Shown here one piece after another: positions 1 to 57,900 of a stretch of 57,900 nt of DNA; the stretch's first letter is position 1; each line of letters opens with the position of its first letter. The DNA comes from Candidatus Obscuribacterales bacterium. Lineage in GTDB: Bacteria > Cyanobacteriota > Vampirovibrionia > Obscuribacterales > Obscuribacteraceae. A program made the position numbers and the translations under genes. The stretch is from contig JAGVKB010000091.1 of NCBI GenBank assembly GCA_020050835.1, positions 1 to 57,900 on the forward strand. Direction: 5' to 3'. The notes below the pieces were generated by a model. It ran no database searches. It was not told the DNA's origin and saw nothing but the letters and a program-made list of their open reading frames with translations.

Positions 1-3000
1 GACAGGTACAAGTCAATGCGAACAATGGAGCGTTTCAATTCAATGGAGCGATGCTGACAGCGATTCAGTCGATGAATATTCAGGGGCAGGCAGGAGTTAC
101 GTTGGGAGCGGGTGCGATAGTAAGCACGAACAACAGTCTTCAAATCAACACGAACGCAAATGGTGCAGCAGTAGCAATCGGAGCAAACGCAGTAGTAACC
201 AGCGGAAATGGGATGCAAATAAGTGCAAATGGAAGTAATTCCGGAGTAACGATTGGTGCGAATGCACAGCTAAATGGTGGTACGGGGCTGCAGATCAACG
301 CGAACAATCAGAATTCAGCGGTGACGGTAGGTGCTGGAGCGCAGTTGACGGCCGGAGTATTGAACGGGACACCGGCGTTTGGAGCGATGACGCAGGCGAA
401 CATCTTGAAGAACGGCGGAATCAATATTCAAGTACAAGGTGGTGGCGGGCAAGGACTATCATTGCTTGGAGCTGCAACGTTTACAGCCAACGGTGGAGGC
501 ATACAAGTTAACTCGATTGTCCCCGTTGGCGGATTGGTTTACCCGAACGGGACGGTGTTCACTGCCAATGGTGGCAATATTCAGATAAGTCTGACTTCGT
601 CCGGAATTGTGGCTCCGTCGAGTTTATCCGCCACTATCCAAGCAAGTACGCTCAATGGAGGAAACGGAACTGTACAAATTTCATCGCAAAGTACGTTGGC
701 GATGGGTTCTGGATCCACAATTAACGGAATGAGCTCAATTCAGATCAATGTCAATAACGGTGCATTTACATTCGCGGGATCGGCAATCTCCACATCTGGG
801 AGTCTTAACATTTTTGGTCAAAGCGGAGTCACCGTCGGAACGGGCTCGGTTGTAACTGTAACTTCCGGTTCTCAGCTTCAGTTTGGTAATTCAGTAGGAT
901 CAATTACCGTCGGTGACAATGCCGCGATCAGCTCTGTGAATGGCTCAGTTACTATGCAGTCACCAGGTAACCTTTCGATTGGCACTGGGTCAACTGTCTC
1001 TGGTGCAACCGGTGTCACACTTGGAGCGGCCAGTCAATCATCAACACTGACAATCTTGGGATCAATCATGGCTGGTTCTTTCATCAGTCCGGCAACGCCG
1101 TTTGGGCCAGTTCAATCATATCAGGTGAAGACCTCCGGCTCGGTGAATGTTGTTGCCTCTGGAAGTGGTGGGCTGCTGTTCCAACCAAGTTCGACAGAGG
1201 GAATTTCTTCTATTGGGGGCAACGTAACTCTTAGCTCGAATGGACCGGGCAACAATATCATTGTTGGTGATGGGATTCATGCTGCCAAGGTTGTTGCACA
1301 TGGCGGTTCAGTCCAGATGAATGCATCCGGGCAAGTAACCTTGAATGCTTTGGCCAACATCAATGCAAGCACCATCAATGGACAGCAGGGCAATTTAAAC
1401 ATTAGTGCCAATCAGGGGCTAACTGTGCAGCCTGTTGCGTCAATGACAGCATTGGCAGCGATTGGCATCAACAGCTCGTCGGTCTCCTTCGGTGGAGTGC
1501 TGACCGCTGGATCGACGGCTGCATTATCTTCGAGTGGCAGTTTCACTATTGGTAATGCCGCTACCCTAAGTTCTGGAAACACGCTCAGTTTGAGTCAATC
1601 GAATGGCTCAGCGGTGCTGAATATTGGTCCGGGAGCCCAATTCGTAGCTGGCCAGTTGTTGAATGATACTGGAGCCGGAGTGATAAACACTCAGGCTGTA
1701 ACGATCGCCAAATCCGGCTCAATCATCATTAGTGCAAGTGGAACCGGAGGAGTCTTCATCGGACAGGGAGTCAGTATGATTTCCAATGCAGGAGATGTCA
1801 GCGTGATTGCTAATGGAAACATTGTGCTCGATAGCTCATCTGCTGTTCCAGCCACTCAAACTGTTCTGCAAGCAAACGGCGGTAACGTGCTCGTCATGAG
1901 CCAGAGGACTATCAGTCAGAGTTCTGGGGCTTCTACCGGCAATACCTTTATTGCTCGTGCAATCGGGACATCGTCGAACAATACTTCTGGTGGTGGCATT
2001 CAGCTTAGTTCTGGTACGACAAGCGCGCAGGTACAAGGAGATCTCTCGAAACCGGCAGGTTCTCAGCCATTGCTGCTGTCAATGATTGGGCTAGGTGCTG
2101 CCAACATTAGCAATACCAATGGCGCTATCGTCGCGAATGTACAGGGGGGTGGTGTGGTCAATCTTGCCGGCGCCGGTAGCGCCTCTACTCTAACCTTGAA
2201 CAGAGGCGCAATGCACTTTGATGCTATTGGAGCGAGTTCTGCAGTCACGATTAATCAAGGAAGCTTCCAAACATTTGGATTCCGACCGGTTTCATTCGTC
2301 TTTTCAGCAGCGCCAGAGATTGGCGGAGACGAGTCCGCGTCAGCTCAGCAAGAGACGAAAGTAGTAGAAGGAAAGGTCGATGCAGTTGGTGGCAGATTGA
2401 GAAACGTGAAACCGTTGAAGATTCTGTCCGAGCCGGATGCTGAGTTCGCTCAGGATATTGCTGGACGGGTACATTTGAGAAATGGAAGGATCTTCCTTGA
2501 TGCTTCCACAACACTGGTAGTGCATACCAAGTTTGCAGATGTGTATGCGAACAAGTCAGCATTGGTTCAAGTGTCAATAGAGAATGGAAATGTGAGTGTC
2601 AGGGCTTGCAGTGGGATCCGTGACGTTTCCGTAGTGCTCGCCGGCAATCGGATTGATTTGTGCTCTGGACAGGAAGTAATAGTGACGGAAAGCGTGCCGG
2701 GTTCGTCTGATTTGCTACCGCAGGATGGTATCGGAAGACGTCATCAGCAAACATATCCATTGCCGGGAGGATTACACGTCACTGTTAGCGACTTTTCTCT
2801 AGTTAGTGCAATCGTCAACACATCCAAGTTGACCGAACTTAAGCATTCTGTGGTGCCTTCAGATCAGAGATTACTCAAGAGGCTCATCAGGTCCGCGGCG
2901 GCCGTTGATGTAGTAATGAGAAGCAAAGGCATCTATAAATCGACTCCCAAACCTCAACAACTTATTGATGGAACCAGGTACACGGAAGCATACGGGACGC

Positions 3001-3050
3001 GGAAGCTTAAGCTTCCAGCTTCTGAATACTATTCGTCCGCACTTCCGTAA
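1..3050 (+). CDS. Giant secreted repeat adhesin with FecR-like C-terminal region (5' end missing)
   Basis: The reading frame is open from base 3, so the gene begins upstream of the window; about 1016 C-terminal codons are visible. Roughly the first 760 visible residues are Gly/Ser/Asn/Ala/Val-rich with short imperfect repeats (patterns like VTVGAGA, VTIGANA, NANNGA, SGSGG), typical of right-handed beta-helix passenger domains of haemagglutinin-like or filamentous surface proteins. From about nt 2430 composition changes: a segment with GRVHLRNGRIFLDA, then VSIENGNVSVRA and GQEVIVTE resembles a FecR-type domain. The end is basic and ordinary, with no beta-barrel anchor visible. Inferred role: cell-surface or secreted adhesin or matrix protein. 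The secretion route is unknown because the N-terminus is missing. The adhesin class is fairly sure; the FecR assignment is tentative. Confidence 0.75.
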   Translation, partial: QVQVNANNGAFQFNGAMLTAIQSMNIQGQAGVTLGAGAIVSTNNSLQINTNANGAAVAIGANAVVTSGNGMQISANGSNSGVTIGANAQLNGGTGLQINANNQNSAVTVGAGAQLTAGVLNGTPAFGAMTQANILKNGGINIQVQGGGGQGLSLLGAATFTANGGGIQVNSIVPVGGLVYPNGTVFTANGGNIQISLTSSGIVAPSSLSATIQASTLNGGNGTVQISSQSTLAMGSGSTINGMSSIQINVNNGAFTFAGSAISTSGSLNIFGQSGVTVGTGSVVTVTSGSQLQFGNSVGSITVGDNAAISSVNGSVTMQSPGNLSIGTGSTVSGATGVTLGAASQSSTLTILGSIMAGSFISPATPFGPVQSYQVKTSGSVNVVASGSGGLLFQPSSTEGISSIGGNVTLSSNGPGNNIIVGDGIHAAKVVAHGGSVQMNASGQVTLNALANINASTINGQQGNLNISANQGLTVQPVASMTALAAIGINSSSVSFGGVLTAGSTAALSSSGSFTIGNAATLSSGNTLSLSQSNGSAVLNIGPGAQFVAGQLLNDTGAGVINTQAVTIAKSGSIIISASGTGGVFIGQGVSMISNAGDVSVIANGNIVLDSSSAVPATQTVLQANGGNVLVMSQRTISQSSGASTGNTFIARAIGTSSNNTSGGGIQLSSGTTSAQVQGDLSKPAGSQPLLLSMIGLGAANISNTNGAIVANVQGGGVVNLAGAGSASTLTLNRGAMHFDAIGASSAVTINQGSFQTFGFRPVSFVFSAAPEIGGDESASAQQETKVVEGKVDAVGGRLRNVKPLKILSEPDAEFAQDIAGRVHLRNGRIFLDASTTLVVHTKFADVYANKSALVQVSIENGNVSVRACSGIRDVSVVLAGNRIDLCSGQEVIVTESVPGSSDLLPQDGIGRRHQQTYPLPGGLHVTVSDFSLVSAIVNTSKLTELKHSVVPSDQRLLKRLIRSAAAVDVVMRSKGIYKSTPKPQQLIDGTRYTEAYGTRKLKLPASEYYSSALP

Positions 3051-3419
3051 ATTAATGGTGGGCTCTTCGCGGATCCCGTTAAGCTGCTGGCTAAGTGAGA
3101 TCAGCGTTTGAAGCGGCAATATGCGCACCATAAACTCAATCAAAAATAGAGTGAGCCTTTGCAGACTCGCTCTATTGCAGTTGAAGAACTGATCAGTAAA
3201 GGTTAGTACTTGCCAACCTTGCTGCGCTTGTAGTGATTGAAGGCATTCAGCGAATTGCCGATGGTTGCTTGATGGATGCAATTTGGAATGCTGGCAAGTG
3301 TCGCTGTTGTTGGGTTGCCACGAGGACTCAAAGTGGCGCTCTAAAGCGCTTTATATGCTATAAAGCGGTCTGGTTCCGATCAGGTTATTAGAAGAACCTT
3401 GGTGATAGAGGAGTTGGAG
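3051..3419. other. Intergenic region with overlapping inverted repeats
   Basis: No gene is supported in this 369-base gap between two same-strand genes. It contains a perfect palindrome TAAAGCGCTTTA at 3342-3353 that overlaps a second inverted repeat, arms CGCTTTATA (3347-3355) and TATAAAGCG (3359-3367) with a 3-base centre. The arms can pair in two exclusive ways. No U-tract follows, so a regulator-binding site or RNA hairpin in the leader of the next gene is likelier than a terminator. Confidence 0.4.
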
Positions 3420-4439
3420 ATGCCGGTGATTCATGCGCGTGGGAATTTGTTTCGATTTGGGCTGGCATTGACAGCAGTATTTATGGTTCAGTCTGCTGCG
3501 TTTTCAGCGGGTGCTCCAAAGACTGCCGAGGAGTTCGCTGCCAGTTATATGGCCGCATTCAATTCCAAAGATATGGAAGGCTTAAAGAAGCTTCGATTTC
3601 CGTCTAGCGGAAAGTCGATGATGCAACAGATGATGAATGAGATAAGCGATGCTGAGATGAAAGGTGGCACGAAGTACAGCTCATATGAAATTCTGCCTGT
3701 TCCCAAGGAGATGGATAAAGCTGCGATGGGACCGGATGGCCTGTTCTATCGACCTAACTTGCAACCTACTAATCTGCTCAAGTTAACTTCTAAAACAGAA
3801 AATGGCACTACAACCACCACGATTCCGATTGGAATGAAGGATGGCGTCTTGTATGAGGTAGGGCTGGAGCCAGCCCCTGGCGATACCCCAGCGTACTCGT
3901 TTGGTTGGCAGCGATTCACCCCGCCTAAGTGCAGTTGGTCCGTGCTACTTCCGAACGAACCGGAGCCCGGTAAAGCTTCGCTGGAGAAGGAGTTAGGTAA
4001 GGATGCCTTGAATGATCCGGACGTTTATGGTGTTGTTAAGAACACTGCGTCAATCAAGACTACGCAACACTGGTTTCGTTGCGGGGAAGAACGAAAGCGG
4101 GTTAATGACGATGGAAACAAAGAGATCTATCGAGTGGCTTACACCACGTACGCACCGGAAACACTCAAGGAGTGGTTTAGCGATCCCGAGAAGAATTTAG
4201 ACGATGCTGTTGATTACACAATCAGACAGCATGAAGGAAAGGTGGTGCAGCGCAAGAATATCGACCTTTCCGGCGCTCCTGGTAGAGAATTTGAGATACG
4301 TGAGGCCGACGGCGCAGTTCATTTAGCGCGAGTGTATTGGGTCAAGGATGGGCTTTTTGAACTTACCTTCGAGAGCAAAAAAGAAAAGCCAGATCTCGAT
4401 GGTGCAAACAAGTTCTTGAATTCTCTTCAGTGCCCCTGA
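3420..4439 (+). CDS. Secreted protein of unknown function, two-part
   Basis: The protein has 339 residues. The ATG at 3420 is chosen over an upstream TTG (3399) because GAGGAG lies 6 bases before it. An N-terminal signal peptide (hydrophobic stretch about residues 11-25, ending near SAAFSAG) indicates export. The next about 110 residues contain a motif like YMAAFNSKDMEGL, which recalls NTF2/SnoaL-type small alpha+beta domains (weak). The C-terminal half starts after FGWQRFTPPKCSWSVLLP and ends with DGLFELTF and a final short helix. It follows a pattern seen in many bacterial secreted hypotheticals: a 'sharp hydrophobic start, Pro-Gly loop, GAPGREF turn, FLNSLQ end'. No catalytic motif is visible. 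It is converged upon by the gene at 4523-5608. Confidence 0.7.
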   Translation: MPVIHARGNLFRFGLALTAVFMVQSAAFSAGAPKTAEEFAASYMAAFNSKDMEGLKKLRFPSSGKSMMQQMMNEISDAEMKGGTKYSSYEILPVPKEMDKAAMGPDGLFYRPNLQPTNLLKLTSKTENGTTTTTIPIGMKDGVLYEVGLEPAPGDTPAYSFGWQRFTPPKCSWSVLLPNEPEPGKASLEKELGKDALNDPDVYGVVKNTASIKTTQHWFRCGEERKRVNDDGNKEIYRVAYTTYAPETLKEWFSDPEKNLDDAVDYTIRQHEGKVVQRKNIDLSGAPGREFEIREADGAVHLARVYWVKDGLFELTFESKKEKPDLDGANKFLNSLQCP

Positions 4440-4522
4440 AGCCGGTGTTGATCAGGCTGTAAACCGGCGTTGACTAGCCGAGCTTGAGAAGTGTCCTGTT
4501 TGATCGGAATGCAACTTGCAAA

Positions 4523-5608
4523 TCAGGGTTTGACACCTGTTAATCCGGCAACAACAAAATTGATGGCCAGCGCTTGTCTCAAGCCGATACCAATGGCTGG
4601 CGCGGGATCGGCCAGATAATAGCCGATGATCTGTTGGCTGCGGTCGAAATGAGCAGTCATATGCATGACATAACCGCGCTCGAAGGGAAAGACGACTGCC
4701 AGAATACCCTGGTGATCAGGATCGTCGAAAACCAGCGTGCGGCTGACAGCTAATACGCGAACTGCTTCCTTGTTCAGCACGCGAATGAGATGGCAATGAA
4801 TATCCATCTTCCAGTGAGCATTGCTGACTGCATACTTGAACAGAACAGGATTCTGTCCGTATAGCGACGCATCATACATTTTTTGACTGTTCATCGCTCC
4901 ATTCCAGGCGATGAATCCAGGGAAAATCAGTTGATCCAAGCGATCTAGCATCCAATCAGTAGTAAACAAGTAGCCGCCTCTGGCTACAAAGTCTCGAATC
5001 TTCATGAGAGCCTGAGGGGAAAGCGCTCCCGGACCACAATCAATGATCAGCACCTGTGCACCACTCAAGTCGTAGATTGACAGTTCCTTCTTGCTGATGG
5101 TGGTGAATTTTAGCCCAAAGCTGCTCAAAGTCCGGCCGGTGTCGTCATATTTGTCGAACACAACAACCAGTCGATTTGGTGCCATCGTGCTTGTTTGCAG
5201 GCTAAATTGCGAATGGGCCTTTTCAATCCAGCCTCTGTAAACAGCGGGCGGAGCAAAGCTCGCCTTGGCTGGCAGCGTGACAGGTGGAGTATCAATGAAT
5301 CCTTCGACTCGACCGGTAAGCGGAATCCGCGGTGTTGGAAAGGCCTTGCTCACATCAAATGTTGGCGAGCCAAACACGCCTGGCTCTGGTTCTCCAATTA
5401 CGCCGACGCGAGTAACAGCGCCTTGCAGCGGCAGTCCGGACTTGTTTGAGGATGGATTGACCTTTTCGCCTTCGTCCGGACGCTTCAATCGAAGCGGTAG
5501 TGAATCGTTGCTATCGTATTGTTGAGCGATTGCACCGGATGAGTATGTGGCCAATAAAAAAATTGACAGGCAAACTGCAAGACTCTTTGTTGCTGAAAAC
5601 ACTAGCAC
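4523..5608 (-). CDS. Secreted protein with glutamine-amidotransferase-like (ThuA/DUF4159-type) fold
   Basis: The protein has 361 residues with a GTG start at 5608 and a weak ribosome site; a second GTG six bases on is possible. The signal peptide spans residues 1 to about 28 (ends AIAQQ). A Pro-rich linker follows. The C-terminal two thirds contain VLIIDCGPGALS, then a helix and FVARGGYLFTTDW. This order (buried strand with Asp-Cys-Gly-Pro-Gly, helix, 'GG-YLF-T-DW' strand) is typical of Rossmann-like class I amidotransferase-like proteins that bind cell-envelope ligands. A catalytic Cys-His-Glu triad cannot be confirmed. Further on is a hydrophobic strand with VVFPFERGYVMHMTAHFD. Function unknown; located in periplasm or outside the cell. 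Confidence 0.65.
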   Translation of the reverse strand: MLVFSATKSLAVCLSIFLLATYSSGAIAQQYDSNDSLPLRLKRPDEGEKVNPSSNKSGLPLQGAVTRVGVIGEPEPGVFGSPTFDVSKAFPTPRIPLTGRVEGFIDTPPVTLPAKASFAPPAVYRGWIEKAHSQFSLQTSTMAPNRLVVVFDKYDDTGRTLSSFGLKFTTISKKELSIYDLSGAQVLIIDCGPGALSPQALMKIRDFVARGGYLFTTDWMLDRLDQLIFPGFIAWNGAMNSQKMYDASLYGQNPVLFKYAVSNAHWKMDIHCHLIRVLNKEAVRVLAVSRTLVFDDPDHQGILAVVFPFERGYVMHMTAHFDRSQQIIGYYLADPAPAIGIGLRQALAINFVVAGLTGVKP

Positions 5609-5661
5609 TCTCAGAAAGCTTATTTCTTAGATTATAGAGTTAATGCTTGCACAGTTATGTC

Positions 5662-6261
5662 CTAGGTCTTCAGGATGTCGTTGAGCATCAGCTCCATGAA
5701 AATTTCCAGCGGCTCGGTATTTTTAATGGTCTTTGCTCGCATGACGGCACCAGACCAGCCGGAAAGAAAGAGCTCGGCAATAGAATCGGCCGGCCAATGC
5801 GATTTTATTTCGCCCTTCTCTTGACCTTCCTCGATACATTCGGCGAACATTCCTCGCCATTTGCGAATGACAGTGGACAGCTCCTTGCGCAATACTTCAC
5901 TTTGATCGGCCATCTCCTGGCTGAGATTTCCGATCAAGCATCCCTTGCGACACTCCTGTGCGGCCAGGTTCGCTTTGCCGGTATCGCAATAGGTTCTTAG
6001 CCTTTCGAGTGGCGACATCTGCGGATTGCGAAGAGTTCGCATCAGATTTGCCGAGTAAGACTGATCGTAATGCCGCACTATCTCTACCGTGTAATTCTCT
6101 TTGCTATCGAAATAGTGATAGAACGAGCCTTTCGGGACTTGCAGGCTGCTGAGAATCTCCTGGATGCCGGTGTTTGAATAACCTTTCTCCAGCATGATGT
6201 CCATCCCTACTTCGAGCAGGGCTGTGCGAGTTTCATGTTTCGTGGCCGATTTAGCGCTCAT
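5662..6261 (-). CDS. TetR/AcrR-family repressor, NemR-like
   Basis: The protein has 199 residues; ATG 6261 is preceded by AAGG. The N-terminal 60 residues form a TetR helix-turn-helix, with VPKGSFYHYFDSKE as the recognition-helix signature. The C-terminal ligand domain carries CRKGCLIGNLS at about residues 103-113. In E. coli NemR the redox-active Cys106 sits in a matching 'GCL-x3-LS' context, so this protein may sense electrophiles or reactive chlorine/aldehydes through that cysteine (inference from alignment by eye). It sits 32 bases from its own operator-containing promoter. Two further copies of the operator lie upstream, the last just before the TPR-hydrolase gene, whose downstream neighbour is a glyoxalase-like protein. 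Negative autoregulation is likely. Family certain; NemR subclass moderately sure. Confidence 0.9.
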   Translation of the reverse strand: MSAKSATKHETRTALLEVGMDIMLEKGYSNTGIQEILSSLQVPKGSFYHYFDSKENYTVEIVRHYDQSYSANLMRTLRNPQMSPLERLRTYCDTGKANLAAQECRKGCLIGNLSQEMADQSEVLRKELSTVIRKWRGMFAECIEEGQEKGEIKSHWPADSIAELFLSGWSGAVMRAKTIKNTEPLEIFMELMLNDILKT

Positions 6262-6293
6262 GTCTTATGCCTTTCAGTTAGACTGCTACTTAT

Positions 6294-6322
6294 AGATTAG
6301 ACCGGTCGGTCACTTTTGTCAA
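6294..6322 (-). promoter_or_regulatory. Autoregulated promoter of the TetR gene with operator 1
   Basis: On the minus strand: -35 TTGACA (6317-6322), a 17-base spacer, -10 TAATCT (6294-6299). The spacer and -10 contain TAGACCGGTCGGTCAC (6298-6313), a copy of the TAGACC-n4-GGTC operator with two outer mismatches. A repressor here would cover the promoter. The predicted start is about 25 bases upstream of the TetR ATG. Confidence 0.7.
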
Positions 6323-6469
6323 CTATTGGAAATTGAGTCTGTGTTGCCAGGACACCACGCTCTTTTGAGAGATTACAAACTCGGCAAGCGGTCTGTCCCT
6401 GGAGCCTAATCCGGGCGTTTGACCGATGGTATATAGCCAGGCCAGAACGGTGAGAATTAGTCGATGCAT
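6323..6469 (-). CDS. Small ORF, 48 residues, with strong ribosome binding site
   Basis: ATG at 6469 is preceded by a near-perfect Shine-Dalgarno (AAGGAGGT, AGGAGG at 6480-6485, 10 bases before the ATG). It ends with TAG one base before the -35 of the TetR promoter. The peptide starts MHRLILTVLAWLYTIGQ, a short hydrophobic helix, followed by a polar segment with RDRPLAEF, as expected for a tiny membrane or leader peptide. It lies between operators 1 and 2 on the same strand as the repressor, so it may be co-transcribed from the operator-3 promoter. No family recognised. The strong ribosome site and position support expression, but a 48-codon frame can occur by chance. Confidence 0.45.
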   Translation of the reverse strand: MHRLILTVLAWLYTIGQTPGLGSRDRPLAEFVISQKSVVSWQHRLNFQ

Positions 6470-6495
6470 AACCTGTTTACCTCCTTCCTTGAGAT

Positions 6496-6511
6496 TAGAC
6501 CGGTCGTATCC
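6496..6511. promoter_or_regulatory. TetR operator 2 (degenerate half)
   Basis: TAGACCGGTCGTATCC: the left arm matches operators 1 and 3 fully, the right arm is degraded. In minus-strand orientation it again overlaps TAATCT (6492-6497), but the -35 is poor and a start there would fall on the ribosome site of the small ORF. It may act mainly as an auxiliary repressor site. Confidence 0.5.
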
Positions 6512-6740
6512 AATGCAAAAAACGGTTTAGGCTCGTCTTCGCTAGAATCTGCGTCCGTTTGTAGGCGCTGGCAGACTCGGCTGTGTGTGAGCAAGTCTGT
6601 GACTCACTCTTGAATTAGGCTGACTTGTCCTTGAAGCTTGGCAACTCTTCCACGTCGAGCTCACCGTTCAGCTATTACCTGACTGGGTGAATGCGCTTGC
6701 TTCGAGTTGCTCGGGCCGTTCGGGGCGATTCGATGTATTT

Positions 6741-6769
6741 AGAATAGACCGGTCGGTCTATTCTGTCAA
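6741..6769 (-). promoter_or_regulatory. TetR operator 3, perfect palindrome inside a minus-strand promoter
   Basis: AGAATAGACCG-GT-CGGTCTATTCT (6741-6764) is a perfect dyad with 11-base arms. Its core TAGACC-n4-GGTCTA is the form described for NemR-type repressors. On the minus strand it forms TTGACA (6764-6769), a 17-base spacer and TATTCT (6741-6746), the same architecture as operator 1. It lies only 28-33 bases before the TPR-hydrolase start on the plus strand, so it could control both directions. No clear plus-strand promoter was found. Confidence 0.75.
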
Positions 6770-6796
6770 CCCCTTAAGTCCATAAGTGATAAATTG

Positions 6797-8548
6797 ATGC
6801 AATCGGCAATTGGGTTCGTAATATTGATGTGGCTTTGGTCTACTTTCGCTCGAACGGCGCTAGCTTTGAGTCTTGTCGTGACGCAATTCGTCTTGCTTTC
6901 AGCGTCGGCCGGCGCTGAAAGCAAGAACAGCAAAGCAGGCGGGCGGCGTCTTCAACTTGTCAAAGAAAAACCTGCTGATAACAGGCGAGAGCAGGCCCTT
7001 CGATTCATTGACAATGGTGAGTTTGACAAGGCGGAGGAGATCCTGCGCGACCTGGCTCGCGCTGGTGATGCTGACAGTTTAATGGATCACGCCGCCTGCT
7101 TTTACCGGAGAGATTCTTACGCTGAGGCTGTCAATCTTTGCCGTCAAGCCTGGGAAAAGGCTCCCGGGCAGCACTATGACAAAGCGATGATTCGGCTCGG
7201 AATGGCTGAGTGTTGCTACAAAGCAAGAGAGCTGAAGGAAGCCGAAAAGGACTTTCAGCAGTGCTTATCGTTGCTGACGCGCAAGGACTCCGGCTTGATA
7301 GCGGTTTTTGCGCTTGAAGGGTTGGGCGGATGTTACCTTTCGCAGCGAGACTACGGTAAGTCCGTAGAAATTCTTGAAGAGTTGGCTCGGCTCAATCGTG
7401 ATCTGTTTGGATCTGAGGACATCGGTTATGGCTGGACGCTACTTCAATTGAGCGAAGCGTACAAGAAATCCGGCAATCAGTCAGCCGCCGAAGCGATGTA
7501 CGAGAAGGCGATCTGGATCTTTCGGGAAACCAACTACAGGCGCATAGCGGCGGAACATGCTGATGGGAAAGTGCAAGACAAGGTCAGGAAGCGCGTGTTT
7601 GGAGACGAAGGAGACAAAGAAGAGTATCGCTATGCCGACCGAATTCTAACCGGAAAGAGCAAGTATCTGACGGTCGTCGATCCTACTATTAGTTTGCCGC
7701 CCTGTGCCTGGCGGAGACAGTTCCGCCAGATAGAGGCTCCCGGCTGGGTTTGGTGTGATCCGAACGCTCCAGTAAATGCTGTTCTTGTTTGTGTTCACGG
7801 GCTTGGGTTGCATCATCGCTCATTCGATTCTTTTGCGAGACGAATCGCGCCGAGAGGAATCGTTTCGGTGTCCTTTGATGTGCGTGGGTTTGGGACTTAT
7901 CTCGCGTCCAAGGGGCAAGACACACTCGAGATTCAAGAATGCGTCAATGATTTGAAAGATGTGATTGCAGTCCTGCGCCGTGATTATTCGAACAAGCCGC
8001 TGTTTGTTCTGGGCGAATCAATGGGTGGTGCGATCGCTTTACATGTGGCTGCTGAGGCGCCGGAATTGTTGACAGGCTTGATCTGCTCGGTGCCCTCCGG
8101 AAGCCGCCACCAGAGTGCCACCACTGCTGTAAAAGTAGGACTGCGCTATATCTCGGGAAGGAACATTCCGATGGACATCGGTGGGCAGGTCATCAAGCAA
8201 GCTACCAGCAAGGAGGCGCTTCGCACTACCTGGTCTTCCGATCCATCGGCGAGACTTAAGCTCACACCGAAAGAGCTGGTTAACTTTCAGAGTTTCATGG
8301 ATCAAAATATCGCAGCGGCGAAAAGAATCAACAAGACACCTGTAATTCTATTTCAGGGCGATGACGACAAGCTGGTCAAGAAAACCGGAACTTATGAACT
8401 GTTTGAAGCTCTCGCAACAGATAAAAAGACGCTCGTATTGCTCGGTCACACAGAGCATTTGATCTTTGAAGCCGGTCAATTTCAAGATGATGTTACCCTT
8501 GGTGTCATAGACTGGATGACGTTTCATGGACAATCGAGTGGGCAATGA
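6797..8548 (+). CDS. Secreted TPR-alpha/beta hydrolase fusion (monoacylglycerol-lipase-like)
   Basis: The protein has 583 residues. ATG 6797 (a TTG precedes it; ATG 6827 would give a cleaner signal peptide). A hydrophobic N-terminus ends near SAGAES. Residues about 55-240 form TPR repeats (AEEILRDLARAGD, AVNLCRQAWEKA, ALEGLGGCYLSQ). Residues about 310-580 form a serine hydrolase of the Hydrolase_4/S33 group: VCVHGLGLHHRSF (oxyanion region), nucleophile elbow GESMGG, probable Asp in FQGDDDKLV, probable His in GHTEHLIFE. Substrate unknown; esters or lipids at the envelope are likely. The hydrolase part is a close paralogue of the protein at 45997-46983, which lacks TPRs. It is preceded by TetR operator 3 and followed by a glyoxalase-like gene. 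Confidence 0.85.
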   Translation: MQSAIGFVILMWLWSTFARTALALSLVVTQFVLLSASAGAESKNSKAGGRRLQLVKEKPADNRREQALRFIDNGEFDKAEEILRDLARAGDADSLMDHAACFYRRDSYAEAVNLCRQAWEKAPGQHYDKAMIRLGMAECCYKARELKEAEKDFQQCLSLLTRKDSGLIAVFALEGLGGCYLSQRDYGKSVEILEELARLNRDLFGSEDIGYGWTLLQLSEAYKKSGNQSAAEAMYEKAIWIFRETNYRRIAAEHADGKVQDKVRKRVFGDEGDKEEYRYADRILTGKSKYLTVVDPTISLPPCAWRRQFRQIEAPGWVWCDPNAPVNAVLVCVHGLGLHHRSFDSFARRIAPRGIVSVSFDVRGFGTYLASKGQDTLEIQECVNDLKDVIAVLRRDYSNKPLFVLGESMGGAIALHVAAEAPELLTGLICSVPSGSRHQSATTAVKVGLRYISGRNIPMDIGGQVIKQATSKEALRTTWSSDPSARLKLTPKELVNFQSFMDQNIAAAKRINKTPVILFQGDDDKLVKKTGTYELFEALATDKKTLVLLGHTEHLIFEAGQFQDDVTLGVIDWMTFHGQSSGQ

Positions 8549-8644
8549 ACGAGCATCAAACCACAATCCAGGCTTAAGCCAGTTGCACAACGTAGCACTT
8601 AGATAGAATTGAGAACCGCGCGGATGAAATCGAAAGGACAAAAA

Positions 8645-9052
8645 ATGCGAACGAATATCTTCGTGAACTTGCCAGTTCGCAATCTCGATCAATCAATCAA
8701 GTTCTTTACACAGCTCGGCTACAAGTTCAATCCTGAATTCACCGATGAAACCGCCACTTGTATGATTGTCAGTGAAGAGATCTTTGTCATGTTGCTGACG
8801 GAGGAAAAGTTCAAGCTTTTTACCCCGAAAGAGATCTGCGATGCGACAAGAAGCACGGAGGTGCTCATCTGTCTGTCATGCGAAAGTCGCGCGCGGGTTG
8901 ACGAGATGGTGAGGGCGGCTGTCGCTGCTGGTGGATCGACATACAATCAAGCTCAAGATCATGGATTCATGTATGTCCACGGCTTCCAGGACTTGGATGG
9001 ACATATCTGGGAGATCATGTTCATGGAACCAAGCGCGATCAAGAAAACCTAG
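8645..9052 (+). CDS. VOC-family (glyoxalase/bleomycin-resistance-like) protein
   Basis: The protein has 135 residues. ATG 8645 is preceded by GAAAGGAC at suitable spacing. The start NIFVNLPVRNLDQSIKFF and end DLDGHIWEIMFMEP are hallmark beta-alpha-beta elements of the vicinal oxygen chelate fold; the final 'DGH-W-E' normally supplies a metal-binding Glu. Members of this subgroup are small cytoplasmic lyase- or dioxygenase-like proteins with mostly unknown substrates. It lies about 100 bases behind the TPR-hydrolase gene on the same strand, in a NemR-like regulatory context. NemR in E. coli controls glyoxalase I, which makes an aldehyde/electrophile role attractive but unproven. Confidence 0.85.
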   Translation: MRTNIFVNLPVRNLDQSIKFFTQLGYKFNPEFTDETATCMIVSEEIFVMLLTEEKFKLFTPKEICDATRSTEVLICLSCESRARVDEMVRAAVAAGGSTYNQAQDHGFMYVHGFQDLDGHIWEIMFMEPSAIKKT

Positions 9053-9188
9053 TGCGGTTCATGAATTGGCTGTGGGTATATGCAAATCATGATGCAGGCG
9101 ATGCTACTGCTGGAGAATGACGCCTTGCACTCTTCGACCAACTGAGCAATCCGCTAAGATGTTAGGTAGGATACTTGTCGGCTGGAAA

Positions 9189-10598
9189 ATGAAGAAAGCT
9201 TGTCTTGGTAGCTCTAGCCTAATACTGGCTGGATTGATGGCATTTATCTTGTCGTTTTCCGGATTGGCAATGCCATCCCCGACTCTGAGCGCTAATGATG
9301 CGGTTAAAGAGTGGGAGTCTCTGCAGATTAGCGGAACAAAGGCTTTTGAGGCGAACGAGTTCGGGAAGGCTGAGCGGCTTCTGACTGAAGCTGTCGCCAA
9401 AGCGCGTGGCTTGGGAACCGAGGAACTCCGTCTAGCCCGAAGCGTTGGCGAACTTGGCCGATTGCTCACGGTGCGGGCACGTTTTGCCGAAGCCGAGCCG
9501 TATTTGGAAGAGGAGCTCCGCCTAAAGGAGCGAGTGATTGGCACGGACAGCGGAAAGATCATTCCGGCCATGGGGGAGATGATCAAGTTTTATCTGACAT
9601 ATGGCACGGCGCGCAGAGCTGATCGCGTTACTGAAGATCTCCTCTTTCTGGTCGAAGGTAAGATGAGGGATGAGATATCGCGGATTAAGGCCAGCTCAAA
9701 GGTGCAGAAGGGAGCACCATTGCAGGGGTGGGCTGGTACTGCAGACCCAGGTATGCACGGACCGCTAATCGAATGGGCGATTACGTGTGATGAAATCGGC
9801 AACTTGTATAGCTCGCATGGGAAGTACGACTACGCCGAGAGGCTGTTCAAGGCGGCACTCGATGCGAAGGCTGCAGTCCTGGGCAAGCAACATCTCTCGC
9901 TAGCTAATAGTTATGACAGTCTCGGTGTTCTCTGTTTGGCTAAAGACGAAAATGCTGAAGCAGAGTCATTCCTCAAGGAGTCTCTGGAAATCACCGAGCG
10001 AATTCAGTATCCCGAAGACCCTCAAATCTATGCGCGGCTTGACAAGCTGGCGCGCTGCTTGATCAAGGAAAAGAAGTACGGCGAGGCTGAGCAGCTCTAT
10101 CTGCAAGCAAATAGACTCTGGGAAAAGGAGCCGTCTAAGTGCGGTAACGAAGCGCGATGCTTGTTCGCGCTCGGTTGTCTCTATTCTGATCAAAAACGGT
10201 ACGCTGCTGCTGCTCCGCTGTTGCGAAGATCTCTTCTGATGTCTGAACGATTCAATGGGGATTGGTCGGTGTCGATCGTTCCATATTTGAGAAAGTATGC
10301 TTATGTGCTCTATTACCTTGGCCGCCGAGGCGAGACAAGCCTGCTGCGCGCGCGCGCCGATCGCATATCGCCGGAAGTAAAAGCACTCAAAACTACTTGC
10401 AAAACAATTGTGGGCGACTGGACTAAAAGGCCGGGCGAAGTAAAATCGAAATCTGCTTCCAAGCAAAAGTCGGCGAAATCCTCAAAGCGTCGAGGAAAAC
10501 ACAAAAGTGGCAGGCGTCCGCGTAATTCCAGGCAGATGGTTGGTACTTGCTCACCATCTCCTTTGCCTCTCATAATTGTAAGCGTCGCTCTAGTTTAA
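9189..10598 (+). CDS. Secreted TPR-repeat protein with basic C-terminal tail
   Basis: The protein has 469 residues. ATG 9189 gives a regular signal peptide (KK, then a hydrophobic stretch, ending near PTLSA); in-frame ATGs at 9117 and 9159 are possible but would add a non-signal extension. At least six TPR-like units are visible (KAERLLTEAVAKARG, YAERLFKAALDAKAAVLG, EAESFLKESLEITERI, EAEQLYLQANRLWEKE, AAPLLRRSLLMSERF). They are of the kinesin-light-chain/TPR_12 type that mediates protein contacts. The last 60 residues are Lys/Arg/Ser-rich and end in a short hydrophobic stretch. Role unknown, probably a periplasmic scaffold. It ends 5 bases from the convergent cupin gene. Confidence 0.8.
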   Translation: MKKACLGSSSLILAGLMAFILSFSGLAMPSPTLSANDAVKEWESLQISGTKAFEANEFGKAERLLTEAVAKARGLGTEELRLARSVGELGRLLTVRARFAEAEPYLEEELRLKERVIGTDSGKIIPAMGEMIKFYLTYGTARRADRVTEDLLFLVEGKMRDEISRIKASSKVQKGAPLQGWAGTADPGMHGPLIEWAITCDEIGNLYSSHGKYDYAERLFKAALDAKAAVLGKQHLSLANSYDSLGVLCLAKDENAEAESFLKESLEITERIQYPEDPQIYARLDKLARCLIKEKKYGEAEQLYLQANRLWEKEPSKCGNEARCLFALGCLYSDQKRYAAAAPLLRRSLLMSERFNGDWSVSIVPYLRKYAYVLYYLGRRGETSLLRARADRISPEVKALKTTCKTIVGDWTKRPGEVKSKSASKQKSAKSSKRRGKHKSGRRPRNSRQMVGTCSPSPLPLIIVSVALV

Positions 10599-10603
10599 GG
10601 CAT

Positions 10604-11143
10604 CTAAAACACGACTGGATGGGCGTCAATCAAAATAAACGCCACCAGACAAGGTTTGTCGCTTCGATTACTCCAGGCATGATTTGTACCTCGCTGCACC
10701 AGGCAATCTCCTGCCGAGAGCTTGGTTTCACCGACATCCATCATCGCGTAGATCTCTCCTGAAATGACGATCGCATAATCAACGGTCGCTGTCTTATGCA
10801 TGCCAGGATGCCGCGAACCGGAGTTGTCCATGACGTCAGGTGCATCCATCTTCTCGAATGCGAGTTCGCGATCAAGCTTCCCAGCCATTTTCGCGTCAGG
10901 CGGGAATTCAACGACTCGGAAGATTGAACCGGATGCAGGTGGTTCCAACACCACCTTTCTGGCTGCCGGATCACCTTCCTTTGAGTTGTCTGCCGGTGTT
11001 GTCGTGGTTACCCAGAGGTCGGTCAGTCCATAGGCCGGATCGTCAAGCACCGCTAATGTGTTGGGTGAAGCCTCATCACTTACGATAATTGATTCTCCTT
11101 GCTCGTTATGCCCTGTCACCACTCGCCGTACTTTCTGCAGCAT
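10604..11143 (-). CDS. Cupin-domain protein
   Basis: The protein has 179 residues. ATG 11143 is preceded by GAGGATAG. The C-terminal 80 residues form a single cupin barrel: HKTATVDYAIVISGEIYAMMD (motif 1, with one of the usual histidines) and LSAGDCLVQRGTNHAWSNRS (motif 2, with His in GTNHAW). The N-terminal half has strand-rich sequence with RVVEFPP, seen in dioxygenase-like or small-molecule-binding cupins. Motif 1 lacks the usual H-x-H pair, so metal binding may be reduced. It is transcribed after the carbonic anhydrase gene (86-base gap with two hairpins). Function not assignable beyond fold. Confidence 0.85.
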   Translation of the reverse strand: MLQKVRRVVTGHNEQGESIIVSDEASPNTLAVLDDPAYGLTDLWVTTTTPADNSKEGDPAARKVVLEPPASGSIFRVVEFPPDAKMAGKLDRELAFEKMDAPDVMDNSGSRHPGMHKTATVDYAIVISGEIYAMMDVGETKLSAGDCLVQRGTNHAWSNRSDKPCLVAFILIDAHPVVF

Positions 11144-11172
11144 GAAGTCTATCCTCGTTTTTCTCGCCTTGT

Positions 11173-11214
11173 TCGGCGATCTTCGCCGATTGGATACAGG
11201 CTGGTATCCAGCCT
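11173..11214 (-). terminator. Tandem hairpins between carbonic anhydrase and cupin genes
   Basis: Two perfect small stem-loops: TCGGCGA/TCGCCGA (11173-11189, loop TCT) and AGGCTGG/CCAGCCT (11198-11214, loop TAT). They follow the carbonic anhydrase stop on the minus strand. There is no U-tract, so they may be processing or mRNA-stability elements rather than a strong terminator. Confidence 0.35.
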
Positions 11215-11229
11215 AGTGAATTCAATGTA

Positions 11230-11892
11230 CTACGGCGTGAGCCAGGTTACGCCCCCATGCTCGATGTCGCGGATAGCGCCAAGTATGGATACTTCCTTAT
11301 TTCGGAGCGCCTGCTCTAAACCTGGGCTGTTAGTCAGAATATCCTTAATTGACTTGCGAACATTGGCTTCAATTGCCGCACTCATTAACTGGTCTCCGGT
11401 CGCTTTGGGAGATTTGGCTTTTGCCGCATCAACTGCCGGTGTTATCATTGCGACCAATTTTGGAAGGGAGCCTTTTAATTCGCCGCCGGCAACGGCAGCT
11501 TGTACAGCCCCACACTGAGTGTGTCCTAACACAACCACTACGGGAGTCTTCAAATATTTGACGACATATTCCACTGAGGCGAGCTCTGCAGTGGAACAGA
11601 CGTTTCCAGCTACTCTGACGACGAACAGTTCGCCAAAGCCCTGATCGAATATAATTTCAGGAGGTACACGTGCATCCGAGCAACCTAGTACCGTCGCTAA
11701 TGGCTTTTGACCGTAGCGAGCAGTACGCTCTCGGCTCACAGGGTCAATGCGAGTGTGAATGCTCTTTCCGGACATGTAACGCTGATTCCCTTGCTTTAGC
11801 TGTTCTTCTGCCAGTTTGGGAGAGATTCGATTCTCTGCGTAGACTGGCGCTGTTATCCACAGGGTACAAATGATTGCAATTAGACTCTTCAA
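11230..11892 (-). CDS. Periplasmic beta-carbonic anhydrase
   Basis: The protein has 220 residues and catalyses reversible CO2 hydration with Zn2+. TTG start at 11892 with GGGGG upstream; no ATG option keeps the signal peptide. Residues 1-19 are a signal sequence ending PVYAE, so it is exported. Zinc and catalytic residues are visible: CSDARVPPE (Cys ligand, Asp-Arg pair) and GHTQCGAV (His and Cys ligands). Further family features are GFGELFVVRVAGN and SVEYVVKYL. The length is usual for beta-class enzymes. No carboxysome or transport genes are nearby, so pH or bicarbonate homeostasis is a likely role. Confidence 0.93.
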   Translation of the reverse strand: MKSLIAIICTLWITAPVYAENRISPKLAEEQLKQGNQRYMSGKSIHTRIDPVSRERTARYGQKPLATVLGCSDARVPPEIIFDQGFGELFVVRVAGNVCSTAELASVEYVVKYLKTPVVVVLGHTQCGAVQAAVAGGELKGSLPKLVAMITPAVDAAKAKSPKATGDQLMSAAIEANVRKSIKDILTNSPGLEQALRNKEVSILGAIRDIEHGGVTWLTP

Positions 11893-12194
11893 CTGTTACG
11901 CCCCCATTACTTGAATTGAAAGCTAGTCTAACATCTGCAGGCTTCATTCGAAAAATCTGAGCTGCCGATCTTTCGCTAAAGGCTGCCAGGCTAATTCAAC
12001 TTTAGACATTGTGTTGGTACCTACTCCATGCTATTGATGAAAAAAGTGGCTGGCACCATGAGTAATACCATATTGATCGGAATGAACGTGTCCATTGAGC
12101 GACCGCGACTGAATGCGGGTTGCAAAACTGCACTCGCGTTTGGTCTTGTCTGGTAGAGTAAAAGTTGGACCTGGATGTGAGAAGGGGAGAAACC
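11893..12194. other. Divergent intergenic region, no gene seen
   Basis: Separates the carbonic anhydrase (minus) and zinc-ribbon protein (plus) genes. It should hold both promoters, but no clear -35/-10 pair or repeat stood out. Confidence 0.3.
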
Positions 12195-12878
12195 ATGGTT
12201 CATTTATTGATCTTGATAGTTTTCAGCTTGGGCATGTGGGGACTTCCGGCACAGGCCCAACGTGCGCAAATCCAGCAGCGCCTGAGCGAGGCAACAAATT
12301 TTTTCAATCAGCAGGATTTCTTCATGGGTGTAAACCGGATAACTGATGCCTGCAGCATGTTGAAGTCTAATCCTTCTGCAATGCCGGAAACCAGTTATTC
12401 CGCGGTCGCTTCAAAAGCGATTGATGAGATCTTTTCGAAAATGCGACAGGCTAAGTCTCGCGGCGATGTTCCTTCTGCTACTAGAATGTCTTACGCAGTG
12501 CAGCCTTTGCTGAACACTTTGGCTGGTTGGGATCCGAAGAGCCCGCTCTGGCATTACAAAAAGGGAATAATGTTTCAAACAATGTCTGCGCTCAGAAACG
12601 ATCAATATCCCGGAGAGTTAAAGTCTGCAGTGCAAGAGTTTGATACTGCGCTCTCACTGCCGGGTAACGACTCATTTCGCGCCAATGCTGAACAGGAAAG
12701 AAGTATTTGTCAGAAAACTTTGCAACGGCGAGGCGTAGAGATAGTCAATTTTAAGCTTACACATCCCGAGCATAACTTGAATAATCTGCCTAAGCCCAGC
12801 GCCAATGAAACAACTTACTGTGTAAATTGTGGACGGGAAAAATACAGCAGCTTTCGTTGCCCCTTCTGTGGCTTTTGA
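12195..12878 (+). CDS. Secreted helical protein with C-terminal zinc ribbon
   Basis: The protein has 227 residues. ATG 12195 has GGGGAG at good spacing; an upstream TTG at 12165 is less likely. The signal peptide (LLILIVFSLGMWGLPAQAQ) is followed by about 170 residues of predicted helices without recognised repeats, possibly TPR-like (HYKKGIMFQTMSAL). The last 20 residues contain CVNCGREKYSSFRCPFCGF, two CxxC knuckles of a rubredoxin-like zinc ribbon at the very C-terminus. A zinc ribbon on an exported protein is unusual. Function unknown. Confidence 0.75.
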   Translation: MVHLLILIVFSLGMWGLPAQAQRAQIQQRLSEATNFFNQQDFFMGVNRITDACSMLKSNPSAMPETSYSAVASKAIDEIFSKMRQAKSRGDVPSATRMSYAVQPLLNTLAGWDPKSPLWHYKKGIMFQTMSALRNDQYPGELKSAVQEFDTALSLPGNDSFRANAEQERSICQKTLQRRGVEIVNFKLTHPEHNLNNLPKPSANETTYCVNCGREKYSSFRCPFCGF

Positions 12879-13009
12879 AAACGTCTGCGGTTCGTTACTC
12901 GCCAATTCCGCTGAGAGGGCGTAAAGGTAACTGGTAAACGTAAATGCAGGCAAAATAGCTTAATGACATCTGCTTGACATTGAGGTGGGTATACTGCGAT
13001 TATTTTGGT

Positions 13010-13028
13010 ATGGAAATGGTTTTCATTT
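13010..13028 (+). promoter_or_regulatory. Fur-family-like dyad A at the tonB-like start
   Basis: ATGGAAATGGTTTTCATTT contains TGGAAAT-G-GTTTTCA, a 7-1-7 dyad of the general Fur/Zur/Mur type (TGRAAAY-n-RTTTYCA here). The identical 19 bases recur inverted at 13509-13527. The site overlaps the ATG of the TonB-like gene, where bound repressor would block initiation or early elongation. Confidence 0.5.
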
Positions 13029-13420
13029 GGATTCGGGACGTTCGACGTGCCAATAGCCTGCTGGCTCGAGCAGCGTTTTGCCTGGCTCTTGCTGGCTTGC
13101 CGGCATTGGCCGCCCCCAAAGAGTTTAGCCTGGGGACGGAGCACGAAAACAATTTCTGCCCGGCTCAGGTTTTGGCTTCTCCCCACCCTGAAATTCCCGC
13201 AGATTTGCACGAAAATTGCTTTAAGTCATGCTGTATTGCCAAGTTTCTCATTTCGCCGGCTGGCAAGACGTCCGTCCAGATTTTGAGCTCATCGGGAAAC
13301 GAGCAGCTCGACGAGATTGCGCTCAAGACTCTTAAACAGTGGCGGTTTCGTCCTGCGACTCTGAATGGAGCGCCGGTCGAATCTACGAAGAAAATCAAAA
13401 TAGAGTTCGAAGTAAACTAA
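13010..13420 (+). CDS. Minimal TonB-like protein (TonB C-terminal domain)
   Basis: The protein has 136 residues (ATG 13010, or 13016; an upstream TTG at 12974 is unlikely). One N-terminal hydrophobic helix (LLARAAFCLALAGLPALA) could be a signal anchor. Residues about 65-136 match the TonB C-terminal domain: FLISPAGKTSVQILSSSG, DEIALKTLKQWRFRPA, then TKKIKIEFEV. TonB passes proton-motive-force energy to outer-membrane receptors, and the receptor gene follows. Unlike classical TonB there is no Pro-rich periplasm-spanning linker, and a Cys-rich patch (CFKSCC) lies before the domain, so energy coupling by this protein is uncertain. The shared Fur-like dyad suggests co-regulation with the receptor. 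Confidence 0.8.
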   Translation: MEMVFIWIRDVRRANSLLARAAFCLALAGLPALAAPKEFSLGTEHENNFCPAQVLASPHPEIPADLHENCFKSCCIAKFLISPAGKTSVQILSSSGNEQLDEIALKTLKQWRFRPATLNGAPVESTKKIKIEFEVN

Positions 13421-13508
13421 GCAGAGCAGTTAAGTTGGCCAGATTGGCCTCCGAGTCGATAGACTGGAGGCTTTTCGGTACTTGATTTCCGTCCCTCTGT
13501 AATTCGGG

Positions 13509-13527
13509 AAATGAAAACCATTTCCAT
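13509..13527 (-). promoter_or_regulatory. Fur-family-like dyad B upstream of the TonB-dependent receptor
   Basis: AAATGAAAACCATTTCCAT, the exact inverse of dyad A, lies in the leader of the receptor gene, 112 bases before the chosen GTG. A 19-base identity placed at both genes of a TonB/receptor pair is best explained as a shared regulator site, probably metal-responsive. Confidence 0.55.
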
Positions 13528-13638
13528 TTACTTTTGACGGTTCTAATTCGACAATTCCCTTGTGCGGAAAAGAATTTCATCCGTTTGAGGAGTGGGTGTC
13601 AAGGGTTTAAACAGCATCTGGAAGGATACCGGCAGTCG

Positions 13639-16218
13639 GTGACCATCTTTTACTACTCGGTCAATCTTTGCTTGTTTCTGGTTCTGCTTTTGGGACTGGA
13701 GTGCTCGACGTGCGCGTCGATGGCACAGAACAGTACGCCATCTTCGCAGCAGCCGGTAGTTAAGCCGTCAGCTGAGCCGGCGTCCGTCTCGGGAAAGGTG
13801 ATTGACACTCTTACAAACGAGCCGATCGAGCATGCTGAGATTCTCATTTCCAAATCTGGCGCTTCCCATAGACGGCTGGAGGCTGAGACCGGTAAGGATG
13901 GAGCATTTGTCCTGAAAAACCTCGAGCCTGGCGAGTGGACTCTCAAGGTCTATAGCGATAAGCACCATACGAAGGTTGTGAAGTTCAACCTTACCGAAGG
14001 GCAAAAGAAGGTCGTTTCGGTAGCTGTGGAGGAGACTGAGCCGGTCGAATCGCTAAAAGTTAGCGACAAACGTAAGCTGGTGAATCCGGAGCGAATTGCT
14101 ACCGACACGCGGATTGACCGGACACTGCTGAATAACTATAAGTCTGGCAATGACGTGAAGGATCTTCTCACCAGTACGCCCGGGATTCTTAATGATGGCT
14201 ATGGAAACATCATTACTCGTGGTGAGCACAACATGGTGAATTATGTCCTGGATGGTGTAGTTCTTCCAGAGGCTGCCGGAGTGCTGCAGCAGCAACAATT
14301 CGTCAGTCCGCGTTCATTGCAATCGATGGATGTTGCGGTCGGCGGATACAGTGCCAGTGATGGTGGCGGTCCGCTTGGCTCGGTCGTAAAAATGAAATCT
14401 CTTCCGATTGACGCGAAGCCGACCCTAGACATTGGTGGTCAGCTTGGAGGTCCTCTTGCAGGCTCAATCTACTATTATGCAAGTAGTGCTTTGAGCCAGA
14501 AACCAAATTCAACACTCAACAAGATTAGAGTCGAATCTTCTGGCACAGCAGTTGGTTCTTCAATCTACTTACAGCCTCCGATCGGAAAGTATCGACGAAA
14601 CAATGGTGCCAATCTCAATATCCTCAACAAAGTGGAATACACCCCTTCCGAGCGAGATCGATTCAGATTGACAGCGGGAATTAACGAAGCATTCCTTCAA
14701 ATTCCCATACCGGGAACATCAGAGGCTTACGGTGTCAGGCAACATCAACACGATCGTCAGGATTTCGTGATTTTGAGTTGGCGACACAAGTTCAATCGCA
14801 TTTTCGATGAAAGCAATTTGCATCTCGTAAATGGCTTTTACTCCGAGACATTTAGAAGCAGAAATGTCTTCGATCCGCTGCCTATCATTAATGGCGACGA
14901 AGCTGTTTTGCAGTCTGTCGCTCCCCAGGCGCGCCGCTTCAACTATGTATTCTCGCTCCAGGGTGATATTACAAAAACATTGTTCAAGACTCACCATCTC
15001 AAAGCTGGAGTCTATTCGGAATTGCGTCCGGTTCGCTCCAATATTTCGGCATTCTTCTACAACAACGATCCGTTTGGAGAAACTCCTTATGCCGCCATGA
15101 TAAGCCCCTTTACCGGAGGCGTTGATGGTCCGCAGTTTCAGCGCAACGGTAACTATAAGGGATTCCGATATTTGCAGAGCGCATTTTTTGAAGATAAGTG
15201 GACGCCGAAAGTGAAGATCCTCAATAGACTGACTCTCAATGCAGGAGTTCGTTTCGATTTGTATCACGGAGTCTTCGGAAATTCTCTTGCGCTCGCTCAC
15301 ACGCTTGCGTCTATTCCTGATGTAATGCCGTTCTCACTGCAGCCGTTCCTGACTCAACGGGTGACGGATGCGCAAGCAAGCGGGCGTTTCGGAGCTTCTT
15401 ACCAGCTCACGAGAAGGACAATCCTGAGAGGTTCTTACTCACAGCTGTTTGAGCCGCCCCCGGTCGATTTGTTTGTCATGCCTCCTGATGTCAGCACCTA
15501 TGCTGTGCCCGGCATTTATATTAATACTCCCAGACCGATGCGGGCGGCAAGAGGGCAACTTGTCGATGTTGGATTGGAGCAGCAAGTAGGGTCCAGATTG
15601 GTGGCGAGAACTAACCTCTACTACAAACAATTGCAGAACTTCGGAGATTCCGGTGTGATTGCCAACACGCCAATCTACAATCGCCAGACGCTCGATCGAC
15701 TGGAGTCCTATGGAGTCGAATCGAGAGTGGATTTGAAGACATCGAGAGAGGGCTACGGATTGAATGGCTTCTTATCCAATACCATTCAAGTCGCATATTT
15801 ACGTGGTTGCAAGTGCACCACCGGCGGTAGCTGGCAGAACCCGACCGAGGCTGTACTGGCGAAGTATGCCGACCATGACCGCCGCTACTCGATGAAAGCC
15901 GGGATTGGCTACAAGGCTCGGAACAGCCTCTGGATGCTGGCCGAGCTCGGTGTGTACACCGGATTGCAAGATCAGCGAGATCCGGCGATTTTCGGTGTAC
16001 ATCCGGCACGCACGCCCGTACTGACAATTCTGGGTCTTAACTTTGGCTGGACCACTCCCAAGTCCTGGCGAAAGAGCGCACTGGTTCCGGACTCCTTCGA
16101 TGTTCGAATGGACAATTTATTGAACCAACGTATTCCCGTTAATGCCGGAAGCCCATTTCAGGGAACACGCTATTCTCTACCGCTGCGAGTGCTGGCTGGG
16201 GCCTACTGGAAAGTTTAG
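13639..16218 (+). CDS. TonB-dependent outer-membrane receptor with carboxypeptidase-regulatory-like N-domain
   Basis: About 859 residues from GTG 13639, which gives a compact signal peptide ([16 protein letters not shown]). TTG starts at 13534 and 13585 are alternatives. After the signal come a Gln/Ser/Pro linker, then a CarboxypepD_reg-like beta-sandwich ([36 protein letters not shown]). The plug domain follows ([38 protein letters not shown]), then a long beta-barrel and the end [15 protein letters not shown] with terminal aromatic-rich strand AGAYWKV. It takes up scarce substrates across the outer membrane when energised by TonB. The substrate is not deducible; the Fur-like dyad hints at metal. 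Lack of the final Phe is mildly unusual. Confidence 0.88.
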
Positions 16219-16338
16219 CGGTCCGATTCCAGAGCTCGTTCGATGCTTGGCAAGTGTACTGTCGGAATCCAGCACTGACTCTGCGAATCTTTCAGAGTAA
16301 ACTTTTCCGGTACGGATGGATTCTCGAGTAGGGTTTCA

Positions 16339-18861
16339 ATGAAGCAACCGTCAGAAGGAACGCACAGGTTTGTCGAAGTGCGCGGCGCACGGCAGAACAA
16401 TCTGCAAGGAATCGATGTCGATATACCGCGTGACGCGGTCGTTGCTTTTACAGGCATCTCCGGTTCCGGTAAGTCTTCGCTAGCCTTTGGCACAATCTAC
16501 GCGGAGGCACAGCGTAGATATTTCGACACGATTGCACCATACGCGCGCCGGTTGATCGCGCAGCTGCCGGCGCCCAGAGTCGCCGAGATTCGTGGGCTGC
16601 CTCCGGCGGTGGCGTTACAGCAACGACGAGGAGAGCCGACTTCGCGCTCGTCGGTGGGAACACTTACAAAGTTGTCTAACTCGTTGCGAATGCTCTTTTC
16701 TCGCGCCGGAGACTATCCGGAAGGAACGGAAGGATTTCTGGATTCGAATGCATTTTCTCCGAACACACCGGAAGGTGCGTGTCCAAGCTGCCATGGCATT
16801 GGCATAGTTCACAGTGTGAGTGAGGAATCGCTGGTTCCGGATTCTGCTCTCAGCATTCGCGACGGGGCAATCGCTGCCTGGCCCGGTGCCTGGCAAGGCA
16901 AGAATTATCGAGATATTTTGGCTACGCTCGGTTATGACGTCGATAAACCCTGGAAACAACTGGCAGCCAAGGATCGCGATTGGATCTTGTTTACGGACGA
17001 GAAGCCTGTTGTGACAGTCTATGCCGAGCGTGAAGCGCATCGCATTCAACGGCCATATCAGGGGACATACATGAGTGCCGCTGCTTATGTGAGGCATACA
17101 TTTGCCACCACTAATAGCGCAGTCCTGCGAAAGCGCGTCTCCCGCTTCATGGAGTCGGCCAATTGTGATGAGTGTCATGGAAAGCGCTTGAAAGCTGAAT
17201 CATTGGCGGTTCGTTTCGCCGGTTATGATATTGCAACACTTACTCATTTGCCGGTAGCCGAGTTGCGGTCGATTTTAGTTGCGGCAGCTGAATCGGAAAA
17301 GAGCGGTGGCGGTACTGCAAAGCAAAAGCTCAGCAGCAAATCCGAAGTAGCTGCGCAGATAACAGAGGATCTAATCGATCGGATCGGCTTGTTGAGTGAT
17401 CTCGGGCTTGATTATCTCTCGTTGGATCGCTCGATTCCAACCCTATCGGCTGGTGAGCTTCAGCGCCTAAGGCTTACTACGCTTCTTCGTTCAGGATTAT
17501 TTGGAGTCGTATACGTATTGGACGAACCGTCGGCAGGACTTCATCCGGCTGATTCCGAGGCGCTGCACAAGATTCTAAAACAGTTGAAGGACGCCGGTAA
17601 CTCACTTTTCTTGGTCGAGCACGAAATGGAATTGGTACGCCAGGCTGACTGGTTGATAGACATCGGACCAGGCGCCGGCGATGGCGGTGGGTCTGTGCTG
17701 TACAGCGGACCGGTAGCCGGTCTGGAGTATTCCAAGGACTCAATTACGCGGCGGTTCCTGTTTGACTGTCAACAAGACCCCAATGTTAATAGAGCAAAAC
17801 GTAAACCTGCCGGATGGTTGCGTCTGAATCGCGCAACCAGGCACAATCTCAAGGATCTGACCGTAGAATTTCCACTTGGTCTATTTACAGTAGTAACCGG
17901 TATATCTGGTTCCGGGAAGTCAACTCTGGTAAGTCAGGTACTTGCGGAAAGTCTCAGCCAACAGTTAGGCAGTACCAGTGTTGAGGAAGAAGATTCAGAT
18001 GAAGAGCCGGAAGACATTGATGAGCAAACCAGCCATTCGATTGCCTTACTGGAAGGGGCTGAATCGATTCGCCGTTTGGTATGTGTAGACCAGAGACCGA
18101 TTGGTCGAACTCCACGGTCTAACCTCGCTACTTATACCGGGCTGTTTGACTACATTCGCAAGCGCTTCGCGAGCACTGCCGAAGCAAAAGCGCGTGGTTA
18201 CAACGCCGGAAGGTTTTCATTCAATGTGGCGGGGGGACGCTGTGCCGTTTGCGAGGGTGAAGGATTCGTATCTGTCGAGTTGCTCTTTCTGCCGAGTGTC
18301 TACGCACCGTGCTCCAGTTGCAATGCTACTCGCTACAGTGCTGAAACACTCGAAGTTACGTATCGCGGGCGCAACATCGCTCAAATACTGGATATGACTG
18401 TAGACGCAGCGATCGAGTTCTTCCCGGAGCTGCCGACAGTCGAAAGAGCGCTCAAGACTCTGCGCGATGTCGGTCTGGGATATCTGCGACTTGGGCAGCC
18501 TGCGACGGAGCTTTCCGGTGGCGAGGCCCAGCGCATCAAATTGGCTACAGAGCTGCAGCGCGAACAGCATGGCAGTACGCTCTATCTGCTTGACGAGCCG
18601 ACAACCGGTCTGCATCCAGCTGATGTTGAGAAACTGATGATGCAGCTCCACGCCCTGGTAGATTCAGGCAATACTGTGATCGTTGTCGAGCACGATATGG
18701 ATGTCGTGGCGGCTGCCGATTGGATAATAGATCTCGGCCCGGGAGCAGGCAATGACGGCGGACGAGTTGTTGCCAGTGGTCCGCCCGAGACAGTCGCTAG
18801 AGCGGCCGATAGTCGCACAGCTAAGTACATAGCCAGGCGATTTCAACGGTCGATAAAATGA
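16339..18861 (+). CDS. UvrA-like ABC ATPase (class II, UvrA2 type)
   Basis: The protein has 840 residues with ATG 16339. Two ABC cassettes are visible: Walker [13 protein letters not shown] and [11 protein letters not shown], signatures [11 protein letters not shown] and [12 protein letters not shown], and Walker [14 protein letters not shown] and [12 protein letters not shown]. UvrA zinc modules are present as [26 protein letters not shown] and CSSCNATRY. It is about 100 residues shorter than canonical UvrA (about 940) and appears to lack the UvrB-binding insertion, as in UvrA2/DrrC-like proteins linked to tolerance of DNA-binding drugs. An acidic loop ([14 protein letters not shown]) in cassette 2 is unusual. 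It stands alone, with no uvrB nearby. DNA-binding role in damage or drug tolerance is inferred from family. Confidence 0.9.
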
Positions 18862-18917
18862 GTGCTGTCAAAATGAGCATTAATTGAGGATGGGAAGCGA
18901 TCAACAAGTCACAAAGA

Positions 18918-19811
18918 TTATCGACTGTACGCTTGTTTTAGCCCTTCGATTTCCAGCTTGCACATTTTGCCCAGCGCTTCCATGACTCTATCTGTCTTGC
19001 CAGAGTCTTTGTCTTGCATTATCTCAGTCAGGAAGGTCGGGACAATCTGCCAGGATATGCCAAATCGGTCGTAAAGCCATCCGCAATTGACAGTTCCGCC
19101 ACCATCTTGCGGAAGCTTTTCCCACATATCATCGACTTGTTCTTGAGTCTCACAGTTGACGATTATTGAAGTTGCCGGTGTAAAGGCAAACTGGTGCGCT
19201 AGTCCGCCGTCAAGTGCAACGAAGTCTTGACCATTTAGTGAAAAATTACCATGTTTGACTGTGCCTTCCGTGCCTCCTTCGCCGGGTGCGAAGCTAGCAA
19301 TGCCGGTCACTTTCGAGTTCTTGAAGTTCGACACGTAGAAGTTCATCGCTTCTTCTGCCTTTCCGTTTTGCTCTCCGACGAACATCAAGCAAAGACGGAT
19401 CTTCTGTGAATGGCTCGCCAGATTCAATTGCCAAGAAACGCCAAATTTGTCATTTATCCAGCAGTATTTCTTGCTGAACGGGTACTGCGCGAAGGGCATC
19501 AGAACCGATCCTCCGACGGACAGCTGTTCATAAAGTGCGTTTATTTCCTCCTCCGAGTCGCAGCTCACAAACAGTGATATTGCCGGAGTGAAGGAGAATG
19601 TTGGACCGCCGTTTAAGGCTAGCAATTCCTGCCCCTCAATTTTGAATTTGATGGTCATTACTGAACCCTTCGGTTGCCCAGACATCGAAGCTCCGGCCTC
19701 TCCGTAGCGAGCAATCGTCCCAATAGCCGAGTTCTTGAAAATTGAGGTGTAGAACGACACCGCCTCCTCTGCGTTGGAATTGAACCAAAGACAGGTGCTG
19801 ATGTTTTGCAT
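18918..19811 (-). CDS. Double-domain VOC protein (PhnB/YdcI-like)
   Basis: The protein has 297 residues; ATG 19811 with AGGAG upstream. Two homologous 3-demethylubiquinone methyltransferase-like VOC domains lie in tandem: residues about 1-125 (CLWFNSNAEEAVSFYTSIF, then DKFGVSWQLN) and about 135-270 (CLMFVGEQNGKAEEAMNFY, then DRFGISWQIVP). Each ends in the typical 'D-FG-SWQ' strand. Single-domain members are common, and the duplication makes a full VOC barrel pair in one chain. Enzymatic activity is unknown in most members. It is convergent with the UvrA-like gene. Confidence 0.88.
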   Translation of the reverse strand: MQNISTCLWFNSNAEEAVSFYTSIFKNSAIGTIARYGEAGASMSGQPKGSVMTIKFKIEGQELLALNGGPTFSFTPAISLFVSCDSEEEINALYEQLSVGGSVLMPFAQYPFSKKYCWINDKFGVSWQLNLASHSQKIRLCLMFVGEQNGKAEEAMNFYVSNFKNSKVTGIASFAPGEGGTEGTVKHGNFSLNGQDFVALDGGLAHQFAFTPATSIIVNCETQEQVDDMWEKLPQDGGGTVNCGWLYDRFGISWQIVPTFLTEIMQDKDSGKTDRVMEALGKMCKLEIEGLKQAYSR

Positions 19812-20082
19812 GTGAATCTCCTCTTATGCAGGGTCGGTGTCGGGAGGCTAGGCCGCAACTTAAGTAGCTATCCAATAAATGTACACGGTTGCTTGATCGG
19901 AGTTCAATGGTGAGTGTCACAAGCCATCTGCACCGGCATTCTCAGCCCTGTCACCAGCTTGACAGACAAGAGGACATCGACTTTCTTGGATGCGTCAGGT
20001 GTTAGTTGTCACGGTACAAAGGCCAATCAGCTATCATAACTTTGGCCGGTCTTTTGAAACTAACAAATTAGGAGATTCTAGT

Positions 20083-21834
20083 ATGTCAGCATCAGGGAAT
20101 GTTCGTCGTACAGCCCCAATATGTTTAGCTTTTTTCCTCTTTCTAATGCAGCTTCCGGTTAATTCCGAAACACTTGTGGGTAATGGGGCTGGCGGTTCCA
20201 ATGTTCAAGGTCCGGCTGGTTTCGGTAATGCATCCGGTACCAATTCCACTGCAATTGGGGTTTCTAGCACGGCTACCGCTACTAACTCGACGGCAATCGG
20301 TGCCAATACCTCTGCGACGGCCAACAATGCCTCAGCCTTCGGCAATCTAAGCCAAGCTAGCGGTGTAGATGCATCGGCCTATGGTGTACAGACCACTGCT
20401 AGCGGTGACAATAGCTCAGCCTTTGGATTTCAGAGTAAGGCGACGGCCATCAATTCATCAGCATACGGATTTCAGAGTAATGCTGGTGGTGCAAATAGTG
20501 TCGCGATCGGTTTCAATAGTAGTACGACCGGTGCAAATTCTTCGGCAATTGGTTTCTTGAGCACCGCTACCACCGGTGGAGCTGCTTATGGCTTCTCCTC
20601 CAAGGCAACTGCCCTTGATGCCTCGGCTTATGGATTCCTGAGTACGGCTAGCGGAATCAATGCGTCAGCGTTCGGTTTTGCGTCAACTGCTTCTGGTATT
20701 AACTCTTCTGCTCTTGGTCCTTTCAGCAATGCATCAGGGTTCAACAGTGCAGCTATTAGTGCGGGTGCTACTGCTACTGGTTCTGCCAGCGTTGCGATCG
20801 GTGGCGGACCGAGCGCTATGGACCCAGGGGCGCGCGCGTTGGCTGACGATGCAGTAGCGATCGGACATGGCGCTACCGTTAGTACCGGTGCGTTGGGCAG
20901 CATTGCAGTTGGAACAGGTAGCAGTATTGCTGCCAATGCAGTAGATGCATCTACTTTTGGGCGGGGAAGTTCTGCAACAGTCCAGGGTGCCACAGCCCTT
21001 GGTAGCACTGCTCAGTCCACAAGCATAAATGCAACGGCAGTCGGATTTGGGTCCCTTGCCTCAGGTTTGAACAGTTTTGCTGCTGCCGGTGCTCAAGCTA
21101 CTGGTACTAACAGTATTGCAATTGGCAATGGCGCGCTCGCTACCAGTTCGGTGGCGCTCGGAGCTGGAGCTCAAGCTACCGGTGGCAATACAACAGCCAT
21201 AGGTGATGCTGCTCAAGCGACCGGACTGCAAGCGACGGCCCTTGGCAATGGTGCAAGTGCTTCGGCAACCAATAGTGTTGCTATTGGAGCCAATTCGAGT
21301 GCCAATCAGGCGAACACCGTGTCTGTGGGCTCCGCTGGACAGGAAAGGCGCATCACCAACGTCGCTGCCGGAAGCAATACGACCGATGCAGTCAATGTCG
21401 GTCAGCTCCAGGGATTCGTTTCTCAATCCACAAATGTTATGCTCAGCCAAGCAAACACTTATACAGACCAACAAGTGGCTGCTGGAGTTCAGACTGCTAA
21501 CAGCTACACGAACATGAAGTTCGGGCAAGCGATCAGCTATACAGATGTAAGGTCGAGCCAGTTGAGCAATCGCATCGATCGTGTCGAGCGAAGTGCCAAT
21601 CAAGGTGTAGCTGCTGTAGCAGCCATGCTCACCGCTATTCGCACGCCTGACCCGGGTATGTCGACGATTAGTGTTGCGGCTGGCTATTATGGTGAACAGG
21701 CGGGAATTGCCATAGCCATGGCTCACAGATCTAGAAATTCCAAATGGCAAGGAGTGGGCTCCATTGGAGTGCCTACAAGCATGGTGAGCGGAGCAAACAT
21801 TGCAGCTGCCGCCGGCCTAGGATATCAATTTTAG
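20083..21834 (+). CDS. Trimeric autotransporter adhesin (YadA-like)
   Basis: The protein has 583 residues; ATG 20083 has TAGGAGA upstream. Signal peptide: residues about 10-30. Residues about 35-420 are 14-residue head repeats (forms such as NSSAIGFLSTATT, NSVAIGANSSA), typical of YadA/Hia beta-roll heads. A neck motif ITNVAAGSNTTDAVNVGQL follows, then a short coiled-coil stalk (SQLSNRIDRVERSANQGVAAV). The end is a membrane anchor of about 70 residues, finishing GLGYQF with an aromatic C-terminus as in YadA anchors. The trimer displays the head outside the outer membrane for attachment. Shorter stalk than usual. Confidence 0.93.
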   Translation: MSASGNVRRTAPICLAFFLFLMQLPVNSETLVGNGAGGSNVQGPAGFGNASGTNSTAIGVSSTATATNSTAIGANTSATANNASAFGNLSQASGVDASAYGVQTTASGDNSSAFGFQSKATAINSSAYGFQSNAGGANSVAIGFNSSTTGANSSAIGFLSTATTGGAAYGFSSKATALDASAYGFLSTASGINASAFGFASTASGINSSALGPFSNASGFNSAAISAGATATGSASVAIGGGPSAMDPGARALADDAVAIGHGATVSTGALGSIAVGTGSSIAANAVDASTFGRGSSATVQGATALGSTAQSTSINATAVGFGSLASGLNSFAAAGAQATGTNSIAIGNGALATSSVALGAGAQATGGNTTAIGDAAQATGLQATALGNGASASATNSVAIGANSSANQANTVSVGSAGQERRITNVAAGSNTTDAVNVGQLQGFVSQSTNVMLSQANTYTDQQVAAGVQTANSYTNMKFGQAISYTDVRSSQLSNRIDRVERSANQGVAAVAAMLTAIRTPDPGMSTISVAAGYYGEQAGIAIAMAHRSRNSKWQGVGSIGVPTSMVSGANIAAAAGLGYQF

Positions 21835-22263
21835 TCGCGCTAGAATCTTTCAACTTGGTACCAAACATTGCGCGAAGCAGCCCTTTAGCCCAGGCAGAAG
21901 TGCTCGGTAATATGTAAGTATTCCGGAAGTTTAAGTTTTGGCATAGGACAGAGTAGCTACATCGTTTCACTGCTTTACTAAGTTGCGCGATCTGTTCCAT
22001 GGGTGAGTGCTGCGACTCAGCACTTGTGCCTTCTGCTACGTTTAAGTTGCATTCGTGAGTTGGAAGGAACGAAATGAACGAACTTGAGTCTTTGGTGGGG
22101 GATAAACCAGACAGAATAGAGGGTTTATATGGGTGCCATTGCCACACGGTTCGCTTGGTGCTTTGACACCAGCCGAGTTCGCCAGATTGTTCTGTAAGCA
22201 AGGAGTCTCTGCTTGACGTGGTACAACAAAATGGGGCAGGTCACTCACGATGGACTTTAGTTA
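21835..22263. other. Convergent intergenic region with transposase remnant
   Basis: 429 bases between converging genes. The right half holds an IS3-type transposase remnant (see 22127-22216). A small inverted repeat AGTGCTG/CAGCACT lies near 22014-22032. A 30-codon frame starting at ATG 22074 with GGAAGG upstream is not convincing. Nothing else seen. Confidence 0.35.
22127..22216 (+). pseudogene. IS3-family transposase (OrfB) C-terminal remnant
   Basis: The frame at 22127-22216 reads ...PHGSLGALTPAEFARL... and stops at TGA 22214. 'RPH-x-SLG-x-LTPAEFA' is the hallmark C-terminus of IS3-group DDE transposases. Only about 25 codons remain; the catalytic core, terminal inverted repeats and target duplications were not found. 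It marks an old insertion-deletion event between the adhesin and phosphatase genes. Confidence 0.6.
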
Positions 22264-22869
22264 CTATCCCAGATGACTCTTCAGATCAACCGGCGCATTC
22301 CAGATTTTAATCGCCGGAGTTTCCCGTTCGTGCGCAAGCACAGAAAGTGTGCCTGTCTCCAGCATGAAGTGCCTGCCTTCGTTTGCATTCAAGTCCAGCC
22401 AGGCAGCCGTCAGAATTCGCAAAATGTGACCATGAGCAAAAACTGCAATGTTTCCCCCGATGTCGCGGGCGGTGGCAATCACATTCCTGCATCTGGCGGC
22501 AGCCTGGTCGATTGTTTCGCCGCTTGGGCAGGGGTGAGTCCAGACCGTCCAATTCGGAACTTGCTCACGGATTTCCGCTGTTGTTAGTCCTTCGTAAAGA
22601 CCATAATCCAATTCACTAAGGTCTTCGCAGGTCTTGATTCGTGAACCGAAGCCAGCCAAGGTTGCTGTTTCTTGTGCACGCAGCAGCGGGCTCACCAGGA
22701 CTGCCGAGAAATCTATTTTGCTCAGGCATTCTTTGAGGAGTGTGGCTTGCTCGCGACCCTTCTCATTTAATGGAATGTTGGTGCGCCCGGTATGCTTTCC
22801 AGAAAGAGCCCAGTCAGTTTGCCCGTGACGCAGAAGAAAGAGAACAACCGGTGATTCCCCTGATTTCAT
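22264..22869 (-). CDS. Histidine phosphatase-superfamily protein (phosphoglycerate-mutase-like)
   Basis: The protein has 201 residues; ATG 22869, weak ribosome site. The catalytic motif LLRHGQTDWALSGKHTG (phospho-acceptor His in RHG) is at residues about 12-30. SPLLRAQETA supplies the second Arg, and FAHGHILRIL the second His. DYGLYEGLTTAEI is the usual acid/base Glu loop. Length fits single-domain cofactor-independent-looking phosphatases of the PhoE/CobC/GpmB group. Substrate not predictable. Cytoplasmic. Confidence 0.92.
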   Translation of the reverse strand: MKSGESPVVLFLLRHGQTDWALSGKHTGRTNIPLNEKGREQATLLKECLSKIDFSAVLVSPLLRAQETATLAGFGSRIKTCEDLSELDYGLYEGLTTAEIREQVPNWTVWTHPCPSGETIDQAAARCRNVIATARDIGGNIAVFAHGHILRILTAAWLDLNANEGRHFMLETGTLSVLAHERETPAIKIWNAPVDLKSHLG

Positions 22870-23040
22870 TTCTTACCTGTGAAGTTCAATAGTAGTACCG
22901 CTATTCGCTATAACCATTGCATTCTGGGATAATCGCCGAGGAAGTTCAATGAGCTATTAAAAAGCAATTAGACCATCTAAGGCTGACTGGTGCAACAGTA
23001 AATCCGGAATTCGTTAGAATCGCGCCAACAGTTAAGTGTT

Positions 23041-23739
23041 CTAGCCTGGCAGCTCCTCTTCTATCTGCTCGTACTCCGCTGAGCCAATTACGTAGAGAAA
23101 GGTCTGCAGATCATGATAATTGCGAGGTTTGAGATCGGCAATGCCTTCCCTGATCAATTCCGCTAGATTGAGCAAACTTGCATAGGTTGTAAAAGACGGT
23201 TTTGACGAATAGTCAAGATCGTAGCGCAACTCTGCTGCGGCAACTCTCATCGCAGATGGTTTCAGAATAATGTGTTTGGTAGGCTGGGCGATAAACGGAA
23301 AGAAAGTCAAGTTAGGCCATGAAAGGACTCTGGATTGCTTTCTGGGTAGTCCTCCAACTGCAACAATCCATTGAATAAATCTGTTTTGTAGGTTGCCTGT
23401 TCCGTGCAACAGTTCGAAAAGTCCTTCTGAAAAAAGCTGAGCTCCGTATTCAGTGCGCACGGCATCGCGCAATGCCATTTTCTCAAAGGAAAACAGGAAT
23501 GGCGGCACTGTTTTCTGCTCGACGCGCAGTGCGCGAGAGGCGATTTCCAGGAACTGTTGACGGCGCAGCAGTTTGGTAAATTCGACTTTGCCCAACAGCT
23601 CAATCCAAAGTTTATGAGATTCCCATTTGTAGTCATGTTCCCAATTGAGATATCGCGGATCACGAAAAGCTTTCGGAAAGAAGCGCAAGAACCTCTTCCT
23701 GTGCTTAGCTAATGCTTTGGGATCTAGCCGATTGATCAC
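23041..23739 (-). CDS. Conserved-looking protein of unknown function
   Basis: The protein has 232 residues; GTG start at 23739 with weak upstream signal. No signal peptide or membrane segment. It is Lys/Arg-rich at the N-terminus (LAKHRKRFLRFFPKAF), with several aromatic-rich helices (YLNWEHDYKWESHKLW) and a Pro-bounded hydrophobic strand (WPNLTFFPFIAQP). Coding character is good and the antisense frames are short. No family recognised by eye, so no function proposed. Confidence 0.7.
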   Translation of the reverse strand: MINRLDPKALAKHRKRFLRFFPKAFRDPRYLNWEHDYKWESHKLWIELLGKVEFTKLLRRQQFLEIASRALRVEQKTVPPFLFSFEKMALRDAVRTEYGAQLFSEGLFELLHGTGNLQNRFIQWIVAVGGLPRKQSRVLSWPNLTFFPFIAQPTKHIILKPSAMRVAAAELRYDLDYSSKPSFTTYASLLNLAELIREGIADLKPRNYHDLQTFLYVIGSAEYEQIEEELPG

Positions 23740-24072
23740 TTTTGCTGGTGGCTACGCTCATATTGGAGATATTGACTTCATTCTGTTATGGACCGGACCT
23801 GGTTGAATTTGGTTTTTTAGTTTTCCAGTTTTGGCGCGACCAGATATAGCAAACAACATCGCCTGACAGGTAATGTTAGCACTGGTTCTATTCTGTTTGT
23901 TTTTGAGCGGTTGCATAAACGAAAGGAGTACACTGGGACTGGTAAAGGTTCATCTTTATGCAGTAGAATCGGGGCGCGGATAGATTCTTCATCAAGGACG
24001 AGTCGGACTGCGATCTCATGGCTGTGGGAATTCTCTGGTCAATGCGCACTATATCCTGGTTCAGGAGCCACG
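23740..24072. other. Divergent intergenic region, no gene seen
   Basis: Between the unknown minus-strand gene and the coiled-coil gene. The region is AT-richer with T-runs. The frame upstream of 24073 stays open from 23911 but has no signal-peptide logic or ribosome site. No clear regulatory motif. Confidence 0.3.
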
Positions 24073-25044
24073 ATGAAAAAGACAGGACAATTTAGTTCGC
24101 TTCTCATTCTGGGGATTCTGTTAACTGCCACTTTTGTGTTGACGATATTGCCGGCCCGATCTGCTGAAGCTGAAGCTTCGATCCAAGTGAATGCTGATCC
24201 TGTGAGTAACGGGACTTCAGTCAAGGCTGCCGATGTCGCTGCGCCGGTGCAGTCCGTACCTTCCAAGCCGGCAAGGTACGTGCCGACGGCGAAGCAATTG
24301 AAGGAGTGGAATACTCCAATCAAGGGATTCCACCCGATCAAGAGAATTACTAGACCTATTTGGAGGTTGAGAAACCAGGCCGAAGAGCTTCAAGACAATA
24401 TCGTTTTGCTTCAGCGCCCAATGAGCGGATTGCAACCTGCATTTGCAAGCATGGAGAAAAGGATGTCCGGTGTTGAAAGTAAATTGCTGACAGTAGCCGA
24501 GCAGCTAGCGGGTGTAAACAAGAATCTGAGTCAGTTGTCCGTCGATCTCACCAAGATCGGAACGCTTACACCTGCTGTTGCCACCGTTCACAAAGACCTG
24601 CGTGATTTTATGCCGGTACGGCAAGATATTGACAGGATAAGGCAAGAAGTTAAAGATACTCGAACCCAAATTCGGCAACTTGAGATTCCATTAGCAAGCT
24701 TGCAACAACCAATCTCCAAGATTGCAGGTCCGCTTTCTGCTGTAGAACAGCGTATTTCTGCTATTAGTGACAGAATGGCTGGCGTTCAAACTCAGATTGG
24801 TCAGTTGCAGGGACAATTGCAAGATTTAGATAGACAGACGGCAAATCTTCTTTCTCCGACGGCGAGTATTTCCAAGCCGCTAAGCGATGTCCGAGATGAA
24901 TTAGTCGGCCTAAACAGGTTGCTCATAATAGTTTCTTGGGTTACTGCTGCATCTGCCGTGGCTGCGTTTTTTGGTGGTATCGTCACTTTAGCGTTGATTT
25001 ATCGCTTCCGGCACAAGTTTTCATTCTTCGTTCGACAGAGCTAA
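24073..25044 (+). CDS. Membrane-tethered coiled-coil protein
   Basis: The protein has 323 residues; ATG 24073 with AGGAG six bases before. N-terminal signal or anchor (LLILGILLTATFVLTIL). A Pro/Ala/Val linker precedes residues about 100-270, which form long heptad-rich helices with repeating 'L-x2-P-I/L' spacers (LQQPISKIAGPLSAVEQRI, AGVQTQIGQLQGQLQDLD), typical of extended coiled-coil rods. It ends with a second transmembrane helix (VTAASAVAAFFGGIVTLALI) and a short basic tail, so both ends are membrane-attached. Inferred role is a periplasmic spacer or scaffold. No enzyme motif. Confidence 0.75.
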   Translation: MKKTGQFSSLLILGILLTATFVLTILPARSAEAEASIQVNADPVSNGTSVKAADVAAPVQSVPSKPARYVPTAKQLKEWNTPIKGFHPIKRITRPIWRLRNQAEELQDNIVLLQRPMSGLQPAFASMEKRMSGVESKLLTVAEQLAGVNKNLSQLSVDLTKIGTLTPAVATVHKDLRDFMPVRQDIDRIRQEVKDTRTQIRQLEIPLASLQQPISKIAGPLSAVEQRISAISDRMAGVQTQIGQLQGQLQDLDRQTANLLSPTASISKPLSDVRDELVGLNRLLIIVSWVTAASAVAAFFGGIVTLALIYRFRHKFSFFVRQS

Positions 25045-25099
25045 CATATGTTGACCCGACAGAAAATAGTTGCCGACCATGGTTTAAGCACAAAGTGCA

Positions 25100-25711
25100 A
25101 TGACTCGTAGTAGTCTAGTGCTCGGATTTCGAACCGGGTGGGGCTCTTTTATGTGGATCTATCTTTTGCTCGTATTTTTGAGCGTTTTTGCTGGCTGCAA
25201 AGAGTGTCTGGCGAAGGATGCTCAGTGGCTCAATCCATGCTCAAGTTCGTCCGGGCAAGTTGGTGATGCCCTTCAAGGTCCATCGCCTTATAGACAGTCG
25301 CAGGCAAGTCCTCTCAAGGGGTTGAGAGATGTTGATTTGCTTCCGCAGATATCTTCAGTGCCCGGTGGAATTGATAGTGGACTGACGGAGGAGATTCGCG
25401 GTTATGCGGCTTTGAGACTCAAGAATCTCGGAGTTAAGGTGAGGCAGCCCAGGAAACATGGTGCGGCATACGTGCACATGGTGGGAACTTACTCTTCTGA
25501 AGCTGGTGGCACTGTTCACTATTCAGCCAGCGTTCAGGTCTTTCAGGTTGTACGGCTCGAGCGAGATTCAAAAGCTCGCTTTTCAATACTTACGTGGCAG
25601 CAAAACCGAGAAGGCTCTGCCGAAAACAAAGTAGCAGTGCTGACGAAATTGGAGGAGACTCTCAATCTTCTGTTTTCGGATTGGCTGAGCGCAAATCCAA
25701 AAGGGCGATAA
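25100..25711 (+). CDS. Putative lipoprotein of unknown function
   Basis: The protein has 203 residues from ATG 25100; ATG 25151 is an alternative that starts directly at the hydrophobic segment. YLLLVFLSVFAGC looks like a lipobox (A-G-C), predicting a lipid-anchored envelope protein. The mature part has a conserved-looking GLRDVDLLPQI segment and a C-terminal alternating-strand region (AYVHMVGTYSS, VHYSASVQVFQVV) resembling small LptE/GNA1162-like beta-alpha lipoproteins, but this is weak. It follows the coiled-coil gene by 55 bases on the same strand and may be in its operon. It converges with the repeat-protein gene 9 bases away. Confidence 0.65.
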   Translation: MTRSSLVLGFRTGWGSFMWIYLLLVFLSVFAGCKECLAKDAQWLNPCSSSSGQVGDALQGPSPYRQSQASPLKGLRDVDLLPQISSVPGGIDSGLTEEIRGYAALRLKNLGVKVRQPRKHGAAYVHMVGTYSSEAGGTVHYSASVQVFQVVRLERDSKARFSILTWQQNREGSAENKVAVLTKLEETLNLLFSDWLSANPKGR

Positions 25712-25720
25712 CCTTTGTCG

Positions 25721-26929
25721 TCATCTTCGTCCGCCACCACCTCGTCGACCACCGCCGAGGCCCTCTGGTGCCATCCGCTCACCGGCGCCGCTGGCTCCTC
25801 CGTCGCCAAGCCTGCGCAATCCATTGAGTGCTCCTAATCCACCTAGTCCATCTCGCCCGGTGTATCTGCCTGTATCTCGACCGGTGTCCATGCCCGAATC
25901 CCGTCCTGTGTCCCGGCCAGTGTAGTCGCCGGTGTATCTGCCGGTATCGCGACCGGTATAGGAGCCTGTGTATCGGCCGGTGTCGCTTCCTGTGTATCGG
26001 CCAGTGTCTCTACCGGTAAAGCGGCCATCGCCGGGTATACCAAAGCCATCGCCTGACAGCATCGGTTCTGTAAATAGTGAATGAAAGGGAGTCATGCTGT
26101 CTGGATGTGCGAAGGCGGGCCGATCGGAGGCCGCGGACCGTCCATAGTATCGTCCAAATGGCGAGCCGGCCTCGCGGCTGTAACGCGCTCGCTGATCTCC
26201 CCAACTTCGCATAAGCCCTCTATTGGCCAGGTTTCTGGGAATGTAGTTTCTCGCTCCGTCAGCGCCCCACCAATAGGGATCACCATCTCCGCCCCAGTAA
26301 CATGGCTGATTGTACGGTAGCCCTTCGTCCGATTCTGCCATGTCCGCTGCAGCTTGCAGCGCATTGGCTGTCAACCCGAGTTCGGCCGCTGTCGTTTCAT
26401 CTAACATTCCGGATGACATATCTGAATTGCAGTCATCAAGTTGAGAGCTATCGTCAGGCGCCGGTGCAATCACTTGATTGTCGATACTAAATGAGCCTTC
26501 CGGTATGTTCGGCCCGCCGGCAGTTTGTGGCGCCGTATTCTGACTGGCTGGCTGTTGCTGAGGCTGTTGGGCGGCTGGAGCTGGTGGCGGCAGGTCGATT
26601 GGAGTGCCTGTTTTATCTACATACCAACGCTGTCCTTGCGATCCGGTGTAAACGGCCAGAGTCTTCCCGTCATTTACTCCTGCTCCTGGCAACTTCCAGG
26701 GCTTCTGATTGCGATCGAAATAGTATTGCTTGCCGTTCTTTCCGGTCACCACGTGGTAAAGCGTCAAGGAGGTGGAATTCTGGGCAGACGTTTGACCGGA
26801 GGCAGCGCCGGCAAGCGGAGTCTGGCTTGACGAGGCAGGCGCCCTTGTGGGCAGGGTGGCGATCGCTAGCGCTGTAACGAGTACCGAAAGTACCTTCATT
26901 CTTGGGCTCTGGTTGACAATATCAGACAT
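25721..26929 (-). CDS. Secreted Gly/Tyr/Thr/Asp repeat protein
   Basis: The protein has 402 residues; ATG 26929 with AAGGA upstream, a signal peptide within residues 11-32. Two short homologous modules (KNGKQYYFDRNQKPW and SQGQRWYVDKTGTP) resemble small YKWYF-type beta-hairpins. A Gln/Pro/Ala linker follows, then a helix-rich acidic part, and a Tyr/Arg/Gly middle. The C-terminus has about 15 units of the four-residue type G-R-Y/D-T (25855-26035) and ends in a Gly/Arg tail. Such low-complexity tails suggest a surface, matrix or RNA/polyanion-binding role. No family recognised. The repeats are nearly identical in DNA and could vary in number. Confidence 0.7.
   Translation of the reverse strand: MSDIVNQSPRMKVLSVLVTALAIATLPTRAPASSSQTPLAGAASGQTSAQNSTSLTLYHVVTGKNGKQYYFDRNQKPWKLPGAGVNDGKTLAVYTGSQGQRWYVDKTGTPIDLPPPAPAAQQPQQQPASQNTAPQTAGGPNIPEGSFSIDNQVIAPAPDDSSQLDDCNSDMSSGMLDETTAAELGLTANALQAAADMAESDEGLPYNQPCYWGGDGDPYWWGADGARNYIPRNLANRGLMRSWGDQRARYSREAGSPFGRYYGRSAASDRPAFAHPDSMTPFHSLFTEPMLSGDGFGIPGDGRFTGRDTGRYTGSDTGRYTGSYTGRDTGRYTGDYTGRDTGRDSGMDTGRDTGRYTGRDGLGGLGALNGLRRLGDGGASGAGERMAPEGLGGGRRGGGGRR
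25855..26035 (-). repeat. 12-base tandem repeats encoding G-(R/S/D)-(Y/D)-T
   Basis: Imperfect 12-base units, seen on the plus strand as variants of TATCTGCCGGTG, repeat about 15 times within the C-terminal coding part of the gene at 25721-26929. Substitutions keep the reading frame and the Thr-Gly core, indicating coding selection and likely slippage variability. Confidence 0.8.
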
Positions 26930-27139
26930 CCTCGGCGTCCTTCTCTAAGCTGCATGGGATTTCAAATGTACTATTCCTCGGAGTGGGCTCCTCTCAACAT
27001 TATGCAAGTGAGTGCGAATTTAGCGCGCCGTGAAATTGCCAAAGGATAAAGCGCTGTATCATTTCGGCAGCCTGTGTTCTTCTGTGCAACAAATGGGCTG
27101 CATATCTCAAAAATCAGGCTCGAAGGAACCCAACAGAAA

Positions 27140-28069
27140 ATGGCACCAGTTCGAAAACAATTGATTGCACTCAGTGCCGGCACGCTAATCATGACCTCGT
27201 TTGTCCTCACCGTGCCTGTAGTGTTCGCTTCCACCGATCAAGCTAAGAATGGATTGGGAGATACGGAGTTAGCGAAGGTGCAAGGAGAAGTCGGAATTGC
27301 CGTAGTTGATGTAACGAGAAACAAGCGATTCTTTTTCAATCAAGACAAACCTTTTCCCATGCAGAGCGTTTGCAAGCTGCCGATTGCGGTTGCAATTCTG
27401 CTGCTCGCTGATGCCGGGAAGCTTTCAGTCCATGAGAAATTGACTGTCAGAAAGACGGAAGTAGATCAGAATCACAGCCCGATTAAGGAGGCGATTCAAG
27501 GACGGCAATCTGAATTCACCATCCGCAACCTCATCACCCGAGCGATTTGCGACAGCGATAACACTGCCTGTGATGCACTGATTCGCCGCGCCGGTGGTGC
27601 GAATGTGGTGACTCGCACAATCACTGACGCCGGAATCGGAGGAATCAGAGTAGATCGTCCAGAAAGAACTCTGCAGCCCGATAGCCTACAGATTGCTACC
27701 TATCTTGAAGATCCACGAGATACGGCGGCTCCGAAGGCGGTGGTCGACCTGTTGCAGAAGATTTACAGCGGAAGCTTGCTATCAAAAGAATCTAGAGCAC
27801 TCATACTGGAAGATTTATTCAACTGCCAGACAGGATCTAATCGGCTGAAGGCTGGATTGCCTCCAGAATGGAGATTGGCACACAAAACAGGAACCGGCCG
27901 GGATGTATCTGGACGAAACACAGCAACTAATGATGTTGGGATTATCGTGGGTCCCGGAGGCGAGACTATTTTCATTGCGGTCTTAACTAAAGGATTGCGA
28001 GCAAAGATAGAAGTTCGTGAAGCGCTCATGGCACAGATTGCAACTAGAGCAGTTGCTGGTGAGCTTTAA
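27140..28069 (+). CDS. Class A (serine) beta-lactamase
   Basis: The protein has 309 residues; ATG 27140 with AAGGA 12 bases before. Signal peptide 1-30 (ends VVFAS). All active-site elements are visible: S76-V-C-K79 (Ser70/Lys73), SDN in CDSDNTACD (Ser130), ERTLQ as the Glu166 omega-loop (with Gln where Asn170 is usual), and KTGTG (Lys234). The overall pattern, including FTIRNLITRAI, is nearest the divergent A2 (PER/CfxA-like) group. It hydrolyses beta-lactams in the periplasm. The Cys inside the SxxK motif and Gln at position 170 are noteworthy. A class A PBP is encoded 23 kb away. Resistance spectrum cannot be inferred. Confidence 0.9.
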   Translation: MAPVRKQLIALSAGTLIMTSFVLTVPVVFASTDQAKNGLGDTELAKVQGEVGIAVVDVTRNKRFFFNQDKPFPMQSVCKLPIAVAILLLADAGKLSVHEKLTVRKTEVDQNHSPIKEAIQGRQSEFTIRNLITRAICDSDNTACDALIRRAGGANVVTRTITDAGIGGIRVDRPERTLQPDSLQIATYLEDPRDTAAPKAVVDLLQKIYSGSLLSKESRALILEDLFNCQTGSNRLKAGLPPEWRLAHKTGTGRDVSGRNTATNDVGIIVGPGGETIFIAVLTKGLRAKIEVREALMAQIATRAVAGEL

Positions 28070-28139
28070 GATAGGGAGCCAAGCCGGCAAAGCATAGCTA
28101 CAAGGAACTGGCACGGCTTGGAGACCTTTATCCGGTCGA

Positions 28140-28982
28140 CTATTTCAGTAAGGACAAGGACTTCTGTCTGGACGTTGATCGTTGAATGGCTGGCGCAGTC
28201 TCGATTAGAGTCGCCCCGACCAGGCTTGGCTCGTAAATGGAGTATCTCGACTCCTCGTGCATCCAATCAACTAGCCCGAACAGTTTCATGAATCGGATCA
28301 CAAGCCAAGATAAATCAATTTCGAACGGTCGGAAGCCGCTGCGTGCTGAGCCTGGAAATGCATGATGATTGTTGTGCCAACCCTCACCTGCCGTCAATAA
28401 AGCAACCCACCATACATTAGCGCTGTCGTCGTTAGTTGGGTAATTTTTGTATCCCAGTTTTGGAAGATGGCACACAACATTCAAGAGCAGCGGGACTTGC
28501 TGCACTATTAATGCTGCTGCCAGACTACCCAGTGCGATGGGCCAACCAAAGCAAAGCAGCAGTATGCCTCTGAATGAAAACCCAATCGCTGAATTGAGCA
28601 GGTGTGCGTTTTTCCACCTTCCATCTTGCTCGAGGAAGCGGTAGATCGGATCTTTGACTAAATCTTTGGCTTGCAACATGGGATCGAGGTGAGCTGGATA
28701 ACGCTTTTTGAAGAACCAGCCAAAGTAGGCATGTTTCCAACCGTGACGCGGTGAATGTGGATCTAGTTCCTGATCTGTATTGCGATGATGAGCACGATGC
28801 ATGGTTGCCCACCAGATTGGCGAACCTTCAAAAGCCAGATAACCTCCGAAAACCCAAAAATATTCCAGTAGTTTTGGACAACGGAAGGAACGGTGTGCGA
28901 GCAAGCGGTGATAACCGATTGTCACGCCCATTATGTGCCACAGATAGGAAAGGATAAATGTTGCTAGAAATGCAATTAGCAT
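28140..28982 (-). CDS. Acyl-CoA/acyl-lipid delta-9 fatty acid desaturase
   Basis: The protein has 280 residues. ATG 28982 with AGGAG at 5 bases is preferred to an in-frame TTG at 29018. A di-iron membrane enzyme that places a double bond in fatty acyl chains. Three histidine boxes are visible: HRLLAHRSF (HxxxxH), HRAHH (HxxHH) and HNNHHAFPGSAR (HxxHH). Four hydrophobic segments flank them. It is slightly shorter than typical DesC (about 300). The remaining electron-transfer partner must be elsewhere. It could control membrane fluidity, fitting with the neighbouring RRM proteins, which are cold-induced in cyanobacteria (inference). Confidence 0.93.
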   Translation of the reverse strand: MLIAFLATFILSYLWHIMGVTIGYHRLLAHRSFRCPKLLEYFWVFGGYLAFEGSPIWWATMHRAHHRNTDQELDPHSPRHGWKHAYFGWFFKKRYPAHLDPMLQAKDLVKDPIYRFLEQDGRWKNAHLLNSAIGFSFRGILLLCFGWPIALGSLAAALIVQQVPLLLNVVCHLPKLGYKNYPTNDDSANVWWVALLTAGEGWHNNHHAFPGSARSGFRPFEIDLSWLVIRFMKLFGLVDWMHEESRYSIYEPSLVGATLIETAPAIQRSTSRQKSLSLLK

Positions 28983-29589
28983 AGAACTCCTGAACTCGTG
29001 CTGTCCTCGAGTTTCCAATCCACAACGGAAACAGATATGTCAGGATTTGCTGGCTCAGCACGCAGCTCCTAGCTGACTACTGTAAAAGTGTGTCCGACGA
29101 AATCCACAACTATTGAAGGGCTCTATTATTACATTAATCCGTATCTCAGTATATATGCATTGTATTGTTGAATTGCAGGTAAAGCCCCAGGGGCTGAGCT
29201 TTCGCTCGGACGGAAGTGAGGACATGTGCTTCGGAAAAGTAGCCTGAACACCTGAAGAATAGCTATTACCCGTGGCAATCTTCGATTTCTTCAGTTCGCT
29301 TAAAGTAATGTGTCATAATGGAAATACTCGACAGGCTTGGATTTTCCTCGGACATCTCCTTTTCAGTCGCACAGCCAGGAGTACCTTTGGGTGCCGCGCC
29401 AAGAAAATGGAAGCAGCGTTCCTGGTAAATCCGGAATTGAAGCAGCAATGTAGGATCCGTCATTGTCCCAAGGTACTTGGATTCGTCCTTTAGTACCGTA
29501 CGAGCACTACCGCGCGGTTTCGGCGGTTAGGGTTGCCGACTTCAAATCGGCAGACGGCTTTATGAAAGTAATGAAACGAAGATCAGCAT
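28983..29589. other. 607-base divergent region with structured leader of the RRM gene
   Basis: No protein gene is supported. Short inverted repeats occur on the plus strand: AGCCCC-A-GGGGCT (29183-29195) directly followed by GAGC-TTTC-GCTC (29196-29207) and then GGACGGAAGT, a string also found in glnA-type glutamine riboswitches; the other glnA-specific strings are not visible. Nearer the gene lie the palindrome ACCGCGCGGT (about 29509-29518) and the hairpin TGCCGA/TCGGCA (29534-29552). A promoter-like CATAAT occurs near 29317. A long regulated 5' leader is plausible. Confidence 0.35.
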
Positions 29590-29880
29590 ATGACAATAAA
29601 ACTACTGGTTGGCAATATATCGACAGAGGCTAACGAAGACCTCATTCGCAATCTGTTCTCGGCAACGGCTGGACCCGTGAATTCCGTGGATATACCGCAA
29701 AATCCTAAGACAGGCAAAAACAGAGGTTATGCTCTGGTCGAAATGAACACTGATCTGGATGCAGAGCAGGCTGTTCGCGATCTCGATGGTGCGGAGCTTG
29801 GGGGAAGAGTAATGGCGATCAGTGTAGTCGAGCGTACTCAGACGAAACGCAAATGGTACAAGTTTTGGGTTAAATGCTAA
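29590..29880 (+). CDS. RRM-domain RNA-binding protein (cyanobacterial Rbp-type) 1
   Basis: The protein has 96 residues; ATG 29590. A single RNA-recognition motif fills residues 1-80: RNP2 LLVGNI, RNP1 KNRGYALVEM, and DLDGAELGGRVMAISV. The short tail is basic and aromatic (KRKWYKFWVKC). Single-RRM proteins of this length are abundant in cyanobacteria, where they bind U-rich RNA and are often cold-induced through their 5' leaders. The long upstream region supports leader control here. A second RRM gene lies convergent 290 bases away. Confidence 0.92.
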   Translation: MTIKLLVGNISTEANEDLIRNLFSATAGPVNSVDIPQNPKTGKNRGYALVEMNTDLDAEQAVRDLDGAELGGRVMAISVVERTQTKRKWYKFWVKC

Positions 29881-30006
29881 AGCTAACCGATGCTTGCCGG
29901 ACCACTCGCTGGCGCGGACAGTACCAGATAACTCGGCGTTCTATCTCCTGGCTCTGCTGGTGTTGCCATATTTGAGCTATCGTTGAGATAAACCGGGTAG
30001 TCGAAA

Positions 30007-30056
30007 ATGCATCAAGCAACAGTCATCACCTGAAGGTGAGTTGCTGCTTGATGCAT
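30007..30056 (-). terminator. Bidirectional hairpin between convergent RRM genes
   Basis: Arms ATGCATCAAGCA (30007-30018) and TGCTTGATGCAT (30045-30056) pair perfectly over 12 bases, with an inner CACCT/AGGTG stem. On the minus strand the outer arm is followed by TTTTC, which fits termination of the minus-strand RRM gene; on the plus strand the U-tract is missing. Confidence 0.65.
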
Positions 30057-30171
30057 CTCCAAGCTCAACCTGCGCCTGCCAACATACTGAAAGACAGATA
30101 CGGCACAAACAGGCAATCGTTTTGGATAAGGCTAACGACCGGTAATAGTTCGGATCTTTACGACCGAATTA

Positions 30172-30432
30172 TCAAAAACTCTTAGGTTTAGGTGTAGCCA
30201 GGTTGACGGCGAGCTGGCGACCATCAACGTCTTTGCCGTTTAGGTGCTGGATTGCAGCTTCTGCCTCATCTTTGGTTTCCATTTCGACAAAGGCAAACCC
30301 ACGTTTCCGACCGGAGTCTCGATCGGTCGGAATTGCAACGGAAATCACCTTCCCGTGCTGAACGAACAGATTCTCCATGTCAGCTTCAGTTAGCTTAAAC
30401 GACAGGTTGCCTACAAATAACTTCGTGCTCAT
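30172..30432 (-). CDS. RRM-domain RNA-binding protein (cyanobacterial Rbp-type) 2
   Basis: The protein has 86 residues from ATG 30432 (MSTKLFVGNL, the canonical RRM start). An open frame continues to 30510, but that extension is a leader containing hairpins. RNP2 is LFVGNL and RNP1 KRGFAFVEM; TDRDSGRKRGFAFVEME is almost textbook. The C-terminus after the RRM is only LATPKPKSF. It is a standard single RRM and binds RNA in the cytoplasm. The terminator-like hairpin just upstream suggests attenuation. Confidence 0.93.
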   Translation of the reverse strand: MSTKLFVGNLSFKLTEADMENLFVQHGKVISVAIPTDRDSGRKRGFAFVEMETKDEAEAAIQHLNGKDVDGRQLAVNLATPKPKSF

Positions 30433-30991
30433 ATTTTCTCGAATAGCATTAAACTCTACCAAAAACGTTTTTGGCAAAAGGGGCTCACTAGCTTCGTAGC
30501 CCTCAGACATTATTACACGTAATGGTCGAACATAAGCGACTAAGCAGCAAACAGTTTATCAATCATCACGTGTAACTTCGATTGATCCTTAGAACGGCGC
30601 CGGCCTTTCCTTGGCAACTCTCTAGCTGGTAGGTAGCTTCGTTGAAGGCTGAGCGCTGTTACTGCCGTTCAGGTACGAACGAGGGCGGTTGTTAAGTTTG
30701 CCGCAGAGAACTGCTCTTGAGTTGGACAATAGGCTATTGCTGCATCTCTTTACTGCTCAATGAGCACAGGCAAGCGCGAAGGCTCAATCTGTGTCATACT
30801 GGCAGTGTGTCCGCAGATTTTGCCCGGACAGTTTCGATCGATTAATTGCAATTTGTAAATCCTCCGAAATCCAGGCAGGTTGAGGGATTACGGACACACG
30901 TATCTGACAGGACAGCCAGATTATCGGGGCATGGGTCAGATATCGGATTGCTTGGTGAATGAGGTTGAATGCACACTGAGAGGATAAGCTC
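30433..30991. other. Divergent intergenic region with RRM leader
   Basis: 559 bases. The left 110 bases are the hairpin-rich leader of the minus-strand RRM gene. An 8-base inverted repeat TTACACGT (30513-30520) / ACGTGTAA (30568-30575) encloses a further 47 bases. The remainder up to the small cysteine protein at 30992 shows no gene. Confidence 0.4.
30459..30503 (-). promoter_or_regulatory. Attenuator-like tandem hairpins in the RRM leader
   Basis: Minus strand order: hairpin GGGCT/AGCCC (30481-30502) followed by CTTTT (terminator-like), then the perfect 16-base palindrome CCAAAAACGTTTTTGG (30459-30474), then the ATG at 30432. A terminator-like stem upstream of the start fits leader control (transcription attenuation or a temperature-sensitive fold). 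No leader peptide was identified. Confidence 0.4.
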
Positions 30992-31168
30992 ATGGTTATC
31001 TGTCCGATTGCTAGAGCGGTTCACTGTACCGGGTGTCCATTTGTTCAATTTTGTCCGGCCAAGACAATTCTTGGAGATTACGGTAAAGATGATTCAGTGA
31101 CCGCCAAGAACCAGGGCGAGCCAGAGCAACCGATGATTGCGAAAGAATCTGGTGACTCAAACGCATAA
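30992..31168 (+). CDS. Small four-cysteine protein (58 residues)
   Basis: ATG 30992 with GAGAGGAT upstream; TAA at 31166. The first 30 residues read MVICPIARAVHCTGC... then FCPAKTILGDYG, giving C-x7-C-x2-C-x5-C. This layout recalls small 'CP-A-AV-C-xC-P...CPAK..-GDY' proteins from anaerobes and deep-branching bacteria, thought to bind Zn or an iron-sulphur cluster; function unknown. The C-terminus is polar and disordered (Asp/Lys/Glu/Gln). It lies 51 bases before the patatin-like gene on the same strand and may be co-transcribed with it. Codon structure and ribosome site make it a real gene, although it is short. Confidence 0.7.
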   Translation: MVICPIARAVHCTGCPFVQFCPAKTILGDYGKDDSVTAKNQGEPEQPMIAKESGDSNA

Positions 31169-31219
31169 TGCAATATAGTTCTTTCTGCAATGTTGATTGA
31201 GAAGGAACGGTAGTATTGC

Positions 31220-32224
31220 ATGCATCGAGTATGGAGAATCTTGTCGATTGATGGCGGCGGCACTCGCGGTGTCATTCCGGCAACTATATTGGCTTCGATT
31301 GAAGCGCGCACAGGGCAGCCGATATCGCAGCTATTCGATTTGATCGCCGGAACGTCCACTGGTGGCATTCTAGCGCTTGGTCTTACAAAGCCGAATCTGC
31401 ATGGTGAGCCGGAATTCTCCGCTCGAAACATTTGTGAGTTGTACTTGCAAGAGATACCCAATATCTTTCAGGACCCGCAATCATGGTGGGGCAATCTATT
31501 GCGTCCCAAATACAGGTCGTTTGCATTTCAAGAGGTGCTCAAGAATTCTTTCGGCACCTGCCGTTTGAAAAATGCGCTGACTGATGTCTTGATTCCATGC
31601 TATGACATAGAACATCGATTACCTTACATCTTTAAGAGCAGCGCAGCAAAGGTGGAAAGTGAATCCGATTTTCAGATGCGTGACGTGGCGCTCGCGGCGG
31701 CTGCTTCGCCAACCTTGTTCCATCCGATTCGCATACCGCGATCTAGCACCGGCAGAGATATCTGTCTAGTAGATGGCGGTGTGTTCGCAAACAATCCATC
31801 GCTGTGCGCTCTTTCGGAAGTTAAGTCTGTGCGACCTGGCGATAACGATCAGTACTTCATGGTTTCGCTGGGCACCGGCAGATCATCACGACCTCTGACA
31901 GATGAATTTGTCAGTCTCTGGGGATATGTGCAATGGTCTCGCCCGATGCTCGAGCTAGTAATGGAGAGTATTAGTGAGTCGGTGCACGAGCAAATGAAAC
32001 ATTTGTTGCCGTCAATCAATGATCAAGAGTACTTTCGTCTCCAGGTGGATCTCCCGCAACGGACGGACCCAGCTATAGACAATGCTTCACTCAAACATCT
32101 GCAAGCGCTCGATCAGGCAGCAAAAAACTTTTGCTCGGAAAGCGGCAGCGGTAAGACATTGGACGAGATCTGCAAGACATTACTTCGCCTGAGCGAACAG
32201 AATGCTGCTGGCCTGCAAGTCTGA
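31220..32224 (+). CDS. Patatin-like phospholipase 1 (cytoplasmic)
   Basis: The protein has 334 residues; ATG 31220 with GAGAAGGA 12 bases before. Ser-Asp dyad lipase: oxyanion loop DGGGTRG, nucleophile elbow GTSTGG, catalytic Asp in DGGVFANNPS. RVWRILSIDGGGTRG at the very N-terminus and no signal peptide or membrane helix indicate a soluble enzyme that hydrolyses acyl esters of phospholipids. Closest in architecture to CapV/bacterial cytosolic patatins. CapV is a CBASS effector, but no cGAS-like cyclase, E2 or JAB gene lies here, so a defence role is not supported. Preceded by the small four-Cys gene. Confidence 0.92.
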   Translation: MHRVWRILSIDGGGTRGVIPATILASIEARTGQPISQLFDLIAGTSTGGILALGLTKPNLHGEPEFSARNICELYLQEIPNIFQDPQSWWGNLLRPKYRSFAFQEVLKNSFGTCRLKNALTDVLIPCYDIEHRLPYIFKSSAAKVESESDFQMRDVALAAAASPTLFHPIRIPRSSTGRDICLVDGGVFANNPSLCALSEVKSVRPGDNDQYFMVSLGTGRSSRPLTDEFVSLWGYVQWSRPMLELVMESISESVHEQMKHLLPSINDQEYFRLQVDLPQRTDPAIDNASLKHLQALDQAAKNFCSESGSGKTLDEICKTLLRLSEQNAAGLQV

Positions 32225-32404
32225 TGAAGCTGCGGTAACTTAGGCGCTGGCTGCAAATTGGTGAGCACCGTATTTGTAAGCGCCAATGGAGCGTGTGCTG
32301 GTTCAGTGCCGCGAACCTACTTATCCGGCTAATCGCGGACATTCCTTTCCGAGCGCGCCTGGAGCGCTGACCAGGCTGTTGATTTACATGGAATCAACTC
32401 AGGT

Positions 32405-32926
32405 TTAAGCCTCGTATACGAATAGCTTCTTGAACTTTTCCCAGAACTCTCCACCCAGTATGAAGAAGCTGAGCAGAAATGCAATTTCCCCGCTGAGAAG
32501 CAGATAGAGCTTGGCTGTCTGATCGCGGGGGAGCAGATCGGGAAGATAGCCGCTCAGATAAAGTGGAACAATACTTCCTATATTTACAGCCAGTCCGAAG
32601 TAATATCGGCCGCGAGAGACTTTCTTCGGAGGTCCCATCTTTTGAAGAGCTTGTTTTGCCTTGTCAATCAGAAGGTCGAAAGTCTCTTTGCCCAGAATTG
32701 CAATAGCAAGCAAACCGCCAATTTCCGGACCACCGACAACACAAGTGCCGACAATAGCTGTTGCCACTGCCGGGTGCAGCCCGAGAAACGGCACAACAAA
32801 CGCCGCGAGGGGCAAAATGAAGGAGATCACCAGTAGCGAGCAGCCGAGATAGAACTTGGCAGTAAGCTTAAACTCGGAAACGCTGCTCAGGTCCTTATCG
32901 GATGAGTGCCTTTGCGGCTCAGTCAT
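32405..32926 (-). CDS. Small membrane protein of the 'transporter suffix' type
   Basis: The protein has 173 residues; ATG 32926. An upstream open frame to 33052 lacks a ribosome site. Four hydrophobic helices are apparent: about 30-58 (FYLGCSLLVISFILPLAAFV), 60-90 (AVATAIVGTCVVGGPEIGGL), 112-134 (GLAVNIGSIVPLYLSGYL) and 145-162 (LYLLLSGEIAFLLSFFIL). GRYYFGLAVNIGSIVPLY matches the small conserved proteins annotated as 'transporter suffix domain'; this is a recollection of the family, and the biochemical role is unknown. It is located in the cytoplasmic membrane. Confidence 0.7.
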   Translation of the reverse strand: MTEPQRHSSDKDLSSVSEFKLTAKFYLGCSLLVISFILPLAAFVVPFLGLHPAVATAIVGTCVVGGPEIGGLLAIAILGKETFDLLIDKAKQALQKMGPPKKVSRGRYYFGLAVNIGSIVPLYLSGYLPDLLPRDQTAKLYLLLSGEIAFLLSFFILGGEFWEKFKKLFVYEA

Positions 32927-32981
32927 GGCTTGTCTCCAGATTGTTTGTAGTATTTGAGCAGTGCCAGTGTGAAATTTGCGG

Positions 32982-33713
32982 TTACGGTACCAGCTCCGCC
33001 ATGTCGTGTGACTGCAAAAACTTGGCGAATGAAGGACGGAGGTCTGACCCATCCGTCCACCGCGGAATTAGTGTTGGGGATGCCACAGAATACCAATTTG
33101 TCACAATCGATCCGTGTCCGAAATTTTGCGACTGAACAGACTGCAAGGAATGAACTCCGCCGGACTTGGTAGGTACAAAGACCGTTGCATCTCGACGGCG
33201 ATCGACGCTCATGATCACCGCTGTGTTTCTGTTGTAGTAGACGTCAACACTTTCTGTAATCAGCTCGAATTCATCACTTGTTCTTGGGATAGCGGTAGAG
33301 CGCAGCACTGTTCGAACCATTATCTCGTTGGCAACTTCGGACTTGTTGATGAAGGGGACGCGTAGAGTTTCCCACCATCGGCCAGACCGATCCCGGAGGT
33401 GTCCGAAGGTTTGGGCATTGCGATCCATCAGCCTCGTTTGAGTGGGCTTCCCATCCTTGCCGGACATGAATTGATCGGAGTAGTCGTGCTGCCATGTTCC
33501 CGCCATCCAGTCTGGTACTAAGTACCAACTTTCAGTTGCTCCTTGCCGAGGCAGCATATTTTCATTGAATACGGCACCGGGCTGAATCGTTGGCAGGACA
33601 TGTTCTTCCCACTGTTGGGCCGATAGCTGGAAGGTCTCTGCGCGAGCTTCCAATGCACCAGCAGTGCAAAGAAGCAGCAACAATAGCACCCACATATTGT
33701 TATGACCGGGCAT
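32982..33713 (-). CDS. Secreted protein of unknown function
   Basis: The protein has 243 residues; ATG 33713, or ATG 33695. Signal peptide MWVLLLLLLCTAGALEARA. The mature part is Trp-rich (WEEHVLP, WYLVPDWMAGTWQHDY, RSGRWWETLRVP). 'P-W-AGTW' followed by beta strands resembles small lipocalin-like or DUF-type domains with a WxGTW start (weak). An Asn/Thr/Val-rich C-terminus follows. No catalytic motif. It is 55 bases before the membrane-protein gene on the same strand, so the two may form one transcript. Confidence 0.65.
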   Translation of the reverse strand: MPGHNNMWVLLLLLLCTAGALEARAETFQLSAQQWEEHVLPTIQPGAVFNENMLPRQGATESWYLVPDWMAGTWQHDYSDQFMSGKDGKPTQTRLMDRNAQTFGHLRDRSGRWWETLRVPFINKSEVANEIMVRTVLRSTAIPRTSDEFELITESVDVYYNRNTAVIMSVDRRRDATVFVPTKSGGVHSLQSVQSQNFGHGSIVTNWYSVASPTLIPRWTDGSDLRPSFAKFLQSHDMAELVP

Positions 33714-34079
33714 TCCTGAAATATCAAGTACCTCCCCACCAAAATGGCAAGACTAATTATATCAGCGAGCAAAAACCAATCTCTGGCTTTTGCTCGCTGC
33801 ACCGAAGATAGTGGCACTGATGAAGCGATCTGGGTAATCGGTGACTGCGTTACCCACCTCTCATGTACCACGCCAGGCCGATAGGAAATGAGACGCATGG
33901 AAGCTACGCCGGTAGCTGTCTTGAGCCAGGAAAGTACCCGGTCGCGATTCGTTTTCAACAACTTTAGTTGGTTAGTTTACCGGTCTCAATTTAAATGTCC
34001 GCATTAGAAACGCCATGCTAGGATAATTCAATGGGACACGCCAAACAAGCTGAAAAAACACAGAGCAGGCTACTTTTAC
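33714..34079. other. Divergent intergenic region, no gene seen
   Basis: 366 bases between the secreted minus-strand protein and the membrane protein at 34080. Open frames here are shadows without ribosome sites. No repeats of note. Confidence 0.3.
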
Positions 34080-35180
34080 ATGCGCAATTCTGAAACTGAT
34101 ATCGCGACGAGAGTACGCAAAGAAATTGTTGAAATTACATCGAAGCCGGCTATAGCTGTAGGTCTTCTTCTTATCCTGCTCTTCCTGTGCTCTGTTCCGG
34201 TGTTTCTGTTCTTGCTCGTTCCGGTCGTGATTTTCTTGGTAATCCTCTACAAGATCGGAGCTGCCAACGATTCTAAAGCTCGTACGCTCGCTCGCTCTCA
34301 CCAGTCCGGTGCATCCGGTTTTGAAATGAGAGAGAGTATAGGACTCTCCGATTCGATGGTGTTGAACGATTGGGGAATCGTATACGTTAGCTCGAATAAG
34401 AAGTCGATCGAAATTCCTTGGAGTGACATCAAATCAGTAACCGAGACCGGTGTTGGTTACTGTGTATTTGATTTCGGGCAAGGGAAGCTCGAAATGGATC
34501 TGTCAATTCACCGTTATACGTTAATAGCAGACACCATTTACGAGCGAATTCCAGAGCGCACAGATTTCGACATAGATCCCGTAACAGGCACTTCCAGATT
34601 GCTTGAGAAGCTGCGCAGGAGTCCCTTTTGTTGGAATACGAAAAAGGGGCCTTTCATAGTGGACAATGATGGAATTGAATTCGGTACCAGGCGTCTCAAT
34701 TGGACTAATATTGAGAACGTGTCGGAATCAATTTTTGAAGGTGACGAGAGTCCAACCATCCGGCGTCTTACATTCGTCTCTGGAAATTCCCAGATTAGCC
34801 TAGAAGACCACATGATTAACGGACCCAATGAGATTCCTCGCTATACTACTTTCGATCGAGTAAAGCAGATTGTCTGCGAAAGAATTCCCAGACAGGCTAG
34901 ATATGAATTGCCTCCTTCAGCACCACGCAAACGGGCAGAGGCGGAGCTGGAAATGTGTCAGGATGCGGCGAAAGGAGCGCTGGCATTTGGGCTTCAAAGC
35001 GGCAAACTCGACTACGCTGAAAGTCTCTACAAGCCTATGCTAAAGCTCGTCGATAAGTATCAGCTTGACTATTTTGTACCTGCGCAGAACTTTTTGCAAG
35101 ACTATGCTGTGCTGTTGCGCAAAACCAATCAAGTCGAGCTAGCCCAGCAATTGGAAAGAAGAGTTAAGTCGATCAACTAG
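34080..35180 (+). CDS. Membrane protein with PH-like cytoplasmic domains, unknown function
   Basis: The protein has 366 residues; ATG 34080. A long hydrophobic hairpin at about 21-65 (AVGLLLILLFLCSVPVFLFLLVPVVIFLVI) is followed by a soluble region. Two similar segments (IGLSDSMVLNDWGIVYVSS, IEIPWSDIKSVTETGVG; then GIEFGTRRLNWTNIENVSES) each look like a strand-rich PH/bPH-type domain that might bind lipids or proteins at the membrane. The C-terminal 80 residues are helical (CQDAAKGALAFG, SLYKPMLKLVDKYQL). Unknown function. The next gene follows by 24 bases. Confidence 0.65.
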   Translation: MRNSETDIATRVRKEIVEITSKPAIAVGLLLILLFLCSVPVFLFLLVPVVIFLVILYKIGAANDSKARTLARSHQSGASGFEMRESIGLSDSMVLNDWGIVYVSSNKKSIEIPWSDIKSVTETGVGYCVFDFGQGKLEMDLSIHRYTLIADTIYERIPERTDFDIDPVTGTSRLLEKLRRSPFCWNTKKGPFIVDNDGIEFGTRRLNWTNIENVSESIFEGDESPTIRRLTFVSGNSQISLEDHMINGPNEIPRYTTFDRVKQIVCERIPRQARYELPPSAPRKRAEAELEMCQDAAKGALAFGLQSGKLDYAESLYKPMLKLVDKYQLDYFVPAQNFLQDYAVLLRKTNQVELAQQLERRVKSIN

Positions 35181-35204
35181 CTGCAGTTACAGGAGGCAAG
35201 ACTT

Positions 35205-35426
35205 ATGGCGCAATGTTATCGATGTGTCGGTACCACAAAGGTTAACTGTGACAGTTGCTCGGCGTCGAAACAAGTGCAATGCCCTGCTTGCTGCGGCAAA
35301 GGAGCGGTTGGTAATGAGGTCTGCCAAACTTGCTATGGTGCCCTGAAGATACAGTGCAGTGCTTGTGGTGGGTGGGGACGAGTAAGCTGCCCACTATGCT
35401 ATGGTTCTGGTGTAATCAGCAGTTAA
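35205..35426 (+). CDS. Small DnaJ-type zinc-finger protein
   Basis: The protein has 73 residues; ATG 35205 with perfect AGGAGG 9 bases upstream. Repeated CxxC-x-GxG-like knuckles: CYRC, CDSC, CPACCGKG, CQTCYG, CSACGGWG, CPLCYGSG. DnaJ has four CxxCxGxG repeats, and this peptide is essentially that domain alone. Probably binds two Zn ions and unfolded proteins or a partner. DnaJ J-domain and substrate domains are absent. It sits directly behind the membrane protein at 34080 and likely in its operon. Confidence 0.85.
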   Translation: MAQCYRCVGTTKVNCDSCSASKQVQCPACCGKGAVGNEVCQTCYGALKIQCSACGGWGRVSCPLCYGSGVISS

Positions 35427-35601
35427 GCTTTGGTGGCAAGACTTGGTGAAACAACTAGAGGCTGAGCCTAACGAGAGGACTGGTGCGTCAGCTATGTGTA
35501 TCAAGACAGACGAAACGACAACATCTTTAACCGGTATCGTCCGCTGTAGTCTAATCGATGGTGATTGCGTGGACAGCCAGCAATAGTACAAGTTAACCTC
35601 T

Positions 35602-35787
35602 CTACTCTTGCGCTGCTCTAGCTTCAAAGGAAGTTACGGACCCATCGTCCGCGTCATAGGACACCGCAATTGGATTGCAGCAAACCTCACAGTCTTCGAC
35701 GTACGATTGTGGGCCGACCGTAAGATCTAGAAGCATTGAAATTGATTGCCAGCAATATGGACAGGTGAAGGCGTATTCTTCTAACAT
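35602..35787 (-). CDS. CPxCG-type cysteine-rich small protein
   Basis: The protein has 61 residues; ATG 35787. Motifs: [14 protein letters not shown] near the N-terminus and [18 protein letters not shown]. The spacing fits the widespread 'CPXCG motif-containing cysteine-rich protein' family, here with Trp after the second Cys instead of Gly. Likely Zn-binding; function unknown. Convergent with the DnaJ-type zinc-finger gene. Confidence 0.85.
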
Positions 35788-36178
35788 TTTGAATTGGCCC
35801 GTTTTAGGTCTGTTTAGCTCGCTCAGTTGTGCGTGTGCTTGATACCCTCGTGTGCTGACACAACTCTATCAAAGCACGAACAAAAGGCAAAGAATTGGAG
35901 GCATGGCGGGCACCGATTCAACGACGATCTCGTGCCGGCTGCTTTGTTCTCTTTATAAATCTTCCCATTCTCAATGCGCGTAGAGAATAGTTAACTTCAT
36001 CGCCTGGATGTTCGACCTGCGCACTGGGATGGGCTGAGCCTCGGTGATCCAATGACGCTTCAATGAAAAAATCTCCCTGGATATACATTCCAGCTCTGGG
36101 TCACGTAAGAATATGGAACTGCGGTTCATAATCCCCGTCATCTTAACGAGATTCTAGAAAATCGGAGGAATTTCAATA
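35788..36178. other. Intergenic region, no gene seen
   Basis: 391 bases between divergent genes. Only the ribosome site GGAGGA of the next gene is evident. No repeats or motifs recognised. Confidence 0.3.
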
Positions 36179-36607
36179 ATGGAAAACAAAGTGTTTTTTG
36201 GAAGATTACTGCTTGGAGTGACCTTGCTACTCGGTAGCACAGTTTCTACTCCCGCTATGGCAGGCGGGGACGAGAATTGGAAGGAACTAAATCGGCAAGC
36301 AGTTCAAATGTACATGAACAATCAAGCCGTGGCACAGCAGATGGCTCAGGACCAGTTGATGCTTCAACAGCAGCAAGCTGCAACGGCAGCACAGGTATCA
36401 GCATATAATGCCCAACAGCAAGCCTACATCAATTCCAGACCTACACATCATCGGTACAACAATAGTCATGCTTCCCGTTTCGACCGGAATCAGAAGTACA
36501 ACAGAAACAACTACAGAAACAACTATGGCAGCAGGAAGCACCAGCAGGATCGTGTGTATTTAGATCAACGCATCGACTGGAGTGACCCATATAATCGAAG
36601 CTACTAG
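36179..36607 (+). CDS. Small secreted Gln/Asn/Tyr/Arg-rich protein 1
   Basis: The protein has 142 residues; ATG 36179 with GGAGGA. Signal peptide MENKVFFGRLLLGVTLLLG...AMAGG. A mid-region of Gln/Met/Ala helix (QQMAQDQLMLQQQQAATAA) could form a coiled coil. The C-terminal half is Asn/Tyr/Arg/His-rich (YNRNNYRNNYG). No family recognised. It shares signal peptide, size and Asn/Tyr/Arg-rich composition with the protein at 38442. Confidence 0.7.
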   Translation: MENKVFFGRLLLGVTLLLGSTVSTPAMAGGDENWKELNRQAVQMYMNNQAVAQQMAQDQLMLQQQQAATAAQVSAYNAQQQAYINSRPTHHRYNNSHASRFDRNQKYNRNNYRNNYGSRKHQQDRVYLDQRIDWSDPYNRSY

Positions 36608-36819
36608 ACAAGAGTGCTTTTATGTCCTGGTTAACCGTTTACTGTTCACCCTTGCTGAGGACTCTGCCTTTGCCTTCAGTTCACTCAATCGGAGCAATTT
36701 CCTATAGACATTGTTTGTGTCCATTCTGCTTCGGCTGTCTGAACAGAAGTCTCTGGCAGCACGGCTAAGCGAATAGATAGCCTACCCGCAAACAAGTCTG
36801 GTCTTTCACTCAGCTGCCC

Positions 36820-38100
36820 TCACTTGGGCTCGCTGGTCTTTCTCGCGGCTGCGACTGAATCGGATGAGCTCGCGGCATTCAGTCTTTTGTTAATTTCCGG
36901 CAGTGCCTTTCTTGTTGCTGCCGCTCCAGAAATTATAGCTTTCCGCACATCATCGGCGCGCCCATCAAGCACAGGCAATCCGCTGACGTCAGGATTGATA
37001 ATTACATCCGCAAATGGGAGTTGCCGTGCATCGGCAACTGCAAGCATTACATCTCCCAAGCGTCCGACAATGCCTTTGATGTGCTGAAAGCGTTTTGCCG
37101 GCAGCTTCCTCAGTGGTTCATCCACTAGCACCGCAATGACAATGGTGGCACCGGTATCGCGTGCTGCCGATGCGGGCAGATTCGCTCGTAATCCACCGTC
37201 TACGTACACCTTGTCACCAATTGCCACCGGTTGAAGCAGTGGCGGAATCGTAGAACTTGCACGAATTGCTGTCGAGAGCTTGCCGTCGCTTATCCGGTAG
37301 GCCTTACCATCGATAAGGTTGGTAGCCACCGCAGAAAACGGTATTGGAGTATCTTCAACATTCTCAATACCCTTCGGCAATTGCCTTTCCAAGAACTGAC
37401 CGAACTTCTTGCCTGTCCAGAGACCAGCATAGTGTTTCTTGAATGGATGCATCAGTTTCTCAAGCGGAGCTATTAGAAGCTTCGGAGGGATCATTCCAGG
37501 CAAGTATGCTTTACGAAGCGAACCATCTAAGATGAACTTCTCAATGTCGTTTAGTGGAACCCCGGCTGCATACAAACCACCGACGATAGCACCCATGCTG
37601 TTACCGACAATGTAGTCAATCGGAATACCTGCCTCCTGCAAGACTCTTAGTACCCCAATGTGAGCAGCGCCTCTAGCTCCGCCGCCACCCAGGGCCAGGG
37701 CGATCGTAGCGCGGTGTACTTCCCTGACTGAGGGAACCTTGCACTCATCAGCAGGATTGTCCCTGCCAACGGTTGTAGCTGCTCTTGAGGCTTCCTGTTT
37801 CTGCTTCGTGTTTACCATCACATTGCCAGGTCCACTCGGACTTAGAGCATTTTCTTTGTCCGCTTGCAGGCTGTCTTCAATCTGCCGCTCTGCTGCCTTT
37901 TCGACCGTCTTGGTTGGCGGTTCCATATTCGGAATGTCAAAGATCGGAAGCTCATCTATAACGTGGGCGTCCTTGGCTCGAGTGACAGCAGATTCAGCTA
38001 GCGACGGAAGATCTTGTGCAACCGACATCGTACCGGCAATCAGGCTGACCAGTAGTGTACCTTTCGATACAAGTAATAGTTTGCGAACGCAGAACACCAT
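36820..38100 (-). CDS. Patatin-like phospholipase 2 (NTE/RssA-type), exported
   Basis: The protein has 426 residues; ATG 38100. An N-terminal hydrophobic segment (LLLVSKGTLLVSLIAGTMS) suggests a signal peptide. A polar linker of about 90 residues precedes the patatin domain: oxyanion loop GGGGARGAAH, Ser elbow GNSMGAIVGG, Asp in DGGLRANLPA. This domain spans about residues 130-400. It hydrolyses ester bonds of phospholipids or lipoproteins in the envelope (inferred from family). The linker and export signal separate it from the cytosolic patatin at 31220. Confidence 0.9.
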   Translation of the reverse strand: MVFCVRKLLLVSKGTLLVSLIAGTMSVAQDLPSLAESAVTRAKDAHVIDELPIFDIPNMEPPTKTVEKAAERQIEDSLQADKENALSPSGPGNVMVNTKQKQEASRAATTVGRDNPADECKVPSVREVHRATIALALGGGGARGAAHIGVLRVLQEAGIPIDYIVGNSMGAIVGGLYAAGVPLNDIEKFILDGSLRKAYLPGMIPPKLLIAPLEKLMHPFKKHYAGLWTGKKFGQFLERQLPKGIENVEDTPIPFSAVATNLIDGKAYRISDGKLSTAIRASSTIPPLLQPVAIGDKVYVDGGLRANLPASAARDTGATIVIAVLVDEPLRKLPAKRFQHIKGIVGRLGDVMLAVADARQLPFADVIINPDVSGLPVLDGRADDVRKAIISGAAATRKALPEINKRLNAASSSDSVAAARKTSEPK

Positions 38101-38441
38101 TTAGACAGCCACATTGTGAACTGGAAAGTATTTGGGTCTTACTCTCTCATTAGATTCTATGCAAGGTGAAATCTATGTGAAACTCGATTCAAGGTAGCGA
38201 TATTTGAAACGAACCTTTGCTCCAGAGCATATATAAGGATTACACGATCGCAGCCGAGTTTGGAACGGGACCTTTGAAGTGCCTATCTGTCTGTGTCTAC
38301 GAAGCTTTAACTACTTGCTGAGTGACATCTCTGTGTTCTCTTAGAAGCGGCCCATGGTATTGATGTTCACTCAGCTTTAACATCCACTTCCGATACTGAA
38401 AGTAAGCGCACAACACTTTTAACATTTCCATAGGGAGAATT
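38101..38441. other. Divergent intergenic region, no gene seen
   Basis: 341 bases between the patatin (minus) and small basic protein (plus). The plus-strand ribosome site AGGGAGAA precedes ATG 38442. No further motif stood out. Confidence 0.3.
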
Positions 38442-38948
38442 ATGAAGATTGCAATACTTGCGAAAGTAATGGTCGGCATGGCCTTGCTCTGTATCTCTGC
38501 ACCGGCAGCCATTTCTGATGACAATGATCGGCGATGGGGTAATGATAATAACCGTCGGCACGGATACAGACACTCTGACAGACAATATCGCTCAGACAAT
38601 AACTGGAACCGTAATCACTACACAAATCGATCGACGCGTAATTGGCAACAGAGGCAGATAAAAATTGCCAATAGAAACAATAATGGCTGGAACTGGGACC
38701 AACATAACTGGAACGATCAAAGAGCTAGATTGAGACAAAATTGGCGAAGAAGAGACAACAACCGGCTTTCCGCGGTCCAACAGCAGCAGCTTGATGGCCA
38801 GATGAGACAACAGTGGCTCCAGTATCACAACAACAACTGGAAGGGAAATTACAGCTGGGATCAATACTCCGATCCCCAGTTCTTAGATTACGTCCATACT
38901 CGCAATCCATCCATGCTAATGTCAATTCGGAACTCGTTGGGATTCTAG
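38442..38948 (+). CDS. Small secreted Asn/Arg/Trp/Gln-rich protein 2
   Basis: The protein has 168 residues; ATG 38442 with AGGGAGAA. Signal peptide MKIAILAKVMVGMALLCISAPAA. The mature part is nearly low-complexity: Arg, Asn, Trp, Gln, His (DRRWGNDNNRR, WNRNHYTNRSTRNWQQRQ, WDQHNWNDQRARLRQNWRR). It is highly basic and aromatic and ends DPQFLDYVHTRNP, an ordinary segment. No family recognised. A periplasmic or extracellular polyanion-binding or scaffold role is a guess. A strong hairpin follows 10 bases after the stop. Confidence 0.7.
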   Translation: MKIAILAKVMVGMALLCISAPAAISDDNDRRWGNDNNRRHGYRHSDRQYRSDNNWNRNHYTNRSTRNWQQRQIKIANRNNNGWNWDQHNWNDQRARLRQNWRRRDNNRLSAVQQQQLDGQMRQQWLQYHNNNWKGNYSWDQYSDPQFLDYVHTRNPSMLMSIRNSLGF

Positions 38949-38957
38949 GTCAGAAAA

Positions 38958-39000
38958 GTAATCGCGAGTGGCATTATTTGACTATGCCACTCGCAATTAC
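38958..39000 (+). terminator. Hairpin after the small basic protein gene
   Basis: GTAAT-C-GCGAGTGGCAT (38958-38974) pairs with ATGCCACTCGC-A-ATTAC (38984-39000); 16 of 17 pairs match, loop of 9. It starts 10 bases after the stop codon. The 3' side has no clean U-tract (TTGGG), so strength is uncertain. The rest of the 351-base gap to 39300 shows no gene. Confidence 0.65.
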
Positions 39001-39299
39001 TTGGGGACCGAATCGTTTCTTCGCGAACTCACTGACCGATTTCGATCGCCTTGACCTTGAATCAGTCTGAGATTCTGCCCGCGGTCGAACAACAGTGCAG
39101 CCGCTTGGGCGTCAAGAGTGAGTCGTTATCCGACATCAGAGGTCCAGCTCAGAATCGGTTAGCACTGCGTCATTGCTACAGAACTGTTATGATGACAATA
39201 GATGAGGCTGCTTAGCGCGTCACCAGTCTTGAACTATTGGTTAAAGCTGTCGTTTATTGCTCCTGGTCTGGTAGTTACCAATTGCCTGTAGTGATTTCA

Positions 39300-39722
39300 A
39301 TGGTTACTTTATTGACTTTGCTAGAACATTCTGAAGCTAGAGATGTGTCAGCCAAACAACTTGCAGAGCATCATAGTACGCCTGCCAGCACTTTGAGTCA
39401 GCTAGCAAAATGTTGCGATGTGGCGGTACGCATGGCGGTCGCCGACAATCGAAACACCTCAGTTGATACCCTCATGCGCCTTACTGCCGACACGAACGCG
39501 GATCTCAGGTACGGTGTCGCAGAGAATCACAATATTCATCAATCGGTGCTGCTTGCTCTGCTTGAAGATACTAATCCTTATGTAGCCCAAAGGGCAGGGA
39601 AAACTTTAGCGCGACTCGCTGTCAATTCCGCCTCATCGCGTCCTAAGCTGATCCTGTTGGTCGATGGGCATCGATTCAAACTGCCGGAGAATCAACTTAA
39701 CTGCCCCCGAACTCTCGTTTGA
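39300..39722 (+). CDS. LRV-type repeat protein (paralogue of the 53412 repeat region)
   Basis: The protein has 140 residues; ATG 39300 (a TTG at 39237 would add an unlikely extension; ribosome site weak). Four units of about 24 residues: ...STPASTLSQLAKCCDVAVRMAVADNRNT..., DTLMRLTADTNADLRYGVAENHNI..., LLALLEDTNPYVAQRAGKTLARL. The pattern 'A-N-x-x-T-x-x-x-L-x-x-L-x-x-D-x-x-x-x-V-R-x-x-V-A' is the leucine-rich-repeat variant (LRV), which forms a helical solenoid for protein or nucleic-acid contacts. It matches the middle part of 53412-54179. Function unknown. Confidence 0.75.
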   Translation: MVTLLTLLEHSEARDVSAKQLAEHHSTPASTLSQLAKCCDVAVRMAVADNRNTSVDTLMRLTADTNADLRYGVAENHNIHQSVLLALLEDTNPYVAQRAGKTLARLAVNSASSRPKLILLVDGHRFKLPENQLNCPRTLV

Positions 39723-40168
39723 CGAATCCAGCGCAAGACAACCTGGCATTTGTCTGAAGATTTCTGCAGTGTGGCTTGGTATCACAAGTTAGAAGCAGTA
39801 GCCTCACAACCAGTCTGACACTGCGTGTTTGGTGTGTCGAGAACTCACGATTGGCAATACAATTAACTATTCTGCGAATCTGTTGTGACGACTAATCTCC
39901 GGGGTATCAGGACTATGACCCAAGAAGATATGTGGTTTGCATGTGGAAAACGTGTCTACAATGGCCGCAGATAAGGAACCAAAGCGTGCGCCGTAGATCG
40001 AGCATCTGCTGGAGTGGCCGTTATCTGTACTTAGTCTGCTGAATTATCGGTGATTGCCGCTTTCCTGCGACAGCTGATTTTTGTGCAATAGATCGAATGT
40101 TAGGTACGATTTGGCTCAGAAATCGCCTGCAGCACCGTTTAGCCAATACAGTTTTACAGGTGAGCTTG
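39723..40168. other. Intergenic region, no supported gene
   Basis: 446 bases. A 19-codon frame begins at ATG 39915 with a weak ribosome site; too short to call. Open frame shadows belong to the next gene. Confidence 0.3.
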
Positions 40169-40897
40169 ATGAAAATCCGGAAGTCTTTGCTGACCACCAT
40201 TACGGTGGCAGTAGGTCTTTACTCGTTCTCATTCCAACCAGCGCTTGCGATCTTGCTCCAGGGATACCTGGAGTGTACAAACACAGCGAAGCCAATTGCA
40301 GCGTACGAATGCAATGGAGTGTCGGCCAAATGCGGCTCAATGTCGAATCCGATATCGAAAGGCAATACCGCTCGAGGGAAGTTGTCTCGAGCCAGCGCAT
40401 CCATACGCAAAGGGATATCACAGTGCCTAGTGTCATGCCCATCTACAAACGTGAGCACAACGAGTTCCTATCCTCGACTATTTGAAGGTATATGGCAGTG
40501 CACAACGATTGTTACGGCGTCGTCAGTAGCGGCGATCAATGTTGGCACATGCATATCCTCTGTCGTTTCCTTCTTTCGGAGTAGCGATGACACAACCTGC
40601 GCTCACTTCTATCAACCAGGCTGGACAGAAGCGAGGGCGTCTGTAACGCGCTTGAGCAAGATTGAAGCACGAGGTAACAGAACCAACTACTTCGGACGCA
40701 GTGGTCTTCAATCAACGTGGGTAGCTCGCTCGCAGGATCACTTCAAGCAGGTCAACGCAACTTCGATTTATGGTGAAAGCTTTATTGAGCAGTACACAAA
40801 TTACGGGTTGGCAGGGCAATACCGGACCAGTTCAAGACTGAGCAGGCTCATGACGCCAGGAAATTCATTTGACCAGCCACATTCTGATGGAAAGTAG
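40169..40897 (+). CDS. Secreted protein of unknown function; middle part with possible second coding frame
   Basis: The protein has 242 residues; ATG 40169 with AGGTGAG. Signal peptide KIRKSLLTTITVAVGLY...PALA. The C-terminal part contains YPRLFEGIWQCTTIVTAS, then YQPGWTEARASVTRLS, and SFIEQYTNYGLAGQYRTSS. It reads as a beta-rich secreted domain ('GxW-C-T-V-T' opening, 'QPGWTEA' centre). In the middle (about 40255-40480) the other plus-strand frame has an equally protein-like composition, so a pair of frameshifts or an overlap cannot be excluded. Family not named with certainty. Confidence 0.6.
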   Translation: MKIRKSLLTTITVAVGLYSFSFQPALAILLQGYLECTNTAKPIAAYECNGVSAKCGSMSNPISKGNTARGKLSRASASIRKGISQCLVSCPSTNVSTTSSYPRLFEGIWQCTTIVTASSVAAINVGTCISSVVSFFRSSDDTTCAHFYQPGWTEARASVTRLSKIEARGNRTNYFGRSGLQSTWVARSQDHFKQVNATSIYGESFIEQYTNYGLAGQYRTSSRLSRLMTPGNSFDQPHSDGK

Positions 40898-41027
40898 GGG
40901 GCGACACGGCGGAACGAAATCGTCAGCAAAGATCGTTGGTAACGATCATGCGGTGACGAATGATTTGCCGTGTCGACCGGCAAAGTCTACCTCGGTCGAT
41001 CAAGATTGTGATCCAGTAGTGGCACTT

Positions 41028-41225
41028 CTAGATGCTTTTCACAAACTCGTCTAATTGTTTTTCCGCTTCTTCTTTGCTCTGACCGTAATGCTTTTGCAGT
41101 CGACCCATCAGCTCCTCTTTCTTACCGTCAATCTGCATGAAGTCATCATCGGTAAGTTTGCCCCACTTAGACTTGGCCTTTCCTGCGAATGCTTTCCAGT
41201 CGCCCTTTATTTCATCCCAATTCAT
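41028..41225 (-). CDS. CsbD-family stress protein
   Basis: The protein has 65 residues; ATG 41225 with GAAAGGAGA upstream. The entire sequence fits CsbD: MNWDEIKGDWKAFAGKAKSK, GKLTDDDFMQIDGKKEEL, GRLQKHYGQSKEEAEKQLDEF. CsbD-like proteins are small helical proteins induced by general stress; biochemical role unknown. It lies 69 bases behind the dehydrogenase of the ADO-like operon on the same strand and could be co-transcribed. A truncated CsbD head is also fused to the protein at 53412. Confidence 0.92.
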   Translation of the reverse strand: MNWDEIKGDWKAFAGKAKSKWGKLTDDDFMQIDGKKEELMGRLQKHYGQSKEEAEKQLDEFVKSI

Positions 41226-41294
41226 CTGCTTTCTCCTTTCACTAGTAGTACTAACTGAAACAGTAATCCTACCTGACCGATCTCAGGGTAGTCC

Positions 41295-42434
41295 CTATGA
41301 TCCAAGCGCTGCAAACGGCTCTGCAGTTTTCGCTAAAAAGGCATTGATACGCGGTGACTGGGCGATGAAACGTTCCTGACAGATACGTACAGTATCGAGC
41401 GTTGCATCTCTCAATTCAAGCCCGGTAGCGCGAAGATTATCCAGAGCAGTAGTTTGAAACCGCCAATGATGTCCGGCAATATCCATATTGACCGACGTGA
41501 ACTCCAACCACATCCTCATCCGGCGATCGAGCTCCTGGAGCGGAACTTCGCTGAGGCGATCGTAGTAATGAACTTCGCATGGTCGACTCCAACCCTCCAG
41601 CCAGCAACTGGTGATGTCCCGCACTGTTGGCAGTGTTTCGTGTCGGGATACCAGATGAATGATCGAGTCGTCAGGAAGGTAGTGGTAGGCAGCTAGAAAT
41701 GCAGTCGTAAAAGCGTCCTGGTGAATGATAGGAAGTTTTACTGCTGGTGCGATGAGATGCATCACTGGTCTGTAGCGATCGGATAGAAACTTCTCAAAGG
41801 CCGACCAGAGCTGGTAGAGTCCATATGGTCTTCCGGAATATCGTCCACTGCGACTGTCGCCAACCACCACACTCGGTCTGATGATCAGGAATGGAAGCGA
41901 GCTACTGGATACTAACGCCTCCGCCTCGCGCTTCGAACGGGTGTATTCGGTTGGATCTGATTCGGGCGAAGGGTGCAGTGTTTCGCAGACAAGCTTGTTA
42001 GTGAAGCCGCTGCTGAATGCTGTGGATAGATAGACAAACCGCCTGACATGCAAGCGTTGTCCTAATCTAATTAGCTCGGTCGTCAGATCGATATTACCTT
42101 CCTTAAGACTCTCTAGATCGTAATATTCGACCGATCCTGCGCAATGGATCACTTCGTTTACTGCCAGCTTGCAGAGCGCTGGATACAAGTTGTGAATATC
42201 ATCATTGCGTGGTAAATCAACTGTGATCAGCCGGTCGAAGTCAATGTCATCGGTGCGACGCTCCGCATTCAATTCCAATGTAAGCTTCTTCAGCACACTT
42301 TCGCGGGTATGTCCGTTCCGAATCGGAGCGACTATTCGGCGGCACCCTCCAGAAAGCAAGGCAGCAGCGACAAGCCCTCCGAGATTTCCACTGACTCCAG
42401 TCAACAGTATGCTGCCGTTCTCTGAACCGTTCAT
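41295..42434 (-). CDS. NAD(P)-dependent reductase of the thioester-reductase/FAR type (extended SDR)
   Basis: The protein has 379 residues; ATG 42434 lies two bases after the upstream stop codon, with its ribosome site (GGGAG) inside that gene, so it is translationally coupled. Dinucleotide-binding GVSGNLGG at residues about 12-19; active-site elements STAFSSGF (Ser/Thr) and Tyr-x3-Lys in EYTRSKREAEAL. IIRPSVVVGDSRSG is characteristic of NAD_binding_4 (male-sterility) reductases such as fatty acyl-CoA reductases and carboxylic-acid-reductase R domains. The C-terminal 100 residues differ from the Rossmann core. Expected reaction: acyl thioester to aldehyde (or alcohol) with NAD(P)H. Third gene of the operon. 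Confidence 0.8.
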   Translation of the reverse strand: MNGSENGSILLTGVSGNLGGLVAAALLSGGCRRIVAPIRNGHTRESVLKKLTLELNAERRTDDIDFDRLITVDLPRNDDIHNLYPALCKLAVNEVIHCAGSVEYYDLESLKEGNIDLTTELIRLGQRLHVRRFVYLSTAFSSGFTNKLVCETLHPSPESDPTEYTRSKREAEALVSSSSLPFLIIRPSVVVGDSRSGRYSGRPYGLYQLWSAFEKFLSDRYRPVMHLIAPAVKLPIIHQDAFTTAFLAAYHYLPDDSIIHLVSRHETLPTVRDITSCWLEGWSRPCEVHYYDRLSEVPLQELDRRMRMWLEFTSVNMDIAGHHWRFQTTALDNLRATGLELRDATLDTVRICQERFIAQSPRINAFLAKTAEPFAALGS

Positions 42435-42436
42435 TG

Positions 42437-43078
42437 CTACACTCCCATCAAGGCACCGGTCAGAAAGCCGACAAGTTTGCGTCTATCCAGTCCCAGCTCT
42501 GTACATGCCGGGATGAAGTCTGCCGCGAATTCTCCCATGAGATCTGCAAAGCAAATGCCGAAGCGCGCAGAAAAGTGCTGATCGAGTCCGACACCCAAAG
42601 TGTCGAGCTGCCTGAGCACCGGTCTAGATACAATCATCAATGTTTGAAATAGGCTCTCTCCAGTGCCGATCTCTTCCGCAATAAGTGCGGGAATCTTCTT
42701 GCTGATAGTCTGGCTTGCAGCCAGTCCATCAGCACACAGGGTTCGGGTACTCGAGCTGACTAGCTCACTCTGTCCGAATGATTGATAAATTGTTTGACCT
42801 AAAAGCTCTAGGAGCAATCCCTGGACTATCAGTGTGTGAACCGCATCACTGCCAGTGGCACCGGCTACAAGATCGTTTACCGGCACAGCAAGTTCTGCTT
42901 CATCCAGTACCTCATCAGAAGGCACCTGCGAGCTGAGTAAGGCCACCAATGCCCTTTTCTCCTCGCCAGCCAGAGTCGGCACGTACAATTCATACTGCCG
43001 CAGCGCAAGCGATTCAAAGTTTCGTAGGATCGCCCAGAGCAAGAGTTCACTTCTATCTATGCCGATAATTGCGCTCAT
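42437..43078 (-). CDS. Ligand-depleted ferritin-like paralogue of the ADO-like protein
   Basis: The protein has 213 residues; ATG 43078 with GAGG five bases before. Homology to the first gene's product is visible: TLIVQGLLLELLGQTIYQSF matches LIIVQGFIVESLAIATYESF, and the C-terminus FIPACTELGLDRRKLV matches the first protein's GYTQLLEKVGFEPRKAT. However, the positions of the iron ligands differ: E22 (kept), S50 and P53 (E and H lost), E91 (kept), E136 (kept), T139 (His lost). It cannot form the normal di-iron site and is probably a non-catalytic subunit. Second gene of the operon, 21 bases after gene 1. Confidence 0.75.
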   Translation of the reverse strand: MSAIIGIDRSELLLWAILRNFESLALRQYELYVPTLAGEEKRALVALLSSQVPSDEVLDEAELAVPVNDLVAGATGSDAVHTLIVQGLLLELLGQTIYQSFGQSELVSSSTRTLCADGLAASQTISKKIPALIAEEIGTGESLFQTLMIVSRPVLRQLDTLGVGLDQHFSARFGICFADLMGEFAADFIPACTELGLDRRKLVGFLTGALMGV

Positions 43079-43099
43079 GAAGCCTCGTTGATTAGCAGC

Positions 43100-43843
43100 C
43101 TATTTGGTCTTCTCACCACGCCGATACTTGCGAACTAGTGGCATGAACATGCCCACGACATGCTTCGTCGCCTTCCTGGGTTCGAATCCAACTTTCTCCA
43201 GTAGCTGAGTATAACCATCCATCATTGCCCCAGCACAGTCAGCCCCGGATAGCCCAATTTTGTCGAGATACTCTGCTATGTTCATCATGGTGCCGCCGAT
43301 GCAATCGATACCTTGAATGTTTACCCGCTCGGCCAACAGCCTGAAATCCTCCTCAGCATCAAAATAGCGTAGCCGGAGATAACGAAGTACCCAATCAACG
43401 TGATACAACTCTTCCGTGAGCGCCTTTTTGAACACCTCGTGAGTACCAGGATACTTGCCGGCAACCGAGAGAAACGACTCATAAGTAGCTATTGCCAGGC
43501 TTTCCACGATGAACCCCTGGACAATTATCAACGCTTCGAAATTCCTTTTACGATAGTGTTCCTCGACCTGGAATATAAGATAACCAAGCTCATTGTCGGC
43601 AAATGCTTTGTCCGGAACAATTCCGTTTGCACGACTGGCCTCGCTGAACCACGCACCGTGTTGTGCTTCCATTCTGGCGAATTTTTTGAGTAGCGGAGCG
43701 AATTCTTCCTTGAGCTCGGCCATGAGTAAATAAATCTTGGACGCAATTTTTTCACCAAAAATTGCCAGTCCCATCAGCCTGTCGATCGATAGTTGCTCGC
43801 TAGGTGATCGTGGTGCAAAAGTTGAGTTCAAAGCAACGTCCAT
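43100..43843 (-). CDS. ADO-like ferritin-fold di-iron protein
   Basis: The protein has 247 residues; ATG 43843 with GGAG at 6 bases. Six candidate Fe ligands: E31, E59-x2-H62 (ARMEAQH), E114 (FIVES), E145-x2-H148 (EELYH). Spacings are 28, 3, 52, 31 and 3. In cyanobacterial aldehyde-deformylating oxygenase they are E32, E60, H63, E115, E144, H147 (28, 3, 52, 29, 3). The sequence IIVQGFIVESLAIATY resembles the ADO helix LLIQSLIIECFAIAAY, and length also fits. ADO converts fatty aldehyde to alkane (or alkene) plus formate with O2. The orthodox partner, acyl-ACP reductase, is replaced here by the FAR-like gene. Ligand pattern firm; the ADO reaction itself is inference. Confidence 0.72.
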   Translation of the reverse strand: MDVALNSTFAPRSPSEQLSIDRLMGLAIFGEKIASKIYLLMAELKEEFAPLLKKFARMEAQHGAWFSEASRANGIVPDKAFADNELGYLIFQVEEHYRKRNFEALIIVQGFIVESLAIATYESFLSVAGKYPGTHEVFKKALTEELYHVDWVLRYLRLRYFDAEEDFRLLAERVNIQGIDCIGGTMMNIAEYLDKIGLSGADCAGAMMDGYTQLLEKVGFEPRKATKHVVGMFMPLVRKYRRGEKTK

Positions 43844-44045
43844 ATAGTCTCCGGCTGCACTACTTCAGCAGCAAGGCTTTTGGGTACTGTGACCGCTGCT
43901 AAGGAAGTTGAGAAGTATTTCAATTCGCTTGCCAAGGTCTAAGATCAACGATAGCACCAATGCGACTAGCCGGAAGATCAGGAATCCACTAACTATTTGG
44001 GAAACACTATAAACTCAAATTCTCTTCAACAGCAAGCTCGCGCTA

Positions 44046-44069
44046 CACACTAAGAGCCGCACTAGTGTG
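44046..44069 (-). terminator. Hairpin downstream of the LCP gene
   Basis: CACACTA/TAGTGTG (44046-44052, 44063-44069), loop of 10, lies 29 bases after the LCP stop on the minus strand. No U-tract; weak evidence for termination. The region 43844-44045 must hold the ADO-like operon promoter; no clear -35/-10 pair was recognised. Confidence 0.3.
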
Positions 44070-44097
44070 GACTCAGGACTTGTGTACTAACTTGCAT

Positions 44098-45339
44098 CTA
44101 TGTCCGACGCCTTGATATCACGAATATCACATCGGTGTTCGGTCGCTGGCTTCCAATAACTTCCGGCCAACTTGCAATCGCTGGAATTGCTCTGCGCATG
44201 TGGTTGAGGGTTGTTCTACTAACCAGCACGCTGGATAGGAGTATTTGCTCGTGCATGCAATCACCTTTCCGCACAGTTTGTTTGAGCTTGACGTCATGAC
44301 CGAGCTGAATCAGCGAATGTTCAAGTCCGAGTGCATCCTGCTCAGAACCAGCAGCATATTCAATTGCAATCCTCAGTCGCTCAGCACAACTCGAAGCAGA
44401 ATCCGGAAGTTCCGAAGCATAGATTCGTTTGAATATTGCCTTAGTGCTTGCAGCATCCAGCACCCAATAGCTGATACCACCAATGGATGCTGGGTGCCCA
44501 GGCAGTGAAGCTGTCACTATTTCACGTTGCTTAATTTCTTGGGCAAGCAGGGTTATTCTAAACATGTCAGCCAACGAGAGATCGGTCCGAATGGACTCAC
44601 GTGCTATCGGTATCAAGCGAGGAAGCTTCCAGAGGAACGAAGGACTGCAAACTTTGCTGAAGGCCTGCCTGATAAACCACTGCTGTCTTTGAATCCTACC
44701 AATATCTGAGTCTGCATCATTCCTGAAGCGGACATACTGTTCTACTTGCGCCGGTGAAAGCAGCTGACGTCCCGGCACTAGGTTTATGCGAAGCCGGCCG
44801 GCGCGGTCAATGTAGTTCATTCGCTTTTCGACAACGACCTCAAGTGGTCCGACCAGCTCGCAAATCTTTCGCAATGAGGCTGAATCGATCACTACATAAC
44901 GGTCAATTGGAATTCCAAATGCGTCACTGACGGTAGCAGCAGTCAGCCTATGGCCGCCGTATGCGTGTGCCGCATTGATCTTACTCAGTCCGTGTCCCTT
45001 AATGTATACCCTGCTGTCGCGAGGAATTGATGTGATTGTGAGCGATTTAGCAGCTAGTTCAACTGTGACTACCATAGTAGTGTCTGACCGTGCTCCGGCA
45101 AAGCGCGTCCTGCGCCCGGTTGAATCAACGCCCAGAAAGAGAATTGTCAATCTCGGGGGAACAACTAGCAGAGCCGGTGGCTGAGCGGGTAGCGTTGCCA
45201 GAGTGCTTCCTACGTTGTGAGAGCTGCTTCCAGGCTTGGGAACCTGCGCAAAAACCATAGCAGCAATCAGGGCATTCGCTAGCACGACTACTGCCACTAA
45301 GTGCGGCGCCGGCCGAAGTGGGGGGCGGTTTTTATTCAT
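44098..45339 (-). CDS. LytR-CpsA-Psr (LCP) family protein with LytR_C domain
   Basis: The protein has 413 residues; ATG 45339. N-terminal transmembrane anchor about 12-34. LCP domain about 65-260: LFLGVDS, RSDTTMVVTVE, SIPRDSRVYIKGHG, KINAAHAYGG, then RFRNDADSDIGRIQRQQ, which contain the conserved Arg/Asp residues that bind polyprenyl-pyrophosphate. A C-terminal LytR_C-type segment (IAIEYAAGSEQDALGLEHSL, then LSSVLVS) ends the protein. LCP enzymes transfer polymers from lipid carrier to peptidoglycan or proteins. In diderms and cyanobacteria they attach cell-wall polysaccharides. Neighbouring genes give no further clue. Confidence 0.92.
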   Translation of the reverse strand: MNKNRPPLRPAPHLVAVVVLANALIAAMVFAQVPKPGSSSHNVGSTLATLPAQPPALLVVPPRLTILFLGVDSTGRRTRFAGARSDTTMVVTVELAAKSLTITSIPRDSRVYIKGHGLSKINAAHAYGGHRLTAATVSDAFGIPIDRYVVIDSASLRKICELVGPLEVVVEKRMNYIDRAGRLRINLVPGRQLLSPAQVEQYVRFRNDADSDIGRIQRQQWFIRQAFSKVCSPSFLWKLPRLIPIARESIRTDLSLADMFRITLLAQEIKQREIVTASLPGHPASIGGISYWVLDAASTKAIFKRIYASELPDSASSCAERLRIAIEYAAGSEQDALGLEHSLIQLGHDVKLKQTVRKGDCMHEQILLSSVLVSRTTLNHMRRAIPAIASWPEVIGSQRPNTDVIFVISRRRT

Positions 45340-45498
45340 TTCATTATTTCAGTTACTGATGCAGCCTTTCAAGCTGACCTGCATACTATCGCTAAGTCTC
45401 TGCTGCGACATGCTCGACGAGACAATGACGAAATTAGTTCCGACTAGCTTAGACAGATGGCGTGCCGGTACACGATGAAGCCCCTTGTGCCCGAAATT

Positions 45499-45507
45499 TG
45501 CTATAAT
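45499..45507 (+). promoter_or_regulatory. Extended -10 promoter candidate
   Basis: TGCTATAAT is a perfect extended -10 (TGn plus TATAAT). It points to the small secreted protein at 45634, giving a 5' leader of about 120 bases. A matching -35 is not evident. Confidence 0.4.
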
Positions 45508-45633
45508 ACCACTAATGGTGGCGGCCGAACAATTTCGAAGCGCTTGCCATGACTTCGCCAGGCTGAGATCTGCTGGTGTCAGATGTGAATTTACAGTAAC
45601 CGAAAGGGTAGATGGTGCGAGAGGACAATTCAA

Positions 45634-45981
45634 ATGAGATTTCGAGAGTGGGCATCAGTGAGTTTGTGTGCCGCGGTGTACCTGGGAAGCGCTCTAACAG
45701 GATTTCCCGTGCAGTCCAAGTCATGGACCGTTGAGGAGCGTCAAGCGAAGCTAATGCAGGATATTAATGCCGGTCAGAAATCAGGCGGATTAACACTTGA
45801 AGAGGCCAGTGAGCTGCGCAGCAGCCTATCAGATGTGTCGCGGCAAAAGGCAAAGATGAATACGAAATCAGATCGAAAACTGACTGCTGAAGACATATCG
45901 AAGCTGGAGGACAGCATTAATAAGGTCAGTAGCAGTATCCACAAGCTGAAACTCGAGAAGCGTCTTTTAGCTCCTAAGTAG
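45634..45981 (+). CDS. Small secreted helical protein, paralogue of 47002 (copy A)
   Basis: The protein has 115 residues; ATG 45634 with GAGAGGAC. Signal peptide within residues 1-28 (ends VQSKS). Mature pattern ERQAKLMQDINAGQKSG, LTLEEASELRSSL, KMNTKSDRKLTAEDI, LEKRLLAPK is shared almost position by position with the protein at 47002-47343. It is a helical hairpin with EF-hand-like 'LT-EEA' spacing but no complete calcium loop. Function unknown. Converges with the hydrolase gene 15 bases away. Confidence 0.8.
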   Translation: MRFREWASVSLCAAVYLGSALTGFPVQSKSWTVEERQAKLMQDINAGQKSGGLTLEEASELRSSLSDVSRQKAKMNTKSDRKLTAEDISKLEDSINKVSSSIHKLKLEKRLLAPK

Positions 45982-45996
45982 TGTCTCGACGCGCAT

Positions 45997-46983
45997 TCAG
46001 TGAGCTTTAGCTCTAATCGGTAGAGAGCTCCTTATCCAATCATTGATTAAGATCGACAGCTGATTGGTAAGTTGGTTTTCCTCAAGCAAGAGGTGCTCGC
46101 TGTCGCCGACAACAAATAACAGTTTGTCCGGCGTAGATAGTTCGTTGAAAAGCTCGATCGTACCCTCTGGTTTCACGAGTTTGTCTTTGAAGCCGGCAAG
46201 CATTAGAACCGGCTGTTTTTCGACGAGAACAGCGGCGTCACTATTCCCTTTCATGAAAGTGTTGAATTCCTTTAGCTCCCTCGGTGAAAGCTTAAGCCGA
46301 TTGGTTGGTTCTGCTGCCCACTGTGACTGAAGTTGTTCATCGGATGTAGCTCTGTCCAGTACCTCCGGAGCCATATCCATCGGTTTGTCCTTATTCGTCA
46401 GATAGTGAGCCCCAACGATCAGTTCTGATGAAAGCTTGGCGTAACGATCGCTTGAAGGAACCGAGGAGATCAGACCGTCCACGAGTTCTGCGTAACGAGC
46501 TGTTGCACGAAGCGCGATTGCACCGCCCATTGATTCGCCGACTAGAAAAACTGGAACTCCCGGATAAACCTTGCGTAGCGTCCGCAGCGCAGCTTCCACG
46601 TCAGTCATGCAAGCTTCGAAGTCGACGGTCTCTTCACCCTTTCGCTGCATCCATTCGCCAAAGCCTCTTACATCCATCGCATAGACAGCGAAGCCATGCC
46701 GTGCCATCACTTTACCGAAGTAATCAAACGACTTGCTGCTGAAACCGAGTCCATGAACGCACAACAGCACTTGGTTGGGCTTTTCACGCGGTATCCATGA
46801 ACGGTACGGAACTTTTATGTTAGCGCTCCAGATTGGTATGTGTCTACGGTTCATTTGCGTAGCGAGTGAGCTTCTCGATTTTGTGAACCCACTTGTCTTG
46901 TTGCTCGGATTCGCAGCGTCGACCGGCACCAAGCATACCAGTAGGATTGTTGCTGCAATCAGGAGAGCCGTTGTTCTAGGCAT
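45997..46983 (-). CDS. Secreted alpha/beta hydrolase (monoacylglycerol-lipase-like)
   Basis: The protein has 328 residues; ATG 46983 with AAGGA. Signal peptide ends VDAAN. Elements: VCVHGLGFSSKSFDYF, nucleophile elbow GESMGGAIALRA, Asp in AGFKDKLVKPEG, His in GDSEHLLLEE. It aligns along most of its length with the C-terminal half of the TPR-hydrolase at 6797 (shared LKLSPREL and GLGFSSKSFDYF type segments). Likely an envelope esterase/lipase; substrate unknown. Surrounded by two paralogous small secreted proteins. Confidence 0.88.
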   Translation of the reverse strand: MPRTTALLIAATILLVCLVPVDAANPSNKTSGFTKSRSSLATQMNRRHIPIWSANIKVPYRSWIPREKPNQVLLCVHGLGFSSKSFDYFGKVMARHGFAVYAMDVRGFGEWMQRKGEETVDFEACMTDVEAALRTLRKVYPGVPVFLVGESMGGAIALRATARYAELVDGLISSVPSSDRYAKLSSELIVGAHYLTNKDKPMDMAPEVLDRATSDEQLQSQWAAEPTNRLKLSPRELKEFNTFMKGNSDAAVLVEKQPVLMLAGFKDKLVKPEGTIELFNELSTPDKLLFVVGDSEHLLLEENQLTNQLSILINDWIRSSLPIRAKAH

Positions 46984-47001
46984 TCTGTAATCCTTGTTGA
47001 T

Positions 47002-47343
47002 CTAGTGAGTTACTCTCTTCGCCAGCTGATTCTTGTGCAGCTTGTTGCTTAGCTTGTTGAGCGCTTTCTCTATCTCATTAATGTTGGCGTAGCTCATCTT
47101 GCCACCATTCTTGGATTCCATCTTGGTTTCACGTTCTACTATTTTCGCCGCATCTTTGCGTAGCGATGCCGCTTCTTTAGCGGTCAGTTCACCAGACTTC
47201 TCACTACTGGCAATGCTGGCCATGAGCTTGTCTTGTCTTTCGGTCACAGTGACTGTCTGTGACATCGACGGCATGCAGGAAATGACTTGTACGAGGAGGA
47301 TAACCGTAGATAACGACAGAATGTAGCGTATTGATATTTTCAT
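47002..47343 (-). CDS. Small secreted helical protein, paralogue of 45634 (copy B)
   Basis: The protein has 113 residues; ATG 47343 with GAGG at 8 bases. Signal peptide (ILLVQVISCMPSMSQT), possibly a lipobox-like Cys but non-canonical. Mature part ERQDKLMASIASSEKSG, LTAKEAASLRKDA, KMESKNGGKMSYANI, NQLAKRVTH mirrors copy A at 45634, with the same residue spacing. It precedes the hydrolase gene by 18 bases in the same direction, so the pair is probably one operon. Function unknown. Confidence 0.8.
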   Translation of the reverse strand: MKISIRYILSLSTVILLVQVISCMPSMSQTVTVTERQDKLMASIASSEKSGELTAKEAASLRKDAAKIVERETKMESKNGGKMSYANINEIEKALNKLSNKLHKNQLAKRVTH

Positions 47344-47643
47344 AGTTGTTTCCTCTGTGATTCGTAATGATTTCGTCTGCGCTCAGTGATGACGCAGATT
47401 AGTCAATTCGGTTCCATTTTAGATTGCATTTCTTGCAACCAATCTGAAAGCCTCCACAGCACATGTTCCGTGGCGTTCGATGATGTTCAAGAGGTGGTCA
47501 GCCGAAAAGAGGATGTAGTTGGCTGCAGGGGTATCTATCCGGGTGAATGCTCGTCAAGCTTCAATGCGAAGCGCTCTGGGTCGACAATCCATCTCAGGGC
47601 ATACATTTGCGACTGTGGTAGTCTGGTCCTAATGACCGCTCGA
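47344..47643. other. Intergenic region, no gene seen
   Basis: 300 bases between two minus-strand genes. Open frames here are unsupported. It should contain the promoter for the copy B/hydrolase pair. Confidence 0.3.
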
Positions 47644-49200
47644 TTATGCCACTTCAGCCTGTTGCTGCTTCTCCTGCAGTTCTCCCTCGACCAGACGAAG
47701 GCGTGGAACCATCACCTCTGCAGTGTAGCGAATAAAGTGATAGCCAGTAATGGCTCGGCACAGTGCAAACAGCCACTTATCGGGGTGATTCCGCATGACC
47801 CATAACATGAAGCGCCAGTATTCTCCGCGATTTCGGTCTACAAATCCCAACCAGAGTAAGGCTCCGATCAATGGGAATAAAAATTTGAGCCTGGTTTTGA
47901 GATTCAGTCGGCCGAAAGTCTGATTGCGAGTTCCTTTTAGAGAGCCAATCAGATCGTAGAGGCGAGCGAAAAAGTTGGCTGGAGAATAGAGTGTGGAAAG
48001 CACAGTCCGATAGCCGCGAATTAGAGTGAGCGGTGCCATATGAGTCACAAAGTTGGGCAGGTCAAGGTTGTCTCCCGTAAATTCCGTAAGCAGTCGCCCC
48101 TCAGTTTTGAGCCGCAGCCATAACTGAGTACTCGGCATTGCATTCAAAGTTCCGACCATAGCCATGGGAATCCTAGCTGAGCTAATGAACTGTATCTGGC
48201 GTTCGAAAATGTCCTCTTCATCGTTATCGAATCCAATGATGAAGCCAGCCATTACCTCAATACCATGCTGCTGAATAGCATGAACTTTACTAAGCATGTC
48301 ACCATGCATATTCTGATACTTGTGGGTTTCACGGAGGCTTTCCAACGAGGGGCTCTCTATGCCGACGAACACTGAATGGAAGCCGGCCTTTCCCATCAAT
48401 TCAAGGAGCTCGTGATCGTCGGCAAGATTCAAACTGGCCTCGGTGTAAAGCCAGAATGGGTACTCATGATTCTCCATCCACTTGATCAGTTCAGGAAGCA
48501 TTAGCTTGACGTCACGCTTGTTGCCTATGAAATTGTCATCCACCAAGAACACTTCACCGCGGAATCCCAAATTGTATATACTCTGCAATTCTTCTAGTAT
48601 CTGCTTGGGTTTTTTCGTGCGCGGCTTTTTGCCGTAAAGTGCCGTGATATCACAGAACTCACATGCAAAGGGGCAGCCGCGAGAGAATTGGACGCACATG
48701 TGTGTGTAAGCATCAATCTCCAGCAAGTCAAAACGTGGTACCGGTGTCTGGGTCACGTCCGGCTTTTCACCGCTAGCCGTATACACTCGCTGGGGGTTGC
48801 CAGCTACAAAGTCCTTTAGAAACAGCGGCAACGTAATCTCGGCTTCATCTTGCAGCAAGTAAGTTGCTGCTGCGAATTTTTCCGGGCTTGAGGTTGCGTC
48901 CGGTCCGCCAACTACGGTTGGAACACCAGCCTGCCCACACCGATTAATGGTTTCCATCATCGATCGGTGTTGAATTCCCATACCGCTGAGCAGCGCCAGA
49001 TCAGCCCACTCGATATCTGTTTGAGAAAGCTCACCAATATTCAAATCTACCAGTCGCAGATTCCAATCCGGCGGACACAAGGCGGCTACAGTCAGTAACC
49101 CCAATGGTGGCATGACAGCACGTTTGCCAAGCAGCCTAACTGAATACTGCGCGCCCCAGTAGGTGAGCGGAATTTGTGGCCAAATTAACAACGCATTCAT
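47644..49200 (-). CDS. B12-binding-domain radical SAM protein (DUF4070 type)
   Basis: The protein has 518 residues; ATG 49200 with AGGAG at 8 bases. N-terminal B12-binding-like domain (PPLGLLTVAALCPPDW, DLALLSGMGIQHRS, PTVVGGPDATSS). Radical SAM domain with CPFACEFCDITALYG (Cys-x3-Cys-x2-Cys for the 4Fe-4S cluster). Further features are FLVDDNFIGNKRDVK and GFIIGFDNDEEDIF. The C-terminal 130 residues match the DUF4070 extension, common in large B12-radical enzymes. In related enzymes (e.g. hopanoid C-2 methylase HpnP) the group methylates unactivated carbon. The substrate here is unknown. Standing alone downstream of 49.2 kb. Confidence 0.9.
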   Translation of the reverse strand: MNALLIWPQIPLTYWGAQYSVRLLGKRAVMPPLGLLTVAALCPPDWNLRLVDLNIGELSQTDIEWADLALLSGMGIQHRSMMETINRCGQAGVPTVVGGPDATSSPEKFAAATYLLQDEAEITLPLFLKDFVAGNPQRVYTASGEKPDVTQTPVPRFDLLEIDAYTHMCVQFSRGCPFACEFCDITALYGKKPRTKKPKQILEELQSIYNLGFRGEVFLVDDNFIGNKRDVKLMLPELIKWMENHEYPFWLYTEASLNLADDHELLELMGKAGFHSVFVGIESPSLESLRETHKYQNMHGDMLSKVHAIQQHGIEVMAGFIIGFDNDEEDIFERQIQFISSARIPMAMVGTLNAMPSTQLWLRLKTEGRLLTEFTGDNLDLPNFVTHMAPLTLIRGYRTVLSTLYSPANFFARLYDLIGSLKGTRNQTFGRLNLKTRLKFLFPLIGALLWLGFVDRNRGEYWRFMLWVMRNHPDKWLFALCRAITGYHFIRYTAEVMVPRLRLVEGELQEKQQQAEVA

Positions 49201-50184
49201 GGCTGAGGCTCCTGATGGTTAGGCTGCAATAATATCGGATGCCTTCCATTTCGTTTGGAATCAAATTTATATCAGCCATATAGTCGAATACCTAACGAGT
49301 ATGCCCTGTATTTGTAAAGTCGAATCCAACTCTGAGCGAAAAGCTTATAGGGTAAACCATATCGCTTGATGCCACTTAGTATACGTTGATACTGCATACC
49401 GCCTGTAGCGACTGACTTCTGGACATCTGCCAGTGGGAAACCATGTTACGGGAAACGACAGCATTTGTGGTTTTCTCGCAGAATCGCAACATGTCTCAAC
49501 AGCATCCCAGAGATCAATCACTCTGTCAGGATTGAAGTCTCATTTTTGCTCCTAAAGTTGCGCCGAGATTGTCGCCAGAATTTGATTGGGATGGCATAAC
49601 ATTTTGTCCGAATACCTGAGAAACTATATCAGGACCGGCAATTTGCTGCACTATCGAATCAGAACAAGCTAGCAGAACCGGATTATGCGTCAATATAGCG
49701 ACGTGATAGCTGTCCAATGCCAGGTGCGTTTCTTCATTTTTACACAGCCCTTTGAGCTGCTGCTGAGACTGCTCATAATAAGGTTTCCTTGAAGCGGCAA
49801 AGTGACACGATGCAGGAGCAGTGTTGCGCATGGATTTCTCGAATCTGCTATGCTGCGTGTAAAGAACAGCATAAGCTTTCTCCCCAGTACGGCTGCCAAC
49901 CAGCGAGCTCTATTGGTTCTTTAAAAAAAACAAAAGAGACGAAAATCTCGCCGGGGCCAGGCAAAAGCAGATAAGCAACATACTGGCTCCGGTTCTCTTT
50001 TGCTTGCTTTTACTTAACTGCTCTCGAGACGGTGTTCTAGCGTTTCAATGTCGGAGTGTGCTGCCTGCCGGTCTGCATCTCAGGCTACTCAGAAACACTT
50101 TGCAGTAGTTAAGTTCATGGTGGTTTCGGAACTTACCAAAGGTGTCGTGCGTCGGTGCGCAAGAACACATGGAGGAAATCAACT
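49201..50184. other. 984-base intergenic region; one terminator, no convincing gene
   Basis: A 101-codon minus-strand frame (49526-49831) shows no ribosome site or recognisable domain and is not called. At 49931-50002 there is a long hairpin with a U-tract on the minus strand (see terminator). The stretch between it and the next gene (50003-50184) may encode a leftward small RNA. Confidence 0.35.
49931..50002 (-). terminator. Strong intrinsic terminator on the minus strand
   Basis: Outer arms CAAAAGAG (49931-49938) and CTCTTTTG (49995-50002) and inner arms CCGGGGCCAG (49951-49960) / CTGGCTCCGG (49983-49992), which pair with one G-U. On the minus strand the outer arm is followed by eight uridines (opposite the A-run 49923-49930). 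It fits Rho-independent termination of a leftward transcript whose start lies to the right. No protein gene on that strand explains it. Confidence 0.55.
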
Positions 50185-50742
50185 GTGAACAAACTTACTT
50201 TTGGCTATTTTTCCGCTGTCCTCATTCTAGGAATGTTATCTCCCAGTCTGGGACAAGCTCAATCGGTTGAGACATATACCCACACATACAATTATCCAGG
50301 GACGGTTAGTCACACCACTGTGTTGGACAGTTGGATGCAGCCTGTTGTTGTCAGATCGCGTGCAGTTACTGACGAGAATGGTAATACACAAGACTTCGTT
50401 GAACCAATAATTATGGAGCGTCATGAGAGGGTCTTGGTTCCTACCGGAGAAACGATCACTACTACCAATACGAAGCATGTGGACCGAGTGGGAGAGCCGG
50501 TGAACCGCAGAGTTGTGTCAGCCAGGAGAGTTACGCGAGCCTATCAGAACCCAAGGCGTACGTTTGTGGCACAAGGCTACCGACACCACAGAAGCACACG
50601 CACAACTGGATCGGAACGCAATCGCTATATCGTACGTCGCGAAGTAGTTGAGTCAACACCTTCGGTGCTCGAAAGTCGAGAGCGGGTAGTGCAACGCGCG
50701 GTAATTATCGAAAGAAGGGACCCCGCGCTCAATCTGTATTAA
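50185..50742 (+). CDS. Secreted Arg/Val/Thr-rich protein of unknown function
   Basis: The protein has 185 residues. GTG 50185 has GGAGG nine bases before; a GTG at 50155 lacks a ribosome site. Signal peptide to about residue 25 (ends QAQS). The mature region is rich in Arg, Val, Thr, Tyr: DSWMQPVVVRSRAV, HERVLVPTGETITT, RVVSARRVTRAYQ, and RERVVQRAVIIERR. It alternates charged and beta-branched residues, suggesting a beta-rich basic protein. Two similar 'R-x-V-V-(Q/E)' segments may be repeats. No family recognised. Confidence 0.7.
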   Translation: MNKLTFGYFSAVLILGMLSPSLGQAQSVETYTHTYNYPGTVSHTTVLDSWMQPVVVRSRAVTDENGNTQDFVEPIIMERHERVLVPTGETITTTNTKHVDRVGEPVNRRVVSARRVTRAYQNPRRTFVAQGYRHHRSTRTTGSERNRYIVRREVVESTPSVLESRERVVQRAVIIERRDPALNLY

Positions 50743-50818
50743 GTGATTAGCCGAAGTCCTTACTACATGGTCATCCCAAATCGCTTCTAAGCGTGAAATG
50801 GTAACAGTGGTCTAGTCT

Positions 50819-53083
50819 ATGCAGACAGTTAGACAAAGGCGCAGCCAAGTTAAGCCGTCAATCCAGTCCTCGGGCAAGTCGAACGGCATACGTAGGTGCT
50901 GCTTTGCGTTGTGTATTTGTTCATTTATACTCCTTCTGTTTCTGGCCGGCAAACTCACACTGTTACATCTCCGGCAGATGATCGGGGTAGGGGAGGTAAA
51001 ACTCTCAACCCTGAGTGAAACGAGTAGAGGTGTGAAGCTCTTCGACGGGCATGACAACTTTCTGTGCACTATACATGCCGATCGGGATCGCCAACCGGTC
51101 GCTCTGTCTAAAGTTTCAATCAATATGAGGAATGCGATTTTAGCTGCCGAAGATCGAAACTTCTACCGTCATTCCGGCTTGGATCTTACTGGAATCGCAA
51201 GGGCTCTCTGGAGAAACTATGCAGCCGGGCACATCGTAGAGGGTGGCTCGACGATAACACAGCAGCTGGTCCGTAGCCTCTATCTGGACAAGACCGATCA
51301 GTCCTTCAAGCGCAAACTGAAGGAAGCGTTTTTGGCATGGGATATAGACCACAGCTACTCGAAAGAAAAAATCCTCGAGACATATTTAAACGAAGTCTAC
51401 TTCGGCAGCGGTGCATATGGTGTCGATCGAGCTGCTCAGCGTTACTTTAGTAAGCATGCTGATAGTCTGACAATATCGGAGAGCGCATTTCTTGCCGGAC
51501 TTATTAAGTCTCCATCTGTTCTTGGTACGCCAGCAAATCGGAAGGCGGCCCTAGTGCGACAACGGTTAGTCATAGGAAAGATGGCAGATTTTGGATTTAT
51601 AGCTAGAGACCTGTCACAGAAGGCTCAATCGTCAACCTTGGTTTTCAAATCAAACTGGCAGACAGTTCCCTATCCCTATTACATTCGTTATGCAATGCAG
51701 GTTTTACAACGTAGTCTAGGCAATGATCTATGGACACACGACTGGCGAATCTACACGCACCTGGATGTGCAGACACAGCAGATTGCCGAATCTACCTTGA
51801 ACAAGGGCATTGAATCTGCACCGCGAGGTATAGATCAAGGTGCATTGGTGACTATGTCTGTTAGGGACGGTGCCGTTCTCGCAATGGTCGGAGGAGTAGG
51901 ACCCTACGACAATAGTCCTTGGAATCGAGCGTTGTTCCCGCATACTGCTGGCTCCTCCTTTAAGCCATTTGTATATCTGGCGGGTCTGATAGACGGAGTA
52001 ATTCAGCCAGATACGCTGATTTATGATGCTCCACTCGTCGACAAATCAGGTGATGCTCAGAAATATGATCCAAGAAATTTCGATGGGAGATTTCTTGGCT
52101 GGATAACAGCTCGTTCGGCACTGGCATGGTCGCGCAACGTATGTTCGGTGCGCGTCGCGCAGGAAGCTACCATAGATCGTGTAATTGAGGTGGCACACTT
52201 AGCTGGCATCAAGGCACAGCTGAACCCTAATCCTTCGCTGGCACTCGGCTCCTGCGCAGTATCTCCGCTCGACATGACCACCGCATATGCGACACTGGCG
52301 CGCGGCGGCGTCTATTTGGAACCGCAGCTCTTACGGCGCATTGAATGCGAAGATGACAGCGCGAAGAGGACATTTCAAGCGACACCGGACACTAGATTGC
52401 CGAACGAGGCGGTAGCTCAACTTGTCGACGTAATGCAAGATGTTGTACGTTGTGGTACAGGAACGGAAGCGCGTTTGCTTGCGCACTCTGTTGCCGGGAA
52501 AACTGGCACTGCGGATAATGGCAAAGACCTCTGGTTTGTCGGTTTTACGCCGGACACCGTTACTGCTGTTTGGGGTGGCAACGATCGGAATCGGTCTGTC
52601 AGAGGAATTCGTGTAACCGGTGGTGCCGTTATGGCCCGTATCTGGCATGACTACATGACGTCCTTTTACAGCATACGTAAGGTTCCAGTTCGGCTCGCAT
52701 TTGCGTCACCAATTAGAAAGCTGGTAACGACTGTTCCTCAGTCCTCAGATGCTAGACTTCTTGCCGGTACTATCGCAAATGCGGATCCTAATGCGAAGAT
52801 TACTGATGCACAGCTAAATGGCGCCAACCTTCGTGAGGAGTGCAATATGTTCTCCTCGACACCGGCCGAAGATTTTAATAACCTACAGATGCTTATAGCG
52901 CGTGGTATCGCCCGTGCTTCCGATCTCCAGAGAGGCCAAGCCAAACAGCGATGGCAAGAGCAATTGTTGACGCAATCTCAGGAAACCATGAAGAATGAGG
53001 ATCAGAAGTCAACTACTGAGAGCTCGACATCGGTTGATCCGGATTACAATAGTTATGAAACTTCGAAAGCAGCTGCAGAATAG
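50819..53083 (+). CDS. Class A penicillin-binding protein (PBP1A-like)
   Basis: The protein has 754 residues; ATG 50819. N-terminal cytoplasmic tail and transmembrane helix (ALCICSFILLLFLAGKLTLL). Glycosyltransferase 51 domain about 85-280: ILAAEDRNFYRHSG (catalytic Glu), GGSTITQQLVRSLY, KILETYLNEVYFGSGAYGV. Transpeptidase domain about 340-620: SSFK (Ser nucleophile), SRN in WSRNVCSV, KTGTADN. A 100-residue polar, Ser/Glu-rich C-terminal tail follows. It polymerises and cross-links peptidoglycan at the cytoplasmic membrane. Complete and with all active-site residues. Adjacent genes are unrelated small secreted proteins. Confidence 0.95.
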   Translation: MQTVRQRRSQVKPSIQSSGKSNGIRRCCFALCICSFILLLFLAGKLTLLHLRQMIGVGEVKLSTLSETSRGVKLFDGHDNFLCTIHADRDRQPVALSKVSINMRNAILAAEDRNFYRHSGLDLTGIARALWRNYAAGHIVEGGSTITQQLVRSLYLDKTDQSFKRKLKEAFLAWDIDHSYSKEKILETYLNEVYFGSGAYGVDRAAQRYFSKHADSLTISESAFLAGLIKSPSVLGTPANRKAALVRQRLVIGKMADFGFIARDLSQKAQSSTLVFKSNWQTVPYPYYIRYAMQVLQRSLGNDLWTHDWRIYTHLDVQTQQIAESTLNKGIESAPRGIDQGALVTMSVRDGAVLAMVGGVGPYDNSPWNRALFPHTAGSSFKPFVYLAGLIDGVIQPDTLIYDAPLVDKSGDAQKYDPRNFDGRFLGWITARSALAWSRNVCSVRVAQEATIDRVIEVAHLAGIKAQLNPNPSLALGSCAVSPLDMTTAYATLARGGVYLEPQLLRRIECEDDSAKRTFQATPDTRLPNEAVAQLVDVMQDVVRCGTGTEARLLAHSVAGKTGTADNGKDLWFVGFTPDTVTAVWGGNDRNRSVRGIRVTGGAVMARIWHDYMTSFYSIRKVPVRLAFASPIRKLVTTVPQSSDARLLAGTIANADPNAKITDAQLNGANLREECNMFSSTPAEDFNNLQMLIARGIARASDLQRGQAKQRWQEQLLTQSQETMKNEDQKSTTESSTSVDPDYNSYETSKAAAE

Positions 53084-53145
53084 GGCTTAGGTTATCAGTT
53101 GTTGGTTTTGCTCAGGTGCAGAGGCGTATACGAGATTACTACAAA

Positions 53146-53406
53146 CTAGAAAACCTTCTTGAAGAATCGTCCGGTCTCATGCAAACCCTTCTTTACGCCA
53201 CCGGAAGCTGTGGATGCTCCCTTTCCCACACCGCTCTCAGTCGCATGCCAACCTTTCTTGACTCCACCAGACGTAGCGGAGAGTCCCTTCTTAACTCCAC
53301 GATCAGCTTTCTTGATGCCATGCTTTACATAGCCCGCCTCCCCGACTGATCCAATACCAGCAACAATGAATGCTGCAGCAATCGAAATAATCATCTGTGT
53401 TCGCAT
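53146..53406 (-). CDS. Small secreted Gly/Lys repeat protein
   Basis: The protein has 86 residues; ATG 53406, five bases after the upstream stop. Signal peptide (IISIAAAFIVAGIGSVGEAG). The mature part repeats GVKKGLSATS, GVKKGWHATE, GVGKGASTAS, GVKKGLHETG: an 11-residue amphipathic unit, highly basic. It may bind membranes or polyanions. The ribosome site (AAGGGG) overlaps the stop of the CsbD-LRV gene, so the two are an operon. No family recognised. Confidence 0.75.
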   Translation of the reverse strand: MRTQMIISIAAAFIVAGIGSVGEAGYVKHGIKKADRGVKKGLSATSGGVKKGWHATESGVGKGASTASGGVKKGLHETGRFFKKVF

Positions 53407-53411
53407 ATTTT

Positions 53412-54179
53412 CTACCCCTTCTGCTCGGCTATGATGATATTGGCTCGGATTCCTATTGTGACAGCTTCATCAAGCTTACTCTGCCCGACCAGCGCTGCTG
53501 CTAGCTTGTATAAAGCAAGACCTACTTCCTTGTGCTCAGCGCCAAGCAATCCTTCTAGCCCTTGAATCAGCTTTCTGTAGAAATCTTCGGCCTCAACAAA
53601 CTGCTCTTGTATCAGCATTTCATCAGCCCGTTGCGATACACTCTTCAAGTTATCCAGAGTGTTTTGTGCCAGTGCGAGCACAAATGGATTGTCATCATGC
53701 GCCAGTGATCTCAGATCTTCCACAGCGGTATTCGCATTTTCAGCCATTCGATATCGCACTTCAGCGTTCTCATCACTGACAAGTAACTGCCTCGTGTCAT
53801 TCGACATATTTGTGTTTTCTGTAACTGCAGCGCGGACTTCAAAAGATTCGTGGTTGGATAGTCGTGCTAGAGTACTGGCATCCGTATTGGCATTTTTAGC
53901 CACTCGCTCCGCTACACCAGGATGCTGGCTGTTGGCCAACTTGTCCAGCTCTGATGCAGATGTGTTTGGATGAGACGCTTGCCTGCGCTCCGCTTGACCA
54001 GGCTTTTCATCGCCAATATTTGAGTTTGTGTTCGTTGTCGACATCTTAAATACGTCCAGCTTAGTAGAATAAACCTGTGATTTCATTGTTACGCGGTCAT
54101 CAGCGGTCAATTTACCGCATTTTGCTTTGAAGTTTCCTCGAAGTTGTTTCCAGTTACCACTAATAACATTCCACTTCAT
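53412..54179 (-). CDS. CsbD-head / LRV / TPR fusion protein
   Basis: The protein has 255 residues from ATG 54179 (GAGG 12 bases before). Residues 1-34 (WNVISGNWKQLRGNFKAKCG, LTADD) match the first half of CsbD, then the match ends. After about 10 unlike residues a new Met at 46 (nt 54044) starts an Asn/Thr-rich segment. LRV repeats follow: NTSASELDKLANSQHPGV, NTDASTLARLSNHESFEVR, MSNDTRQLLVSDENAEVR, NTAVEDLRSLAHDDNPFV. The C-terminal 80 residues are TPR-like (AEDFYRKLIQGLEGLLG, ALYKLAAALVGQSKLDEA). It is uncertain whether the CsbD head is translated or the real start is 54044. Confidence 0.7.
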   Translation of the reverse strand: MKWNVISGNWKQLRGNFKAKCGKLTADDRVTMKSQVYSTKLDVFKMSTTNTNSNIGDEKPGQAERRQASHPNTSASELDKLANSQHPGVAERVAKNANTDASTLARLSNHESFEVRAAVTENTNMSNDTRQLLVSDENAEVRYRMAENANTAVEDLRSLAHDDNPFVLALAQNTLDNLKSVSQRADEMLIQEQFVEAEDFYRKLIQGLEGLLGAEHKEVGLALYKLAAALVGQSKLDEAVTIGIRANIIIAEQKG

Positions 54180-54559
54180 TTGTTTTGATCCTCATCTACT
54201 TATGCGTACGCTTCATGTTTGGATGTCAGCCAATGATTTTGAGCTGGACATTCATTCGGGCTAATTGTCGCTCGTCACTTGGTTAATGCTTGACCAGGTG
54301 TAGTCTGCCTGGATACATTCAAGTACTTCAAAATGTGGGCGCGCGATGCCTGTTTTCATTATCATCCACCTCCATTGTTTGATGACCGGAGTGACGGAGA
54401 TTCTGGCAATTAGCTCCATTTATCGTGTGGTGTTATCCATAGCAATTGTGCGAACAAACCACAGATTGACCAAGTGGGCAGTTACATAGCCTGGGAACTA
54501 AATGCAATGGCATCGTGTCATACCCGTCGCATTATAGTTCAGTTGAACTGGAGGTTCTT
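54180..54559. other. Divergent intergenic region, no gene seen
   Basis: 380 bases between the fusion gene (minus) and the small membrane protein (plus). No clear promoter or repeat. Confidence 0.3.
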
Positions 54560-54826
54560 ATGGGAATACTTGCATTTATCCTTTTTCTTTGTGTTGCCGC
54601 AGCCTGCGCATACCTGGCCGAAAGACTGGTACCAAACGTAGTTCCAGGTGGTTTTTTTACTTCTGCAATAGTGGGCATTATTGGTGCCTGGATTGGTGGA
54701 GCATTGCTAGGACATATGGGTCCAGAGCTTGCGGGTGTGTCGCTGGTTCCCTGCATTGTGGGCTCAGCCGCGCTAGTGTTCCTAGTCTCACTTTGCTCAC
54801 GTGGTTTCAGGCACAGAGTAGTGTAG
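54560..54826 (+). CDS. Transglycosylase-associated/GlsB-type small membrane protein
   Basis: The protein has 88 residues; ATG 54560 with GGAGG. Three hydrophobic helices: ILAFILFLCVAAACAYLAE, FFTSAIVGIIGAWIGGALL, SLVPCIVGSAALVFLVSL. Position and Gly spacing (AIVGIIGAWIGG) match the GlsB/YeaQ/YmgE family, which is stress-induced and of unknown role. It is downstream of the CsbD-type operon region and upstream of the SRPBCC gene by 38 bases on the same strand. Confidence 0.85.
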   Translation: MGILAFILFLCVAAACAYLAERLVPNVVPGGFFTSAIVGIIGAWIGGALLGHMGPELAGVSLVPCIVGSAALVFLVSLCSRGFRHRVV

Positions 54827-54864
54827 ATTGTTCAGAGCTTTGAGTCTATTCGAGTTTCTTTGAG

Positions 54865-55533
54865 ATGCTTAAATTCAACTGCTGGAGTGCTTTTGCTTCT
54901 ATATTGATCGGCCTCTGCTCGATTTTGGCGATTCCTACCGAGGTTTGCGCTGACGCAGAAGCCGATCAATATCAACAACGACTGGCACAGGGCGAAGTGT
55001 TGTTAAGTAATCAGGATATTGGATCCATGAAATATATAAGTGGAAGGATCTTAATCGCCGAACAGCCTGAGGCGGTCTGGCCTGTCTTGGTTAACCCCTT
55101 TCAGTTTAAGGGAGATATCTGTGATAGGATGCAAGGACTTGACGTACTTGTGGACCAACCAGATCATTCGCGCCTCAGGATGAGCATGTATTGTGGATGG
55201 TTTCCCCGAATCACATACATTGTTGAATCTAAGTACAGTTATCGTGAGCGAATTGAATTCAGACGAATTTCAGGAGCTATGAAGAACTTCACTGGCTACT
55301 GGGCACTCAGCCCGAGCGCCGATCGGAAGGGAACCATCGTCACGTTTGCATTGTTTGTAGAGCCAGATATACCAATTCCGCAGTGGCTAGTTCGCCAGGG
55401 CATAAGAATTGAGCTGCCTCGTACTCTGCAGAACCTTCGTAAGAGAGTAGTGACAAGTTGCAAGAGCGGACAAGCTCCGGAGGGACGCACTCTACTTGCA
55501 GCAAGGATGACCGTACCGCTGTTGAAGAAGTAG
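54865..55533 (+). CDS. Secreted SRPBCC (START-like) protein
   Basis: The protein has 222 residues; ATG 54865. Signal peptide ends EVCADA. The beta-alpha core starts ISGRILIAEQPEAVWPVLVN (the hallmark 'I-aspe-VW-vl-d' opening) and continues DVLVDQPDHSRLRMSM, ERIEFRRISGAMKNFTGYWAL and VTFALFVEPDIPIPQWLV. It ends with a long C-terminal helix (LPRTLQNLRKRVV). Such folds bind hydrophobic ligands in a central cavity. Export is less usual for this family. Ligand unknown. Confidence 0.88.
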   Translation: MLKFNCWSAFASILIGLCSILAIPTEVCADAEADQYQQRLAQGEVLLSNQDIGSMKYISGRILIAEQPEAVWPVLVNPFQFKGDICDRMQGLDVLVDQPDHSRLRMSMYCGWFPRITYIVESKYSYRERIEFRRISGAMKNFTGYWALSPSADRKGTIVTFALFVEPDIPIPQWLVRQGIRIELPRTLQNLRKRVVTSCKSGQAPEGRTLLAARMTVPLLKK

Positions 55534-56100
55534 GCTGTAGCAGGACAAGTTGGAGCTTTGTTTGGCACTGACAGGTACGTAGGAAACAATCTGGACTGCG
55601 GTCAATAAATCTAATGAAAGAGCGGGGAACAAAGTAGTATCGGTCCAGTCATTTACACTCGAGTTTGCACTCCCCAAGTGTACGGAAGAAGAAACCCGCC
55701 CCGCCCCCGGGCGGGTTTCTTTTGGGGGCTGCATGAAAAGGATAAATGGATGGTCTTCCGATTTGCATTTAACTATTAGCTCAATACAGAGGGGAAAGCT
55801 CAGGAAGTGTTGTTCAGAAGATTGGCGAAGAATTCTTTGAATAGCCTGGAACTAATATTGCGGTATTAATGTCTACCCTCCCGAACTTTGCTATGTCGAG
55901 TTTGCTCATGAAACGGTGAAACCACGGTTTCCGAGGGCTCTAGGCTCAGCTAGACGAGCACCTGCCAGGAGCAGTGTACAGAGTGTCAGTCCTTTATAGA
56001 TGCGGACTGATTGCGAACAAGGCGAGATAGGGCATTGAAACCACGAACTTAGTCCATCGAGATGTGCGAGACGAGTTGCCAAATACAAAGGTAGGCTGAA
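55534..56100. other. Intergenic region with terminator and GAAACC hairpin
   Basis: 567 bases without a supported gene. Contains the terminator at 55689-55721 and, about 170 bases before the repeat-protein gene, an inverted repeat GAAACC-ac-GGTTTC (55918-55931). The leader of the repeat-protein gene may be long. Confidence 0.4.
55689..55721 (+). terminator. Rho-independent terminator after the SRPBCC gene
   Basis: AAGAAACCCGCCC (55689-55701), loop of 7, GGGCGGGTTTCTT (55709-55721): 13 perfect pairs, very GC-rich base, followed by TTGG and preceded on the other strand by T-rich sequence. Efficient termination is expected; it could work in both directions. Confidence 0.85.
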
Positions 56101-57900
56101 ATGAATCACAAGACCCAGGTGTTGTTTGCCCTCTCTATTGCACTTGGGCTAGAGTTGGCTTATCACTGGACAGCTTTGGCTGACCATAATCAGCATGGTC
56201 ATATGCAAGGCGCAATTCAGCCGCAGGGCACCGGTGCTCCAGGGGGAGGAAGGCCGCAGGTCGGCAATCCTGGTGCTGGCTTTCAGGGTGGTGGCAGACC
56301 TCAGGGGATCAATCCAGCTGCAGGTTTTCAAGGTGGTGGCTTGCCTTCAGGAGTGAATCCAGGCGCAGGCTTTCAGGGTGGTGGCAGACCTCAGGGTATC
56401 AATCCAGCTGCAGGCTTCCAGGGTGGTGGTTTGCCTTCAGGAGTGAATCCGGGCGCAGGCTTCCAGGGTGGTGGCAGACCGCAAGGTATCAATCCAGGAG
56501 CAGGCTTCCAGGGTGGTGGCAGACCGCAAGGTATCAATCCGGGAGCAGGCTTCCAGGGTGGTGGCAGACCGCAAGGTATCAATCCGGGCGCAGGCTTCCA
56601 GGGTGGTGGTAAAACTCAAGGTTTCAATCCAGGAGCAGGCTTCCAGGGTGGTGGCAAGACTCAAAGTTTCAATCCGGGCGCAGGCTTCCAGGGTAGTGGC
56701 AAGACTCAAAGTATCAATCCGAGCGCAGGCTTCCAGGGTGGTGGCAGAACTCAAGGGATGAATCCAGGAGCAGGCTTCCAGGGTGGTGGCAAACAACAAG
56801 GAATAAATCCAGGCGGTGGCTTTCAAGGTAACGGAAGAACACAAGGACTAAATCCAGCTGGCGGCCTTCATGGTGACGGGAAGTCACAGCGTCTTGATCC
56901 AAGCATCGGTATTCATACTGGTAAACAACAAGGCACCAGCATTGGTGGCGGCAGATCTCAGCAAGGAAAGCTAGATAACGTTTCGAGTGGTGGAAGATCT
57001 TCCGGACTCAATAGGAACGAGGGATCAGACCGGACAAATTCGAGCAGCGTCAAGCAGCAGGGCAATGCACCAGACACCATGAAAGCCGATCAAGGGGCCG
57101 TGAGTCGAGGCAATCCCAATAGCGGAGCTTTGCCCAAGGTTCCAGAGCGGTCACTGTTAACAGTCACGAAAGGTGCTGTTCAAAATTTAGATACACGTAG
57201 TGATGTCATTTTTGACAACGATCAATGGGACTGGACACCTGAAGCACCACGAACTCAGCTTGCAGACCGTACGAAAGCACCCCAGAAAAACGATGGAAGA
57301 CCATCACTACCGACCGCACCGTCCGGTGAGACCAGGCGAGGACACATTAAAGATCGCGGGCTCGGTCATGGATACGATGATGGGCCAGGGCAGGGTCCCG
57401 GAAAAGGTTTGGGTCGCGGACATTGGGACGAGAAGCATCCATCTGGTCCATCGCATCCAACCGGACCATCGCATCCAACCGGGCCATCGCACCCAACAGG
57501 ACCATCGCACCCAACTGGACCATCGAGTCCTACTGGTCCCTCTTGCGCGACTGGACCATCACACCCAACTGGACCATCGCACCCAACTGGACCATCGCAC
57601 CCGACTGGACCATCGCACCCAACTGGACCATCGCACCCAACTGGACCATCGCACCCAACTGGACCATCGCACCCAACTGGACCATCACACCCAACTGGAC
57701 CATCGAATCCGACTGGACCATCGCACGCGACGGGACCATCGAATCCTTCAGGACCATCACACGCGACTGGACCATCGAGCCCTACTGGTCCCTCCTGCGC
57801 GACTGGACCATCGCACCCAACTGGACCATCGCACCCAACTGGACCATCGCACCCAACTGGACCATCGCACCCAACTGGACCATCGCACCCAACTGGACCA
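56101..57900 (+). CDS. Large secreted repeat protein (3' end outside window)
   Basis: 600 codons are open from ATG 56101 to the window end without a stop. Signal peptide about 1-27 (VLFALSIALGLELAYHWTALA). Residues about 40-245 are 15-residue repeats of the type GGRPQGINPGAGFQG. A 150-residue polar region (KVPERSLLTVTKGAV, DVIFDNDQWDWTPEA) is next. From about residue 449 a hexapeptide GPSHPT is repeated with some SCAT, SPT and NPT variants. Gly occurs every sixth residue, so it is not collagen. Likely surface or extracellular, flexible and rigid parts combined. Confidence 0.8.
   Translation, partial: MNHKTQVLFALSIALGLELAYHWTALADHNQHGHMQGAIQPQGTGAPGGGRPQVGNPGAGFQGGGRPQGINPAAGFQGGGLPSGVNPGAGFQGGGRPQGINPAAGFQGGGLPSGVNPGAGFQGGGRPQGINPGAGFQGGGRPQGINPGAGFQGGGRPQGINPGAGFQGGGKTQGFNPGAGFQGGGKTQSFNPGAGFQGSGKTQSINPSAGFQGGGRTQGMNPGAGFQGGGKQQGINPGGGFQGNGRTQGLNPAGGLHGDGKSQRLDPSIGIHTGKQQGTSIGGGRSQQGKLDNVSSGGRSSGLNRNEGSDRTNSSSVKQQGNAPDTMKADQGAVSRGNPNSGALPKVPERSLLTVTKGAVQNLDTRSDVIFDNDQWDWTPEAPRTQLADRTKAPQKNDGRPSLPTAPSGETRRGHIKDRGLGHGYDDGPGQGPGKGLGRGHWDEKHPSGPSHPTGPSHPTGPSHPTGPSHPTGPSSPTGPSCATGPSHPTGPSHPTGPSHPTGPSHPTGPSHPTGPSHPTGPSHPTGPSHPTGPSNPTGPSHATGPSNPSGPSHATGPSSPTGPSCATGPSHPTGPSHPTGPSHPTGPSHPTGPSHPTGP
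56281..56835 (+). repeat. 45-base tandem repeats
   Basis: About twelve in-frame copies of a 45-base unit (start at GGTGGTGGCAGACC or variant), encoding 15 residues. The last copies drift. Several adjacent copies are nearly identical at DNA level, indicating recent expansion or homogenisation. Confidence 0.9.
57445..57900 (+). repeat. 18-base tandem repeats encoding GPSHPT
   Basis: At least 24 copies of GGACCATCGCACCCAACT or close variants extend to the window end. Variant units recur at about 57541 and 57800 (SCAT, NPT, SPT), giving a higher-order pattern consistent with block duplication. Confidence 0.92.

Follow-up and report, generated by a model that had tools for sequence, protein, structure and literature searches.

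Alkane synthesis by aldehyde-deformylating oxygenase (ADO) is usually regarded as characteristic of photosynthetic cyanobacteria, in which acyl-ACP reductase (AAR) is the fixed partner of ADO, itself a slow enzyme. Engineered pathways joining CAR to ADO exist, and in phenylacetyl-CoA monooxygenase (PaaA/PaaC) a catalytic di-iron subunit is accompanied by a paralogue without a metal site. Work by Mak in 2020 reportedly dealt with activity across the ferritin-like superfamily. In the literature searched, neither a natural pairing of a CAR or thioester reductase with ADO nor a report linking ADO with Obscuribacter, or alkane biosynthesis with Vampirovibrionia, was found; one review (PMC7744569) mentions ADO as well as thioester reductase, without relating the two passages to each other.

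Our analysis covered a window of 57,900 nucleotides from a Candidatus Obscuribacterales bacterium (assembly completeness, 95.7%), in which three genes on the minus strand follow one another as gene 1 (43843-43100), gene 2 (43078-42437), and gene 3 (42434-41295):

Gene 1: 43100..43843, minus strand, 247 aa, ADO-family (PF11266) di-iron protein
Gene 2: 42437..43078, minus strand, 213 aa, predicted metal-less ADO-fold paralogue
Gene 3: 41295..42434, minus strand, 379 aa, SDR / NAD_binding_4 protein, thioester-reductase-like

The open reading frame coordinates reproduced the gaps given in an initial annotation of this DNA, namely 21 bases between genes 1 and 2 and 2 bases between genes 2 and 3. 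As in the AAR-ADO pathway, a reductase adjoins a protein of the di-iron deformylating-oxygenase family; the operon differs in that its reductase is an NAD_binding_4 SDR and in the extra, apparently dead ADO-fold protein lying in between. We propose, with a probability of roughly 0.4, that the operon is a two-step module for hydrocarbon formation (or aldehyde oxidation) that does not depend on AAR and in which a reductase is coupled to a catalytic and a dead ADO subunit. Of this module, the computation establishes the family of gene 1 together with its ligands and predicted fold, the loss of those ligands from a predicted ADO fold in gene 2, the joint occurrence of the genes, and the absence of AAR matches above the cut-off and of the AAR-docking residues.

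Gene 1 is a very divergent ADO-family protein in the superfamily sense of PF11266, not a near orthologue. Its 61.9-bit match to this profile (E 1e-16; Pfam gathering cut-off, 28) bore out the ADO-like character that the initial annotation had assigned to 43100-43843, and its best sequence match among solved structures was the ADO 5ux2 (E 2.5e-15); by these two E-values, the resemblance to ADO is far above chance. The predicted structure pointed the same way: all 26 PDB chains matched at E <= 0.001 were ADO, with a TM of about 0.9, and 21 ADO entries reached Z scores of 26.2-29.7 versus 20.7 for the next structure, R2lox/RNR following ADO among the structural neighbours. The six di-iron ligands recognised earlier, E31, E59, H62, E114, E145, and H148 (spacing 28-3-52-31-3), were identical in all six operon homologues and, in our alignment, in 25 canonical and three second-copy cyanobacterial ADOs. 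Q109 and Y121, corresponding to Q110 and Y122 of SeADO, were kept in 6/6 homologues; mutation of either SeADO residue lowered activity, according to the SeADO study (PMC5356278). Gene 1 thereby shares with cyanobacterial ADO (PF11266, TIGR04059) the fold, the six ligands, and the Q110 and Y122 equivalents, as well as an aerobic host and clustering with a reductase gene.

Set against cyanobacterial ADO, gene 1 has two extra residues before the last ExxH and four after it, lacks the AAR-docking acids and Arg62, has rebuilt C-terminal helices, and belongs to a host of a non-photosynthetic class. All six clade members matched the ADO equivalog TIGR04059 (best E 5e-19), gene 1 at 61.5 bits versus a trusted cut-off of 222.65, while the five proteins of the order Obscuribacterales scored 61.7-70.2 bits against PF11266, all above the gathering cut-off. 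Identity to ADOs was 20-28% among the matches listed. For finer comparison, we used 28 ADO proteins from 29 loci (L027 yielded none), with three second copies set apart to leave the 25 canonical sequences; these loci were the best-scoring of 177 matching genomes among 386, a sample biased toward similarity to gene 1. Only 25 of the 86 positions near-invariant in the canonical ADOs, the start Met included, were kept in all six clade members. The phylogeny relative to cyanobacterial ADO, which the initial annotation had named as a check, placed the gene 1 clade on a very long branch, with about 10 changes per column between it and the 28 cyanobacterial sequences used and 100/100 support.

The divergence was pronounced at the AAR-docking positions and in the C-terminal helices. 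The acidic helix-7 surface formed by E197, E201, and D202 of NpADO is described as the AAR dock in one report (PMC9743570). These positions, whose columns were located through the E-x3-E-D pattern (residues 196, 200, and 201 in eleven 231-aa ADOs) rather than through the NpADO sequence itself, were acidic in 25, 24, and 25 of the 25 canonical ADOs, respectively, and were Ala, Gly, and Ala in all six members of the gene 1 clade. The model helix that holds the dock (200-218) was the most conserved helix within the clade (16/19 positions), and the window sequence was only 17% identical to canonical ADOs over it; across the four C-terminal model helices (164-241, dock included), identity to canonical ADO ranged from 0.05 to 0.17, and the clade kept residues of its own there, CAGAMMDGY. 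In addition, the equivalent of SeADO Arg62 was Arg/Lys in 25/25 canonical ADOs and Gln/Asn in 6/6 clade members. Replacement of Arg62 by Ala cost SeADO 91% of its kcat, according to that study (PMC5356278), and the loss of the equivalent residue, as read from the alignment, speaks against alkane production by gene 1.

The closest solved relative of gene 1, in both sequence and structure, was a Synechococcus ADO of the second-copy type (5UX2, "Protein 19"; loci L008-L010). Second-copy ADOs have likewise lost the equivalents of E197 and E201 (3/3), D202 (2/3), and Arg62 (3/3), and share with gene 1 an Asp at the position of Asn149. By eye, the 5ux2 sequence resembles those of L009 and L010, in which none of the three AAR-docking acids is present and the Arg62 position is Asp, and the entry title of 5ux2 deposits the protein as having ADO activity. 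Second-copy ADOs differ from gene 1 in that they are only 25-28% identical to it, score 198.7 and 212.1 bits against PF11266 (gene 1, 61.9), have no relative of gene 2 or gene 3 alongside (L041, L042), and occur in genomes that retain AAR adjoining another ADO copy (G430, G356).

The initial annotation had placed a ferritin-like paralogue between gene 1 and the reductase, a description upheld by the predicted fold of gene 2 and by profile comparison, and unmatched at the level of sequence families, as profile searches returned no Pfam or NCBIfam match. The AF2 model was confident (pLDDT 92.1), and its best matches by Foldseek and VIA-align were ADO entries, with Z scores of 17.2-19.5 versus 15.8 for the next structure; Foldseek gave a probability of 1.00 with modest E-values (best 3.4e-3, none under 0.001), and the fold was matched as well by PaaA/PaaC, toluene monooxygenase, R2lox, and sMMO. 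Profile-profile comparison of genes 1 and 2 (hhalign) gave 40.8, and none of 30 decoys exceeded 20.2; an earlier, shallower comparison had given a probability of 9% only. Five ADO positions were retained in gene 2 (E22, Y29, Q86, E91, and Y98), and both ExxH motifs were lost in 6/6 homologues in the sequence alignment. On the strength of the model and the alignment, gene 2 is predicted to be a metal-less ADO-fold paralogue, that is, an ADO pseudoenzyme. The comparison with PaaA/PaaC extends to the putative pairing of genes 1 and 2; differences lie in sequence, in substrate, and in extra subunits.

Gene 3 matched NAD_binding_4 (PF07993) at 68.4 bits (cut-off, 20.1), in line with the thioester-reductase/FAR type assigned to it initially; its match to the thioester reductase family TIGR01746 reached 64.8 bits over the Rossmann part (residues 9-203) versus a cut-off of 213.35, a wide shortfall, and FAR identity is only one option. 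An Epimerase match (45.7 bits) was also obtained, profile matches ended at about residue 215, and the protein may equally be read as an extended SDR. Its best PDB matches were the R domains of MxaA (4u7w) and of a type I PKS (8v1x). G13, G16, G19, T138, Y164, and K168 were invariant in 6/6 homologues, giving a GxxGxxG motif at 13-19 and an intact YxxxK, which, by the GxxGxxG and T/S-Y-K motif rule, we take to be the catalytic residues. Gene 3 thus resembles CAR and NRPS-PKS R domains (MxaA, AusA) in its Rossmann R-domain type, its T-Y-K residues, and its thioester-reductase profile match, and differs from them as a stand-alone protein of 379 aa without A or carrier domains.

In the module that we propose, gene 3 would act first as an NADPH-type SDR thioester reductase, converting an ACP-, CoA-, or carrier-bound acyl thioester to the aldehyde. 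Gene 1, to judge from its family, would then activate O2 and cleave the aldehyde to formate and a Cn-1 hydrocarbon, the electrons probably coming from a ferredoxin-type donor. By analogy with PaaC and PaaA, gene 2 would most likely assist gene 1 as a partner without catalysis of its own and/or serve as a dock for gene 3, and such docking would replace the acidic helix-7 surface that receives the aldehyde from AAR in canonical ADO. We infer the substrates, products, electron donor, gene 1/gene 2 heterodimer, and step order, and with them alkane production by the operon. The module is favoured by the family and fold of gene 1, its ligands together with Q109/Y121, the deposited activity of 5ux2, the linkage of the genes and their correlated identities, the lack of AAR over its cut-off, the helix 200-218 with its own strong conservation in the clade, and the aerobic hosts. 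Counting against it are the TIGR04059 score, the few near-invariant ADO positions retained, the lost Arg62, the score of gene 3 far below TIGR01746, the modest Foldseek E-values of gene 2, an AAR-like protein of 94.5 bits in one operon genome (G438), and the incompleteness of several operon genomes, which are MAGs.

Oxygenation of a different substrate is a serious competitor that we place somewhat below even odds. With the ADO fold and di-iron centre kept and the entrance presumably rebuilt, gene 1 (with gene 2) would hydroxylate or oxidise an acyl chain, convert an aldehyde to an acid or alcohol, or act on a small secondary metabolite, and gene 3 would catalyse a preceding or following reduction in lipid or metabolite synthesis or turnover. 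The low identity of helices 164-241 with their own conserved residues, the lost Arg62 equivalent, the extended-SDR reading of gene 3, and the breadth of di-iron enzymes matching the gene 2 fold are all consistent with this. It is countered by the finding that ADOs are the nearest characterised proteins by every measure used, among them the divergent 5ux2 with its deposited activity, by the retained Q110 and Y122 equivalents, and by the fact that the sole operon partner with recognisable chemistry is of an aldehyde-forming reductase type.

If the hydrocarbon module is real, it would be a second way to feed a slow ADO, relying on a reductase other than AAR and on a dead twin of ADO, would bear on the age of the ADO family, and would offer engineers a natural reductase-ADO pairing; the dead twin poses the sharp question of whether a metal-less partner raises turnover or delivers the aldehyde. 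A broader reading, which we hold only tentatively and regard as rather doubtful, is that of a further AAR-free, light-independent hydrocarbon pathway, in which a natural thioester reductase and a two-subunit ADO, catalytic and metal-less, would operate in non-photosynthetic Cyanobacteriota as a unit passed to or from Eremiobacterota, on a deep sister branch to cyanobacterial ADOs. The initial annotation had spoken of a lineage not known for the pathway; this would need tempering, as the host probably belongs to the same phylum as the ADO holders, in a branch without photosynthesis, and is not remote from them.

The linkage of the three genes in relatives, on which the initial annotation had made its interpretation depend, was found in the same five of the 53 Obscuribacterales genomes and, outside the phylum, in one MAG of Eremiobacterota (L049); in all of these the genes adjoin in the same order. 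Within the order, genes 1 and 2 were each present in 5/53 genomes (other gene 2 matches, E > 0.1), with no convincing match to either in the other 48, and the gene 3 orthologue occurred in the same 5/53 (E < 1e-200); five further genomes had general SDR matches, none above 78 bits. Gene 1 was found in 1/149 genomes of the phylum of L049. Across the phylum of the window, gene 2 was found in 1/386 sampled genomes, the window's own, in a sample without the order's other operon genomes. Pairwise identities of the three genes correlated at 0.76-0.79 over 15 pairs, which are not independent. Linkage in six genomes rules out a chance or artefactual origin of the operon, and mis-binning of L049 was discounted by the G+C of its contig (64%, versus 64-65% in three other contigs of the bin, one further stretch lacking readable G or C being left out). 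No flanking gene common to all operon loci was seen by eye or with Pfam on some neighbours.

Two further readings of gene 1 fared worse. As a rubrerythrin-like peroxide or oxygen scavenger, with genes 2 and 3 linked for other reasons, it would account for a Rubrerythrin match (PF02915, 33.1 bits; gathering score, 22.8); this we judge improbable, since the PF11266 score is nearly twice as high, the Rubrerythrin match covers residues 25-148 only, the structural matches are ADO and then R2lox/RNR, the Pfam matches include no rubredoxin domain, and gene 1 is strictly linked to the SDR. COQ7 scored 20.1 bits, under its own cut-off, and MiaE did not appear among the Pfam and NCBIfam matches, so that the better non-ADO family entertained in the initial annotation did not emerge; on the PF11266 score and structural matches, both rubrerythrin and COQ7 were rejected as the better fit.

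The absence of AAR claimed initially was also confirmed. In the window's genome (G000), the best AAR match (TIGR04058) reached 10.9 bits versus a cut-off of 449.7, and none of the six operon genomes exceeded the cut-off, an absence that is not absolute in MAGs of 71-96% completeness where given; one of 14 control genomes and, in a separate set, 4/4 cyanobacterial controls lay above it. A canonical ADO pathway that came from photosynthetic cyanobacteria, its AAR encoded at an unlinked locus, would suit the shared phylum, the PF11266 membership, and the distant AAR-like protein located elsewhere in the G438 genome, below the cut-off, but is highly improbable given these AAR results, the docking acids gone in 6/6, and the long branch (about 10 changes per column, support 100/100), which indicates no recent transfer from cyanobacteria.

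Several minor candidates were set aside. A 34% match over 58 aa (L050) was dropped as a gene 1 relative, its genome having no profile match, and weak PF11266 matches elsewhere in the order (at most 28.5 bits, mostly from 390-414-aa frames that align with some 70 positions of the model) were regarded as different proteins, including an unrelated-looking 392-aa frame through which G048 just passes the profile at 28.5 bits. A mobile carrier was rejected, as plasmid and phage collections held no gene 1 relative and none of the 71 and 83 IMG/VR stretches fitting the gene 1 and gene 2 peptide patterns, respectively, encoded a relative. Haem-copper oxidase genes were present in 5/6 operon genomes, which fits an aerobic life.

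The sequence evidence is strong for an operon of the aldehyde-deformylating oxygenase (ADO) family that is independent of acyl-ACP reductase (AAR) and carries a dead ADO twin. As the initial annotation had described, gaps of 21 and 2 bases separate its three genes:

43100-43843, minus strand: gene 1 (247 aa), ADO-family protein
42437-43078, minus strand: gene 2 (213 aa), predicted ADO-fold protein
41295-42434, minus strand: gene 3 (379 aa), NAD_binding_4 reductase

Profile searches placed gene 1 in the ADO family (PF11266; 61.9 bits against a cut-off of 28, E 1e-16, residues 21-227), ahead of Rubrerythrin at 33.1 bits, although its score against the NCBI ADO equivalog model (61.5 bits) fell far below the cut-off of 222.65. 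The solved structures nearest in sequence were ADOs, led by 5ux2 (E 2.5e-15). The predicted model (pLDDT 82.3; four other models, 51-63) matched 26 ADO chains at a TM of about 0.9, and 21 ADO entries superposed at 1.8-2.5 A, with R2-like proteins coming only after them. In an unrooted tree, a very long branch (support 100/100) separated all six operon homologues, from five genomes of the order and one Eremiobacterota MAG, from the 28 cyanobacterial sequences, indicating a deep clade rather than a recent acquisition from photosynthetic cyanobacteria. Profile and structure bore out the proposed ADO likeness, and the six di-iron ligands were identical in all six clade members, 25/25 canonical ADOs and the three second-copy ADOs of Synechococcus. 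Among 86 positions nearly invariant in the canonical ADOs, 25 (including the start Met) were kept throughout the clade, the ligands, Q109 and Y121 among them.

Alkane synthesis is the likeliest single role for the operon, predicted at under even odds because the clade has Gln or Asn at the equivalent of SeADO Arg62, where, according to PMC5356278, replacement by Ala removes 91% of kcat. Yet two second-copy ADOs of the 5ux2 type (L009, L010) have Asp there, and their solved counterpart was deposited as active. In two Synechococcus-like genomes (G356, G430; L041:8894-10593, L042:7203-9645), a 5UX2-type second ADO adjoins or lies near a Rubrerythrin-Pfam protein that resembles the Mg-protoporphyrin cyclase AcsF; the first ADO copy still stands beside AAR in both.

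None of the six operon genomes had an AAR match over the cut-off (cyanobacterial controls, 4/4 positive). According to PMC9743570, the helix-7 acids E197, E201 and D202 (NpADO numbering) of canonical ADO hold AAR, and the TeADO E201A mutant does not bind it. The corresponding columns, assigned through the E-x3-E-D pattern (residues 196, 200 and 201 in eleven 231-residue ADOs) and not through the NpADO sequence, contained Ala, Gly and Ala in 6/6 clade members and acids in 25, 24 and 25 of the 25 canonical ADOs. The dock helix (model residues 200-218) was the most conserved helix of the clade (16/19 positions), with only 17% identity to canonical ADO in the window's copy, and a new partner may bind gene 1 at the former AAR dock. 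The Eremiobacterota genome encodes a distant AAR-like protein away from the operon (G438:C55:41527-42390; 94.5 bits to TIGR04058, below cut-off).

Gene 2, initially annotated as a ferritin-like paralogue, matched nothing in Pfam or NCBIfam, and its six homologues reached a best E-value of only 0.067 against Pfam; an ADO fold was supported by model and profile. Its confident model (pLDDT 92.1, pTM 0.88) retrieved ADOs as the top six Foldseek hits, though their E-values were modest (3.4e-3 at best, probability 1.00), and VIA-align gave 21 ADO entries at Z 17.2-19.5, followed by 3ez0 (15.8) and sMMO (15.6). Alignment to the full ADO profile with hhalign scored 40.8 (E 2.2e-5), against a best of 20.2 among 30 column-shuffled decoys. 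The equivalents of gene 1 E31, Y38, Q109, E114 and Y121 were kept in 6/6 homologues, and those of E59, H62, E145 and H148 were missing in 6/6, with a deletion spanning the first ExxH, as judged from the sequence alignment alone. With its ADO-like fold and profile but missing ligands, gene 2 is taken as a member of the ADO fold in which the usual di-iron centre is not expected to form. PaaC is a precedent for a dead paralogue serving as a partner subunit.

The NAD_binding_4 assignment of gene 3 was reproduced at 68.4 bits; the thioester-reductase model matched partially (64.8 bits, cut-off 213.35), and the nearest structures by sequence were R domains, from MxaA and from a type I PKS. Residues G13/G16/G19, T138, Y164 and K168 were invariant in 6/6, a pattern as expected of an active SDR, and the invariant R39 would fit NADPH. 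Family-model matches stopped at about residue 215, with the exception of a weak DUF2826 match below cut-off.

Linkage of the three genes extended to relatives. Gene 1 occurred in 5/53 genomes of the order, the same five that held gene 2 (remaining matches, E > 0.1) and gene 3 orthologues (E < 1e-200); five further genomes had gene 3 matches of at most 78 bits, regarded as general SDRs. All four relatives in the order, which belong to the host's own family, kept the sequence 1-2-3, with overlaps or gaps of at most 18 bases. The Eremiobacterota copy has the same gene order, and its MAG is the only one among 149 genomes of its phylum searched that has gene 1 (73-76% identical to the window's). 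Its contig G+C (64%) matches its bin, and third codon positions of the operon are 76-86% G+C there versus 52-53% in the window, which argues that transfer between phyla, if any, was not recent. Within the clade, gene 1 was more conserved (70-82% identity) than gene 3 (47-71%) and gene 2 (40-63%).

The host, with a 7.0-Mb assembly of which the window is one contig, is probably a non-photosynthetic member of Cyanobacteriota, the phylum that also holds the cyanobacterial ADOs, with Obscuribacterales as its likeliest order. Haem-copper oxidase subunit I genes were found in 5/6 operon genomes, the sixth (G013) being 71% complete. Near the operon, window 47644-49200 encodes a B12-binding radical SAM protein with DUF4070, whose top NCBIfam match, a P-methyltransferase subfamily, was far below the model's cut-off. 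Repeat-like proteins lie at 39237-39722 and 53412-54179, and two other genomes encode related proteins close to the operon (L037:2896-3327, HEAT/LRV by Pfam; L039:6626-7480). In two relatives (L038:4903-13680, L040:10344-17999), very long ORFs that by eye resemble cyclic beta-glucan synthases lie on the upstream side of the operon, in divergent orientation. In one relative, the end of a fatty-acid desaturase gene (PF00487; L039:11061-11900) abuts the operon, and a 57% identical relative of it lies at window 28140-29018, 12 kb from the operon.

Follow-up and report, generated by a model that had tools for sequence, protein, structure and literature searches.

A conserved gene trio of Candidatus Obscuribacterales combines an ADO-like di-iron protein with a paralogue that has lost most of the di-iron ligands

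The stretch of DNA analysed here (57,900 nucleotides; the window) carries on its minus strand three closely spaced, operon-like genes in the order P0002, P0001 and P0003 (Table 1). They encode a protein that resembles aldehyde-deformylating oxygenase (ADO), a partner protein and a reductase. The open reading frame of the partner is intact, and P0003 starts three bases past its stop.

Table 1. Genes of the trio and residues of P0001 discussed in the text (positions in the window)
Feature	Position	Strand	Description
P0002	43100..43843	-	247 aa; ADO-like di-iron protein, presumed catalytic subunit
P0001 (partner)	42437..43078	-	213 aa; ADO-fold paralogue without di-iron site
P0003	41295..42434	-	379 aa; NAD_binding_4 / thioester-reductase-type SDR, presumed aldehyde supplier
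P0001 E22 codon	43013..43015	-	corresponds by colinearity to P0002 E31, the ligand on helix 1; the same in all five orthologues
P0001 S50-P53	42920..42931	-	15 residues deleted here; helix 2 lacks its second half with ExxH
P0001 E91 codon	42806..42808	-	corresponds to P0002 E114 (central helix, VQGxxxE motif); the same in all five orthologues
P0001 S122-I125	42704..42715	-	opposite the second ExxH of P0002 (E145, H148)

P0002 resembles ADO both in sequence and in predicted structure. It passes the cut-off of the Pfam family of long-chain aldehyde decarbonylases, PF11266 (E 1e-16; 61.9 bits, cut-off 28), and all of its sequence matches in the PDB that are better than E 0.1 are ADO. The AlphaFold model, which is of middling confidence (pLDDT 71), has eight helices arranged in the ADO fold, and its top 26 fold matches in the PDB are again all ADO (TM 0.75-0.80). 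The six di-iron ligands of ADO are present (E31, E59, H62, E114, E145 and H148); they are intact in all five orthologues and align with those of the ten cleanly extracted cyanobacterial ADOs that formed our comparison set. Moreover, P0002 retains E31, Y38, Q109, E114 and Y121, which are conserved in ADO. A search of 386 genomes of the phylum with the P0002 profile recovered the ADO genes that oxygenic cyanobacteria possess, as a rule a single one in each genome; with E values of about 1e-10 to 1e-18, these matches lie far below the orthologues. P0002 also differs from ADO in several respects: its identity to the cyanobacterial proteins is only about 22%, it fails the cut-off of the ADO equivalog TIGR04059 (61.5 bits, cut-off 222.65), the position of ADO Cys71 is occupied by A69 in the alignment, and the Pfam search returned in addition Rubrerythrin (8.7e-8) and, under the cut-off, COQ7. 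Given the low identity and the score of 61.5 of 222.65 bits, the reaction catalyzed by P0002 may differ from that of ADO.

A further difference concerns the way in which the aldehyde would reach the enzyme. In cyanobacteria, acyl-ACP reductase (AAR) passes the aldehyde to monomeric ADO, and the two proteins are held together by salt bridges to E197, E201 and D202 on helix 7 of ADO (PMC9743570). In P0002 and its orthologues this acidic triad is replaced by A201, G205 and A206. Thus, the known AAR-ADO docking cannot be assumed for P0002, and any docking in this system must follow another mode. Helix 7 of P0002 (residues 199-216, SGADCAGAMMDGYTQLLE; 43195-43249 on the minus strand) is nearly invariant among the orthologues and carries small and hydrophobic residues where ADO bears the acidic patch that binds AAR; it is a candidate for a new protein interface.

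The reductase P0003 matches PF07993 (E 7.2e-19) and reaches E 8e-18 with TIGR01746, yet stays under the cut-off of the latter. Its GxxGxxG and YxxxK motifs are intact, with G13/G16/G19, S137/T138, Y164 and K168 being invariant. Its best relatives of known structure include the MxaA and AusA reductase domains; reductase domains of this type free aldehydes or alcohols from carrier-bound thioesters. P0003 did not match the AAR equivalog TIGR04058, and no protein above the cut-off of this model, i.e. no canonical AAR, was found in the five genomes that possess the trio. Beside an ADO-like protein, the supply of the aldehyde would be a natural role for P0003.

P0001 yielded chance matches only when the protein and its alignment were compared to Pfam, NCBIfam and the PDB sequences, and a BLAST alignment with P0002 covers just 19 residues (E 0.005). 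The initial annotation had pointed to a resemblance to P0002 in the central helix and the C-terminus, and this proved to be correct: the likeness is clearest in the central helix (LIVQGLLLELLGQTIYQSF in P0001, IIVQGFIVESLAIATYESF in P0002), and the C-terminal third resembles P0002 in the same register, with an offset of 23 residues. The comparison of the P0001 orthologues with a profile of the P0002 orthologues and the ten ADOs by hhalign gave an E value of 7.5e-5 over 144 columns and a score of 37.2, as compared to a maximum of 24.9 for shuffled sequences; this score was reached by none of 200 and likewise by none of 150 shuffles. For the C-terminal part alone, none of 200 shuffles was as good, and the 23-residue offset is favoured independently by two segments, one near residues 83-98 and the other near 173-205. 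A clear signal requires the P0002 orthologues in the profile: against ADO alone the match is weak, with two of 150 shuffles being as good. The N-terminal 82 residues taken by themselves align to the wrong internal repeat.

The predicted structure points in the same direction. The AlphaFold model of P0001 was built from the five P0001 orthologues, with no ADO sequence in the input, and has a pLDDT of 85.7 and a pTM of 0.84. In a Foldseek search its first PDB matches are ADO crystal structures (TM 0.61-0.73), followed by a ferritin-like protein and then by chains of the PaaAC and PaaABC complexes (TM 0.54-0.58). The probability is 1.00 for most of the ADO matches and the E values are 3e-3 and above, and the fold match is therefore by itself suggestive rather than decisive. 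A low-confidence model with an unrelated topology, or one without a ferritin fold, would have spoken against the idea of an ADO-type pair; P0001 gave neither. At the diagnostic residues P0001 sides with P0002 at 13 positions and with ADO at seven, which mildly favours an origin of P0001 by duplication within this lineage.

How much of the metal site is left in P0001? Three MAFFT modes and hhalign agree that P0001 has a gap of 15 residues where P0002 carries the segment with H62. The equivalent of H62 is thus deleted, and E59 falls either within the gap or opposite Q51 of P0001 (Q/Q/T/R/Q in the orthologues). In the models helix 2 is correspondingly short, comprising 13 residues in P0001 (39-51) and 27 in P0002 (46-72). 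Beyond the deletion P0001 runs mostly at offset 23, so that S122 and I125 face E145 and H148; these positions are S/N/S/Q/R and I/N/N/I/I, respectively, in the orthologues. The ligand assignment of the initial annotation has to be revised accordingly. It had equated S50 and P53 with E59 and H62, where the alignments place the gap, and T139 with H148, a position that I125 occupies. The ungapped register around S50 and P53 (offset 9) scored below the alternatives and was rejected. The three glutamates that had been regarded as remaining fared differently: E22 and E91 are invariant, but E136 varies (E/T/K/R/K in the orthologues) and is not equivalent to a ligand, E145 being matched by S122. Four of the six ligands are therefore gone rather than half of them, and E22 and E91 are the sole survivors. 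As the N-terminal piece taken alone reaches no significance in the correct register, E22 was equated with E31 for its colinear position and the conserved context. In addition, P0001 retains A25, Y29, Q86 and Y98. There is no invariant histidine or cysteine in the five orthologues, and with only E22 and E91 left, an ADO-type di-iron site in P0001 is very unlikely.

The three genes occur as a set. A search of the whole order Candidatus Obscuribacterales detected P0001, P0002 and full-length P0003 in an identical set of five genomes out of 53, which represent four of the 25 genera, and none of the 53 genomes contained one member of the trio without the other two. The two ADO-type genes thus occur together in all five genomes that have either of them, and they are always accompanied by the same third gene. 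Full-length P0003 scores above 700 bits in these genomes, the next best protein scoring 72. The order P0002-P0001-P0003 is constant in all five genomes. P0001 follows P0002 after 0-21 bases, the exact figure varying with the start that is chosen, and the junction of P0001 and P0003 ranges from a one-base overlap to a four-base gap. Since the genes that flank the trio mostly differ between the genomes, the trio is the conserved unit.

P0001 is under purifying selection, as the pairs of orthologues show fewer non-synonymous (0.24-0.37) than synonymous differences (0.69-0.91); synonymous sites are saturated, and the differences are therefore given per site class, without a ratio. P0001 has evolved faster than P0002 (47-61% and 79-82% identity to the protein of the window, respectively) and is about as well conserved as P0003. 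It contains no internal stops in any of the five genomes, and its invariant residues are distributed along the whole chain. Together with the tight gaps and the predicted fold, these data uphold the view that a catalytic and a degenerate ADO-type protein share one operon.

A genome-wide scan for close relatives found four P0002 loci, all from this clade and one of them labelled Chloroflexi; the titles of the public records of P0002 relatives read Candidatus Obscuribacterales or Melainabacteria, apart from the Chloroflexi entry. The latter (SBAT01000102.1) has the trio and was assigned by the genome search to the family of the window; its label is probably wrong. These relatives make it most likely that the host of the window is a non-photosynthetic bacterium of the cyanobacterial phylum. 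P0002 was not found in a search of plasmids. A profile of the P0001 orthologues yielded nothing but short chance fragments (35-51 residues) in 292 genomes of the phylum; thus, no partner-like gene was found beside the cyanobacterial ADOs.

Several other genes were noted as well. A PF00487 fatty acid desaturase lies tail-to-tail with the trio in one genome (G031; L016:10061-10900, minus strand), and the window encodes a PF00487 desaturase about 12 kb away (28140-29018, minus strand), which may or may not share lipids with the trio. An Asn/Arg-rich protein that looks secreted and has no Pfam match is encoded past the trio on its downstream side in the window (38442-38948, plus strand) and directly upstream of it in G031 (L016:6845-7405, plus strand; 47% identity). 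Leucine-rich-variant/HEAT repeat proteins occur near the trio in three genomes (39237-39722, plus strand, and 53412-54179, minus strand, in the window; L015:2896-3327; L016:5626-6480); one is fused to a response-regulator domain, and such proteins are seemingly common in these genomes. Finally, positions 47644-49200 of the minus strand encode a radical SAM protein that contains a DUF4070 domain and gave a weak match for B12 binding.

Two known systems and the canonical AAR invite comparison. P0002 shares with ADO the fold, the six ligands and an adjoining acyl reductase, and P0001 shares the predicted fold and E22, A25, Y29, Q86, E91 and Y98. However, ADO is monomeric (PMC9743570), and a degenerate partner is described in none of the papers that we found. 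P0002 is set apart from ADO by its low identity, its sub-equivalog score and the loss of the acidic triad, and P0001 by the lack of four ligands and of 15 residues of helix 2. The second system is the phenylacetyl-CoA epoxidase PaaA/PaaC (PF05138): the two proteins have one fold at 17% identity and pair into a heterodimer whose interface is largely hydrophobic, PaaA being catalytic and PaaC being thought to be structural (PMC4498308). As in our trio, an operon encodes same-fold paralogues of which one has and one lacks the di-iron ligands. In contrast, P0002 reaches only 12.4 bits with PF05138 (cut-off 28.5) and P0001 does not match it; moreover, there is no homologue of PaaB or PaaE within the trio, and its reductase is a thioester-type SDR rather than an electron donor of the PaaE type. 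P0003 is expected to resemble AAR (TIGR04058) in using NADPH to turn an acyl thioester into an aldehyde beside an ADO, but it belongs to the PF07993/thioester-reductase-like proteins, and its closest relatives of known structure include the MxaA and AusA reductase domains.

What, then, is the role of P0001? The likeness to ADO might be fortuitous and P0001 an unrelated all-helical protein, as one might suspect from a single-sequence similarity that is limited to about 19 residues and from a protein that no family library recognises. The profile score above those of all 200 shuffles, the common register of two separate segments and an ADO-free model that nevertheless retrieves ADO first in the PDB make such a coincidence highly improbable. 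Even less credible is the idea that P0001 is a functionless, decaying duplicate of the ADO-like gene. The loss of the active site and the faster evolution as compared to P0002 would fit; yet the gene has stayed open and in place in five genomes of four genera under purifying selection, with invariant residues chain-wide and a conservation similar to that of P0003. If P0001 is a functional relative of P0002, the two may act together on a different reaction, and the trio would then be a heteromeric oxygenase rather than an alkane pathway, P0002 hydroxylating or oxidatively cleaving a carrier-bound or aldehyde substrate. The score far under the ADO equivalog, the Rubrerythrin and COQ7 matches, the alanine in place of Cys71 and the relatedness of P0003 to reductase domains of natural-product assembly lines are in line with this. 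We nevertheless regard it as unlikely, as the PDB sequence matches better than E 0.1 and the 26 best fold matches of P0002 are all ADO, the five conserved ADO residues named above are retained, and an adjoining thioester reductase suits the supply of an aldehyde.

The main rival of a P0001-P0002 heteromer leaves the chemistry to P0002 and gives P0001 another place: P0001 would be a putative aldehyde- or acyl-binding adaptor that passes the substrate from P0003 to P0002, rather than a stable subunit of the latter. P0001 is the middle gene and almost overlaps P0003, P0002 has no ADO acidic triad, the canonical AAR is missing from the five genomes, and in cyanobacteria the aldehyde goes straight from AAR to ADO (PMC9743570). 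It is conceivable that the metal-free ADO-type helical bundle of P0001 substitutes for this direct docking, but for the adaptor as well as for the substitution we see only a small chance, comparable to that of the different reaction. The heteromer is favoured as the most likely reading since PaaA/PaaC offers the closest working example of a catalytic di-iron protein that has a structural partner of the same fold.

The heteromer model for the trio can be outlined as follows. P0003 would use NADPH to convert an acyl thioester to the aldehyde, which P0002 would convert with O2, most likely to an alkane or alkene that is shorter by one carbon, and formate. P0001 is a P0002 paralogue whose metal site has gone, one ExxH motif being deleted and the other one replaced, and it would form a heteromer with P0002 in the manner of PaaC with PaaA; perhaps it also docks the pair onto P0003. 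We give about even chances to the core of this model, i.e. a two-step fatty-acyl pathway in which P0001 is a non-catalytic structural subunit in a heteromer with P0002. Its most specific version, a heteromeric aldehyde-deformylating oxygenase of non-photosynthetic relatives of the cyanobacteria in which a metal-less twin joins P0002 and an assembly-line-type thioester reductase, resulting in an AAR-independent alkane pathway, is tentative and rather doubtful.

In the open-access papers searched, we found no description of a heterodimer or partner of ADO, or of ADO in Melainabacteria. The combination of an ADO-like protein, a degenerate twin and a reductase unrelated to AAR appears to be a new pairing, made up of parts of known kinds. 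ADO is an enzyme of low activity that has been regarded as one chain acting alone. The invariable trio points to a version made up of two parts. A natural pseudo-subunit that is conserved together with its own reductase would make it testable what a partner adds, be it stability, substrate or electron delivery. If our reading is true, ADO-type chemistry would reach those members of the cyanobacterial phylum that do not photosynthesise, and the trio would be a second instance, after PaaA/PaaC, of the pairing of a catalytic with a degenerate protein.
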